Origin: Polytrichum commune
Taxonomy: Eukaryota; Streptophyta; Polytrichopsida; Polytrichales; Polytrichaceae
DNA length: 64,000 nucleotides
Reading direction: 5' to 3'
Assembly (NCBI GenBank): GCA_950295325.1
Contig: OX485808.1
Span: 33,689,180-33,753,179 of the forward strand
Made by a program: the position numbers and the translations under genes. A model generated the notes under the pieces. It had not been told where the DNA came from. It saw nothing but the letters and a program-made list of their open reading frames with translations, and made no database searches. Shown one piece after another: positions 1-64,000 of the stretch; positions within the stretch are counted from its first letter, which is position 1, and every line of letters begins with the position of its first letter.

Positions 1-71
1 TATGATGTCAACCTATGACCGGTTGGACTTGAAAATAGTAGGATCTCAACCCATTGCGCCCATAAACCTCT

Positions 72-196
72 CCTCCCCCTCCATCAAGCTAAAATATGGT
101 AGAATTCTGTCAGTTGTACTTTCGTTGCCGAAGGTACAACTAACAGAATTCTGCACTTGCAGGATTCTGCCATAGCTTGGCTGGATGGAGGGGGGC
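72..196. repeat. Inverted-repeat (hairpin) element, copy 1
   Basis: Imperfect palindrome. The left arm contains CTCCATCAAGCT, ATGGTAGAATTCTG and CAGTTGTAC; the right arm returns GTACAACTAACAGAATTCTG and AGCTTGGCTGGATGGAG. It is the first of three related hairpins in this block. Confidence 0.6.
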
Positions 197-585
197 GGAT
201 TGGAATAAATAGCCGGTTGAAGTTTAGGGGGAGGGGGGTGATCAACCCCCCCACATCATTGAAACCTCGCATTTATGCACCTAGGAACCGGCGGTTAGCT
301 ACAGATGAACTGATTGAATTTGAGAAATAAAGCAAATCTGAGAAGCTTTGAGGTTGAAGTTTGACATTTGAGGTTGGAGACTTCAAGAGAATTGCCTATC
401 AATTAAGAGGAATATCTAACATGTACATAAATGAATAAAGCAAACCTTGAAGATGTCGGATCCAACCTTCAACTTTGAAACTTGTAACCTGTTGGATTTA
501 CAATCACTAGGATCTTGACCGACTATCCCCTAAACCTTCGAAGGCAATGGTTTGATCTATAATCCTCCCAAACTCTCATAATATG

Positions 586-715
586 CATACAAACATCAAC
601 ACTTAGACAAAATTCTAGAAGTGCAAAATATTGTCTGGTGTACTTTCGTCAACGAAAGTACACCAAACAAAGTTTTGCACTTGCAAAATTCTGTCTAAAT
701 GTTGTTGTTTGTATG
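586..715. repeat. Inverted-repeat (hairpin) element, copy 2
   Basis: Palindromic element that begins CATACAAACATCAACA and ends with the reverse, TGTTGTTGTTTGTATG. The inner arms GGTGTACTTTCGT and ACGAAAGTACACC pair perfectly around a short loop. It looks like a foldback MITE with ends CATACAAACA. Confidence 0.65.
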
Positions 716-1058
716 GGGGAGGGGGGTGATCAGCCCCCCCCCCCCACATCATTGAAACCTCACATTTATGAACCTAGGAACCATCGGTTAGCTACAGATG
801 AACTGATTGAATTTGAGAAATAAAACAAATCTGAGACGATTTGAGTTTGAAGTTTGACGTTTGAGGTTGGAGACTTCAAGAGAATTGCCTATCATTTTAG
901 AAAAATAATTAATATACACATGAAATGAATAAAGCGAACCTTGAAGATGTCAACGTGTAATTTGTTGGATTTAGGATCACTAGGATCTTGACCGCGGATT
1001 CCCAAGACCTTCAAGGGCATTGGTCTCATCTGTAATCCTCCTAAATTCTCAAAAAATG

Positions 1059-1128
1059 CATACAAACAGGAACATATAGACAAAATTTTGCACTTGTAGA
1101 ATTTTGTCTATATGTTGGTGTTTGTATG
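1059..1128. repeat. Inverted-repeat (hairpin) element, copy 3 (short)
   Basis: A 70-bp palindrome with the same CATACAAACA ends as copy 2. The arms read ATATAGACAAAATTTTGCAC and its near-complement. It lacks the central GTGTACTTTCGT part present in copy 2. Confidence 0.6.
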
Positions 1129-1259
1129 GGGGAATGTTCAACTCCTCAAACGGTCTGGACTCTTTGGCTATGGGAAAGTTTAGTGTGATAGCTCAACAAA
1201 TTCTTACCATCCAGCAAGCAAATAGTATAAAAGCAATAAAATTTGAGTTTGAATCACCC

Positions 1260-1475
1260 GTCCCCTTCCAAACCGATTGATTTTGAGAAATAACCAGTTG
1301 AAGTTGGAGTCTTCAGGAGAATTTCCAATCATTCTAGAGGAATATGTGAAATATACCTCAAATGAATAAGCAATACATAATGTCAACCAGTAGCCGGCTA
1401 GAATCACTGGGATCTTGAGTGACTATGCCCAAAATCTTCCTGGGCACTGGCATGATCGGGCACTAAACTCTTTAG
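1260..1475 (+). repeat. Family A element, diverged copy
   Basis: Contains the ordered family A landmarks: TTTTGAGAAATAACCAGTTG, TCTTCAGGAGAATTTCC, GGAATATGTGAAATATACC and the terminal TTCCTGGGCACTG. The left end is not recognisable and no duplication could be identified. Confidence 0.55.
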
Positions 1476-1796
1476 GGGTTTACTTTATTTCTCAAACCCT
1501 ACACCTGTAACCGGCTAGATTTGTGACCATTGGGTTTAGTGACAATATTTTCAATAGTCAACTCAAGAGTGATGTCACTAAATGGAATTTGATCAGAATC
1601 TCTAAGGATGAGCAATAAATCTCCAGCTAGCTTATGCTTTGTAGAGCAAAAGAAATGTGCAGTGGTCCTGAGAAGTTCATTAACATATAGATAAGAGGAT
1701 GAGAGAAACAAACATGGATTATGAAGGTTTTGTGCGCCTCTCCTTCATCCCCATGGTCCTCTTCCGCCCTTTCATTTGGATCATTTTCCTCGTCCC

Positions 1797-1890
1797 TTTC
1801 TTCTTCTTCTTCTTCTTCCTCCTCCTCCCTCAATTGGTTAGCTTCGTCATCGTCTTCATCTTCATCTTCTTACGCCTCGTCCTCTTTCAT
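1797..1890. repeat. TTC/TCC microsatellite-like tract
   Basis: A pyrimidine-rich tract of repeated TTC and TCC triplets. It creates Ser-runs, Phe-runs or Glu-runs in different frames. These ORFs are products of the tract. Confidence 0.7.
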
Positions 1891-1926
1891 ATGGCCTTCC
1901 TCCACTACCTCCAATGTCACCTCATG

Positions 1927-1979
1927 AAGCTAGCTGGAGATTTATTGCTAAGGATAAGCAATAAATCTCCAGCTAGCTT
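1927..1979. repeat. Perfect 23-bp inverted repeat (hairpin)
   Basis: Left arm 1927-1949 and right arm 1957-1979 are exact reverse complements around a 7-nt loop. The right arm plus about 12 following bases (ending ATGCTTTGTA) also occurs at about 1613-1648. One arm is therefore a duplicate of an upstream segment and the other is its inverted copy. Confidence 0.8.
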
Positions 1980-2387
1980 ATGCTTTGTATACCAAATGAA
2001 TCCATTACACCCACACCGCAAATCCATTCTCTTCATAAGGTTAGATTAGAGGTAGATGATGTGGTGGTCCTTAGTGATTCAGATGAAGATAGCATCCAAG
2101 TGTTGGACATTGCAGGGACTTCTTCTTATCCATTTCAATCTCCATGTTCTTTTACTTCTACATCTTCTGTACAATCCCTGCATGGCAATGATCCCTCTCC
2201 TCACAAGCCACTGAACTTTAGTATTCTTAAACAACATATACACTCCCAAAAACCTCATGTTCATCCTACGTCATCCATATCTAATGTTCATATACTGGAA
2301 GCCCTCAAAATCACCAAGTGTCGTAGTGTGAGCCCAAAATGGTGCCCACATGTGGTGATTAACTCTTCGAAACCAATTTTAGTTTGA
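1980..2387 (+). CDS. Hypothetical ORF with an acidic DSDED motif
   Basis: A 135-codon ORF starting ATGCTTTGTATACC directly after the 23-bp hairpin. I do not recognise a family. Near residue 30 it carries a run of hydrophobic residues followed by Ser-Asp-Ser-Asp-Glu-Asp, which looks like a SUMO-interaction motif. The rest is Ser/His/Pro-rich with no domain. The neighbourhood is repeats, so it may be a relic of a mobile-element protein or a chance ORF. No promoter or intron signals are evident. Confidence 0.2.
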   Translation: MLCIPNESITPTPQIHSLHKVRLEVDDVVVLSDSDEDSIQVLDIAGTSSYPFQSPCSFTSTSSVQSLHGNDPSPHKPLNFSILKQHIHSQKPHVHPTSSISNVHILEALKITKCRSVSPKWCPHVVINSSKPILV

Positions 2388-2392
2388 CTTTG

Positions 2393-3025
2393 AGGTGTTA
2401 TGATTATTCACCGAACATAAAAAGAGTGAAGTGTGGTGTGGATTTAAGTTTAGGCATTAGGTGGTGTTGCGTGATTATTTCAAGGTTGATTTCAATAAGA
2501 GGATGCCTTGATTAGGTGAGTAGGGGGTAAGGTGAGGCAAGGTGAGCTCCGCGGGTTAAATGCCCACTTTTGGATCCACTTTGTTAGTTTAGGAAGAAGG
2601 AAACTTGGTGGATGGGGATTAGTCCCTACTTTGGAGGAGAGGGTTAAAGGATTGTAATTGGAGGTGCTAATCCTCTCACCCTATCATCACCTCTCTCTCC
2701 CTCTCTCCCTCTTTGCTACTTAAGGTGTTTTTTCTCTCATTTGCCTCTCTCTCCATCAAGCGCTCTCAAGGGAGCAAGCTCTTAAGAGCTTGAGCCACGT
2801 GTGTGGGTTATTAGTTTTTAGTGAAGTTAATTAGTTAAGCTCAGACTCTCTTTCAAGTTCTCCCACGGGAGTGAGCTCTTATAGTTGAAAGCCACATGTG
2901 TGGATTAGTTAGCCCTTAGTGATGTTAGATAGCTAGTTAGTTAATTAGTTCAAATCACGAAATCAAGTAGTGAAGTATCTAATTAGAGGCTTAGGGTCAC
3001 CAAATTAGCGTGTAGTTTAAAAGGT
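2393..3025. other. Non-coding stretch with a ~110-bp direct duplication
   Basis: No gene seen. A CT-rich tract lies at about 2686-2757. A segment at about 2762-2850, with GGAGCAAGCTCTT and GAGCCACGTGTGTGG, is repeated in diverged form at about 2858-2950 as GGAGTGAGCTCTT and AAAGCCACATGTGTGG. The region could be a degenerate LTR or promoter, but nothing decides this. Confidence 0.5.
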
Positions 3026-3375
3026 CCAGCATACTAAGAGGCTTCCAGCATACTAAGGAGCTACTGTCCTCGGTCCAGCAGACCGAGGAGCTACTGGCCT
3101 CGGTCCAGCATACTAAGGGGCGACCAGCAGACCGAGGAGCTACTGGCCTGGGCCCAGCATACTAAGGGGCTACCAGCAGACCGAGGAGCTACTGGCCTCG
3201 GCCCAGCATACTAAGGGGCTACTAGCAGACCGAGGAGCTACTGGCCTCGGCCCAGCATACTAAGGGGCTACCAGCAGACCAAGGAGCTACTAGCCTCGGT
3301 CCTCGGTTCAGCATACTAAGGGGTTGCCAGCATACTAAGGAGCTACTGTCCTCGGACCAGCAGACTAAGAAGCAA
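3026..3375. repeat. 49-bp minisatellite with a hairpin in each unit
   Basis: The anchor CCAGCATACTAAGG recurs at 3105, 3154, 3203 and 3252, an exact 49-bp period. Less regular units flank it from 3026 and up to about 3375. Most units contain CCGAGGAGCTACTGGCCTCGG-like sequence, whose CCGAGG and CCTCGG ends can pair. There are roughly seven units in total. Confidence 0.85.
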
Positions 3376-3543
3376 GGGTAAACCAAGCCGAGCTGAGATG
3401 GGAAGACCTGATAATTAGTGGGAGACTAAGTTAGTGAAACCATCACCTAATGAGTGATGTGGGTGACTTTAGAATTAGGACTTAGGGAGATGGCTTACTT
3501 AGATCAGTCAATGTGTGAGTGGTGTGATTAGATAGCTAGGAGG

Positions 3544-3873
3544 GTGTGGGGTTTTTACAAGCAACTATATTTGAGGTTAACCATTGAGGGAGTGTTTTTC
3601 AACACTTACATCCTTGTTGGTAAAAAAAATCAATCACTTGGATTACTAATGGAGAAGGTGGAGGACTTCCGCGGTGGCGAAACAAAGGAGGTTAGGCCGA
3701 TGGAGAAAGTGGAAGACTCTAGTAATGGAATAGGGAAGGAGAGGATAATCAAGGGCCAAAGGGGAATATCTTTGAGCGCTTGTGTTGCCAAGGCCGCCGG
3801 TTGGACCCTTGAGAAAGTCAATTCGGCTACAAGTCAAGAGGCTACCATTAATAAACAAAGTGATCCAAAATGA
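3544..3873 (+). CDS. Hypothetical ORF just upstream of the Mutator-like relic
   Basis: A 109-codon ORF that I do not recognise. It contains a repeated Met-Glu-Lys-Val-Glu-Asp peptide (around residues 36 and 53) and is rich in Gly, Lys and Glu. It ends a few bases before the transposase relic in a different frame. It may be the N-terminal or linker part of the same element, or a chance reading frame. Confidence 0.2.
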   Translation: MWGFYKQLYLRLTIEGVFFNTYILVGKKNQSLGLLMEKVEDFRGGETKEVRPMEKVEDSSNGIGKERIIKGQRGISLSACVAKAAGWTLEKVNSATSQEATINKQSDPK

Positions 3874-3878
3874 CATGA

Positions 3879-6800
3879 ATGCTTAATGATGTGAAGAGAC
3901 CAATTTTCACGTTACATACACTACATGTAATTCTCAAGACCATCACCCGGACTAGGACACTTAAGGATGGTGGAATTGGCCTCACACGTAGAAGATCCAA
4001 ATCTGATCTCACAAATATTAACTTCGATAACATTGTTATAGAGGATGTGAAGTATTTTCCGTCTTCTTTCAATGGGGATGTCCTTTTCATTTTGCCACCG
4101 ATCAAGAGTAGAATTCCAGATGCCTACGGCAAGGGAATGGATGGATGGACAAGATTTATGATGGGCATGTCTGGTGTAGAACCAACACAACAAACATTCA
4201 GAATGAATTTGGTTCGACTTTCTGGAGGTCTTCATGTGTTGGTCATCTCCAATGCCCTAATGACTCGTGTGAGTATCCTTCACGAAATGGAGGAGTTCGC
4301 AACTCTACCGAATGGATCGGTATTACATCCACTCTTTTCATGGTCAGTATAGTTCCACCAGAGAAATCTAAGGTTCAATGCAAGGTTTGCCATGCCGCTC
4401 CCATATGTCTTGATGTTTGCTATGCAAAAATTATATATGTCCATTCACAATCGTCAAACATGTCCCGTGTTTGTATCCACTTGGGTGTTCACAACCACTC
4501 TGTGTCTATTGGAGTGTGTCATGAATCATTAGACATAGCTTACCAGTGTGTGGCAAATGAGGTGGCTAAAACTCCAACTGCAAAAAACTCAGCTATTGTT
4601 ATGGCTGCCAGTAAACAAATTTTGGCAGATTACATACTCAAATCTCTTTTCCGAGGAGAAAAGAACCATCTTCATGGAGCATCCTTGGAGGTGGTAATGG
4701 ATAAGTTCTTCACTTTGGCTTCCCCTTACTGTAGGAACTTCGTGGCATGCTCAAAACGTTTTATTCGTAGTGGAATGGGGTCCTTGGATAGCATCAAGGC
4801 ATTGAAAAACCACTCTGGGTTCAAATATGTGCATGATAGTCGGTTTCCAGGGCAGTCCAGAGATAAGGTCTTTATGCTCAAGATGTCGGTGGATCTTGCT
4901 GGAAGCGGAGTCAATTTGGTGAAGCGCATGCAATATGGAGGAGACATGGAAAATTCTTGGATCATGTTTGACCATGTGAAGCATTACAAGATTGGACTAC
5001 AATGGCGTATCACGTTTATGACATCAAACATTGCAAGGTTCTCACAATAGCATGTTGTGATATGCAATCCGAGGATGCTCGGGCCCAGACTATTTTTTAG
5101 GAAAATCTAAATGTTGTCATGTTGGAGAATGGTGTCCCTAATGTCAATTTCAAAGGGTTCATGGCGGACAATGCCCAAACAAATTGAATTGTTGTGCGGA
5201 AGATTTACGGTGATGGTGACACATTCATTCCTCTCGAGGGTCGCAAGCGTACATATCTTTTCCATTGGTCTGCCAATTTGGATAAAATAACACAAAAACA
5301 CATCCGCCCTTCATTACAGCATGAATACAAACAACTTTGTAAAGACTACAAGGACACCAAGAGTTTGGCGGACACCGACATCAAATACCATGTGATACGG
5401 GCCTGGTGGTTGTCATCAAGGGCAACCACCGAGGAGGGCATGTACAACTTGTCGGAATGGTTGGGATTTTGGCATTATCAATATAGACAATGGAGAGGTC
5501 ATATGCTCATTGTAAGTTTCTTCCAATACACAAATGTCCCTCCTCTACTGTTGATGAAATTGTTGTGTTATTTCATTTGTTAACTATAAATATTTTCAAT
5601 ATGTATTACAGGATTTGACTTTGGATCAACGAGCTGAGATGCCAACTTGCAACCTAGCGGAAACAGTACATAACAAGTGGCTGCAACAATCTAGGAACAA
5701 AATGTCATGTTTGTACGAGGCAACCGTGGATGACATGATCCGCGCATTTATGCAGATCGAAAATTATCGTTCTTGGCTTAAAGGAGGCTCTTCAAGGAAA
5801 AGGCCAGATCAAGCATCATTGAAGCTCAAAGCTGTAGTGCATACCGGCGATCCCAAATTCCTTGCAGAGGCAATGAGGTCATACCCTGGGTCAAAGGGTC
5901 TTAATACAAGGGATTGTACATTGGAGGGCTCTAAGTTATTTGGATCAACCAAGAAGAAACTAGATTTACCGCCCGGATCTGAGTAGAATTCTCATCGTCC
6001 CGACAAAGTGAAATACTCCATCCCTCACCCTAATACAAGGTCAACGAGGGCACGCATAGAGGAATCCTTCAAGTATGATGAGAATGTGGTGTCTCACACC
6101 ACCAATGTGTTGGAGTCAGATTGTCCGGAATCTGAGTGGTATATTTCACGATTGCCTTATCCGTCCAAAAAAGAGTGTCAAGCTTTGCAGGCAAATACTG
6201 GACATCCATGTAGGGCTAAAGTCGGGAAAAATACACATGGCATGCCTACGCCAACTTACACATGCATGAAGAAGGAGTTTCGTTCCAACAACCACGTTCT
6301 TTCAAATTTTTGGTTTTGTGCATATTACATTAATCAATGTGTGAAGGGAAGCAAGAAAAAATGAGTGTTTGATTGGCCAAATCTCCCTAAGGTGTGGCCG
6401 GTGAAGGTTGGTACAAACCTTACACGGGAGGAGGTGTTTGTATTGGAAGATGCAAGGTTTCAACTGCAACAGAAAGATGCAATGTCACCGATTGAGAACA
6501 ATGACAAACCTTCCCATCCCTCGCTCACATTTCCGTATTCCTTCAAACCCAAATGCGCACCCAAACACACGGCTTTCCAAGGCAGTTTGACGGAATATGG
6601 CAGCACCATTAATAGAGCACATGAATAAATGGGAGAGCGCATTACACATGGAAGGATATTATGTGGTTGGTGTGACTCCCATTCCATACCCTGGATACGG
6701 ATGCATCATATCCATAGTTTCCAAAGAGGAGAAGACATACCTTGTCTCCATTGCAGATATTCCGCAATGCACTTGCCCAAACTTTGCGAAAATGTTGTCT

Positions 6801-6962
6801 TTGGCAGTGGGAAAGAGGGGTCAGTGGGTTTCATGGAAGCATTTGTATTACGTGTTCAGGTATTTGTGCAAGGTTGACTACGCCACTGACAAATTCATTC
6901 ATGCACCAACATTTAGCTATAATGAGGTGATGCGTCTTCTTGAGCTCGCAGGTGTTGCATAA
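3879..6962 (+). pseudogene. Mutator-like (MULE) transposase pseudogene with SWIM-type tail
   Basis: Reading frames follow one another in the order expected for a plant MULE transposase. 3879-4140 is in frame 3. 4145-4985 is in frame 2 and includes the Cys-rich region and the VHNHS-like stretch. About 5000-5511 is frame 1, holding the catalytic-core piece around residues GFMADNAQTN. 5612-6590 is frame 2, and 6597-6962 is frame 3 with the SWIM-like CTCPNF ... KHLYYVF segment. An apparent intron with GT-AG ends lies at 5512-5611 in phase 0. Damage: a frameshift in an ATGG repeat near 4140; frameshifts near 4990 and 6595; and in-frame stops near 5097, 5185, 5984 and 6362. The third zinc-binding Cys of the SWIM motif (expected C-K-H) is Trp (S-W-K-H). 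The family role is cut-and-paste transposition; this copy cannot be active. Confidence 0.8.
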
Positions 6963-7311
6963 AAGGCGTAGTGGCATAGGGGTGAAGGGCATGGACGCAA
7001 TTATTCGTCATTTTTGCATATATAGAAATATATGTATATATCCATATGAAATGTACGTAGTGCAAACTGTAGATCCACCTACATAGTTGTTTGCCACAAT
7101 AAAGTTCTAGACATTTCAATAAAGTGCCTATCGCCGTGGATCGGAAAACTTCCTGAAATCCATGGTAATAGGGCCAAGTTAAATATTTTGTTTGCCCAAA
7201 ATGTTATTTTCATAATATATAATCAAACTATATTGGAATAGTTTCTTTTATAATCCTATTATTGGTCATTTTATTGCTCACTGCTCACATGTTACCGCTC
7301 ACTACTCACCG
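6963..7311. other. AT-rich spacer with short CCGCTCAC repeats
   Basis: No gene seen. 7276-7326 contains several CTCACTGCTCAC/CCGCTCAC direct repeats, placed exactly where the copia element is cut off. They may mark the deletion or insertion junction. Confidence 0.5.
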
Positions 7312-7457
7312 CTCACCGCTCACATGCTAGCTTCCCTCGGGGTATCAGTGTCCCCTGCAGACGGATGACTCAAGGAAACATTAGGGTCGCAGGGAGTGGT
7401 CACTGTGTTCGCATCCTGAAAACCATATTTGGTAAGAATGGTCTCTGTAAATCGCTG

Positions 7458-10400
7458 CTAATCAATGAAAATCCGCCGAGCAGCAACATCCCTGGTAATG
7501 TGAATCCCCACATAAACGTCCGCATCACCAACAGTGACTTCGAATGCAGTCTTAAGATGAGCAATCATCTTGGTCAAAAGATCTTTATCTTTACACATTG
7601 CCAAGCCATCATCCACCCATAGAGCAAGGACAAGACGAGGTGTTGTGGTGGAGACAAAGACACAAGGGTCCGCAGTACTCTGAAGAAGATCATATGCTTT
7701 CAGAAAAGCAGAAAAAGTAGAATTCCAGCTGCGAGCAGACTGCTTCAACCCATAAAGACCTTTAAGAATTCGACACACCTTGCCCCGACTTTCAGGATAA
7801 TGTTTGTGAAACCACTCTTCAAAGCCAAAAGGCAAATCCATGAAAATGATTTCACGAATAGTGGAATTGAGGTAAGCAGTTTTAATATCAAACTGCACAA
7901 GGATCAATCCGTCAGCACCCGCAATTGACAGAAGAATTCTGATGCTCTCAGCTCGGGCAGTGGGAGCAAAAGTCTCTGTATAATCAATCCCAGGAGATTG
8001 AGTAAACCCTTTGGCCACTAATCGAGCTTTGAAACGCTCAATGGTGCCGTCTGATTTGACTTTTATACGAAAAACCCACTTGTTCTTGACAGTAGTACGC
8101 CCTGGTGGCAAAGTCTCTAGTGACCATGTTTCATTCTTAAGCAGTGAATTAATTTCCTCCAACATAGCTTTCTCCCACTCTGCTTTATATAATTCTGACT
8201 TCAAAGCTTGACTGAACGTTTGAGGTTCAGATGGTAGCACAGACACACGTTGGGGTGATTTTGCTTTAGCTGCAGCCACAAATGACTGTGAAGCAACAGC
8301 AGGATGAGAATCAGCTGTATTATCCAAGTAAAACTCAGAAAGAGGTCGTGTTCGAATAGTAGGATTGAGAAGGTCAGGTGATTCAGAGGGAGTCATAGCC
8401 ACTGATGATGACCTAAGAGGAGACTCAGAAGCTCCCGGAGAAAAATCAGAATCAGGACAAGACGACGGATTGAGACTACTATTAGAAGACCTCGGAGAAG
8501 CATTACTTGAGAATGACAGAGAGCGATTAAGCAACGGAGACACTCCCACTGATTCCCTGACAGATAACGAGTTAGACTCAACCTCATCAGGAACATTTGA
8601 AGCGCCGGCTCCCACTGAGACAGGTTCACTGTGAACACTTTGAGATGATTCAGGGAACACAGGAGTCAGTGAGTCATGAGATTCATCAGGAAAAAGGAGA
8701 GAATAGTCAGGAGGAGAAGTGGTCCTGATAATAGAAGACGAAAAATTAGGAGATGTGTCCTCATCGAAAATCACATCACGAGAATGCAGAATTCTCCGTT
8801 TAGCCATCGACCATAATCGATAAGCCTTTGAAGTCGGACAGTAACCAAGGAATAAACATTCCTGAGCCTTGCTATCAAGCTTTGCTCTAACTTCCTTTGG
8901 GACATGAGCATAACAGACACTGCCGAACTCTTTGAAATGACTAACATCTGGCTTGTAGCCATACCACTTAGTGAATGGGGTTTCACCATTAAGAGTCCGA
9001 CTAGCAACTCTGTTAAGGACATAGACTGCTGTATTAACAGCTTCACCCCAGAATTCAAGTGGAAGAGATTTTTGATAAAGCATGCTCCTGACACTCTCAA
9101 CTACTGTACGATTATCTCTTTCGACCACAGAATTTTGCTCTGGAGAGTAAAGAGCTATGAGTTCATGACGAATGCCCTTTTGCTTGATGAAATCCTGAAA
9201 ATCTCGGGAGAGAAATTCTTTCGCGTTGTCTGTGCGAAGTTTGACCATAGATCGACCAGTTTCTTTCTTGGAGAGTTTATAGAGACTCTTGAAAACAGAC
9301 AGAATACCTTTTTGATCTGGCAGGAGAAAGACAAAACGAAAGCTACTATGATCGTCTTTAAAAGTCATGAAGTAGGAATGACCGCCAAGGGAAGGAACCT
9401 GAAGCGGACCAACCAGATCAGTGTGGAAGAAAAGACCTGGAAGAGGAACACGCTTTCGCTCGGGATTGACAGGGAAGGGACGGCGATGTATTTTGCCATG
9501 AACACAACCAGTACAGACAAGAGGATTTGCCTTACTGAAAGAAGGAAGACCAAGAACAGTTTCCCGGCTACTCATATCTCTGATCGTCCGGAAACTAGCA
9601 TGACCAAGGCGAGTGTGCCACCGGTGAAGACTTAAGGTAGATCGAGATGAATGTCCCGGAGAAGCCACAGAAGCAAGATTAGCTTCGCTGGAAGGAGTGA
9701 CAGAAATGATATCAAGCTTCCAGAGACCATCAGCTTGAGATCCAATCATGAGGAGTCGGCCAGCACCATCGTGAGTTATCATTTTGCACTCATTTCGAAC
9801 ATGAATGATGGCAACGTGTTTCTCTGTGAGTCGGCTGATGGAAATCAGGTTCCGCCGAAGATGAGGCACATACAAGACATTCTGAAGTTTGAATGGCCTG
9901 ATTACTCCATTGATAGTAGCATGCACTGTGATATCACCAACGCCTCGTACATACAGAAGATGATCATCAGCAATAGAAACACTCCAACATTTGTCTTGAA
10001 CCGGATGAAAATTTGTGAACCACTGCCTTTTGTCGGACATGTGCTCAGTAGCACCGGAATCAGCAATCCAGGAAAAATCGATTTCTCGTGAAGAATCAAG
10101 CTTACTGGACTGTGCACAATAGGCTTCACTGGAAACGTATTCAGAGGAGTCTGAATGTGTAGATACGGCACTTGCAGTGACGTGAGCGTGACTACGCTTC
10201 CCCTTAGAGGAGATTTTGCGAAGAGAACGAAAATCCCCCTTATGCGCCTTGTGACGCTTCGGTGATTCAACAGATGTAGAAGAATCACTGTCCTGCGGAC
10301 ACTCTTTACCAAAATGGCCTCGCCTGCCACACTTATAACAACGAGATCTACGCTTCTGTCTGGCTAACCGTTCTGCGCGCTCATGTTTTTTTTCGACAGT

Positions 10401-11081
10401 CTGAGTGGAATTAGGCTTCGATACTGCCGGTAAAGAACCTTGAGCGAAAAACACCTGTTCTAACGGAGACTCAGGTAGCAAAGCACGATCACGGAGTTTG
10501 TGCTGAAACTTGACAAGCCGTGTTTGAAAAGAAAGAAGAGTCTGCTCGGCAACAGGAAGATTATCCCAAGCTAGAAGAAGTGGATCATACGCCGAGGGCA
10601 GACCGCACTTAATTTTGCTTATCAGCTGTTGATCAGAAATTGGTTGACCAAGATCGGTCAATTGCTTCGCCAATTTCTTTAAGGAACTAATGAAAACGGC
10701 AATAGACTCATCAGCACTAAGCTTGCTTCCGTAATACTTTTCTTGAAGCGCAATGATGCACTCATCGGAGTGCTGGTCGTGATAAGCTTGGAGCTGCATC
10801 CACATTTCATGAGAAGTGGTGCAGTTGATAACCTCCGCCTTGTGGTGCGAATCAAGGGTGGCCAAAATTGCTACAATGGCTTGCTTGTCTTTTTTCTCCC
10901 AGAGCAATTTATCAGCAGCAGTACTAAGAGCAGCCTTCTTCAGAGTACCATTGACGACAGGAAAAAGATCTCGAGATTGAAAAATGAAACTCAAATGCAT
11001 CTTCCATAAGTGAAAGTTGCTGCCATCGTATTTATCGACTGAGCTAGACTCCCGGATGTCTGACATGGCACTGGCGTCCAT
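7458..11081 (-). CDS. Copia gag-pol polyprotein (truncated, 1207 aa)
   Basis: Encodes the polyprotein of a Ty1/copia element. Visible parts: gag N-terminus with a YDGSNFHLWK motif near residue 18; zinc knuckle CX2CX4HX4C near 248-261; aspartic protease motif DSGA near 341; GAG-pre-integrase zinc-binding HTRLGH region; integrase core (HTDLVGP ... RTDNAKEF ... Glu); and reverse transcriptase with KARLVAKGF, FDIKTAYLN and the active site LWVDDGL (usual YVDD). The ATG at 11081 follows the LTR and primer site. The ORF ends at a TAG (7458-7460) inside the RT/RNase H connection; beyond it the frame still reads a Copia-like QRFTETILTKYGFQDAN stretch, so the stop is a secondary mutation. Long ORFs on the plus strand here are antisense shadows. 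Confidence 0.9.
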   Translation of the reverse strand: MDASAMSDIRESSSVDKYDGSNFHLWKMHLSFIFQSRDLFPVVNGTLKKAALSTAADKLLWEKKDKQAIVAILATLDSHHKAEVINCTTSHEMWMQLQAYHDQHSDECIIALQEKYYGSKLSADESIAVFISSLKKLAKQLTDLGQPISDQQLISKIKCGLPSAYDPLLLAWDNLPVAEQTLLSFQTRLVKFQHKLRDRALLPESPLEQVFFAQGSLPAVSKPNSTQTVEKKHERAERLARQKRRSRCYKCGRRGHFGKECPQDSDSSTSVESPKRHKAHKGDFRSLRKISSKGKRSHAHVTASAVSTHSDSSEYVSSEAYCAQSSKLDSSREIDFSWIADSGATEHMSDKRQWFTNFHPVQDKCWSVSIADDHLLYVRGVGDITVHATINGVIRPFKLQNVLYVPHLRRNLISISRLTEKHVAIIHVRNECKMITHDGAGRLLMIGSQADGLWKLDIISVTPSSEANLASVASPGHSSRSTLSLHRWHTRLGHASFRTIRDMSSRETVLGLPSFSKANPLVCTGCVHGKIHRRPFPVNPERKRVPLPGLFFHTDLVGPLQVPSLGGHSYFMTFKDDHSSFRFVFLLPDQKGILSVFKSLYKLSKKETGRSMVKLRTDNAKEFLSRDFQDFIKQKGIRHELIALYSPEQNSVVERDNRTVVESVRSMLYQKSLPLEFWGEAVNTAVYVLNRVASRTLNGETPFTKWYGYKPDVSHFKEFGSVCYAHVPKEVRAKLDSKAQECLFLGYCPTSKAYRLWSMAKRRILHSRDVIFDEDTSPNFSSSIIRTTSPPDYSLLFPDESHDSLTPVFPESSQSVHSEPVSVGAGASNVPDEVESNSLSVRESVGVSPLLNRSLSFSSNASPRSSNSSLNPSSCPDSDFSPGASESPLRSSSVAMTPSESPDLLNPTIRTRPLSEFYLDNTADSHPAVASQSFVAAAKAKSPQRVSVLPSEPQTFSQALKSELYKAEWEKAMLEEINSLLKNETWSLETLPPGRTTVKNKWVFRIKVKSDGTIERFKARLVAKGFTQSPGIDYTETFAPTARAESIRILLSIAGADGLILVQFDIKTAYLNSTIREIIFMDLPFGFEEWFHKHYPESRGKVCRILKGLYGLKQSARSWNSTFSAFLKAYDLLQSTADPCVFVSTTTPRLVLALWVDDGLAMCKDKDLLTKMIAHLKTAFEVTVGDADVYVGIHITRDVAARRIFID

Positions 11082-11183
11082 TGGAAGTAACGATTATCCT
11101 CTTGATCTTGACGAAAAGAATTGACTTGAAACTAAAGAACTGTTTTCTGGACTTACTTTACTCTATCTGCGCGCAGTAGATGG

Positions 11184-11204
11184 TGTGTGGCGCCCATAAC
11201 CTAT
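11184..11204 (-). promoter_or_regulatory. Primer-binding site resembling a half-tRNA(iMet) site
   Basis: Three bases after the LTR end, the minus strand reads GGTTATGGGCGCCAC. From general knowledge, plant initiator tRNA-Met has GTGGGCCCATAACC around its anticodon, whose complement is GGTTATGGGCCCAC. The match is GGTTATGGGC followed by CCAC after one extra G. This points to priming by a tRNA(iMet) cleaved in the anticodon loop, as in Drosophila copia, rather than by the usual 3'-end TGGTATCAGAGC site. Confidence 0.6.
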
Positions 11205-11496
11205 TGCGACAAGGAAACCAGACAAACATTCATAGTTACACACACAGTGCTTCAACTCTTCTTTACTGCACCCTACATCCCTCAAATGGTCTTTTGCTAC
11301 AGTGATCAATTACACCAAAGGAATCCCTATTTATACTAATGTAAACAACTAATTAACTAACTAGTAACCTACCCCCGAAGTTCCTAGAAGAAACTAAGAA
11401 CCTCCGAAGCTCCTAGAATATACTTCCTGAACAAACGTCTAGAAGCTTCATCGTTCTGGACAATGCAGCAAACCCTAACTTAAGCAGATTGTAACA
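11205..11496 (-). repeat. Copia 5' LTR (292 bp)
   Basis: On the minus strand it begins TGTTACAATCTGC and ends CCTTGTCGCA, giving the TG...CA ends of LTRs. It contains a TATA box, TATAAATAG, on the minus strand at 11335-11327, which likely directs element transcription. Limits rest on the TG/CA ends and on the primer site that follows. Confidence 0.75.
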
Positions 11497-12069
11497 ATAA
11501 AGGGTATTATTGTAAGGGTATGTTGATGGCCTAGACTAATTAACTGAACCATTGAATTACCTAATTATTTAAATCATGGTGTTTAAAGGGTCCGTCTAAT
11601 TACCTACAAACTGTGAAGGGGTATTTTTCATCTGATTAATTTATTATAATAAATTGAAGTAAATTAGAAAAGTGAAATATAAAGATTAAAGACAAGGACA
11701 TTTCTAACAATTTGAGTGTCAAAAGTAAGACTAAGTTATCCGGGAATGACACTAGGAAACATTGAGTTCCAAATGGCAGTTGCTTTTAGGTTTCAAAAAT
11801 ATTTCCATTACAAACTCAATGGCATAAATAACACACTAATGCTCCCTTATCAACATGAAGATGATTTATCTCACATAGTATATTATATCTAAAATCACCA
11901 AATTGAGTGGGCTATATAGAAGTTTATATTAGTTATAATCCAATATGACATATTTGTCCATCATAAATTCAGTCTTTAAAAAATGAAAAAAATTGGGACA
12001 GATAATAAAATACACCATCATATCTTAGCTCGCACCATTCCAGCTAAAGTTTTCTAAATCAGCCCCTTG
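11497..12069. other. AT-rich spacer
   Basis: No gene or clear element seen between the two copia elements. Confidence 0.5.
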
Positions 12070-12951
12070 GTTTGTGTTTTCCTTGTCTAAGTCTACCTCG
12101 GATCCTCTTCCTTGCAGTGGATACGAGTGCCCGCTGGCAGTTCGCACAAAAATTGAGTCGATGTTGTGCCGCAACTTGTTTAGCAAACAGAAGTTTCCTG
12201 TCACGTGTTCGGTGGCCCTGGTGTCAAGTATCCAGTGTTTGTCGTTTGGAATGGTTGTCGTAAGTGCTAGCTCGGAGATTAAGGCGATATCATCCTCGTT
12301 CTTCTCAAATTCCCTTTTCGGCGCAAGTTCTTCATCCTTCCATTCCCTTTCGTTTACCAGAGTCTTGAGGATGGCCTAAGTGTGTCCTCAGCATTGCTCG
12401 GAGGAAGTGTTTTCGTCATTGTCTTGACTAACTTTGATGCTGCAATGCGTTGGCCTAATGATTTGTTGGCGGTGGTACAGGTGCTTGCATGGTCGCTGCA
12501 GTCCCACGCCCAGTGTCCTTATTTTCTGCAATGCACATAGCGTCTCTTGGATCTGGTATTTCTACTGTAATGGAGCCGGACAGGGGATCGTCTGCGACTC
12601 TCTACGAATTCGCACAAATCCTCATGTTCCAAGATAGTCTGCACTTTGAACTTCCACATCCCATAGTTGACAGAACCTAACAGTCTGTATTGATCAGAAA
12701 TGTGGGTGTCTATAGACGCCATTCCTTTCTATATGTGGTGGGGAACTCCACTCTATAAAGTAGATCTACTGTTCTGAAGTATCGAATCTCTCAAATGTGT
12801 ACAACATGTTGTTTGTTCTCGTGTATTTTAAATTCGGCCACTCAAATCTCTAGTGGTGATGCGCACCATTCTACAAATGCAACTAACTCCTCTCCGGTAT
12901 AACAACAAATGAACAAAAAAAAACAATTCAGTGTGACCCGATCTGATGCCA
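12070..12951 (-). pseudogene. Second copia element relic (gag and protease fragments)
   Basis: The minus-strand ORF at 12519-12722 reads a typical copia gag start with SDQYRLLGSVNYGMWKFKVQ, followed downstream by zinc-knuckle-like CRK.GHWAWDC pieces in broken frames. At 12370-12070 the minus strand has a protease-like TEHVTGN piece, also broken. A primer site precedes gag at 12937-12951 on the minus strand, TGGCATCAGATCGGG, close to the usual tRNA(iMet) 3'-end site TGGTATCAGAGC. Integrase and RT are absent. It is a different lineage from the neighbouring copia element. Confidence 0.65.
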
Positions 12952-13135
12952 TGTAGAAATATTGATCAATGAATAAATTGATTGTATTCCAGCGAAGTTA
13001 AGATTGCTGGTAAATGGTCTAAATACTGTGCACTACTACCTAACTACGACTTGTGAAATCTACGGCTATAGTGGCGGTGGGCCCTATTCTTCAGGACGGT
13101 GCCGAAGCACCACTTAGCAAACGTAACTGAATTGC
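12952..13135 (-). repeat. LTR (probable, outer limit uncertain) of the second copia relic
   Basis: The minus-strand sequence directly before the primer site ends TTGATCAATATTTCTACA, as an LTR should end in CA. The far end is only guessed at TGCAATTCAG near 13135. No second copy of it was found in the window. Confidence 0.4.
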
Positions 13136-13248
13136 ATGCGGTCAAAGAAAAAGGCTACATCTAGAAATGCCATGTCGGCTGTCCATGACAGCGAGGATTG
13201 CTTCTAGACTTGAGGAAATGAACACTAATCGGAGTAGTTTCTCATCTT

Positions 13249-15885
13249 CTAGTACGCATTAATGTGTTGACTGTACACATTGGAAAGCTCCCGTTCCGTC
13301 GATCGAGGCAACTTCTGATCAAGAACTTTCAACAGATAGAAGAGACTCGATGGTCCTATCTCATCAAGTAACAACGGCAAATTGATGTATTTCTGCTGTT
13401 CGATCAACGTCCTTTCAATGAAATCCATTTTTTGATCTCTAGTTTTTGGTGATACTGTTGGCAAGCCGTCCACTCCAGTATACTTCATCAAAATTTTGCA
13501 GGCTTTATTTATATGGAATTCTTCGAGTGTGCGTTGGCTGACGTCCAGGCCTACCTTTCGCTTGAGTCTCCGTAAACTCCAGAGTAGCCAAAAGTTGAAA
13601 CCTGCAGTCATCGCAATGGGGATGTAGAGGAGCACAAGAAGTCCATATTCTAGATAAAACACCGTTTGTCCTACGAACGTGTCCAAAGGCTCCTTCAGAA
13701 GATTTAATTTTCTCTCATCCTTCGCGAGATTCTCCACAAACAAAGTGTTCCTTCCCAGTCTGTACGCGACGGTGGCCTCAAGAAAATCAGCTGATGAAGG
13801 CCCTTGCAATAAAATGAAGTTCTTCAAGAAATGCCGGGAATCTGAAAGAAGCACAGCATACATATTAAGGGCCACTTCACACACGAGACTGAGAGCCCAT
13901 GACCAGCACACTTCAAGCACATTCATTGGTGGAAAAGGCGGAGCAGGTCCAAGTTCGCTTCACACTACGCTTGAGGGACCGACGGAGTACGTGAATGCAG
14001 AGTGGATGTGAAGTCTACATGGGTTCCTACGTGGCATCAAATGGATCATGTTTCATGGTCATTTGAACTATTTTCAAAAACCACATCTTGGAGGTAGGCT
14101 TAACACAAAACCGAGAGACGAAGGCACTCCGAACGCTCACAACCATTGATTTGTTCTATTTTATCGTGTGTGAGAACCCACATGAATAGAGATTCATTGA
14201 AATAGCATTTGGTTGAGAGCCCGGTCGCATATGACTTCACACTACACTTGAAAATCCGTGACCACACTACATGATCTTGGAGGTGTATTGGGACGGCCTT
14301 TAGACACTTTCTTTTGGGCTCTCACAAGTTCATGGTCACAGCTCCTGGCTTGTGTGTAAAGTGGCCCTTAGTCACCTCTACTTAGAAATAGAAAATACTG
14401 AAGAGGTGCCACATCATTGGAAAGATGGTTACATATAATCCTAGAACAAAAAATAGTAAAATATTCCTTCCGTCCTCCCTCCTTCCCTCCCTCCCACCTC
14501 AAGTCGTCCCAGGCCAATCCCATGCTCACCCTCCGCTCAACATGCCCGCGGGATGTCATCAATGGCATGCCACTTTGGAACATCGAAACGATGTCTGCGT
14601 TAATGTCTATGCGCCCTCACCATTGCAAAAATACCAACATGTACATCATGTGCAGTGGATATTCTCATGAGCTTCAAAAATCACGAGGAAAATGGCTACG
14701 GCCTAGATTTTGGGTTTGCTAATCATATTATGATTGCTTGTTCGATATACTTGGAGAACTGGGCTAATCGGAAACAGTAACCATTTAAGACCCGTCTAGT
14801 ATCTACCTTCAGTACTAAAGGGTTAAGGAGATTCCCAACTGAAGAAAATAAGAACAGTGAGGAAGGAGGTGATCCACATACTTACCATTGGCGAAGCGTA
14901 GCAAGTAAATCTCCGTAGACAGGATGGCCAGCGTCAACAAGATCGGTGGCATATACAACATGATTCGGAACAAGACGAAGTCATCTGTGCAAGTCCTCTT
15001 GAGAAAATCGTTGGATTGCACCACGATACTCCAGCACAAGATGAGCATCAACAGTCCGACGCTGCGGCCCACGGGTGTGTGCCAAGTCGGGTGCCCATGG
15101 CCAGCTGCGAGGTACCATAATCTGCTCATGTGAGCATTGTCTGCATCTCCCGTGGCTTGTCTCCCATTCTCCTGTTTTTTCCATGCTTCAATCCAATGAG
15201 CTCGGTAGCTGATGGTTCTGTATATGGCAGAGTGGAGAGCCCAGAGCAACGCCAGCGCCAGCATTATCACCGCTTCCACACGGGGCAGGTGTTCGTGTTG
15301 ATCAGAAGCGTCAGTGCTGTTTACGAGTTGTGGAGCGAGTCTAGCATCCGAGAGGATGCGGTATAACGGAAAAACGGTATATATGAGCATAATAATAGGC
15401 GCGGCCTCGAACCCGATCCCGATGCTGTACTGGAAACCGGAGAAGAAGAAGCTGAAGATGGCGAAGTCCATGGCCGCGACGATAGGGTACAAGATCGTGT
15501 CCACGAGCCCGTCGCTAAATGTCACCAGAAAGTAGGAGGCTAGCCCTGCCTTTACCGCCAAGCTTCCCATAGTCGTGTATTTCCGACTGCCGCCCGGCAA
15601 CATGCCTCCCAGGAGGTGAAAGAAGGCGAGGACGACGACGACGACGACGGCCATCCAGATGGATATGGCGGAGGCTGTCGTCGCGCCTTGGCATTTGAGT
15701 GGGAGGAGAGGCATTAAATTCGTCTTGTTGTGGCTGCAGTAGATCTCACAGCACGCGCTTATAATCTCGGCGTCATAGCTTTGTGTGATTTTCTGGTTCA
15801 CGAAATTAGTCACGTTTTGGCACTCAGTGGTATTAGGATTTAAATAGCACCAACGGCCATGGCATGACGGAAGTGATGGCGCCAT
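13249..15885 (-). CDS. Multi-pass membrane protein of unknown family (530 aa)
   Basis: Two exons on the minus strand: 15885-14886 and 13841-13249, joined across a 1,044-bp intron (donor GTAAGT at 14885, acceptor CTTTCAG at 13842). I do not recognise the family. Residues 1-70 hold seven Cys (8, 13, 22, 45, 46, 50, 65) and sequons at Asn18, 24 and 53, which suggests a disulfide-bonded, glycosylated ectodomain. About eight hydrophobic segments follow (around 72-95, 105-175 as two or three, 203-222, 273-290, 303-330 and 393-423), then a charged, probably cytosolic C-terminal tail of ~107 residues. The ATG at 15885 is the first in frame. The frame stays open upstream to a stop at 16060 and includes a hydrophobic stretch, so an upstream exon supplying a signal peptide is possible. 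The intron contains a transposable element. Confidence 0.7.
13868..14368. mobile_element. Family E TIR element, copy 1 (inside an intron)
   Basis: Starts AGGGCCACTTCACACACGAG and ends with the imperfect inverse GTGTAAAGTGGCCCT; flanked by TA on both sides. A second copy in the opposite orientation is at 61421-61926. It has no ORF. It sits in the intron of the membrane protein gene, only 24 bp from the 3' splice site. Confidence 0.8.
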
Positions 15886-17461
15886 TGTCAGTTCTTCCTC
15901 TTCTCTACGCACACTCCAGCTACGATTTATTCTCACATGGGAAATTAAGAAAAACCAAAGAATGAAGGTTAGCGCCTCGCCGGGCAAGTATGTACACCCT
16001 CTCCGAACCTCGAAGAAATTTGAACAAGTATAAACAGCTTGCGGCTGATTATGATCAGGTTACCGGCTGAAAAGACGCAGATCGTCACATTACCAGAACA
16101 AAATCTGATTCAGAGATTCTCGAAGTAGTACTTGATGATACAATCCAGAAAAGGATTCTGGGATGTAGCTTCTAGCAAATGTTTAGCCGCTGCAGATTTG
16201 ACTAAGGATCAAAGAAAAGCATCTGAACAAACCTCAAAACAAACTGCATGCAAGTATGATGCCAACATAATCATCTGACAAACTTCAAAACAAACTCCAT
16301 GTAGGAGTGATAATTTCTAATATATTTGAATGGTCTACTGAAGAGTGTGCATGCATTGCTTCTCTCGAGTTATTCTAAACTGCTCGATAAGTTACTTGCC
16401 TACTGGCCAAGAAGATCAGCGAAGGACTACTCAAAGATCATAGAAAACAGCAGCACCTGCACATTAAACTTGTTTTCCTTTCTGCAGTGGAACGCTATAA
16501 TCTGGTCTTCTTAACAACCAGCCTTGACGTTAACCCGATCGCGACAAATTTCACAACATCAAACTCCTCCGGGCTTATGATGGTCCTGATCATCAAGGAC
16601 AAGTTGCAACTCAGCAACAACTGCATTGGGCAAGTTTCTTAACCTGATTGCTCATGCTCCCGAAAGATATTATACGACCATGGAGAGGATGCTAATTATT
16701 CCTGCAGGCTTCGAAAAGCAATTCAGGAGTGCCATTCTCCTACAGGAGTTCCTCAGGCCAACCTCTGCTGCACTGCTCCCACGATTCGTGATCGACCTGC
16801 TTCGATGTCAACAATCGGCATATATACCTACTATGTATGTTTCATACTTCAATTTCAGAGAGCTCCAGCTAATTCGATGACCCGATGATGATTGCAGATT
16901 CCATTTCGATGAACTGGGAATCATTCACTCACTGTGCAGCGGTACTACTTCTTCGAATGAAATTCCAGAAAATAGCATCCAGTAAGTTTCAAAATCATGA
17001 TTCGTACAACGCCGGAAATTAAAAATTCGCCCGGATCGCAGGATTCAGCATGTTCTTGTAGTGGCTGTTTATCTTAACACATTGTGCGATACTTCTACAA
17101 TGCATAGCAAATTTATAATTGTGGGAAGTTTTAGACTAAAGAAGAATTCATGACAGTCCTCATACTCCATAGAATGATGCTCGGAAACCGGGCGGGGCAG
17201 GTGCTACCTGGGGTAAGAGCTTCAAATATAAAGGGATCCAAGTTACAGTATTACTGTCAATTCAATCAAATCAATGAAACGAAATTGATTTTAAAATCCG
17301 GAAGCCAAAAGGTTAAATGGGACTAAGTAGGACTGACGTCAATGTGATTCACGAAATGCGTAGGGTTGACGTCTCCATGAAGGATTGTCAACTCGAGAAG
17401 TAATTTTTAATTCAAAGTCGGAGAGATCATCTAATTCAAGTCCTGGATAGAATTTAAGGTA
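15886..17461. other. Upstream region of the membrane protein gene, no gene seen
   Basis: ORFs of 60-85 codons around 16326-16880 show no recognisable family or splice context. The promoter and 5' UTR of the minus-strand gene should lie in its left part, but no convincing TATA box was found. Confidence 0.4.
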
Positions 17462-18010
17462 TGTGGGTAAAAAGAACAGGGAGAACTGACCGCTATTTAC
17501 AGATTAACCGGTTGAGTTTGAGAGGAAATACCGGTTGGCGTTCAAGACTTCAGGAAAATTACCCCTCGTTTTAGAGGAATCCATGGGAATATTCCTCATA
17601 TTAATAAAGAGAAACCAAATGATGTCAACATGCAACCGTTTGGACTTGGGAACACTAGGATCTCAACCGATTATGCCCAAAAATCTCCCTGGACATTGTG
17701 TGGGTGTTATTTCGTTCGTTCTTCGTGTTCTCCAACTTCTTCCAATAAGATTTACACAACAAAAATCGTGTTGCATTAGCAAATCTACAATGAAACATCT
17801 GCAAAAGCCGGTTTGAAATCGGACCTACCTTGATTTAGTTATGAAAATCGGACTCGCATGTTTGTTGATTTCTTAACTAGATGCATGGGTCCTCCCAATT
17901 GTGTTCACTATTGAGCGTAGAATAGTTATTAATATTTGGAAGCATAGTCCAATCTCTTGTAAACATGTGTCTTTATGATGTTTGTTGTTTGATCCTCAAC
18001 AAATCAGATA
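17430..18010 (+). repeat. Family B repeat, copy 1 (interrupted by a family A element)
   Basis: After removal of 17470-17706, the sequence GGTATGTGGGT... TTCTCCAACTTC ... GTGTTGCATTAGCAAA ... GATTTAGTTATG ... CAATCTCTTGTAAACATGTG matches the copies at 44229-44540 and 58125-58395. Nature unknown; no ORF or TIR seen. Confidence 0.7.
17470..17698 (+). mobile_element. Family A hAT-like element with 8-bp TSD
   Basis: A 229-bp copy. Flanked by TGTGGGTA (17462-17469) and TGTGGGTG (17699-17706). Uninterrupted copies of the host repeat have a single TGTGGGTA (44241-44248) or TGTGGGTG (58136-58143), so the empty site is visible inside the window. Confidence 0.85.
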
Positions 18011-19110
18011 CCAATCAAATATAGGGTTCCAATTAAGATAATGAGCCACTTTACACCCGTCTACCTCATATGACCAGTCTCATGACTCACATGCACAACT
18101 TTAAAGTGGGTATATGCATGCGGTCTTCTTCGCATCATGCACAGGCATAATGATTATATTGTCTATGTTCACAAAATTGGAAGAGTGAAGACAGATGAAT
18201 GTATCATATCTGGGATTTCATCTGCAAATGGCAGACGAAGAGGTAGCTTGATTAAGCTAATTGGATGTGGGCCTTATGTGGTCACTCTTCTTTATCATGC
18301 TCCTGTTGCTAAGTTGAACCACAAACATAGAATTCCTGGTGACCAAGAAGACAGAAGAATTGAAGAGTTTGCAGATCAAGGACAGGATAAGCTTAGATTG
18401 TCATGTAAGACACATGTCAAATGCAGTAGGTGATGGTTTCCAACTTTCCAGTCCACCATGGATGCTCAAATAAGGACCTGCTTACACAAGGTCCCAAGAC
18501 CTATGTCCCAAGTCACTTGAGGTCAATCCTTGCAATCTCAGCCATTAAGAGCATGGAAGTTGGAACTCACCACTTCACATGGGATTTCAAGTCCCAAGTA
18601 TGACATGATTGTCTACATGACAACATTTTTTGAAGTTGAGGCTTGGGACTTGTGTTGAGAGTTGGGTCGAGCAACTCCACACAAGTCCCACGAATATTCT
18701 TGCATAAAATAATCAAGGTCCGACTTTGATGATAATTAACCATATTTTAATGGTTTCTTGAGGCTCAAAAGTTGAGACTTTGCCTCCATGTATGGACTTG
18801 GGACTTGAGACCCCATGTATACTAGCTCTATGAGTAATATTGATGTAGCAAGCTAAACATACATTGTACAATATGAGCTTCTTGGTAGCTAGAGAATCCT
18901 CTGACCAAAGTTGCTCACTTAATATCGCATTGGTGGTCTAGCCAGATGTCCAACAACAATGCAGTGGCAACAAGCTCCAGGTGTAGCTTCGGTTACCCAG
19001 AGTAGTAGACCACTCACGCAGGTAGGAGAGAGAAATCCTCAAAAACCATCAACTAGGTTGACAAACTTAATCAAGACTCACTCCCCACCTCACACCCACC
19101 GTTCACCACC
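18011..19110. other. No gene recognised
   Basis: A 98-codon ORF at 18137-18433 has no recognisable features. GTGGGCCTTATGTGGTCACT at 18268 recurs at 60660. Short phrases such as CAAGTCCCA/TGGGACTTG recur in both orientations at 18490-18800, perhaps an old inverted-repeat element. Confidence 0.4.
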
Positions 19111-19815
19111 ATGGAAAGCCCACCACCTAATGACCATGAGCAACCAAAGAATATACAACACAATGACTCATGCAAGTTAGTCATCATGATACCGGAGGTG
19201 CTCTTGGCGACACTTCGATCAACCTGCGCAGCCAAAGCCAAAGTATCACTCCTTAGGCGCATACAAGGTAAGCACCCCAGGCTCAAAGCCCTCACAGCTT
19301 GGGCTCGGGAAACCCTACACCCTTCTCTTTCATTGCTTTCATTGAACTCTAACAACTTGTTCGAGGTTACCTTTGTGCTTCTGGAGGGGAGGATTCATGC
19401 ATTGACTCAAGACGACCTCTCATGCGAATCGGCAGCAATATTTTTCTCAAACTGGTGCCCACACTTAGATTCCAAGAATCCTCGTGGAACATATAAGCTG
19501 GACCACCCAGTTTGGGTTCAAATTGTTGATTTATGCCAAGTACTAAGGGAGAAAACATTCCTCAAAATCACTGGAGCACAGATTGGGCAGGTTATTTCCA
19601 TAGACAATTCCAATGCCTATCAAGCCAAACTCTTCGGACCCCGCATCCGCCTCCTCGTACGCGGCCTCAATGCACTGCCACACATGGTGATCATTTCACG
19701 ACTCAACGGAGAAAGAATGGTGGAGTATGCAATGGAGTTTAGCGACTAACCCAACCAATGTGGACGTTGCCGATCATGGGACCACCAGGTTTGCCAATGC
19801 CTAAAGAAAGACCTC
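19111..19815 (+). pseudogene. LINE ORF1-like (nucleic-acid-binding) protein relic
   Basis: An ORF at 19111-19749 encodes a segment of the kind found in plant LINE ORF1 proteins (HPRLKALTAWARETLHPSLS, later KITGAQIGQV and LNGERMVEYAM). It ends in a TAA at 19747. In the same frame, directly after the stop, comes a canonical zinc knuckle, CGRC-RSWD-H-QVCQ-C (CX2CX4HX4C), and then another stop. The knuckle is thus cut from its protein by one nonsense change. No endonuclease or reverse transcriptase ORF was seen downstream, so this is a dead or non-autonomous copy. Confidence 0.6.
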
Positions 19816-20919
19816 AAATAGAGGAAGAGTGTTGTGCACCTCTGCATGAGGAGTGCCTGCAACATCATGGGGACAAGGGGGACCTCGGAGGGACACCTGG
19901 GACTTGTGGCGCCATTGGTGAAAGGGCCCAAGTGATCTTAATGTGGATGAGGGCCATGGGCGTTGGAAACACCTCTTTGCCACAGAGACTAGGAGTCACG
20001 AGGTAAGGCCATGAGCTATGAGTAGCTTATGGCATCCAAATTCTAGAATGCTCAAGAACGCCTTAATTAAAGGTGTGAGCTAGGAGATATGGCAATTTGA
20101 GTGGGGCACTGCCTAGGGACAACGCCCTGGAACATCAGTGATCTGGGAGTGGCGCACGGGACTGCCGAGGTATAAACAACCATAACTCCTCAATACTTGC
20201 CCGAATGAGGCAAGTGAGGAATTCATCAGCATCTATGTGAAGCGTAGATGACGATGCAATGGTTGCTTGATAGCATCATAGATCATGCAAAGAAGTTATG
20301 GTGGTTTGAAGTTGTTGAGGGCTTCTAGGCCCAACAGCCAAAGGAAAATGCTTACTTGGCCCCAACTCCTAGGAGAGAGACAAAAGGCTTCTTGACGGTG
20401 GGGTAGGGGCCCTGCCCAAAGTCTTAGAGGCTTATATGGGTAAGGCGGCGTGGCTAGCTTGATCCACCTAAGGCCAAACGGCAAGGCCTCCACGGTTGTT
20501 GGCCCAACGTGGGGGCATAGTTGCCTAATATGATTCGTGTTGTTATAGTGTTGCTTCAGCAACGCGATGATCAACTAAAGATTGGACGCTCATGAATGGA
20601 AGTCCACATCTAACCATTGGCTACCTATTAAGTGGAGAATCCCGAATGCATGATAGGAGCAACTACAATGCCACACAAGGAAGCCACCATCCATATGCCC
20701 TGGATAAGGCCCAAGAGCCACCCCAAAGTTCGATGTCACTGCGGGCCACAATCTCGAAGAGGACGAGCACGACATTGAGCCAACTCGCAACCAAATCGTG
20801 ATGCGCCACCGTCCCCATCGACATGCAAAGATCGAATCCAACAAGATGAACCTTCTGCACCAAACCACCAACAGGTGCCACCTGACCGGGTCATGCTAGC
20901 ACATCCTGCACCAGCTCAA

Positions 20920-21130
20920 AGGTCTCCTTTTGATCACTACAGAGCAACCACTACCCCGGAACTAGGACCGAACCCATACAAGTTCGTGCACAAACAACTA
21001 GATTTTTCCAAGGCAACCTTCAAGGAAATCATCACTCTCGAGATGAACCCCTACACGAGATCGCCACAACTAGGCAACATGAGAGATCCAATGCCACCAA
21101 AACCCCGACACCGACGCCTGAACCGGCGCA
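20920..21130 (+). repeat. Duplicated LINE-like segment, copy 1
   Basis: Reads SPFDHYRATTTPELGPNPYK ... FVHKQL ... FKEIITLEMN. A diverged second copy follows about 730 bp downstream. Confidence 0.55.
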
Positions 21131-21647
21131 TGCTCGGTTGAACAAAATGACACTCGACAACCTACAACTGATCCCACCCCTGTACAACATGGCGTATCCC
21201 ACAAACGGCAAAAAACACCCAGGCTCAATGACCCTGCTCCGCCACTGCCTTGCCCCTCGGCCTCACTGCATCAACATCTGAGAAAATAAGGCCCAACCCC
21301 TTCCCCTACCTCTCTTTTCAGGGGCAGGCACAAGAATAAGCCCAAGGTGCGTTTTCACTTCGACTCATCACGACGTGGATGCATGTGAGTGTGATCCCTC
21401 TCGTTGCCCTAACGCGAAGCTTCACCTTCCCCGCCACCCTCCTGGACGTACGCCCGTCCAAATCCTGGACGGCAAAGGGTACCCTGCTCATGATCTCGCC
21501 ATCCAATCCAGGGATCGGATCCCCCATCATATTTGCGCCCTTAGGAAGTTGACTCGACTGGGAGTAGCCCTCACTCCACCCCGGCCCACACTAGAACGTT
21601 CATGATCCCATATCATGTCACTTTCAATAACCTTTTCCCTTCCAGAA

Positions 21648-21850
21648 GGTCACTCTTCAACCGGTACAAGGCGACCCCCCCCCCCCCGGGCCGGGACAAA
21701 CCCCCTACAGGTTCACTCAACAACTGTTGGGCCTCTTTGAGGCGGACTTTAAGGCCAAGGTTTTCCAGGAGATCAATGAACTCTTGAGAGAGATGAACCT
21801 TTCTAGGTGGCAGGAGTTGTCCTCAACCCAAATTGCCTCAAACTCGACTT
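21648..21850 (+). repeat. Duplicated LINE-like segment, copy 2
   Basis: Reads SLFNRYKATPPPPGRD, then (after a frame change) FKAKVFQEINELLREMNLS. The base sequence aligns by eye with copy 1 over about 170 bp, e.g. TACAAGGCGACC against TACAGAGCAACC and CAACAACTGTTGG against CAAACAACTAGAT. Confidence 0.55.
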
Positions 21851-22700
21851 CCCCACAAGCTACCTCGACCTCGACGTCGCCACAGGTCTTGTCAAACCTT
21901 GGTGCGTCACGTTTCAATTTCGACAAGGATTTCGACCCCCAAAGCCTCAACTTGTTAGATACGTACAACTGAGTTGGGTGCATGGCTCACAAATCCTTGT
22001 TTGGCAACGGCGTGCATGGGTACTCCCATCCTGGAATTTGGTGCACTCTCCGCGGCTCGCTATGTTGGCTTTGCCTCGGTTGGCCAGGGTCTCCTGCGCA
22101 GTGGCGAACTCCCAGGACCTTGAGTGCGTCGCAACGCTCCCCGAAGCCCTTCACCATACGCCACCGAGCACACCCCCACAAGCTGCACTATTCGGCTTCA
22201 ACTCCTCCCCACTGGGTATTGCATTGTGGCGACAACAAGTGTCCCCTTCCCCCGGTGCCTCGGTCCTACGGTTTCTTGCTCTTCCCACGGTTCAATGGTC
22301 AGCCTTCCCCCGGGGTTGGGGTGTCCGCCCGGCTCACTTTGTTTCAACTCTCGTGGTTGGTTTTTCGTTGGTTGTTCTTAGGAAAACCCTCCCTTCTTCC
22401 CTCTTTTTGATTTGGCTTTCTTGTTTGTTTTTTCTCTTTCTCTCTTGCGGTGCACCCTCTTGGGCAGACGCCTGTGTCCCCTTTGCGCTTTGTCTTGTCT
22501 TCCGGGGATGGAAACTCAAGTCTAGTGCCCCCCCTTTTGTGGGGAATGGTATTTTGTTACCTCTCATTTTAAACCTCGGTGAGGTTTTTACAATTCCCTA
22601 CCACTATACAAACCCGGTTCGATGTCCAACCAATGCAACTATTTTGCTCAATATCTCTCGTTATTTGTGTTCAACATATAGGTTTCTTGATTAGATTTGA

Positions 22701-23455
22701 TAGTTCTTATCATTATCAATTGATAAGAGATTCCAATGCACCAAAAATGTGTCGGGTTATTAAAAACCAAATTTTTAGCTTATCATATTAGGATGGGTGA
22801 GCCAAGTTAGCCTTGCATAGACCAATTTGAGATTTAGGACAACCCATGTGGATACCTTATTTTAGATCCTAAAATTTTCTCCAAATTTGAGAGGTGGATT
22901 GAGGAGATCCCAAAAATTTCCCCCAAACTTTTAAAATAAGTTCTAGTACACTACGAGCTCTTAAGTGAAAGGTTTTCTCAAAGTATCAAACCCTCAGTTT
23001 TGTCACTCTTTAAGGGACTTTACAGATAATTGTACTGTGTGCGATTGCAAGGTGTTGGTTTTAGGACAATGCTCTTTAAGAAATGGGGCCCATTTTGGTT
23101 TGAGGATAATGGATTCGATCTAGGTTCTGATTGAAGGCAGAACCAAATCCTTCGTCCCCATTCATAAGATAGCTAAGCAATCTCTGGATTATCTGTAGCC
23201 ACCCCTATCAGAATCCACCGTTGAAGGGATCTTGTAGATGATCTTTTGAACATTGAAACAAATAATTTGATGTCATCTTCAGGCAGTACTAAGTGAATGC
23301 AACACCTTGCATCAAAATCGGCATGTGTGTTTAAACGCAAATGTTGAATGTGACGACTAGTCTGAGCAGATCATATCGTGGATGTTGGGAAGAGTTTATT
23401 CAGACCAAGTTACATGGGTATCATGGATCCAAAGGCATGGCTTGGAGTGGATGAG
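22701..23455. other. No gene recognised
   Basis: AT-rich intergenic sequence without a recognisable ORF or repeat family. Confidence 0.4.
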
Positions 23456-23456
23456 A

Positions 23457-23656
23457 GGGAATTATTGCATACGAGCATACATCTCATTCGTTGAACAAAG
23501 AATGTCAAGAAACAGTATGTGACTTTGAGATAAACATTCTATTTTGATTTGAAGCAGTTTAGCAGGACACAATTGAGATGAAATAACCACAAACCTATAA
23601 AAATATGTTTTTAATTTGAATGGTTGAGAGGTACAGCCATGCACACCAATTCCCTT
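23457..23656. mobile_element. Family G TIR element, diverged copy
   Basis: Left end GGAATTATTGCATACGAGCA matches the other family G copies. The right end TGGTTGAGAGGTACAGCCAT...AATTCCC is a degenerate inverse. No ORF. Confidence 0.5.
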
Positions 23657-24139
23657 GCCCTGGAAATGTCCATTCAAGGTTGAATTAGTGTTTGTACAAA
23701 TTGATTGAAATGAATACTGTAGTTTTAGGAATTTTATAACCTACATAATGCAAGTGAATGACTAGTGAAAAGAGATGCAAGCCTCATCTGTGTCGGCAAA
23801 CCAATCAAACTTACACCAAAGGTGAACACAAACAATCTTATTTTCATTGAACTAAAGGCATAATTCAAGGAAGTAGACATAATATCAGTTGACAAAGTAC
23901 AAGCTGCCAACATAATCTGCATTATCGCAGTACCTATTAGCAGAAGGCTGTACTACATATTATCAAGAATAATTCCTAAGACAAGGAGGAGATTTGGTTC
24001 ATTTATCTTGGTCCTCCACCACAACCCCATCATCCTCATCAAAGCTTGCCAAATGTATGATAACAAACCACAGGAACAAAAATAAATGGATCTATTCAAT
24101 AAAGTGTGATGTTACCCAGACAGCATACACACCCACATT

Positions 24140-26816
24140 CTACAGATATTTGGCAAACCAGTCGAGCATGAGCTTGTGTGCTTCATTAGCTTCCTCCACT
24201 GCATGCTCATCATTCTCATCATATCTCACAGTCCAACCGTGCCTAACACCTGTGAAGATCTTGACAAAGCTCTTCAGCTGCAATTACAACAGCAACCCCC
24301 CTCACGTAAAACGTCAGTACTTCGTACTTGGTCAGATAGTACAGTTTACACCACTTCAAACCTTTATGAACCAAGATAAATAGAACTTAGAAAATTTGCC
24401 ACAACATGTCCATTACTTTGAACTCTATTAGTGGGGAGAAGTGAGATGCACCTGTTCTATTTATATCATGACAATTAGCCCTCAAAAGAATCAACCCAGA
24501 TTCAGATTCCTGAGTTCATAATATCCCCAACAAGCTGAATGAGAGGGATTCGCATACCTCTGTACGAGAAGCCAAGAGTTCTTCATACTTATCGACTCCA
24601 TCTGTTGGTGCAGCCAGTACTGCAATTGGCACTGACACTTCTGCAAGGCACTTGAAAGACACAAAGTTAAGATGATGTTGAGTAATACAAAGTCAAACGC
24701 ACATGTAAGCATGTGCACCCACACTACATCCCATTGCTTTCAGCAAATGCATACAGGGTTCTCCACCAAAGAAGATTACAATTTTGGACACAAGAAATTA
24801 GGAACAGAAAATTAGTTTCTCAGGAAGAAAATCAAAAAAACTGTGCAAATGGAACATGACTGTAACGTAGTCCCTGATGATACACCAAGCAGTGTTTCTA
24901 GGTATTTAAATTACCTTCATAGTCTGAGGCTTCGACAAAAGAGGGATGGAACTGGACAATAGCTCTCACGTCCTGCTCTTTACCCACAATAGCTGCTATT
25001 TTGGCTGCAATGTCACAAGAGAATTCCAGTCAAAAATACACATGGTGTGTGACTAAGCATGCCTGAAGTGCTCATGTCCAATCACCTCAAGTTCTCCTCA
25101 ATTCGAGTGCACTCACTATCCAAGGGAGTTGTAGAAATAGTTTTGGATGGAAGTAGCATTCACCTTTTGTATTTTGATGATGGTCAACAATCATGACATA
25201 GCATCATTGTAAATTTAACCTCCAGATATAAAGAAACCGTGGGAGAACTCTCATAACCAAGACTCCCATTTCAATTCAGAGAAATGTTTGTGGTACGTAG
25301 CTTCTGGCTACTCTTGAATTTTTGATCTGGTGTAGCTGCACTTAAAACGGTTCCAACTTCCTCCTCACCTACCACTGATTCTTAAATTTAAAAGGTTAAC
25401 AGCGTATAAACGGACTTGGGCCCTCTAGGGACTGTAGACAATTGAAGGCTCAGAATACTAAGGTGTTCACTGTAAGAGTGCATATGCTGCTTAGAACCAT
25501 GCAGACGTATAGACTGTCTGATGAACAAAACTGAGGTTCAGGATTTACCTCCCCAGCAGCAGCCTACAATCCCTATTGACCTTATGCCTCGATCCTTGAT
25601 AACTTCCACAAGCGCCTTAGTCGCTTCCACTTTTGATGCCTGACAAGCGACAAGAATAAGAAAGAGAATCAATGGCTCTCAATCAATCAGTGAGCATTGT
25701 TGATCACACCATCCATACTTAGTTGCAGTAGCTATTACGCTTAGAATTCTTGCGCAAAGCTAAAGGATGCCGACATGAAACTCTTCTTGAATCCAAACTT
25801 ATTATTCAATGGAGCAGATAAAAGGCCAACCAAAATGACACTAATTTTAAATGACTTGCTAATCTTAAGTATGGTAATTGAAATGACGGCAATTATTTCC
25901 AGTTCATTGGGAATAAGACTCCACTACATTGGAAACAATGCTAAATAAGATGCTACTCAGATACTACTCAGATGCATGTCAATCCGGATAGATCCATAAC
26001 AACCTCTTATATTCAAGACTTGATGTATCCAGGTTTCTGTGAGAGGGGGAAATGAAATACAAGGCATGGGTTAGAAGAATACTGGGAGATGGTTGGGAAG
26101 CCATTGAGGAAAAGCTGCCATCATATTTTCGCCTTCAGTTGGTTTGTAAGGATCGCCGTTAAATAAGTCAGGAACCACTGCTAAGTATCCAGCTGCTCCT
26201 ACTTTGTCAGCAAGCCTCCTGCAGGATAGTAACCACCAATGCTCAGTCAGGCCTCTGCTAATGCTTCATCAATATCAAATTCAACAGTGTATGTGTAGCT
26301 AAACACTGGGACAATAAGGCTGGTATAACATACCGAAACAGAGGGGTGTCATATCCTGTCCACAACCAGATCAACAAAGAAAAGAAATCAATCTTCGTTC
26401 ATGGACCAAATCGACTGAATAAGACCTCCACACCAAGTGATGAAGAATGTCCGTTAAATACTAATTGTTGTCATGCTGAGTTGATCCTTACAAGAGCATC
26501 TTATTTGTCTCCCGAACTTGACCTCAATCATCATAATGTACATCATTACTATGCCGCAAGAGTAGTTTAGAAGCGCATCATGACTGAAGAGTGCTTCACT
26601 TGCTGTGAGAAAGAAAGAGACAATGTGTGAACTTGAAACGTTGATCATGAAAAGATATAGTGATTATGTACCAAAGATATCAGAGACCAAGATGATAGCA
26701 GCCGCAGCAGAGGCTGAACCGCTAAGATACACACGCAGACCACCCAGCGTGTCCTCTCTTCCTTGTGAAGTGTCTGTGGCCGGAGGTGCAGGTGTACAAC
26801 ATGCTTCGGTAGCCAT
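24140..26816 (-). CDS. Dienelactone hydrolase family protein (234 aa)
   Basis: Seven exons on the minus strand: 26816-26672, 26355-26334, 26218-26083, 25639-25549, 25004-24915, 24640-24558 and 24277-24140. All have GT-AG ends and join in frame to 705 nt. The protein has the alpha/beta-hydrolase fold of the DLH family. The nucleophile lies in G-C-C-W-G (Cys129), the probable acid in LAAPTDG (Asp175), and His202 in GVRHGW. The N-terminus has LVSDIFG and PDLFNGDPY. Length and motif order match plant DLH-like proteins annotated as endo-1,3;1,4-glucanase-like. Those annotations are mostly by similarity; the substrate is unknown and a soluble cytosolic enzyme is likely. Exon 2 is only 22 nt. The ATG at 26816 is the first in frame with the conserved part. 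Flanking DNA is repetitive. Confidence 0.92.
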
Positions 26817-27599
26817 GATCACTTCCTCCTCGAAGTTTTATACAGAAAAATTGTGGTACTTCTCTTCTCGGGATGAAGTCAGTAGAATGTACCTGGATTG
26901 AAAGGGAAGCGATTAATGATGTCCACTAACGAAGGGGCTCGTGCGAACAAAAAACCAGAAAAGAGTGGAGTAATTCAGACAGATGCATGACCTGACTCAG
27001 ATGTGATGCTGCATTTGGTGTGATTATCGACGAAAACCGGAGCTATTTCTAGTCATCCGTCAACACCTTAACAAACATATAATAGACATAGATATACACG
27101 ACGGAGAACACGCTGGAGACAATTTAAAAGCTATTCGATCTAAATTTGTTGTATGACATTAAGTCGCAGGCTAACTGTCTGAACATAGATATACCGTCGG
27201 CATGCGGAAAACGTCATTTTTCATTTCTCTGCATAGAAGCAAAGTAATCATACAGGGCCTTTTCTTTAGCCATAATCCTCCATCGCAGACTACTCTTCTT
27301 CACTGACGACTAGGCTTCGAAAAGCCTCCGAGGACTACCAAGAAAACACATATTCCTCCATTTCTCTGCACATTGTGCCATAAAGAGACCGAAGCCTCAC
27401 TTCCTAATTAAGTAAAAGAGAAGAGACCTATCTCAGAAGGAAGGCAAAGAACATGCCGAATTAGGAAGCCTAGACGCTAACCTCGCTGCGTGACACACAC
27501 TTCCATAGCCAGCTGAGTTTAAAGTTTTGACTGGCTTCTGATGGTGGAGGTTCGCTTCTCTCAGGATCCACTTGAAAACGGGCGCACTAACAGAAAAAA
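26817..27599. other. Upstream region of the hydrolase gene
   Basis: Should hold the promoter or a 5' UTR intron of the minus-strand hydrolase gene. A TATA-like TATAAAAC lies only about 20-30 bp before the ATG (minus strand, near 26840), too close to be a convincing TATA box. No other gene seen. Confidence 0.35.
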
Positions 27600-27903
27600 G
27601 AAACCTCAACTTAACTAATCGCAAAACAAAAAGCACGACACGAACTACCCTCTTCTCACCTCACAACTTCCCGCAGAAACCAAAATATTGTCCTCAGCTC
27701 TTTACCAATCCTTCTCAACTCTACGAAGATCCACCAAATCCATACTCCCAATCACCCATTGCACTCTTGGCTCGTTCGCACACCCAAAAAAACCAAAATA
27801 TATAAAATAAGAATCCACTGCCTCCAAGACAGCAGTCAGGCTCCAAATCGAGGAAAATGCACGCACAATCCAAGAACAGAGTCAACTGAGAAGGCAGTGA
27901 CTT

Positions 27904-27984
27904 CTACGCGTTTGTGCAGTCGTACTTACTGTATATATTGTACATGGTATCGGAAGTGGCGGAGTTCGTGACGAGAAGCGCCAT
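27904..27984 (-). CDS. Micro-ORF, copy 1 (26 aa)
   Basis: Encodes a 26-residue peptide starting MALLVTNSATSDTMYN and ending CTNA, on the minus strand. A homologous ORF in the next tandem unit keeps most residues although several third codon positions differ. That is the pattern expected if the peptide is translated and selected. It contains no domain or signal peptide. A GTAAGT inside it (after ATATACA) could be a splice donor, so it might be a first coding exon or an upstream ORF. Function unknown. Confidence 0.35.
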   Translation of the reverse strand: MALLVTNSATSDTMYNIYSKYDCTNA

Positions 27985-28325
27985 GGCTGACCTTTCCTTA
28001 CCTTGATCGGTTCGTCATTTCAACTAATTGCATAACAAAAAACCACGACACGAACCAGCTTCATCTCACCTCACAAATTTCCGCAGAAACTTAAAGATCC
28101 GCAGGTCTTCACCGATGCGCGACAAAATCCTTCTCAAATCTACACAAATTCACCAAATCGACACTCCCAATCACACACTCCACTCACACTCCCGTACACC
28201 AAAAGACAACGGAAGTAAGAGAGATAGAAAAGTCCACTGCCTCCAAGACCACCGTCAAGCTCCAAATCGAAGAGAATGCACGCACAATCCAAGAGCACAG
28301 GCCAAATGAGAAGGCAATCAATTTC

Positions 28326-28397
28326 CTACGCATTCCTGTAGTCGTACTTATTGTACACGGTGTCAGAAGTAGCGGAGTTCGTGAGGAAGAGCGCCAT
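28326..28397 (-). CDS. Micro-ORF, copy 2 (23 aa)
   Basis: Encodes MALFLTNSATSDTVYN followed by KYDYRNA and a stop. Against copy 1 it has an in-frame 9-nt deletion, four conservative amino-acid changes near the start and middle, and silent changes in Ala, Ser and Asp codons. A third copy starting at 28780 carries an extra base after the second codon, so its frame is broken and ends after 11 codons. Confidence 0.35.
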   Translation of the reverse strand: MALFLTNSATSDTVYNKYDYRNA

Positions 28398-28796
28398 GGC
28401 TTCTCCTTACCTTACCTTGATCGGCTCGTCATTTCAAATAATTGGAATTGAACCAAAAAAAACAAATACAAAAAAACAAAACAAAACAAAAAAAAACAAA
28501 ATCTGACACGAACTAACTTCGTCTCGCTCAACTCTATGCAAATTCGCCGAATCCACACTCTTTACGCCAACAGAGAACTGAAAGCAAGAAAAAATAACAG
28601 TCCACTGCCCTCCAAGACAGCAGTCAAGCTCCTAAAGCGAAGAGAATGCACTCGCAATTCAAGAGCAGAGGCCAAAATGAGAAGGCATTCACTCCCTCCT
28701 ACGCGTTTGTGCAGTTGTACTGACTGTAGAAGATGTACACAGTGTCACAAGTAGCGGAGTTCGTGACGAGAAACCGCCATGGCTTAGCTTACCTTG

Positions 28797-29050
28797 ATCG
28801 GCTCGTGGAGAGAACGGCTTTGCGAGTGAGAGTCAGAGTGAAGGGCAGAGCCACATGGAGCGGCTGAATCTTACTTATACAGACAACGAATACAGAGAAG
28901 AATGGATTCAAGGTTCTGCCATCGCCACGAACTGTCGTCATCGGCCGCAACCACAGCCTTCTTTTTCCTTTCTACCTGCCGATCGACTTCGTTGTCTTTA
29001 CCCTTTCTCTTTACTTACCCTTATCACAGGTTACACTGCGAGCTTTATAC
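28797..29050 (-). promoter_or_regulatory. Possible minus-strand promoter and 5' exon
   Basis: A TATA box (TATAAAG on the minus strand, near 29049-29043) is followed by ~220 bp of GC-richer sequence ending in GAGCCGATCAAG|GTAAG at about 28797, a good exon end with a splice donor. This may be the 5' end of a transcript that reads into the triplicated block, possibly the hydrolase gene 2 kb downstream. The link is inference. Confidence 0.3.
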
Positions 29051-32000
29051 AGGCAGACACCTCGGATCATTCTGGAAAGTACTAGTCGAATGTAGGATGT
29101 CTTCACTAAATATGTTATTTAGTGTCACCAATTCTACTGTTCTCCCTCTCTAGCATGACATGTTTGGGAAACACAAAAAAAGGTTGTATTATCGAGGTGT
29201 TGTCTTCTCATTACTATGACAAATGGCGTAAAGTTGTCGTATTGTTGAGGAAATACGAAAACCTAAGTAATATGAGCTTAAAAATATATACAACGAGTTC
29301 AAGCAATAGAGATGGTATGGAATAATAACTAATAACTCCAAACAAATACAAATATTCTCAAGACCTTTTGAAATAGGAAGTCCAAAGATCTCTGGTGTTG
29401 CCTACCCAAGCTAGCAATTGCCATCTTATCTAAATTCCCTACTAACTTTTGAAAACTAATCATTTCATTACCACCAAAATATAAAGAGTTCTCTATTAAG
29501 AAACGGGACAACAATGATGCATGGCGTTTAGCAACATACTAGGCAGGAGGCCACTCTAACCCTAACCATGCTCATAATGCACTAGTAACCCTAATTATCA
29601 TTATGTTCCCAATTATAAGTGAAGTTCCCATGTAGTTCCCAAGTGAAAATGGATGTATTTTCGATGTACGTAACATAGATGAAAGGAATTTTAGCATTAA
29701 CTACCTCTTTAATATGACAAAACAAAGATTCTAAATGTCACATTAGCAAGTGTCGTAGTTGTATAGAAGAGAGAGTTTTGAACTGAAAAGTTTGGTCTCA
29801 AAAAAATGTGTCGTAATATCAAGGGTGTCGTATTAACGAGGTTAGACTATATTTGCAAACTGCCCGTGTAGTGTCGCCAACACTAAATGTAAACCTAACA
29901 TTATTTGTCATTCCTTGTAAAAGTATTTGGGCATTATAGATTTACAATGTTAAAACTATTGCCACTCTTTAAGTGGAGTTCATCCAGATTTCAATCACCC
30001 ATGATAATATATCATTGCAAAAATGTTAGGATGCAAAATATACCCAACATTGTTTCCATAGTTGGCTTTTGGATGAACTTATAGTATTGGGATGACAATA
30101 CTTGTAATATATAAGAAGTCTCTCTAGAAAAACTACCACGGTGACATAACATATACCATATGAGACTAGATACAATATTTAGTGTGTTGAAGAGTGCTTC
30201 CAGATACGGCTTTTGGAATTTTATTATTCTTTGAACTTTGCCATATGATAGCCTTACATTGTTGAAGACCCATCTAAATTCCACTTGAAAAAATTTAGTT
30301 CACCATCCCTAACGATGAACTAGGAAGCACCTTATGATATTCATTCAAGTGCCCCTATTGAATCCCTAAACTGCTTTGGAGTTCATAACATTGTTCATCC
30401 ATGTACAATAAAAGACTCGAAGTTGCCGAATGAATGATTGATCACAATTGTACGAATGATAGGCCGTCGGGCCTAGTCACTCTTAATATTGAACCTAATA
30501 TGTAATGGTAGGTGACTTTATTATAAGCGGTCATATTTTTTTCATGTCAATCAGCATGCAGAATGGTCCCATTGTCAGCAAAGAGCCATGACACTCTTTG
30601 AACAACACTTCTACTCTACACTTAGTATTATAATCCATGAATATATTATACATAGTATATGTGTATGTGTCTTAATATCAATAACATAACCATGTAAAAA
30701 TTGAAGTTAAGTAGGAGGTGTTATGAAGATGGAGCTTTCTAGAGTTTGAATAGGTTTGACCAAGATAGTAAATGACCTTCTATAATGTTGTCAAAATAAA
30801 GTGGCATCTTTGTTTAGGCCTCTAAATATACAGCGACTAGTGTAGAGGGGGATGTGGTGGGATATGGTGGTGATCATTACATGTGCCTATATGAACTCTA
30901 AAGTAGTATTGGACGCAAATGATAGCATAATGTGTTGGTGACAATGAAGATGTTTTTAGGATGGGTGACCTTTTATGGCACTTGATTTCGGATGCACTCT
31001 ACCAATAAGGTTCATCCAATCATAGTTGGGGAATCCATGTAGAGTGACTTTTTAATCAATCATATGAGAGCTTACGTGCTTGCCATTGGGGGAGTGCGTG
31101 TGAGCAGACATGTTCGTGCATATTCAAGATGTTCATCTTTGAAAGGAGACAATATACTTCAAACTCCCTCGTGTTGTTGTGACGTGCATTTTGGGACTAC
31201 ACATAGCATTTGCCCAACTCAAAGATAAAGGATCAACAAAAGTATGCAGTTCAAGCCAATGGCAATATTAGAGTCATCTCTTTCCATTCATGCAAATTCT
31301 ACATTACTTCCTACATTATGTCTTCCTTGGGCCTTCCTTGGGCCTTGCTCTCAATTACATTTTGTTCATTAAAACTCTAATAAGTTTAAAGATTGCAGCT
31401 ATAAGTTTGAAGAAAAATGTAGATGCATGTAAGAAGTGATGCAATATCCAAACATGCAAACTTTCTTGTCCAATGATGTCACTCTTGGCTATTCAAAGTT
31501 AAAAACACACTAGTTACCATAGCTCTCTAGTAGCTTGGGCAGATAATAATTAACTTTAAAAGGTGCCTAAATTTATGGGAAATTAATACCGTTGAGTGTC
31601 CAAAAAAGAAATAACATTCAAAGAGTGCCTAAAATCACAATAATCTCTCACAAACACCATAGCAACATAGTCTCTCACAAAGACCACTCTGTATAACTCT
31701 CACAAAAGCAAAATATGTTGCCAAGCAGAACCCTAACATACAAGTAAAAGACAAACTTTAAGGTAAGGAATGTTGGTTAAGAAAAGCGTTTAGGTTAATC
31801 GTAGCCCCCATATGAAATTAGGAAAACCATCAATGAGTTATAGAAATGACTTGGATGAATGTCTAACTTATTCTAGATTACTTTTTAAATCTGCCTAGTT
31901 TTAGAATATTAATTTTTGGGATGCCTAACTTACTTTTGCACTTTATTAATTATTAAGGAGAAAGGTGCCCAAGCTACTAGAGAGCTACAATATGTATCCC

Positions 32001-32412
32001 TTGTATTTAGCATATTGGGCAACACCCCAGTCAACCATGCTCCAAATTTGACATTCAAGTTCAATGTGAGAATCATCCATTATCTGCTCATCTTTGACTA
32101 CCCCTAGAGGAGGCTTAATATGAGCTCCACTTAAAATCTTGTTGACCATATTCTAGACCGATCCTACAGTAGTTAATGCCACCGTTGCCACATAGCATTA
32201 CTTAGTGTGAGTGAGTGATCTTTGTGGGTCCGGATATATTTTATAAATTGGGCCCAAGTGCTTACCCAAACATTCTCATGCCTACAAGATTCAACGTTGA
32301 ATCTTGCAATAATGTCAATGGAGTAGGGTACGGTAGGGTTGAGCTTTTGTGTTGACATGTGCACTTGCCAACTAATAACGAAAATAGAAGTGCCCACATC
32401 CACTGAATAATG
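29051..32412. other. Long AT-rich stretch without genes
   Basis: No convincing ORF. Phrases such as TTGTATTATCGAGGTGTTG (29184) and GTCGTATTAACGAGG (29829) suggest a decayed DNA element between about 29180 and 29850, without clear ends. Confidence 0.4.
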
Positions 32413-32415
32413 TTA

Positions 32416-32809
32416 GAGCATCCTCAGTCGGTCTAGGTAAAGCTCACTGCAAACCAAAACCTATCTTTTGACTGACCTAAAATTAGAAACTGAAATTACC
32501 ATCATTAGAAGCACACCTAAATAAACGTGAGATATTTCTCAAGAAAAAAGAATTGTAAAAATTTGACGTAGGTGAAATCCCTCATTGAAAACACCACATT
32601 TTCAAAATTTAGAGGGAGTGCACCAAATCTTGCTTTAAAATGGAAAGATCCTCCCACACTCCCTCCAAATTTTTGACATTTAGAGGGAGTGTGGGAGGAT
32701 CTGTCCATTTTAAGCAAGATTTGGTGCACTCCCTCTAAATTTTGAGCAATTTTAAGCAAGATAGGTCTTGGTTTGCAGTGAGCTTGACCTAGACCGACTG
32801 AGGATGCTC
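32416..32809. mobile_element. Harbinger/Tourist-like MITE with TTA target duplication
   Basis: A 394-bp element flanked by TTA (32413-32415 and 32810-32812). Terminal inverted repeats of ~50 bp start GAGCATCCTCAGTCGGTCTA and differ at only a few positions. A second, internal inverted repeat pairs about 32597-32663 with 32679-32744 (arms of ~65 bp containing TTTAGAGGGAGTGCACC). No ORF. A 3-bp TTA/TAA duplication with GAGCATC-type ends is typical of PIF/Harbinger MITEs. Confidence 0.85.
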
Positions 32810-32812
32810 TTA

Positions 32813-33699
32813 TGCATAGTTTGTTGGCTCTGTCTGTAGGACAGAGGCTATGCATCAACTTCTTTGTTTCAAGAGCAAATTTCCTAACCACTTTGCGTTC
32901 ACACTTGGACATTACTTGTTCTTGTTATTTTTGGTCCACTTTATTTAATGTGGATGTTAACTATAATTATATATGTATATGTATAACTATAACTATAACT
33001 ATAATTGCTCCCTAAAATGCATTGAAAGAAATCTAGTTAACTATAGTTATTTCGGCAGTTCTTGATTATTTATTCTAAAAATTTCGGGTGATATCAAAAT
33101 CCTTGACCTGCATTTGAGAAGAAGGTGCACAAAATCCAAGAAAGGTTTGGTATAGTAAATAACCATGGATTGGCATGACCAAAGTGGACAACTTTAATTG
33201 TAGTCTTTCATAGTAAAGGACAGAGCCTCACGGTTCTACCGTTTTCTTGTTAAATCCACATCACACAAAAGGTCAAGTATTGCAGAGGGTAAGGACTTTT
33301 GTCGACGTTGATTAACCATTTTAATAAAAGTTGATATTTGCATGAAAAATGAGCGATATCAACTTGATGAAAACATGTTTGATAATTGACTAAGTTCCCT
33401 ATGTAAGAGGGTACTCATCCCCACCCCCTATAAAAGAAATGGGGATACATGTATGCTAATTTGGCAAAATTTTGCCAATTGGCCCTGATGTCAGATTCCC
33501 CCCAAAAGGAATACCATGTCGAGAAAATTACTATTTCTTCACCAATTTTCTCCATCTAGTTTCTTCCAAATGGGTGAAATCATCAAAACATGCTATGATT
33601 AATAACATTATGAATGGATGTGACATAAAATATGAACAACGCGTTAGAATAAGACTCTCACCAACATATTGAGTGCCACTTTGACTACTATAACAAAAT
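32813..33699. other. No gene seen
   Basis: AT-rich, with a short TATAAC repeat at 32960-33005. Confidence 0.4.
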
Positions 33700-33922
33700 G
33701 GAATCATCGTATACGAGCATACCTCTCATTCAACCAACATTGAAACTTGAACCCTTATAGTTTGTTGCAGATTCATCTCAAATGACCTTGAGTACACTAA
33801 TTCAGAGCCTTGAAAGTTAATTCTAGTGTCAAGTCGACTTAAAAAAGTAACATCTAGGTTGCATACTATTTTAGGGCTTTTATGTAAGATGAATGAGAAG
33901 CATGCTTGTATACGATAATTCC
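33700..33922. mobile_element. Family G TIR element, copy 1
   Basis: Begins GGAATCATCGTATACGAGCA and ends with the inverse, TGCTTGTATACGATAATTCC. Length 223 bp, no ORF. Two related copies lie at 36360-36575 and 23457-23656. Confidence 0.75.
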
Positions 33923-35997
33923 CTCTCTCCAACAAAACAAACAAAAAAATTACACATAAGGGTAAGGTAAAGAACCAAATTAGGGTCTCCTACTACCTAG
34001 TAGTGCCATATGCATTTCCAAATCCTTATACCTACTAGTTTACCTTGGCCCACCAAACTTGCCACTCAATTCTACACATCAATGTCACTTTTGAATTTGA
34101 CATCGAAAGTTTGGTGTTAAGTTTGTAATTCACTTCAAATCATAGTGTCCCTAATTGTAGGGCCCATATGTAACTTTCTTAGGTGCTTTTGAGCTGTGAA
34201 ACGTCCTTGCATATAATTGCGCCTCTCATTCATCCTATGAAAACACTAGGAGTCATGCTAGTCTGAGTCATTTGACATCAAAATAAACTTCAAAGCCCCC
34301 AAATTAGTTTAGTGGGATTAATTTTAGATGATTTGACCATAAAACCGAAATTAGAGGAAGGGGGGGGGGATGAATGGATGGATGCTAGCCTATATCCTAG
34401 ACAATTTTGAGAATGGATGCATAATATTAATAATAATGATAATAATAATCTCTAAGTTACGCTCAATAATTTGGGTTCAACATCGTCAACCTTGGATTCA
34501 CATAGTAGTTTGATGATTCTTGACCAACCATGATAGCTAGAATTCATGAAGACCCAAATCCCTTACTCAACCTCTAAAGTTAACTTTTTGTTGTTGTGAA
34601 GATTCTTCAATCTCTAGTATGAGGCATGAAATGTAACTTATGATCTTGATGCCAAACAAATCCATGCTTGACGTATAAATCTTAAAATGGTCTCAACATT
34701 TGTCCAAAATCAACCTTGCTTATCAAATTGTCCACGCACTAAAATCAATACGCCACTCAATGATAAAAACTTTGAGCGCTTATAACTTATGGATGCAAGG
34801 TTTTAATAACAACATGTAAGTAACCCATCCCTAGTTACATTCCCATTGTTGTTCAAATCCAATCTTGTTTTTGTTTAAAACCAACCTCTCATTCTCTTGA
34901 AACTTCTTTTCCCCCCAAATACGGCCTCATTTCGCATCATAGACATTCGGACTATTTAAGGTGGTTTGTAGTTATGTTTTTTCCATCACTTAAAATAACC
35001 AAAACCCAAGGTTCAGACTCTCAAGGAAGGTTTAACCGGTGTCTGTTACATGCATTAGTCACATTATAATTCATTAATTAGACAAAAGGGTTGCTATTTC
35101 ATTTTAAAAACATCGTTGACATGTCTTTCACTTCTCTTTCTCGCAAAGGGTTCCTCTCAGGAGCTCTCTTCCTATATCTCATTCAATTTTGTCTCTTGGA
35201 CGTGGTCCGTAAATCTCCATTCCCTCATGGTAAAGAACAACAATAGTCTTTGGCACATTCTCATTATCTTCATCGACCTCTCTTAATCCCAATTCTCTAT
35301 TACTCATCTCTCATGCAAGCAAACCTACAATTTCACAACTTAGTTCAAGCCCACCGATTCCAACTATCTCACATTCGTTACTAAACTTGCTCATAGCTTC
35401 AACTTAATCAAAAATTTCTACAATTTCAAACTCACTCCAATGCTATTGTAGCATAAGGACAATAGTTCTTAGCTTCACATGACTCAGTTAATTTCCTATC
35501 AATTCCGGACTTCTCATATTCATAATCAAACTTGTTCACACGTCCTATTCAGGTGAAGACATCTCGATCCAGACTTCAAACACGATCAACTACATTCAAC
35601 ACTGAAGACAATCGTTTACAATGTCACATATATGAAAATAGTTTAACTGACCGTTGGCAATAATGTGTAACTCATATTCAACATATCAATAAACTTAATT
35701 TTAAAGCTACAGCCCCGCAATCACTGTGGGTATTGCTAATTTGTTTACACAAAATAGTTGAACTATTGACCTGGCACAATCCATGTGTCGAGGGCAACAA
35801 GACTATGAGTTTAACAATGCGCTCAAAAGGTTCAAAGAAATGCCTCCCTTTCTTTCCTTCTTGGGAAGATGATAGTTCCAACCGCCTAACCCCATTCATA
35901 GTTCATTACTTTCATCCATTGAAGTACAATTTCCATCTACATATCACTAAATATCTAAAGTGAAACTATTAGCCTAAAACTTTGGCTCACAATGCTC
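33923..35997. other. Intergenic, no gene seen
   Basis: Contains a G run near 34361-34369, an AAT-type microsatellite at 34426-34450 and scattered short ORFs without recognisable content. Confidence 0.4.
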
Positions 35998-36215
35998 TGC
36001 ACTGTTTTGTCTAATTAGTGTAGGTTATCATTCGGAGTTACACATTGCTATAACATTTTATTGAGATCATCATTTCTTACCAACTAAGCTATATCATATT
36101 TTGCGGTGTGCATACTAACTACTAATATTATTTGGGTAAAAAAAATACTCTCACTAAAATGTCATTGCAATGCATAACTCCAAATGGGAACCCACACTAA
36201 GACAAAATGGTGTAG
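35998..36215. mobile_element. Family D TIR element, copy 1
   Basis: Left end carries TTGTCTAATTAGTGTAGGTT and ATTCGGAGTTAC; the right end returns GTAACTCC-like sequence, then AACCCACACTAAGACAAAAT and GTGTAG. It matches 61413-62147 through the interior, for example CGGTGTGCATACTAACTA. Confidence 0.6.
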
Positions 36216-36359
36216 TTATGGGATTAAGAGGTATCCATAGCCTAGCGCTTTTAGGAAAAGGTTGGAATTAGCACCTTCTACTTTACATGTCACAAATGTT
36301 GGATGTATCATATCCCATATTTGATGACTCACATGGGCTTGGGCTTAATGCATATACGA

Positions 36360-36575
36360 GGGATTGTTGCATACGAGCGTACCTCTCATCCATCCAACAT
36401 AAAAATTTGACCTCCTATACATTTGTGGGTGTATCATACCAGTAAATTGATTTGGGGCTTTTGAAACTAAATCAGGTGCAAAATGCACTAAAAAAACAAT
36501 AAGTTGCAGACACCATAATAATGTACATATTTTGTGTTCAATGAATGAGAGTTATGCTTGTATATGATAATTCCC
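36360..36575. mobile_element. Family G TIR element, copy 2
   Basis: Begins GGGATTGTTGCATACGAGCG and ends TGCTTGTATATGATAATTCCC. 216 bp, no ORF. Confidence 0.7.
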
Positions 36576-37023
36576 TCTTGTCAGGCTCCATGGTGCGTAG
36601 ATAAACCCATCTATCATGGATGAAAGGGCTCTAGTAAAAACAAACATGTAGAGTATGGTTGATGCATACTAACTAGATGCCACTAGACTAATTTGGGGTC
36701 TCTTATGATATTTAAAAATCGAATCAACTACAAAATATCATAACTAACATTTAAGTATATTCAAACCACTTGTCCAAAAATAAAGGGGAAAGTGCACTTG
36801 TAGGGACAAAACATCAAACGACGACTACAAAAGCAATAACACAACTACCACAACTTCAAATGTCTATATTCCATGTTTGCCAATCACCATATTTGTGTAG
36901 TTTTGTGATCTAGTGTACATCATATTGGCAATTGAAGTTGTCCATAATTTTTGCATAATCCAAATATACTTCAATCCTAGTTTCAAGGTCAAGACTCTAT
37001 GTTTTCATCTACCCAAGATGTGA
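36576..37023. other. Intergenic, no gene seen
   Basis: AT-rich sequence without recognisable elements. Confidence 0.4.
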
Positions 37024-37751
37024 GTAAGATAAGCTTGTCTAATTCGGTCACTCATCTTAAATGAGCACCTATAGTTTGAGTGGCGCATGGCCAGGTGTAG
37101 TTCTAAGAGCTTACACCAAAAATACGTGTGTTTAAAAGTGATCAATGGACTTCAAACTTGATTGAATAGCCTACTGACTCAATAATCAACATAATTGATG
37201 GAACTTCATTTTCACTTTGACAATGAATACCTAGAAATGTATGAGCTCCAAAATTGCGAGAGAACTGGCTATGGACACGATTTGCTAACCATGTCGCACA
37301 AATTGCATGTTTCATATCCTAAATGAAATGGATGCAGAGCTAGAGCTAGAGCTATAGGTGCCCGTTTAAGGCCTGCTTACCTTACAAGATAGATGTGCCT
37401 AATTTGGATTTCTCATTTTTAAAACATACACCTATATTTGAGTGGCTCGTGATTGGACACTCAAAAAAAAAACGTGTGTTGAGAGGAGATTAGATTACAC
37501 GCTCAAAATTTCTTAACCATTGTAGATGTAGCATTCAGCATAGTTGAGGGGATATACTTTGATCAATTAATGACTTAGAGAATCTTCACTTTGACAAGCA
37601 ACAAGATATTCATACAAGCTCCAAAAATGATGAGAAAAGTGACTACCCGGCCACGATTTGGACTTGCTAATCATCTCACCCTAATTCCGTGTTTCATAAC
37701 CTACAAGAAGTGGGTGCATAGTGAAAAAATGTAAGTTTAAGGCATGCTTAC
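37024..37751. repeat. Family C elements, two adjacent copies
   Basis: Two diverged ~360-bp copies side by side (about 37024-37382 and 37381-37751). Each has the order TTTGAGTGGC, a TGATCAAT-like middle, TTCACTTTGACAA, a GAGCTCCAAAA-like piece, TGTTTCATA and TTAAGGC(C/A)TGCTTAC. A third copy with clearer inverted ends is at 60291-60656. Confidence 0.65.
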
Positions 37752-37757
37752 TGCATA

Positions 37758-38003
37758 CTCCCTCCGTCCCAAAATAATTGTCTGGTTTATCTGTCCAGCT
37801 AGAAATTTGAGACTGAAAGTCAAATATTTTCGTGTCAAACTTTCATCATCAAGAAGTCTTTCGCAACTTTGGGGGGGGGGGGGTTTGGAGTAGCTATTGT
37901 TTTCTATTCTAAGAGTAATACTCACAACTACTTGGTCAATGGTTAGCGGGCCTTAACCTCGCCAAAGCTAGGAACATGGGCAATCATTTTGGGACGGAGA
38001 GAG
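37758..38003. mobile_element. Stowaway-like MITE
   Basis: A 246-bp element flanked by TA on both sides. The left end CTCCCTCCGTCCCAAAATAA is the well-known Stowaway terminal repeat; the right end is TTTTGGGACGGAGAGAG. No ORF; a poly-G run of about 14 lies inside. Mobilised in trans by Tc1/mariner transposases in other plants. Confidence 0.88.
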
Positions 38004-38117
38004 TACTTAGACACCACAAAGTTGAGTCCGCCCGTAGCTGCATGGATGAAACCAACGCCCGGGGAGAATTCTGGGCATGATCAGTCATCATCCTAGTGTT
38101 TCCAAAACCCACCGGTT

Positions 38118-38361
38118 ATATGAACCTTATGGTAGGACACCGGTGTCCCATAATACACCGCTTAAACCCTAAAGCCCGTGTCGACATCAAAATGGTCAGT
38201 TGAAGGCGATCGAAGCCTCAACGTTGAGATTGTTTCGACGTCCTACACACACTCTAATGTTCGTAGTGGGCTTTTACTTTCGATCTCTTACAACCACAAA
38301 CCTATCATTAAGGAAGCTCCGATCATTATAGACACCGGTGTCCCGCCATAAGGTTCATATG
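38118..38361. mobile_element. Nested TIR element with ACACCGGTGT ends
   Basis: Terminal inverted repeats of 31 bp with about 3 mismatches. The left contains ATGAACCTTATGG and GACACCGGTGTC; the right is their inverse. It interrupts the family A host, whose ACCGGTTA resumes as TGTT after the element. 244 bp, no ORF. Superfamily not decided. Confidence 0.75.
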
Positions 38362-38455
38362 TTGACCTTGTTTGTTTCTTTTTCTTTATTAGATCATAAA
38401 TTGTTTGTAAATCCCTCTAAATGGATTAGTAATTCTCCTGAAGTCTTGAATTCAA

Positions 38456-38676
38456 ACGTATGAACGTGAAGGACCGACTGCTAATCACATATGCACCGAT
38501 TGAGTTTGAGAAATGACCGGTTGAAGTTCAAGACTTTGGGAAAACTACCGACCATTTAAGAGGAATGTACATTTAAGAAGATACCTCAAATTAATAAATG
38601 GAAACCGGAAGATCACAACATGTCACTGATTGGACTTGGACCAATTGCGTCCAAAACCCTCCCCGGACGTTGATTT
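38456..38676 (+). mobile_element. Family A element nested in another family A copy
   Basis: Opposite orientation to its host. Flanked by GAATTCAA on both sides (38448-38455 and 38677-38684), an exact 8-bp duplication of host sequence. Its ends, CGTATGAACG and CCCCGGACGTTG, have diverged from the family's CAATGAATGG and CCGGACACTG. Confidence 0.75.
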
Positions 38677-38755
38677 GAATTCAACTGGCCATTTCTTTAA
38701 CTCAACCGGTTCGTCTGTAGCTAGTGGTCGGATCTCCCCATTCATTGAATGAAAC

Positions 38756-39345
38756 GCATCTTCTAAACTAGTGTAACTATGACATGATAAAGAAATAAAA
38801 AAACAAGTTGGTACCACACGTGCAGGATCGCATCTTCTAAACTAGTATATCTACAACATAATAAAGAAATTACAAAAAAGAAGAAGACGGTTGGTAGCAC
38901 GGGATCGCATCTTCTAAACTAATGTAACTACAACAAAATAAAGAAATTAAAAAACAAGTTGGCAGTACAGGATCGCATCTTCTAGACTAGTAACTTCAAC
39001 ACAGTGACCGGGGGAGATTTTAGGGCATAATCGGTTACATGTGGACATCCTCCGGTTTTCCTTTATTAAATTGGGGTATAATATTCTATAAATTCCTCGA
39101 AAATGATCGGTAATTCTCCTGCAGTCTTGAACTTCAACAGGTTATTTCTCAAACTCAACTGGTTCATTTGTAACCAACTGCCAGTTCTCCCCGATCATTA
39201 CTACAACATACTAAAGATTTTTATTTAATTTAATTTAATTAAAAAAAAAAGTTGGTAGCACAGGATTGCATCTTGTAAACTAGTAACTACAATAATATAA
39301 AGAAATTAAGGAAAAAACAGTTGGCAGCACATGCATGCAGGATGA
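38756..39345. repeat. ~75-bp tandem repeat, interrupted by a family A element
   Basis: Units contain GCATCTTCTAAACTAGT, AACTACAACA, TAAAGAAATT and a GTTGGCAGCAC-like piece. About four and a half units, with 39002-39200 inserted after the fourth. Confidence 0.75.
39002..39200 (-). mobile_element. Family A element inserted in a tandem array
   Basis: Begins CAGTGACCGGGGGAGATT and ends TTCTCCCCGATCATTA. Flanks are CTTCAACA (38994-39001) and CTACAACA (39201-39208). Other units of the array have a single CTACAACA at this place, an internal empty-site control. Confidence 0.82.
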
Positions 39346-39490
39346 TTGATACTATATATCATTCATCATACATATACTGTATGGACTTAATTATTTACTT
39401 ACTTAGTAATGAACTGGGCAAAGGGGTATTCCCGGCCGGCCATGAGTAGTGTGCATGGAAGAATGTGAAAAGCGCCCCAGGTGTCCATGC

Positions 39491-39730
39491 ATGAGGGAAG
39501 ACATACTAAGTTTTACCTTACTCCTCTTCTTTACTAGTTTAATGATCTCCAACTCACAACATCGACATTCACCACACCACTTTTGCGGCAAGCCTTTCGA
39601 GTGCTTGGAGCCTCCCAAAACTTCTTCAATCGATCCAACAAAGTCCACGTGCTCGTTACATTATGAAGGAATCATCATAGCATCTCTCGTGGGGGGTCGC
39701 GAGTCCTTTGTATTCGATGGAGTCACATGA
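39491..39730 (+). CDS. Possible small secreted Cys-containing protein (79 aa)
   Basis: From the internal ATG at 39491 the ORF reads MREDILSFTLLLFFTSLMIS, which has the shape of a signal peptide. It continues with a short mature part carrying Cys in HFCGKPFEC and STCS. An in-frame ATG 42 bp upstream would add a Cys-rich leader and spoil the signal-peptide fit. No family recognised; no intron or TATA evidence. It may be a truncated receptor-ectodomain exon or chance. Confidence 0.25.
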   Translation: MREDILSFTLLLFFTSLMISNSQHRHSPHHFCGKPFECLEPPKTSSIDPTKSTCSLHYEGIIIASLVGGRESFVFDGVT

Positions 39731-41499
39731 GAACAAAGGGTAATTTTTGGGTGGGGGTGGGGTGGGGGGTGTAAATAGATACTATTGTGTATTTTTGGGG
39801 ATATTAAATTAAGAATATTTTGAAATTTCTATTTAATATATTATTTTCTTAAAAAAAATTGTGTATTTTTTAGCTTATTTTTTAAGAAAAATCTTCTATT
39901 TGTTTTTTATGTAGTGTTTTTTTTAATTTGCATGGATGACTCCCCTGTGTAGCATTGTCATTGGGACTATTGCATGTCCTTGTAATCCTTCTCGAAAGCG
40001 GTAGAGGAGGGAATCGTTATGAAGTATTAGACTTATGCATGAAATCTATGGATCAAACTTTGGGTGAGTTAGCTAAAAGTTGAGTTTGAGAGCGTATCTG
40101 TAAAGACACCTAAGTTTTCTTTGGAAGGTTTGAATTAACATTTAAAAGAGAGGTGATGGGTTCTAAGGAAAAATTAGCAAGAGTTAATACCTTTAACCAT
40201 AAAACAAAATAGTTTTTCTTCTGTACTAAAGACCGACATTGTACAAATCGAATCTACTCTGCTGGAGAAAATCAAAGTAGACCACACGATTTTGACTTGC
40301 CATGCATTCCTCCAACTCCAAGAAGTGACATGTGTAATCAAGAAAGAAAGATGACCAGCATGAATTATGGTGTTGCTTTATCTTCGAGTTGGTCTTAGTC
40401 TATATGTAATCATGAAACATGTATCACAAAATTAGAGGGCGTGTGAAGACCATTGCCTCCTTTCAAAGCCAAACATCTTGAACGGATGGGAATAGACAAA
40501 ATAACATGCACATATCTCCACTCCAGGCAAGCCCCTAGGTTCACACGTGGTTAGCCCTTGGTAACTCAAATGGGATACTTATGCAAGACTATTGCCAATG
40601 GATGCGCCTATGCTTGTGCGGTGCACTTGGTCCAATTAAATTGAATTGACTGCCAGAGTATTGCCTGGGAAAAATAGTGTGAGGATGAGTGATTGCCACA
40701 ATTGTATGTACTACGATTGAGCGATTTTAAAATCCCTATGTTAAAAGGAATCAACTTTCATTCTAAAACCTGAAATAACATGAAAAGACACCTAGATGAT
40801 ATATGAATCACCTTTTAAGTCTACCTTGATTATTTCTTTGGTTTTTGTTGTATCCAAAAGCCTGGCCATAACATCAAACAAACAAAGACACGAACATAAT
40901 AACTTTAGCCACAATCCAAAGAGAAAATATGAAGGGAGCCCATTTATATTTATACATATATATTCTCAACCTTGAACAAATCCATGTTCCCAACCATACT
41001 TCCCTATGGTGGTTATCGATGCGGCGCATCTCCCAACATTGTCAGCACATCCGAATCCTCTACCTGCTTGAAAATGGATGGCTTCATGTGCTAGTGCAAA
41101 CCAATGTTGGTATGGTATATAGATGAACACAAGGTATCAATAATCAACATGATCAATAATGGTATCAAAGAACCTATCCATGGGTATCAAAACTAAAACA
41201 CCAATCAAACTTTGATATTTGGTGGGTATGTCAAGGTCAGAGAATCTTTGCATACCCGAGTTATTATTTGGGTCAATACCATTTTTAATTATATTGATAC
41301 TAGGACAATTTTACCAAGGTAGCAATTCTTGCATGGTGTATAAACCCAACAACTATCAATAACAGAAATACCGTCAAATGTCCATACCCTATTGGTATCA
41401 AAAAAATGCAAAATCCTTAATATAGATTCCTCAATGGTATAAAGAAGAGATGATACTAGACCAACACTTGTGCATTTAACACAACCTACTACATTAGTC
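39731..41499. other. Intergenic, no gene seen
   Basis: AT-rich, with a G-rich patch at 39750-39770. GGTATCAA-type words recur at 41120-41400. No recognised element. Confidence 0.4.
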
Positions 41500-42890
41500 T
41501 AGGTTGCTTTACCGTGTGTGCATCAATTCCACTGTCAGCCTACATCTTGATCGATGTTGTCCGAGCACTGATGAGATCGAATGTAGACACTAGACACTGA
41601 GCATAAACTCGATGACCATAGCTACAACTCCTCTAACCGATGGTTGACATAAAACACCAGAACGCATAAATTAACACCTGATCGATCCCAATTCTCATAT
41701 CTGAATCCTGTCCCTGTTGGAAAACGAACGGCTACTTATATGATTAATTACCTGGCGTGCAAATACTCCTAAATCTACACAATCAGCTGAGCGCAAACAT
41801 GAATGCAACTCGGTTCACCTTGGGTGCATCAATTCTACTGTAACTATGCATCTTGATTCAATGTCGTCCAAGTACTGATGAGATGAAAGGATGAGATGAT
41901 AATTGTAGAGAAATTGAGCAAAAAAAACACTTGGTCATAGCTATATCTCCCGTTATCAATGAATAACAAACTTAACACCAGAAAGCATTTGGAGTTGTGT
42001 ACTAGTTCAGGCCTTTACTCCACGACTTGTGTCATCATCACGATTCATCATAACATGCAGTAAGTTCGAAGCTACTTCATTCTGTACATTAACAAACTAA
42101 TCCTCCCCCCCCCCAAAAAAATTAAAAATGAAAACGTTAAGCACCTCATCCCAATTCTCATATCCAGATGCTCTCCCTGTTGGAAGACGGACAACTACAT
42201 AGTATATGTAATTTACCTGGCACGTGCAAACACTCTTTCGAGATGTTTAGCCCAGCTCGGTTCACCTTGGATGCGTCTGCAAACACTCTTTCAAGATGTT
42301 TAGCCTGGCTTGGTTCACCTTGGATCCGTCAAAGTCCATTGTAACCCTCCCTACATCTCGATCGATGTCGTCTGAGGAGTACTGATGAGACGAAATTTAA
42401 AAAATGAGCACAAGACTCGATCATAGCTATTATACCTCCCGTTATCAATGAACAACAAACTCAACTCCGGAAAGCATTGGGATTGTGTAGTAATTCAAGC
42501 CTTTATTGCTCAACTTGTATCATCTGTCACGATCCATCACAGCATGTGGTAAGTTCACAGCTTTAATTCGTTCTGTACAGTAACAAACTTATCCCCCCCA
42601 AAAAAGTGCTGAGCACCTCATCCCAATTCTCATATCCGGATCCTCTCCCTGTAGGAAGACGGACGGCTACATAGTCTTATGTAATTTTCCCTGGCACTTG
42701 CAAACACTGGCACCACCTAATAAACATGATCGTCATAATTAGCCTAGTAGCTGGGTTCACCTTGGATGCATCAGGTCCACTGTAACCCCCTCCCTGCAGC
42801 TCGAACGATGTCGTCCGAGGAGTACCGATGAGGATAGAATTTTAGAAAATGAGCATAGAACTTGACCATAGCTGTTGCCATTGCATGGCC
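41500..42890. repeat. ~465-bp tandem array reaching the 3' end of the NPF gene
   Basis: CCCAATTCTCATATC recurs at about 41690, 42152 and 42624. GGTTCACCTTGG(A/G)TGC, TCGATGT(C/T)GTC, CTGATGAGA and ATCATAGCTATA recur in step. About three and a half units, the last one touching the transporter gene's stop codon region at 42918. The array thus contains copies of the gene's 3' flank or 3' UTR. Confidence 0.75.
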
Positions 42891-42917
42891 GGATGCGCGG
42901 CGTAATACTTTTGAGGT

Positions 42918-45900
42918 TTACAAAATCGGCGTCATGAGGCCAGAGTCGAGGCGCTCGAGGGTGCGTTTGGTGGGGCCTTGTTGTTGGAGGCTTTGGACCT
43001 CCTTGTAGGTGTACCAGCGCGCGAGGGCGAGGAAGAAGGCGAGGTTGGCGGCGGAGAGTCCCGCGAGGAGCCAGTAGAAGAGGTCGAGTCGGCAGCGGTT
43101 GAGGTTGTCGACGATCCAGCTTTGGCCGCCCGCGAGGCTGGTGACGCGCACGATGCCGGACAGCAGCACGGAGCTCAGGAAGTTGCCGATGCCAATAGTG
43201 CTCAGGAAGATGGCGGTGCCCAGGCTGCGCATGGAGTCGGGCGCCTGGTCGTAGAAGAACTCGAGCGCGCCGATCGACGTGAACACCTCGGCCGCGCCCA
43301 GGAACACGTACTGCGGCAGCAGGATGAACACACTCATCGGCACCGTCTCGTTCGGCAGGTCCAGCAGCCCGTGCTCCTTCGCAATCTGCACCACACCACA
43401 ATGGCCAACAGCTGGTCGGTTAATGATTCCTATTACATTCCGATTACAATTTGCAGTCGTCTCTGCTGGAAGAAGGAAAAAAAATTACTAGAAAGGGAAG
43501 AAGGTGCAACGAGTGCCTTCAAGGTGATCTTTAAGGACATGACAAGAAAGCTCAGAATCGATGGGTTTGTGTAGCAGTTCATTAACTGTATCGCACTTCC
43601 TGAATCTGCAATTTCAAGAACTTGGTCTCTCAAGATTCTTAAGCCAAAGGCAAGAATATCAAATCTCAGTTAATTTATTGGTTACTACTATCGCCAGTGG
43701 TTAAACTTAATAAGTTGGGTTGAAACAACTTTAGAATTATCTCAATTAACCACTCTGCCATTTCTCAAAGAATATTCCAATTGGCAAGCACATTATTAAT
43801 TCCACCCAAGTGCCTTCCGTAGTATCATTGAGAATCTGACAAGAAACTCTGGAATGGGTGGATGTGTAAGTCTCGCTGTATGTCGTGTAAGTAGGAGTCT
43901 GTTTGGCATTGCTCAGGTACCGCAATCTGCAATTTTGATGGGTAGTCTGGTGATACTTTATGGGCACCTGACAAGAAATCCTTCATGCACTCAGTGAAAG
44001 AATCCCTGAGACTTCTCTTAGTTAGGTGAGCTATCAGCCTGTGCGAGTATAGTAATTGGGGCTCCCTGTTCTAAGAAGTTCAAGCGAAATTCAAAACCTC
44101 ATAAAATTGATATCACACATGGCAGACTAAAATCTGCCAACTTGATTGGTTTCTCAAGATGTCACATGAAACTCGATGCATTGGAATAGATGTCAAAGAG
44201 ATAGATGTGCAGAAATTTATCAGGGGTTTGAGGTAAGGTATGTGGGTATTGTTCACTTCGTTTTTCAAGTTCTCCAACTTCCACCGATTAGATTTACAAC
44301 AAACAAAACTTATATTGCATTAGCAAAGCTATGTTGAAACATTAGCCACAATCAGATTGCAAATCAGATCTCCCCGGATTTAGTTATGGTTATTAAAAGT
44401 TCATGCTTGTTGATTCCTAAAGTGAATACGTAGGTCCTCCCACCTGTTGAGGGTAGAGCTCTTAATAAGATATGAAGGTTTAGTCCAATCTCTTTTAAAC
44501 ATGTGTCTTTAGGGTGTTTGTTTTTTGATCGTCACCTAACACCACACCAGCCAAATTTAGATGTTTGATTAAGAAAAGCAACCGACTAACACCCACCTTA
44601 AATCTGATTTGAGAGTTCCCAAGGGTTTCGAATGAGGCAGATGGGCCGTAAATTGTTTACCTTGACACGTTGGATTTCAGTGATGGCGGCAGCCACCATA
44701 GAGAGAAGGGAGAGGAAGATGCCGATTCCGATCCTCTGAAGCATCGAGATGCCCCGCACATTTCCAGTGAAGTGGCGCGCGACAGGCACAAACACGCGGT
44801 CGTAAATCGGGATGAGGCACACGATTGTGATGGGGATGAAGCTCTGCAGTGAGGCTGCCGGGATCTTGAAGTTCTTGCTCAGATTCACGTTCAGCGTGTT
44901 GCCTTGGCGAGTGTAGAACGTGGAGATTTGCGCGGGGAGCGTTGCAAAGAGCAGCGCCGCGACCCAAATGGGTAGCAGCCGGATCACAAGCTTCACTTCC
45001 TCGACCTCTGTGACCGTCGCAAGCCGCCACGGGTTGTTGCGCGTGTTTTTGGTGATTGTGGCGTCCTCCTCGCTGTGAATCGTTGCGGGGTCTTCCACAA
45101 TCGCCGCTCTATCAAGAAACCTGCACAAATGGTAGAATCCAAAATCATGGGAAAGAAATCCAGTTGAGTTTCACCATGAGACGTGCTGTATTTTGAAACC
45201 GAAACGCACAGACGGAAATGCTCGTCAATCAAAAGATTCGAACGTTTGAACCGGACATGGGTAAGCGATAAACAAATTTCAAGCCGCATCGCATCACTTT
45301 AAGTAGCTCAGTTAGGGGACCAGATTAGGCAAACCAGGGACGGTATTTCAAGTACCAATGGATCAAAGTCAAAATTGGTCATGTGAAAAATGACGAACAA
45401 TCAAATTTCAACTTGGAAACTTGATTATATGGCCCACCAGTATAATGGCCTCTAACATTTGAATAATTGGTCTATTAAGCACAGTTACATCCCATTTAGA
45501 TTCAACTAGATGCATTGGCATTAGTATCAAAGTGGACATTCAACTTATAATCGGACTCTCTTCCAATAATGCTTCCAACACCCCCAACTTTTTTTGAAAC
45601 AGTGTAAGATCATATCCAATATAAAATAATACACCTTTATCTTTATCTATATTTTTTGCAAGGATCGTACCTTCAACCCATGAATGTTGAAGGTACATTT
45701 ACAAAGTTTCAAAATTTGTGGAAGTATTAGGTCACTCTGAAAAGTAAATCAGTACATCCAAAACCTTACCAAATGAAATTATTTGATCGTTACTGTACAA
45801 TCCAATCTAGGGTTTTACGGTAGCTCAACGCAACACCAACACCCAACCTATGACCACCCAAATAAATGGGAGGGTCCATTTTAGACCGAAAATCTAGGAC

Positions 45901-48900
45901 ATCCAAGGATCATCTCATTCATTGACACTCCTAAATGAATGAGAGGATCCTTGGACGTCCTAGTCTATTTGCGTTCTAAAACGAAGCCCACCTGGCATGC
46001 ATTTGGGTGGTCATAGGTTAACTTTGGCGTTGGTGATAGGTTGGGACCTTAAGTGAAACCCAACAAAGCCATAGTCATGTAAGTCGACAGATCATAAGTT
46101 GCACTAGATTGAGATAATCAAACCTCATCGTGTTTGAGTGCGGGATTAGGCGCGTCCCCGCCGTGAGGGACTCCTTGTCGCAAACCTCGTACAACGAGCT
46201 CGAGTCGGCGGGGATCTCCATGTGGCACTTGCGCACGGCCGCCACGACCACCTGCGCCAATGAATGGAGAGAACCAACCGCCAGTTACAGATGAAGCAAG
46301 TTGAGTTTGAGAAATAACCGGTTGATGTTCCAAACTTCATGAACACTACCGATCATTTTGGAGGAATCTGTGGGAATATATCTTAAATTTTTTTAAAAGG
46401 AAGAAGCGAAAGATCACAACATGTAACCGGTTGGACTTGGAAACAACACTAGGATTCTGACCGATTATGCCCAAAAATCTCACCACCGGACACTGACCTG
46501 CGCGATCTGCGTGAACGGGCTCCCCGTGGGGGGCTTGTGGCGGTAATACTTCATCCCCACCACGTACAGGATCAAATACACGCCCATGAGCACGGTGGGC
46601 GTGCCGAAGCCCCACCCCCAGCTCACGTAGTCCTGCACATACACGAGCACGGTGGCCGAGATTAACCCCCCGATGCTGATCCCAAACACCCACCAGTTGA
46701 AGAACGACTTCTTCATCGCGCACTCGCGTGTATCCTCCTCGTCGAACTGGTCGGCGCCAAACGCCGCGATGCACGGCTTCATGGAGCCTCCGCCGAGCGA
46801 CATGAGGTAGAGCGCAAAGTAGAAGAATCCGACCTGCCCCGCGGTCGCGGGTAAGCAGTGCGCGTAGCCGGCGCCCGTGCCCTCGCATGGAGGCGGCTTG
46901 AATACGTGCACTGTGACCGATAACGTCAGCATTATCAAACCCTGCAAAATGTTATGCAGCAATTAAATTGTAGATTTAGAACCGTGGAAGTCGAAACAAG
47001 TCAACTTCAATCGAGCTTTAAGGTATGCAGGTGTTATTCGTCGGCTTACTTTTCTGAATTGGACACCCTTTACATGATCGATGTGTGGGTAGGTGTGGAT
47101 CAGAGAGCAAACACCATGAACACACATGTGCAAAAGAGATTGGATTACGTCTTCAAATTTCATCAACTACTCCACACTCAATGGTGAACACAACTGGGAT
47201 GACCTATGTGTTTAGTTAAGGAAGTCAATAAACGTTCACTTCCGCTAACCATAACTAGCTATATCAGGAGAGGTTGGATTTTCAATCCGATTTTTGTTGT
47301 CATTTATGAAATCTTCTAATGCTGATGAAGGCACCGGCTTCACGCTGGCTTAGATCCTTATGGTTACCATTTTGGAGAACTTATTGTGAAACAACATGAG
47401 AAATTGGTCCAGTCCAGTGGCATATTGTTTGCCAGAAATAGATTAGTAGAATATGTAGGGCAATGGATGAGTCATGAATGGGAAGATAAGAATAATTGTA
47501 AGCTGGGTCAGTACATAGAGGGCCTGAGTCCTCCTTATTTTGACGTGACATTAGTGGAATCAAAGCAGAAAGGCTAACATAACTAGAAATGGAAAAGAAT
47601 CTCAAACTTTTGATGTTATTGAAAACAACTATCACAAGACATTTATGATTTGTACACCCCTGTCCTGAAACGTCATCTCTGTACTCCAAAGCAAAAAAAT
47701 TACTACTGAACCTTGTAAGATTGTAGTCAGTCAGTTTTTTCAACTCTTGAGTAAAGTGTTTGGTTAAGAAATTAGGAATAAGAATTTAAGGATTGAAAAA
47801 TTAGAATTTTATTGATAAGGTTTTCCGTATCAATCTTGGTTTCGCTACAGCGTGAAAGACGCGCGAACTCAAGCGGCGTAACAGAATTATATGTTCCGCA
47901 AGTTTGACCCCAGATTCACCCAAAATTGAAGTCAATTTTAATTCATCATGTCATCAAACTCTTATCTTACTTCCAAAGAATCTACATACACATTCTTTCG
48001 ATTGACAAGTATTTCACGACGCCCATTCAGAAACTTGCCGACTTTCTTATTTTGAGATAGGAAATCAAATTCTGAGGTGGGACACCCTAACTCTAACACT
48101 TATGGTTTCATTTCATAAACACTACTGAAGGGTGTCTTACATCCCGAAGACTGGATTGAAAATTATCGGTGAGGGTTTCTGGAACAATCTTGGTTACCTA
48201 GAGTGTCAGACGTGGCAGCCTTAAGTGGTGCTAAAACAGTATGGGCTCTGCAAAGTTTGACAGCTAACTCAATTCACAGTGCCGAACGCAAATGAGCGAG
48301 GTCAATTCTCATTGAATTATCACGCAAGTGGTTCAGCTCACTTTTTAAGAAACTATACATTCATTGGCATGACATTTTGACATTCAGATTTAGCTCCCTT
48401 ACGACACTCGCTCTTCTTCTTGATTTCGACATAGCCAAAATCAACATCTGAGGTGGGAAAGTGATGGGTATTAAAATTCACATGTCAATGACCGGAGAAA
48501 AACACAGAATCTAGGTCCAGCTGTTCATATAGATATTTCAAATTTTTGGGTGACTCAGTTTTTAGGTAGCCCAAAATGTAGCTGATTCTGATTGAATTTC
48601 CATGTAAATGGTTCAGCTCAGTTCTTAAAAATCTATACATTCATTGACAAGACAAGTTGATATTTAAATTTATCTTCCTTTCAGCAACGCCCAGTTCTAA
48701 AACCTGCTGCTCTGTTTAGGTCGACATAGCCAGCTGACAATAAACTCTGGGGTGGGACGTTGAAGGGTATAAGTCATATCTCGAAGGCTGGAGACAGAAA
48801 CAAAACTCAACAGTTGTTTCAGAGACTTTCAAATTTTCGGGTGGGTCGATTTCGCTGTCTCCAATAATGGGACTTCATGGAGCGGACTAGTTGAGTAAAT

Positions 48901-50878
48901 GGTGATGAAGATTGGGCACTGACCACGAAATAGACGGTGCCGAAGATGAGAATGGTCCAGAACCGCCCCCAAAAGGCGTCGGCGAGGAAGGCACCCAATA
49001 ACGGTGCAATGAACGTCGCGCCAATCCAGTTGTTCACATTTGTGGCCGACACTTCCGTCCCCTCGTGCAACACATGCGTGAGGTATGTCACCAAGTTCGC
49101 CGAAATTCCATAGAACGCCAACCTTTCGCCGATCTCGATTCCTACAATACACAAGACCACCAAATCTCATCTTCCTCAGAAACCTATTAAACTGCAACAC
49201 ATGCTACTGATAATACAAGAGTTTATGTACAAAAGAAATTTATTAAAGAAGAAGACACTGGCCTTCACCATCCATAGAAAACAACCTCTTGTCAATCTCA
49301 GTTCCCAAAATATGCAGGACCAATAAGCTAGATCTTCCGCACAAACCTACCAAACTACAGTTACACATGCTACCGAAGATGAAAGACTTGACACGCTTGG
49401 ACTTTTACCAATGATGAAATATTAATCATCGTTAGGACGACAATATCTTGCCGATCTCAATTCCTACAATATTGTAGCCTGACGGGATACCAAACTGCAA
49501 CATATGCTACCGATGATGGAGGATTTAACACGAGGATTTAACCGCTAATGAAGGCAAATTCGGCCTTCCACATCCATAGAACGTCAACCTCTCGCTAATC
49601 TCAATTCCTACAATCCACAAGACTACCAAGCTTCACCTTCCTCGGAGACCTACCAAACTACAACACAAGCTACCTATGATGAAGGATTTTACTTGGACTT
49701 TACCAATGATTAAGACATTGACCTTCATCATCCTCAGCCAATTTTTTTTGCCTAGTATCTCAATTACTACATTACTGTAACATAGGATCACCAAACTTCA
49801 CGTTCCTCAGAAACCTACCAAACTGCAACATATGCCCAACATATGCAAGATTTCCTACCGGTGATGAAGGTTTTTACACACTTGGACTTTACCAATGATG
49901 AACGCATTGGCCTTCATCATCCTTAAAACGCCAATTTCTTGCCGATATTAGTTCCTACAATACTAAAATCTTCCTCAGAAACCTACCAAACTGCGACACA
50001 TGTAATGCACTATTGTACACAAGAATTTTACCAATGATGAAGGCATTGGCCTTCATCATCTATAGAACGCCAGACTCTCGCCCATCTTCATTCCTACAAT
50101 GAACAGGACCAACAAGCTTCTGAATCACCTTCCTCAGGACCTACCAAACTGCAACCCATGCTACTGATGATGAAGGATTTTTACACAATGGCTTCACCGA
50201 TGATTGGCTTTCATCCTCCATAGAAGAAAACCTCTCGCCGATCTCGATTCCTATAATATACAGGACTACCAAGCTTCAAATTCCTGAGAAACCTAACAAA
50301 CTGCAACACATGCTACCGATGATGAAGGACACTTCACAAAGATATTACTAATGATCAAAGGCACAGAACGCCAATCTCTCTCACCGCTCTCAATTCCTAC
50401 AAGATACAGGACCACGAGACTTCATCTTCCTCAATGACCTACCAAATTCCAACACATGCTACCGATGATGAAATATTTTACACAAGGAACTTACCGATTG
50501 GCCTTCATCATCCATAGAACGCCAACCCCTCACCAATTTCGATTTATACAATACATAGGACCACCAAACTTCACCTTCTTCAGTAGTTAATCTACCACAT
50601 TGCAACACTGCATGCTATAGCATTCGGTTCTTCATTTTCTTGATATTAAGTAGGAAAGTGCAGCAGGGACAAAATAAAAGCTTACCGATGATGAAGGCAT
50701 TGGCCTTTAACCGGCCGGTGGTCTTCTTGTCAATGGGCTTGCCTCTGTAGTCCACCGCACCATCTTTGGCTAAGCTCACCGCCCGGACCAGACCAGGCGG
50801 CCGCCGAGTGCTGCTGGCCCTGTATTTTGTGTTGCAAATGGGGACGACTTTGTTGCTCTCTGCCTCCATCGCTTGCAT
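42918..50878 (-). CDS. NPF (NRT1/PTR family) proton-coupled transporter (636 aa)
   Basis: Six exons, minus strand: 50878-50686, 49141-48924, 46941-46498, 46251-46124, 45120-44661 and 43385-42918, all GT-AG and in frame (1911 nt). The family is plasma- or vacuolar-membrane 12-TM symporters of nitrate, di/tripeptides or hormones. Visible features: DGAVDYRGKP near residue 39; the proton-coupling ExxER motif as E67-I-G-E-R71; FYGISANLVTYLT; the family signature KPC..AFGADQFD; SFFNWW; a hydrophilic central loop around PPTGSPFTQIAQ; and C-terminal LPQYVFLGAAEVFTS, EFFYDQAPDSMRSLGTA. It looks most like the NPF8/NPF5 (peptide-transporter) clades, but the substrate is not predictable. The coding exons are GC-richer than the introns. 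Intron 3 is a transposable element and intron 1 a tandem array (separate entries). Confidence 0.95.
44229..44540 (+). repeat. Family B repeat, copy 2 (in NPF intron 5)
   Basis: Matches 17430-18010 and 58125-58395, but without the family A insertion: GGTATGTGGGTATTG is continuous. It lies in the 1,275-bp intron between exons 5 and 6. Confidence 0.75.
45829..46041. mobile_element. Foldback element in NPF intron 4
   Basis: The two halves are nearly complementary. Left AACCTATGACCACCCAAA, ATCCAAGGATC and CTCATTCAT return as ATGAATGAGAGGATCCTTGG and TTTGGGTGGTCATAGGTT. A long hairpin of about 210 bp with no ORF. Confidence 0.7.
46258..46495 (+). mobile_element. Family A hAT-like element forming NPF intron 3 (introner)
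   Basis: A 238-bp family A copy starting CAATGAATGGAGAGAACC and ending ACCGGACACTG. Flanked by a perfect 8-bp duplication ACCTGCGC (46250-46257 and 46496-46503). The gene's intron is 46252-46497: element plus 8 bp. On the coding strand both duplicates read GCGCAGGT. The first supplies the exon-3 end CAG and the GT donor; the second supplies the AG acceptor and the exon-4 start. The element end facing the acceptor gives a pyrimidine-rich GTTCTCTCCATTCATTG tract. Removing it leaves IAQ-VVV in frame. Confidence 0.9.
47800..48830. repeat. Diverged ~300-bp tandem repeat in NPF intron 2
   Basis: Three diverged units share GG(T/G)GTGGGA, TACATTCATTG.CA, AAATGGTTCAGCTCA-like and CGACATAGCCA pieces, at about 47930-48180, 48230-48500 and 48570-48830. 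Confidence 0.5.
49255..50640. repeat. Tandem array in NPF intron 1 built from exon 1/exon 2 edges
   Basis: About nine units of 140-190 bp. Each, on the plus strand, has the order GGCCTTCATCATCCATAGAA, CGCCAACCTCTCGCCGATCT, CATTCCTACAAT, ACCACCAA(A/G)CTTC, TTCCTCAGAAACCTACCAAA, TGCAACACATGCTACCGATG and ATGAAGG. The second part is the start of exon 2 (its reverse complement encodes GIEIGERLAFYG) with its acceptor; the last part is the end of exon 1 with its donor. Units are 10-25 % diverged by eye. Confidence 0.85.
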
Positions 50879-51904
50879 TGATTCTCCCCACCTTCAATCG
50901 AGTTTCAAAACCTCACAGATTCAGACCTGGGAGGTTTACTACAGGGAAATTTGAGTTATGTTTACATACCATACTTATCCACAAAAGATCTGACTCAATA
51001 GAGGAGAAAGTCGATCCATCGATTATCAGTTGAATGGATTGACGGCAAGAGTTACTCACAGGTCACCGAATTATGGGCAAATTGTAACAGTCTACATGCA
51101 AATTGCGGTGCGGTATGTATGATGAAACAGTTAGTACGCTCAGTTGTCGAGATATGATGGTGCTCAAATCATCATGTCGCAAGTGATCCACCGCTCATCC
51201 CAGGTTGTACACTCGGTCATACATGTGTATTGAGAATAATGATTTCCGTTCAAGAGCCGTAACACGAATTAACTACATCCAAGCATTCTGTAGTTCGGAA
51301 TACTCGATACCTCTTGCGGGTACTGTACAGTGTTTGTTCGCCATCAAAGGAAACACGAGATTGGTGTATAACTCAGGAATTACTCAGGTTGTCGGTCACA
51401 ATTACTGTCAAGCTTCAACTGAGTTCAATCTGAATGTTGATTGGGAGTGCTGATGATCTCACAATCTGGAGCTTCAAGATCACATTAAATTCCGGTAGTA
51501 CTGGAATGTCGAGGGTTAACATCTTCTTGGCATATGTTCAGCCATGTGTAGAAACTAACCATCGAAGTCTGTCTGAAGGTTGCTAACCTTTGGAAATGTG
51601 TTGTCGATCACCGGCGGCAACAAAACTTGAAGATTGTCACAGCTTGGATCCTGCACGCGGCGTTGAAGAACATTAACAGCAAAGTCGAAAAGATCAATTA
51701 GTTTGATAAGAAGTAATTTTGCACCATTGGAAAGTTAAAGCGAGGTTCAACGAGTGAAATTATTTCATTGTTGAGGTGCACAAGATCATCGTGTCCATGG
51801 TCAGACACGTCATCGTCAGCATTTCATTCTCTCAGACGTTCGACTATTTTGAGCTCTTAATGCCCAATGCTCTTGCACCATTGGAAGAAAACAAACTGAC
51901 AAAT
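50879..51904. other. Upstream region of the NPF gene
   Basis: The promoter and 5' UTR of the minus-strand transporter should lie here. No convincing TATA box or second gene was recognised. Confidence 0.4.
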
Positions 51905-52465
51905 TTTTCATTTGTAGGTCAATCGACAGCATTGAGTACTACAAAAATGCGGCATCATGTATCTGAGCTCGACTCAAACTATTCCACCTTCATCTATCTC
52001 ACAGAGGTTTGGAAAGAGAGTCTGCTCCTTTTCAGGCTACAACATCAACAACTTCAAAGTTCCCGGTATGTATCTATCACTCTCCGACCCTCCCAGCACC
52101 AATGTAAACAAAACGATCTCTCTCTCTCTCTCTCTCATCAGATCCTGTGAGAACTTCTGGTCAGCACTCAATTAATGTTCGATTGATTTGGGCTCCTATT
52201 GCACAATATCCTTTCACCACTGGAAGAAAACAACCTCCAAACTACTTCATTTGTAGGTCGACAGCCTTGAGTACTGCATCAATGCGGCCTCATGTATCTG
52301 ACCTCTCATACCTTTCCACATTATTCAACTTTACAGAGGTTAATGCAAACACAGCTCCTTTCCGGAATACAACATCAGCAACTTCAAAGTTCCCGGTATG
52401 TATCTATCATCATGGCCCACTCTCCGACCCTCCCAGCACAAATAAAGTAAACAATCAATCAATCG

Positions 52466-52496
<31 letters not shown>

Positions 52497-52545
52497 GACC
52501 AGATCCTTTGAGACCTGGTCAGCAAGCACTGCAAATTCTTCATTT
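51905..52545 (+). repeat. ~330-bp tandem duplication with CT microsatellites
   Basis: Copy 1 (about 51905-52195) and copy 2 (about 52240-52545) share TTCATTTGTAGGTC, TGAGTACT.CA, GCGGC.TCATGTATCTGA, AACTTCAAAGTTCCCGGTAT, CTCTCCGACCCTCCCAGCAC and TCAGCA. Each contains a (TC)n tract followed by TCATCAGA (52113-52136 and 52465-52494). The start of a third copy follows at 52540. Confidence 0.8.
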
Positions 52546-53608
52546 GTGGGTCGACAGTATTCATCAATCTTACAGTCTCATCAGTCTGCTCGGAAGATGA
52601 CCAGATGTCCAGATGCACAGGAGCTGGAGACTTGTGATTGATCAATGATCAGCAGCTAGCACCGAAAGTCATCCAACCTCATCAACATGACATGAGCAGA
52701 ATCACCACCATCAGCAGCCATGTGCAGAGCGCCATGGTGAAGGATGATAATGTAGAAGAACAAGAAGGACGGCCATTGAAGCTCAAGAGTGTGCATGGTC
52801 AGCATGGCAGCATTAGCATTCCAGAAGACCACCTCGGGAGAGAGGGAGAGAGACAGGGAATTAATCAGACCGCCAGGATTGCAGATCGATGGACCTCCAA
52901 AATTGCACACAACCATGCACACAGCATGTGAATTTTGGAAGGGGCCTCAGAGTGAACCTGAAACCAGAGACCAGCAACAAAACTCCTCAAGAAAGATGAG
53001 GAGGCTGCCTGTTGCAGTGTCAACTCACTCCACCACCAGAATGATGAGACCTGCCTAAACATCCATTTTATACCACAGATTGCGAAACCGGTTTTTAAAA
53101 ATTCTGCAGGCCGGTTCTTTGTGATTTGAGTTTACGAGTTTTCAGGATTTTGCTATGTTTAAGTACTTTCTCATCAGGGCTGCTCGTAAAAACAACGGCA
53201 CGTGCGTGTTTCCGCAAATGACAACGTCTTAGTGTCTTCTGATTGAACGAGGCTTTCTGATCGAAAGAATTAGAGCACTGAATCTACCTTGCACACGAAA
53301 CTTTGAGTTGAGTTAGATGATATGTTATGATGATGTCTCAAGAAAAAGGGGAAAAAAATGAATGAAAGAAAAAGATGATGTATTGCGTAATATGTCGTAA
53401 TTTTTGTCTGGCAGATTCCTCTACAGGGTTCTTTGTGATTTGGGTTTATGGTTTTTGCGAAAATTGCCCTACAGAATAAGAATCTCACCCGTAGGTTGTG
53501 GGACTCTTTTCCATGTCTAATTCACAATCACATTTGTTCATTGCCACCCACTGAAATCCCTGGATACTTGCCCCGGGATGGCAACTCTTCTTTCAAAAAC
53601 AACTCCTT
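52546..53608. other. No gene recognised
   Basis: Short antisense-overlapping ORFs around 52640-53060 have no recognisable content. About 53140-53310 (TCAGGGCTGCTCGTAA ... CTTCTGATTGAACGAGG) recurs at about 55425-55570, a dispersed repeat of ~150 bp. Confidence 0.45.
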
Positions 53609-54112
53609 AATATTCCCTCAGGGAGTGCACTATTCATTAAAACCAAGCATCACGTGCGTGCATGCCCCTTATTAAAATACCCCTGTATACATTTTATTTT
53701 TGCTAAAATCAAGCAATATACTTACAAATCTCATTGCTTCAAAATATATTTCCATACGTACACAAGGGTCCAAAAACAAATACAGAAATTGTATATAACA
53801 TGTGTACAAATGTTTGGAAATTCAAAAATATGGCCCTATTATATGTATAATATCAAATCATGGATTTTTAGTTATAAAGTCGTTACTTAGTGGATGAAAA
53901 AACACATGATTCTTGGTCCAGGTCTGACTTGAACGCGTAAATGCGTACTTTACATAAATTTTTCTATAGCCTCATGTATATCTACTTCTTGCTTAATAGC
54001 AATATGTCTCTTGTACGTACATTTTGTACATGCTTGTTTTAAATAATACCCCTTTTGTGCACCCACGTGTATAAATACAGTACTTGAACAATGCACTCCC
54101 TGGGAATATTCC
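53609..54112. mobile_element. TIR element with AATATTCCC...GGGAATATT ends
   Basis: Left AATATTCCCTCAGGGAGTGC is mirrored by GCACTCCCTGGGAATATTCC at the right, about 500 bp apart. No ORF; AT-rich interior. Superfamily unknown. Confidence 0.5.
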
Positions 54113-56055
54113 CTTCTAATGCATCTAAGAGTTTACAATTTGTTATTATGTAGAGGCAAACAATGTGCATAGAAAGAGGACATTGAGAGGAATCCAATGA
54201 CACCATAAACGTTCAAATCAGGAAAGTTTTGGATCTCCAAAAATTAATTTTAGAATTTATTATAAGTAGTTTTTCTTATGCAAGGGGTAACTGTCCATGA
54301 CCCTCAGCTTTACATTTTCTTTCTTAGAATTTACAAAATTTTAATAATAAATTTCTAAAAATTTCTAAAAATTTATGAGAAGGGCAACTTCTAGGGGACT
54401 TGGGACACGGTTTAGCATCTAGGGTTTGAGGGTCGAGAGGGGGCTTGGGCTTGCATTAGTGTTGGTGTTGTTGGTGTTGTACGTGAATTGTGTGTGTGCG
54501 AGGGAAATGGGCAATTGCTTGAGTAATAGATTATGTCCTTGATGAGTCTAGATTATGTAGCAATAGATGAGTCCATGCTTGAAGCATAAACGATAATGAA
54601 AAAATACCTTTTGCCTGAATCAATTCATGAAGAAAACATGAAATCTTTTCAGTTCTCATGATTCATTACCTCTAATCATGATGAAGTTGTTCCCAAGCTT
54701 GTTGTTTCTCTTGTAGAACCTTAGTGTTGATTTCACAAGTGTACCTTCTTATGTTCCTTTGCAACTCATGTTCGTCACTCTTTATCTCTTCATTTAAATG
54801 CCTTGCAAATCCTAGTTAAGCCAACCTTCACAAGTAAACATTATATCATAGTATAGATGATTATGGTGTCTCTAGCTCATCTCTGCTTTTCAAATTGGTA
54901 CAAAGGAGGTTGGATATGATGATCTAATCCCATCGATATGCAATTAAATGTCTAGTCCATTTGATAAATTACATAAATTGTAACTTTGGATTTGCAAATG
55001 TATATCGGTTTGTATTTGCACTCTTGGCCAATGTCATAATAGTTCATTAAATTTTAATGCTTGATAATGTCCAAGTCCGAACTTTATGTGTACTCTACCT
55101 AGCTGAATGATTGTAGGTGTATATCAAACTCCCATAAAACTTAGGTAACAACTTCGAATGGATTGAACATTTCTGAGTTTCAAGTTGTTCTCATGGTAAG
55201 CAATTTCTCATGTATAACTTATTAGAATTAACAAGTGCAACTCTTTTCTTTAAATCTCTCATTATAACTTATAATAAAATTATCATAAATATTTATATTT
55301 TAAATTTCAGCTTCGATTCCTCTTCTTATACAGGTGTTGCCACCCCAGGATACTTGCATTTTCAGCATGAGTCATTAGTTCCAAGTGACATCAACACGTG
55401 AAAATTCTATTATAGCGATTGCTGCGTTTTGTACTTTCTTGTCAGGGCTGCTCGTAAGAATAGCACATGTGCACATGTTTCTGCAATTGGGGAGTTACAT
55501 TTAAAACTTCTGATTGAACGAGGTTTCTTGATAGAATTCGACACTGTATCTGCACGAAACTGAGTTGAAGATGACATCTGAATTAGTTTAAAACTTTTTA
55601 ATATTCATTTTTGTAAGTTATTACCAGGTGTCACCATGCAGACAGCGTGTGTTTTTCTTTTCCGTGACTTCTATAAGAAAATTATTGAAAATTAGTCTCG
55701 AAACTATTTGTAACACAGAAATGTCTCCAAGCCATGCTCAAAAGACATTGAACCCTGCAGACAGCTCCCACCTGGATTCTGATTGATACAGGTTTAAGTC
55801 TCAATCAAAGACATCCGATCCCTTGCATGAAACTGAGACAAAAGTCACGTCTAGCAGACCTTTGTTAGGCTTAGAATCGATGTGTCATCATACCATTCGG
55901 TGTTGCGTTGTTCCGTAACGCCATAAATTATCAGCATAAACTCCAAGCTTGATGCAAACTAATTACACGGCTTCTTGATTCCAACTGTTTACAATCTGGA
56001 ACCTATGCATCGTTCGAACCCATTGAAACATCACAACATTTACCTTTCGTCACGA
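54113..56055. other. Intergenic, no gene seen
   Basis: AT-rich with short ORFs only. Contains the second copy of the 53140-53310 repeat at about 55425-55570. Confidence 0.4.
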
Positions 56056-56410
56056 GTACACTAAAGTATAGTCCTATTAGTGTGGGTAGAAAACCAGTGT
56101 GGAACTAACTTTAATGAGCGTGGGTCACACCGAATTTCCAATCAAGGTGAAACTAACGTGGGTGCAAAGACCCGGGGTCTTTCAGAAGACTTCCCACAAG
56201 CACATTGAGGACAAAAGTAGCATAGCATTAAATAACCAACTACATCAATTTCCTAGAAAAATAATCAATGTGGTCCACACACACTAATTTCCTAATAAGA
56301 ATAAAGCATTGAAAGTTGATGTGGCACACATTAATTCTCATTATGAGAACTATCACAGTGAGCTCTAGAAAAGTACTTTGGCCCAACACTTATACCACTA
56401 TCTAGTGTAG
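56056..56410 (+). mobile_element. Family D/F TIR element, copy F1
   Basis: Left end GTACACTAAAGTATAGTCCT and ATTAGTGTGGGT; right end CTAGTGTAG. Its interior, including GGGTGCAAAGACCCGGGGTC, matches the inverted copy at 59591-59937. Confidence 0.6.
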
Positions 56411-56519
56411 AACTACTGATATTCTGTAAGTTTCGACACTCACAATGACTGAAGTGATGAAGCATACGTTAATTCGCCTGTGGATCGATGCTCTGTAAAA
56501 TTCCCTTGGTGCCTTTTTC

Positions 56520-56705
56520 CAATGAATGGGGAGAACCGACCACTAGTTTCAAAAGAGCCGGTTGAGTTTGAGAAATAGCCAGTTGGAGTTCAAGACTTTA
56601 GGAAAATTACAGATCATTTCAGGAGAATCTGTAGAATATACCTCAAATTCGTAAGAAGAAGTAAGAAGAAGAAACCGATCATGCCCAAAATCTCCCTGGA
56701 CACTG
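56520..56705 (+). mobile_element. Family A element, copy near 56.5 kb
   Basis: Begins CAATGAATGGGGAGAACCG and ends CTCCCTGGACACTG, 186 bp. Flanks CCTTTTTC (56512-56519) and CCTTCATT (56706-56713) agree at 5 of 8 positions, so this insertion is older or the flanks have decayed. Confidence 0.7.
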
Positions 56706-56713
56706 CCTTCATT

Positions 56714-58120
56714 CGCTGACGAGTCACCACCACCACCAGAGTCAGTGTACTGCTTGTTTTTTGGGAGTTTTACAGAGTTTTTTAGGTACAATCTCTAGAG
56801 CCGGGACTAATCAGAGTGATTGAAACTGCTTGTCGCCTTGATGCGGTGTGATATTGTAAGACTTGCATTTGCATGCATGTACACTCGGGTTATGGAACCT
56901 CTGGCAAGCAATCCAATATTTGGCGATTTCTTCGACGTCGTGTACTCGATCGATCGATCGTTCAGTTCCCAGTGTACACATATATAGCTGTTTGTTGATG
57001 GGAGTTGTTCCGCGGTCGTTGTTGCATTGTTGGCGCCACTCCATATGATTGCGATCACTTTTAAGGCAAAGCATTTGATATATCTGGCACTTGTAAACTT
57101 TAATCTATTCACAGTGACAATTGAAGTTGTTTGAGAATATTCCAAATGTGTATTATCTTTCAGGTTCATTTATGAGCTTTACAGTTAAGATCAAGGTGGT
57201 GAAGCGTTTCTCATTCACGCGAGTACTAGTGATCGGCGCCATCTCTCTCTTTCGAAAAGCAAACGAGTCTGAGCATCATTTACATTGTAGCCTATTGAAA
57301 CATGCACATTGTAAAAAAAAACAAATTCGGGTGGAGAAATCTGTTAGTATATGAAGTAATTCGTGAACCTACCTTTAGGGGTGGTTTAGACTACGGTTGA
57401 GAAGTGCACCTTTCGGTCTAGAATTTCAACCCAAGACAAGGTTAGTTGGGGCAACAGCTGATATGGTGGACAAGATGGAAAAACAAATTCAAAAAAATTG
57501 CCTCAAGTTGGAATTCTCCAGAGGCCAAGTTTCTTGTCGGAGGGTTTGAGGCTGCCCAAGAAACTTGACCTCCGGAGAGAAATCCCTAGCAAAAAGTGTT
57601 GTCATGTTAACCAACCATGTCATTTTTTTCATCCATACTTGAAGTTCTCCACCAGAGCAGTCTTTGGCCATAGTGTAAACCCCAACCACTAAAGAACTCA
57701 TTTCATTGCCAGTCATATTGCTCCATTCCCCTCGAGTTCTTGACTAGTGCACTTCTTCACCGTAGTCTAAACGAGCCCCGTAGTCCCAAATTATGGTTTT
57801 AGGTTTAGATTCAAAAGCTCTCGATTGGCAAGCGGTCCTTTCAAGTAAACAAGCTTGACATGATACGAAAGGACCTCCCACAAGGACCACCCCAAAGAAT
57901 GACTCATCATGGGCCACCGCAAAAAGGTTTCGGGTTTCCGCACATTTGGTGTGCCCAATGCATGCCTCATGATTGAGCCAATGGTGAATTCAATTCCACC
58001 TCGGATCGCACCCTTTTTTCCCAGCTGTGAAGGCAAGGACGCATAGTTCTTTGAATGGTTAGTAGTGTGGATCACATTCATGTATATATGTAAGACCTGC
58101 ACCGGGGCGTCAATACCATT
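56714..58120. other. No gene recognised
   Basis: Contains a GATC repeat at 56947-56962. The minus-strand ORF at 57791-58282 partly lies in the family B repeat and has no recognisable domain. Confidence 0.4.
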
Positions 58121-58124
58121 GACG

Positions 58125-58395
58125 GCGAAGACGTATGTGGGTGCCATTCGGTTCCGCTTTTGCATGTTCTCCAACGAACCTTGTGTTGCATTAGCAAATG
58201 GACGATGAAGCATCATCAAAAGTTGGGCCTCCCCTAGTTTAGTTATGGTTATTGGAAATGTTTGTTTGTTAACTAAACGCATATGTCCACCTGATTGTGT
58301 TTATTATTGAGTGTGGAGTAGTTAATGAACATCATTGAAGATCTCTTGTAAAACGTGTGTCTTGATGGTGTTTGTGCTTTGATCCTCACCGAACT
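58125..58395 (+). repeat. Family B repeat, copy 3
   Basis: Matches the other family B copies from GTATGTGGGTGCC through TTCTCCAAC, TTGTGTTGCATTAGCAAA, TAGTTTAGTTATGG and CTCTTGTAAAACGTGTGTC. It shows an uninterrupted TGTGGGTG target (58136-58143). Confidence 0.7.
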
Positions 58396-59590
58396 ACACC
58401 TATAGGTGTCAAGAATAGTCACCAGAAACACATGTATACCTTACAAGACTAGATTGGTTTGGTTTCCTAACATCTAGAGAGGGGGGGGATATTCAAAACA
58501 TGTCCGGTTGTAGGTTAGTTGTTGATCTATCCCAACTTAGGTTCATGGACTAATCCGGAATCTTTGACCTTAATTTAGGGGTTGTTTTGACTTAAAGTAG
58601 TGCTCCCTCGGGTATATATTAGTAATCAACGTTTTCACCCTCCCCTTCCCTCGGTTTGCCCTCCCCCTCAGTAGATGTTGTGAAAATTCACCCTGGTTAT
58701 CATAATGTGGACTAAGAATTCATAGAAACTATCTAAGCAGGTCCAATAAAAACATTATCTCCTACAGGTTTATGGCTAGTTCATCTCAACTGAGTCTTAC
58801 AAGACAAATTTGGAGCTTTTGATGTTGAAGCCAATTCTAAATCCGTTAAATATTTTGAATTATAAGGGTTCTCGATGTTTTCACCTTCACTTTCCGAGGC
58901 TACTATGAATCCTTGGTAGTCTAATTCAACACTTTGATTTCCGAAGCATAGCTTTGCCTTTGAATTATGTAGCGTTCTAAGCAATGAGATAACGACATCA
59001 TATGGTATATTTCTTCTAACTTTTAGTTCATGTTTGTCGAACTAAATTGGCAACTAGATTATTTTTGTGTTTGTGGGTATTCTTTGAAGTCAGTCTCAAG
59101 ATGCTACATGTCCACTGACAAATTGTTATTCTTCTAGTTGGGTTCTTTTAAGTTCTATAGTTATTCAAATTGTATTAATATTTGTTTCAATAATGGGTGG
59201 TATCGTGGAAATTATGGCCTTCAATTTGAAAAGTCACATACATTTGTTGAAACTCATACTCAAGTAATATTGGACAAAGGCCTTGTTTAGAAATACGGTA
59301 TGCTTGAGTTGCATGGCATGCCAATAGAGTTGCGCATGTGGTTATGATAAGATAACACTTGAAAGAATGTTATGATTATATCATCACCATGTTCAATTTG
59401 ATCACGTAGATCAAACATCATAAATAAATATAATATATTTCAAAAATCAATTCATTCATTCATACTTAGCATATACATAACTTTCCTCTATTATTCATAA
59501 AATTTAGACAAATTGAAAGTATTCTGACAATTTATCAAAAGTCTTGAACTTGAACCGGTCATTTCTTAAATCCAACCGGCACTTTTATAA
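58396..59590. other. Intergenic; fragment of family A at its right end
   Basis: No gene. 59540-59590 contains AAGTCTTGAACTTGAACCGG and ATTTCTTAAATCCAACCGGC, a minus-orientation family A fragment cut off where the next element (59591) begins. Confidence 0.5.
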
Positions 59591-59937
59591 CTACACTAAA
59601 TAATCCGATTATTGTGGGCCACAATAATTTCCTAGAACCCATACTTATTCTCATAATGAGAATCAATGTGGACCATGTTAATTTTGACCCACACAAAAGT
59701 TCTAGTAAAAAATTAGCATGGACTACATTATTTATTTTTCCTTTAAAAAAATGTGGGTAATTATATTATTATGCGCTACTTTTATCATGTAACTAATACC
59801 CAATGTGATGGTCAGAAGCCTTCATTAAGACTTAGGAGAAGATCCAGGGTCTTGGACCCAAGTTAATTCCACATTGACTAAAAAACTAGTGTGACCAACG
59901 CTAATCATTTGCACACTAGTAGGACTATTTAGTGTAG
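59591..59937 (-). mobile_element. Family D/F TIR element, copy F2
   Basis: Begins CTACACTAAATAATCCGATT and ends with the inverse ACTAGTAGGACTATTTAGTG-TAG. 347 bp, no ORF. Inverted relative to 56056-56410. Confidence 0.7.
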
Positions 59938-60290
59938 CGATCAACTCTCCCCGTTCATATATAGGCAAATTATTATTTGAAGAATGCATGGCCCTAACTC
60001 TTTCTAGATCTTGAATGTAGACAAAACCGATAATGTATTAAAACAACCAAGAAAACAAAGTCTACCATAAAAGGCACGGTATCACCAAATAGTGTGGAAT
60101 TGATTGAATGTGAGTATGTATCATTCATTCTGGCTTCTTACTTTTTGATACAGCAAGTGGTCTAATTTCCAATTGACTGAAACACGTCCAAATCCTCTTT
60201 TGAGGAGCCGTGTATTGCCAAAAGGACATTGTACAATTACATGCAATATTTGTTCCTCCAATGAGCTACTAAGTAGTCACTTTTAATGTA
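59938..60290. other. Intergenic, no gene seen
   Basis: AT-rich, no recognised repeat. Confidence 0.4.
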
Positions 60291-60656
60291 AGGTAGACGT
60301 GCCTAAATTTTGAACACAACAATAATCTACATTTGAGTGGTAGGTGTTTATGTGTGGATCCAAGAACTAGCATCGAAAGGTCATGTGTTTCAAAGAGATT
60401 GGATCGCATGCTCAAAACATGCTAACCATTCTAGGTTAGTAGTCTACATGATGGGGAGGTCTATATGATCACTTTATGAAACCAAGAATCTTCACTTTGA
60501 TACTGCATAAGATATTCATATGAGTTCCAAAAAATTATGAGGCCAATGACTGCAAGCGCAACTTGGATCTGCTAATCATCTTGCCATAATTATGTGTTTC
60601 ATATCCTACAGGAAGCGGGTGCACAGAGGAAAGCATCCATCTAAGGCACGTCTACC
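60291..60656. mobile_element. Family C TIR element, copy 3
   Basis: Begins AGGTAGACGTGCCTAA and ends TAAGGCACGTCTACC, inverted repeats of about 15 bp. The interior matches 37381-37751: TTTGAGTGG, TTCACTTTGATA, AAGATATTCATA, GTGTTTCATATCCTACA. Confidence 0.75.
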
Positions 60657-61412
60657 ATATGTGGGCCTTATGTGGTCACTCTTCTTGATTGAATTAATTG
60701 AGACTGAACTATGTACTCATAATATATGAACCTTTCTTGGTTCAATAGTCATCACAGCTGCAAGAATCTATATGCTTTTTGAAAGAAGAACAAGAACAAG
60801 AACAAGAACATCTCCACTTAGAACTCTTACATTATTTACATCTCCGCTACAATTCTCAAACTTTGAAACGGCAATGATTCTTTGACAAATAGTGTTAAGC
60901 AATCACTTTTGGCTCTCTCTCAAAGCCAATGACATGAGATTCTTTGAGTTAACTCTAAAACAAATATCATTAGAATTCATTTTGAAATATGTAACTCCAC
61001 TTAATATGATATTTGGTGTCACTTGCTATTTGGAATTATGCAATGCTATAATTGTTTCTTCTATATTTCATTTTTTTAACAAAAAAAAGGTTGAATTGGT
61101 TATTTGGACATTATAAAACATTAGCATCATTACTTGGTAAAAACTTACGTTCATAATAAAAATATATAGAGATGTGTAATTCCGAATATCAAGGGACACT
61201 AAATATCATATTTAGTGTACTACCCACTTCAAAAATTCAAAATAAATAAGTGTCAAGAATTGGGTCACGTACGGATACAGAAACCTCTAGCATATTAAAG
61301 TTATCAACTAATCCTTCCAATCAAATTCTGTATTATACCATGATACAAGACAAATGTAAACAAGTATCCATCTTTTTGTTGCAATTGTGCATTAATAGTC
61401 CACCCAAACTAA
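60657..61412. other. Intergenic, no gene seen
   Basis: An AACAAG repeat at 60788-60810; otherwise AT-rich sequence with short meaningless ORFs. Confidence 0.4.
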
Positions 61413-62147
61413 GTACACTAAGGGCCACTTCACACACGAGCCAAGAACCATGACCATGAAAATTGTGAGAGCCCAAAAGTAACTGGCCAAAGGCCGTCTT
61501 AAGACACCTCCAAAATCATGTAGTGTGGTCACAGAACCTCAAGTGTAGTGTGAAGCCACATGTGACCGGGCCCTCAACCAAATGTTATTTCAATGAAATT
61601 CTATTCATGCGGGTCCTCACACATGATAAAATAGAATAAACCAACGGTTGTGAGCGTTCGGAGTGCCATGGTCTCCCGGTTTTGTGTTAAACCTACCTCC
61701 ACGAGGTGGTTTTTGAAAATAGTCCAAGTGACCATGAAACATAATCCATTTGATGCCACGTAAGATGGAATCCACATAAACTTTATATCCATCTTGCATT
61801 CACATACTCCGTTGGTCCCTCAAGCATAGTGTGAAGCGAACTTGGACCAGCTTTGCCTTTCCCACCAACGAGAGTGCTTGAAGTGTAATGGTCACATGCT
61901 CTCAGTCTCATGTATGAAGTGGCCCTAAATTGTCCTATTAGTGTGGGTCACCATTCAGAATAACATGTCACTAAACCTTTTTACTAACGTTATCACTTTA
62001 TCCCAATTAAGTTATACCATAATCTTCGGTGTGCATACTAACTAATTATGTCATTCAGGTGTAAAAAATGATATAGTCTCGGTAAAATGTTATAACAATG
62101 CGTAACTCCAAATGGTAACCCGCATTAATAGGACGATTTTAGTGTAG
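61413..62147. mobile_element. Family D element (copy 2) split by a family E element
   Basis: If 61421-61926 is removed, GTACACTA joins AATTGTCCTATTAGTGTGGG, rebuilding the family D left end. The right end is GGTAACCCGCATTAATAGGA ... TTTTAGTGTAG. The interior matches 35998-36215. Confidence 0.75.
61421..61926. mobile_element. Family E TIR element, copy 2
   Basis: 506 bp, begins AGGGCCACTTCACACACGAG and ends ATGAAGTGGCCCT. It is the reverse-oriented relative of 13868-14368, sharing for example CGGTTGTGAGCGTTCGGAGT in inverse. Left flank TA and the rebuilt host site fit a TA target duplication with one terminal base lost. Confidence 0.8.
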
Positions 62148-63170
62148 CCCCACTATGACAAGCGGTACCACCACCGGAAGGCGTTAAAGTATGATTTGTA
62201 GGAAATCTTGATGGTTAGTACACCCGATGAGCAAGCTACGAGTGGAAGGCAACCCACACGGCTTGTAAGTATGAATCCAATCCACCTCTCCGGACACCTC
62301 GAAGATTTCATCATGGGTGGTCGGAGAGGGTCGTTTTCCTCACCACAAATGCGTGGAGTTTAATACGGAATATCGGGTGACTCGCCGGTGGCCGGAGGCG
62401 TACCCCTCTACGTGGCGGAGGCCGTCGAGGCGCAAGGGGTCACCTCCTCCATGTACATTTGCTACACACAATAGGCTAGTCGTCGCTCAACATGAAAGTA
62501 CTTTTGCAAACGATCTTCAAAATTGTGTGTTTCGTGTCAAAACTATCTTGCTTGGAATCTACGAAAATGTCGTGTATGTGCAATTCGGTGGTCACTTCCT
62601 CCATGTAAGGTAGAAATACCATAACCCGTGAAAATAAGGTGATTTTATCGCATTGAAGATTTGCTTTGACAATCATGAGATAATTTTCCAAGATAGACGA
62701 GAAGGATTCATGAAGAATGCAAGTTGTTTCATATTTTTCTGCCCTATGCAAAAAATGCTACAATTTTTCAAAGTGGAAAGTTGTCCAACCCCTTACTTGT
62801 TCACTAGATTCTCCCTACACTGAACACGGTAATCCGCATTTCTGTATAGAACATCGCCTAAATCGGTTACCTCATGAGTACATTGACACTTGACTCCCAT
62901 TGGCTACACTAAGTGCACATGCATTGAAGTTGCCGCCGAGCCATGATCGGTTTTAGAAATGGCACTTCACCATTATGACGGCGGTCTAGTGCACTGCTAG
63001 AGGGTGATTAACGGCTTATGATATTTCTACCTTACATTTGTTACATACAATAGGCTAGTTGCTCAACATGAAAGTACTTTTGCAAATGATCTTCAAAATT
63101 GTATGTCTCATGTCAAAAATGTCTTGCTTGGAATCTACGAAATTCTCGTGTATGTGTGCGCGCAAGCGAT
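62148..63170 (+). repeat. Duplicated segment pair, GC-richer insert between
   Basis: 62456-62585 and 63034-63162 are near-identical in long stretches: ATAGGCTAGT, GCTCAACATGAAAGTACTTT, TGCAAA.GATCTTCAAAATTG and CTTGCTTGGAATCTACGAAA. A GC-rich patch at 62330-62450 gives a 98-codon ORF (62317-62613) of Arg/Pro-rich, unrecognised content. Confidence 0.65.
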
Positions 63171-64000
63171 ATGGTGCATTTACGAATATGTTTGGTGAGA
63201 GTGAAACAACACTATGAACTTTGATGGTACATTCATGTGCATGTATTGGTGACTTAGATCACTTCACACGAAGCCAAAAATCTAGACAAACAAGAGGGAT
63301 CGAGCTTACATAGAATCTAGAACGTGTTGATGTATTAACTCTTGAAGGGGCTAAGGTGTTTTTGGAGAAGTGAGATGGTTCAATATGAAAGGCTTAACAA
63401 ATCTTGATGTCATCTCTTGAAGAACATTCATGAGATAGGTGCACAAATCACATTTGAAAAGCTCATTTTGGACTCCTTGGGCCTTTAAATGTTCAATATA
63501 TGATGTCAAAAGCTGATTACAGGGAGGTCACTATCGAAATTTTATTAAACCACATGAGAAACTATATAAGATGTTTTTAATCCAAGAGAGAGAAAAAATC
63601 TATACAAATTTTGGAATTACTATAGTTTGGATGAAACGACCCACACAATGTTATATCTAGAATAGCGTACGTGAAAACTATAGGTAGTATTTGGTATTTA
63701 TTAATAAAGTAATGTTTGTTATCTTTGGAGGAACAAAGAATTTATGTGAAGCTCAAGAATGTCTTTGGATTGGATGAGACATTGCCGCAACTAACTACAA
63801 GTCATCAAAATTTAGATGTTGGCAACCTTTAAGGTGGTCACTGAGAGTTTAAAGATAGTGTTTGAAATTTCAAGACAGTGTCGCAACTAGGTAACATTCA
63901 GTTTTATTTGCATGCATCATTAATGTATTGCTATCATTTTGTTATGAAATTAACTTTAATTTGTGTCAGAATTCTAGTATTTTAATGATTGGTATAATTT
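63171..64000. other. Intergenic to the window edge, no gene seen
   Basis: AT-rich, no recognisable ORF, repeat or RNA gene. Confidence 0.4.

What the first reader, a model, noticed from the sequence alone, without database searches (positions are those of the whole stretch)
46250..46503. A hAT-like element has become a complete intron (introner) in the NPF transporter gene
Seen in the sequence: intron 3 (46252-46497, minus strand) equals one dispersed family A element (46258-46495) plus 8 bp. The element is bracketed by a perfect duplication ACCTGCGC/ACCTGCGC (coding strand GCGCAGGT). One duplicate provides CAG|GT at the donor, the other the AG| acceptor, and excision restores the reading frame. 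The element end near the acceptor supplies a pyrimidine tract. Established knowledge: DNA-transposon introners with 8-bp duplications that carry AG|GT are described mainly in algae such as Aureococcus. I know of no standard example of such an exactly intron-sized event in a land-plant NPF gene. If confirmed, it is intron birth caught with its source family present in the same 64 kb.
Basis: partly seen in the sequence, partly recalled or inferred. Interest (0 to 1): 0.95.

Follow-up and report, generated by a model that had tools for sequence, protein, structure and literature searches.

The report
Transposon turned intron in moss genes
In a moss genome, a short jumping DNA element landed inside a nutrient-transporter gene in just the way that lets the cell cut it out of the message as an intron, and a sister copy did the same in a second, unrelated gene, so new introns seem to arise this way in land plants too.

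Summary
Confirmed and extended. Intron 3 of the NPF gene (window 46252-46497, minus strand) is a 238-bp family A element plus one copy of its perfect 8-bp target duplication GCGCAGGT. Donor CAG|GT and acceptor CAG| come from the two duplicates. Excision leaves an intact 633-residue NPF protein; retention stops after residue 287. Family A is a hAT-like MITE: 20 of 62 full-length copies have 8/8 duplications, against 0.5% in shuffled flanks. In the same genome 20 of the 21 other NPF matches cover the site, and all 20 run through it uninterrupted. The element is 11% from its family consensus, so the insertion looks old; a neutral coding sequence would rarely have stayed intact that long, which argues for splicing. 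A second case: a family A copy with duplication AGCCAGGT splits a CYP73-like gene, while four CYP73-like relatives lack that intron. No transcript was available; splicing is inferred. TE-into-AGGT intron gain, and maize Ds acting as an intron, are known; a 3,325-genome survey reports no introners in land plants. Two introns are shown; nine more candidates could not be read.

The parts
46252..46497 (-). intron 3 of the NPF gene (246 nt), formed wholly by the insertion: element plus one 8-bp duplicate
   Evidence: sequence and gene model
46258..46495 (-). family A hAT-like MITE copy, 238 bp, CAGTGTCCGG...CATTCATTG
   Evidence: relatives genome-wide
46496..46503 (-). target-site duplicate at the donor side (GCGCAGGT; gives CAG|GT)
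46250..46257 (-). target-site duplicate at the acceptor side (GCGCAGGT; gives CAG| and the first GT of exon 4)
50686..50869 (-). NPF exon 1 (ATG at 50869)
48924..49141 (-). NPF exon 2; the intron after it begins GTCAGTG, as intron 3 does
46498..46941 (-). NPF exon 3, ends ...FTQIAQ
46124..46251 (-). NPF exon 4, begins VVVAAVRK...
44661..45120 (-). NPF exon 5
42918..43385 (-). NPF exon 6 with stop codon
17472..17695 (-). family A copy, flanks CACCCACA/TACCCACA (7/8)
39004..39199 (+). family A copy, flanks CTTCAACA/CTACAACA (7/8)
38460..38668 (-). family A copy, apparently nested in another family A copy (pieces at 38061-38123 and 38675-38747, plus strand)
   Evidence: nesting read by eye
56521..56704 (-). 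family A copy, 186 bp, flanks match 5/8

Best explanation
A non-autonomous hAT-like MITE inserted into an exon of a moss NPF transporter gene (now exons 3 and 4) at the protosplice sequence GCGCAGGT. Cut-and-paste insertion duplicated the 8 bp. The upstream duplicate plus the element's first bases make the donor CAG|GTCAGT; the element's other end carries a branch-like CTGTAAC (33 nt follow its second A) and a pyrimidine stretch (TTCTCTCC), and the downstream duplicate supplies the acceptor AG. The spliceosome removes element plus 8 bp, which restores the exact coding sequence, so the insertion was tolerated and kept. The same family did the same at AGCCAGGT in a CYP73-like gene. Shown: insertion anatomy, empty-site coding continuity, absence in paralogues, second case. 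Inferred: the splicing itself, the branch point, and retention because splicing makes the insertion harmless.
For: Anatomy exact. Family-wide 8-bp duplications and CAGTG/CATTG ends. Gene model 633 aa without a stop; retention stops after residue 287. No gap at the join in the two NRT1.1 alignments shown, and none within 12 residues in 107 of the 120 best-listed homologues, of 4,108 found. 20 of 20 paralogues that cover the join run through it; AG stands before the same codon as intron 2's acceptor in 18 of 20, and GT at the same codon as intron 4's donor in 13 of 15 assessed. Element 11% from consensus in a star-like family, terminal branches 90% of tree length; at that divergence a neutral 1,899-nt CDS gained 5.5 stops on average and none in 0.4% of 3,000 simulations. 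Second case L056: duplication AGCCAGGT 8/8, empty-site frame of 223 codons, best structure match Cinnamic acid 4-hydroxylase, no gap within 12 residues in the 120 best-listed of 1,242 homologues; that gene is split at the site, while four other CYP73-like copies are not, one about 4 kb away at 78% identity. Of 62 copies only these two have both 80-bp flanks at 55% GC or more, and they have the two longest empty-site frames.
Against: No RNA. No protein database entry near 100% that would show the spliced message: best NPF 76%, best listed C4H 70%. In exons 4-6 alone the neutral simulation leaves 6% without a stop; for the L056 exon at its 15% divergence, 8%. In L056 a second frame is open for 218 codons, so frame length alone is weak there. 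13 of the 120 listed NPF homologues have an indel somewhere within 12 residues of the join. Donor position +3 is C, not the usual purine (consensus recalled). One covering paralogue, L098, has a stop in its match and one, L099, is only 29% identical.
Confidence: 0.9

Rival explanations
1. The insertion is a gene-breaking mutation: the element is retained in the message (or spliced badly) and the gene is dead or dying.
For: No transcript seen; retention gives a stop at once; a perfect 8/8 duplication could mean a young insertion.
Against: Element 11% from consensus, yet the 1,899-nt coding sequence has no stop or frameshift in the model; 5 indel events in 224 positions of the element scale to about 42 in the CDS; exact splice sites at the joins; same anatomy in a second gene.
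Confidence: 0.06
2. An older intron stood at this codon and family A merely inserted into it or replaced it.
For: Family A also lies in existing introns: by eye L005 and L079 just inside a donor, L008 at an acceptor.
Against: Nothing is left of the intron beyond element plus 8 bp; the duplicates are exon sequence on both sides; 20 of 20 paralogues covering the site have no intron there.
Confidence: 0.02
3. Tandem duplication of an AGGT-bearing exon segment made the intron, and the similarity to family A is secondary.
For: This route also uses duplicated AGGT (PMC3443670, passages; PMC4974935, start of abstract seen).
Against: The intron interior is a family A copy end to end with the family's own termini, not duplicated exon.
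Confidence: 0.01

Closest known systems
Introners of DNA-transposon type (Gozashti et al. 2022, PMC9860276; abstract, passages and Methods section 15 read)
   Same: Non-autonomous element with TSD and terminal repeats that becomes a whole intron; splice sites taken partly or wholly from the duplication; coding length mostly unchanged
   Different: That survey reports none in land plants and kept only families of at least four similar introns; here two introns are shown, 11% and 15% from consensus, in a moss
Maize Ds1/Ds elements spliced as introns (Dennis 1988, Wessler 1991, Giroux 1994; titles seen in reference lists; details recalled)
   Same: hAT-superfamily element in a plant exon, 8-bp duplication, removed by splicing
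   Different: Those are mutant alleles, with alternative sites as I recall; here the predicted removal is exact, the gene intact and the insertion old
Transposon insertion into AGGT as an intron-gain model (Yenerall and Zhou 2012, PMC3443670; passages)
   Same: This mechanism, with 35 events listed for Oryza, Drosophila, Oikopleura and Zea
   Different: Here the source family is identified with many copies, it hits two genes in one register, and the element end contributes donor positions +3 to +6
Aureococcus and Micromonas introners (recalled; Aureococcus and M. pusilla mentioned in PMC9860276 passages)
   Same: TSD-bearing DNA elements that make introns
   Different: Algal, with many introns per genome (recalled); that scale is not shown here

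Membership tests
hAT superfamily (non-autonomous, MITE) | 8-bp target-site duplication | tested here: met
   20 of 62 full-length copies 8/8, 20 more 7/8, 22 with 4-6; shuffled flanks 0.5% and 3.7%
hAT superfamily (non-autonomous, MITE) | short terminal inverted repeats with CAnTG-type ends (recalled) | tested here: met
   consensus ends CAGTGTCCGGGGAG and CTCCCCGTTCATTG: inverted match imperfect, by eye
hAT superfamily (non-autonomous, MITE) | mobilised by a hAT transposase from the same genome | not tested
   no search for a matching autonomous element was made
Spliceosomal intron | GT-AG ends and restored reading frame | tested here: met
   CAG|GTCAGT ... GCGCAG|GT, intact 633 aa
Spliceosomal intron | spliced transcript | not testable with these tools
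   no RNA data; protein searches listed no near-identical product
Introner family | similarity to the same element runs to both exon-intron borders in introns of unrelated genes | tested here: met
   NPF and CYP73-like genes
Introner family | at least four such introns in one genome (criterion of PMC9860276) | tested here: inconclusive
   two shown; 12 of 15 span-pattern matches look like family A, 3 of the 12 read (2 coding, 1 not), 9 unread
Newly gained intron | absent from the position in relatives | tested here: met
   paralogues in the same genome: NPF 20 of 20 covering the site, CYP73-like 4 of 4; orthologues in other species not testable at DNA level

The most novel reading that the evidence does not exclude
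Family A is a true introner family of a land plant: a high-copy hAT-like MITE whose ends complete a donor (GT + CAGT) and carry branch-like and pyrimidine signals, so that any insertion at NNNNAGGT in an exon is born as a clean intron, and it has seeded many introns across this moss genome in both orientations.
Probability: 0.55. Interest if true: 0.88.

Novelty: new member of a known kind. Interest (0 to 1): 0.74.

Why it matters
Intron gain is rarely caught with its source. The 3,325-genome survey reports introners in no land plant (PMC9860276) and draws on that when arguing which lineages gain introns. A moss with a numerous MITE family that has made at least two clean introns would show that the route is open in land plants and that a threshold of four similar introns can miss it. 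The genome holds many datable copies in and out of exons, so the claim that splicing is what lets exon insertions survive can be tested directly.

Tried and rejected
Looked for more cases. (a) 5'-end pattern AGGTN{0,4}CARTGTCCNGG: 49 matches, 17 in the reversed control; all 49 loci fetched; 24 of 49 have a family A hit at the site and 25 do not (the coding test was run on the 24 only). Of the 24, 7 have AGGT in both flanks and one, L056, has coding flanks on both sides. (b) 3'-end pattern CCCCATTCATTGN{0,4}AGGT: 17 matches, 2 in the control; 3 already held, 7 of the other 14 fetched with about 130-bp flanks; 4 of these 7 gave a family A hit and none showed a long frame, the other 3 gave no hit. 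(c) Span pattern AGGTCARTGN{200,230}CAYTGNNNNAGGT: 15 matches, 0 in the reversed control; the same pattern with TGGA in place of AGGT gave 6. Two further control 4-mers did not complete, so the 15-to-6 excess rests on one control, and target preference is not excluded. (d) CCCCGTTCATTGN{0,4}AGGT did not complete. Empty-site frames of L005, L007, L008, L022, L027, L044 and L054 were read: by eye L005 lies just inside an intron, L007 near a kinase-like exon end, L008 at an acceptor; no homology search was run on these seven. Pfam on eight other window ORFs gave one domain below its curated cut-off (DUF4283). Paper searches for introners or TE-made introns in plants or mosses listed no land-plant introner family, judged from titles and abstract starts; of the listed papers I opened PMC9860276, PMC3443670, PMC3260210 and PMC10487979 (passages; the last, cites the survey and reports intron gains in green-plant MSH1). 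The species is not known; a seven-chromosome moss suggests Polytrichaceae from recall only.

The P450 figure 'plus exon A' counts a terminal stop by mistake and is not used.

Full report
What was claimed. Intron 3 of an NPF gene is one family A element plus 8 bp, bounded by GCGCAGGT duplicates that supply both splice sites. I checked the letters: ACCTGCGC stands at 46250-46257 and 46496-46503, the element at 46258-46495, and the intron at 46252-46497. The six-exon model built against a Physcomitrium homologue gives an uninterrupted 633-residue protein; with the element retained the frame stops after residue 287.

Which organism. The NPF protein is 76% and 74% identical to two Physcomitrium patens proteins and at most 51% to the other 118 of the 120 listed (the query was a slightly wrong first model). 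A C4H protein from the same genome is 69-70% identical to Ceratodon and Physcomitrium C4H proteins. The window lies in a 407.8-Mb assembly of 64 contigs; the seven largest that I met add up to about 406 Mb.

What family A is. A genome search gave 3,059 first-look candidates, of which 40 were scored and all 40 matched, the 39 besides the window copy itself at 79-83% identity. So the family is large, but its true number was not counted. From all loci held I took 62 distinct full-length copies. Forty have flanking 8-mers that match at 7 or 8 positions (20 at 8 of 8), 22 match at only 4-6; with flanks shuffled between copies the shares at 7 and 8 are 3.7% and 0.5%. The consensus is 226 bp with ends CAGTGTCCGGGGAG and CTCCCCGTTCATTG, an imperfect inverted repeat. 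That is the signature of a hAT-like MITE. No transposase was sought. This sample is not random: 49 loci had been chosen for AGGT beside the 5' end, 7 for AGGT beside the 3' end, and the rest came from the best-scoring copies and from NPF loci.

Age. The tree is star-like: 90% of its length is in terminal branches. The NPF copy is 11% from consensus, rank 25 of 62, and the L056 copy 15.2%, rank 44. If this divergence arose after insertion, a neutral NPF coding sequence of 1,899 nt would carry 5.5 new stops on average and none in 0.4% of 3,000 simulations; exons 4-6 alone 2.7 and 6%. The element shows 5 indel events in 224 positions, which scaled to the coding sequence predicts about 42, and the exon model shows no frameshift. 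For the L056 exon alone the figure is weaker, 8% without a stop. So the NPF gene was probably under selection while carrying the insertion, which needs the element to be removed from the message. This is inference, not observation of splicing.

Was there an intron before. A 114-residue piece around the join found 23 matches in the genome, two of them the halves of the window gene. Of the other 21 loci, 20 align through the join and one (L100) does not cover it. One of the 20 (L098) has a stop codon in its match and one (L099) is only 29% identical. In the 20, AG stands before the same codon as the acceptor of intron 2 in 18 of 20, and GT at the same codon as the donor of intron 4 in 13 of 15 that could be assessed. 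So the gene keeps the family's usual introns on both sides and has one extra. In proteins of other species the join has no gap in the two NRT1.1 alignments shown and none within 12 residues in 107 of the 120 best-listed homologues; the other 13 have an indel somewhere in that stretch.

A second case. Of 49 matches to a pattern for AGGT beside the element's 5' end (17 in the reversed control), 24 have a family A hit at the site, and one of these, L056, has GC-rich coding flanks on both sides. Its duplication is AGCCAGGT 8/8, in the same register as the NPF case, the element is 230 bp, and the empty site reads ...GYDIPAHSQ|VFVNSWW... in a 223-codon frame; a second frame is open for 218 codons, so it is the homology that decides. 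Pfam gives a P450, the best structure match is named Cinnamic acid 4-hydroxylase (6vby), and the 120 best-listed of 1,242 homologues have no gap within 12 residues of the join. In the genome four other CYP73-like copies (66-78% identical), one of them about 4 kb away, run through the site in one frame, while L056 is split there into 1-95 and 85-202; the other 100 of 106 matches are 25-44% identical.

How common. Of the 62 copies, 8 have AGGT in both flanks; 2 of the 8 (NPF and L056) are coding and 6 show no clear coding context, so AGGT duplications as such are not confined to exons. These two are the only copies of the 62 with both 80-bp flanks at 55% GC or more, and they have the longest empty-site frames (223 and 207 codons); the longest among the 54 without AGGT is 187 (L022), 58 of the 62 having at least 400 bp on both sides. 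The strict pattern with AGGT on both sides in this register found 15 matches, 0 in the reversed control, and 6 when AGGT was replaced by TGGA. By the letters shown, 12 of the 15 look like family A or a relative, 7 of them in the opposite orientation. Three of the 12 have been read: two coding, one not (L053).

How it works. GT of the duplicate followed by the element's CAGT gives the donor CAG|GTCAGT; intron 2 of the gene begins with the same seven bases, GTCAGTG. The element's other end has CTGTAAC, with 33 nt after its second A to the end of the intron, and the stretch TTCTCTCC, and the second duplicate gives the AG. In this register the donor is shared between duplicate and element, which may be why both coding cases end in CAGGT. 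The element is 60% A+T against 36-39% in the neighbouring exons, which suits plant splicing (recalled). The branch point is inferred.

Against what is known. The AGGT-insertion route is described with events in rice, maize, Drosophila and Oikopleura (PMC3443670, passages), and maize Ds elements can act as introns (titles in reference lists). The large survey found introners in 175 of 3,325 genomes, reports none in land plants, and required at least four similar introns (PMC9860276; abstract, passages and section 15). My paper searches listed no land-plant introner family in the held library. So this works like an introner and uses a known mechanism; membership under the four-intron rule is open. 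What is new is a repeated, datable case in a moss with the source family at hand.

Noticed in passing
L008 (G000:C7 around 39190414-39190639): A family A copy with a perfect duplication CAGGGTTC sits at what looks by eye like an existing acceptor CAG|GGTTC, so the element appears to have become the 3' end of an older intron.
   Followed up: partly
L079 (NPF paralogue): A family A copy with duplication ATGTCGAT lies a few bases inside the donor GTATGC of this paralogue's intron 4, so family A also lengthens existing introns.
   Followed up: no
L096, L097, L098: Three NPF paralogues align in two pieces that meet near query residues 231-237, which suggests an extra intron there; what fills it was not studied.
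   Followed up: no
window 48917-48923 and 46491-46497: Introns 2 and 3 of the gene begin with the same seven bases, GTCAGTG; intron 2 is at a conserved codon, so this may be coincidence.
   Followed up: no
window 49119-50552: NPF intron 1 holds diverged direct repeats (families D2, D4, D7); the copy at 49119-49239 overlaps the start of exon 2.
   Followed up: no
window 38061-38747: One family A copy appears nested inside another, with flanks GATGAAAC/AATGAAAC around the outer one (read by eye).
   Followed up: partly
window 7458-11093 (minus): A 1,211-codon stop-free frame that looks by eye like a Copia-type retrotransposon polyprotein; no family search was run on it.
   Followed up: no
window 2996-3375: Tandem array, copies mostly 49 bp apart.
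   Followed up: no
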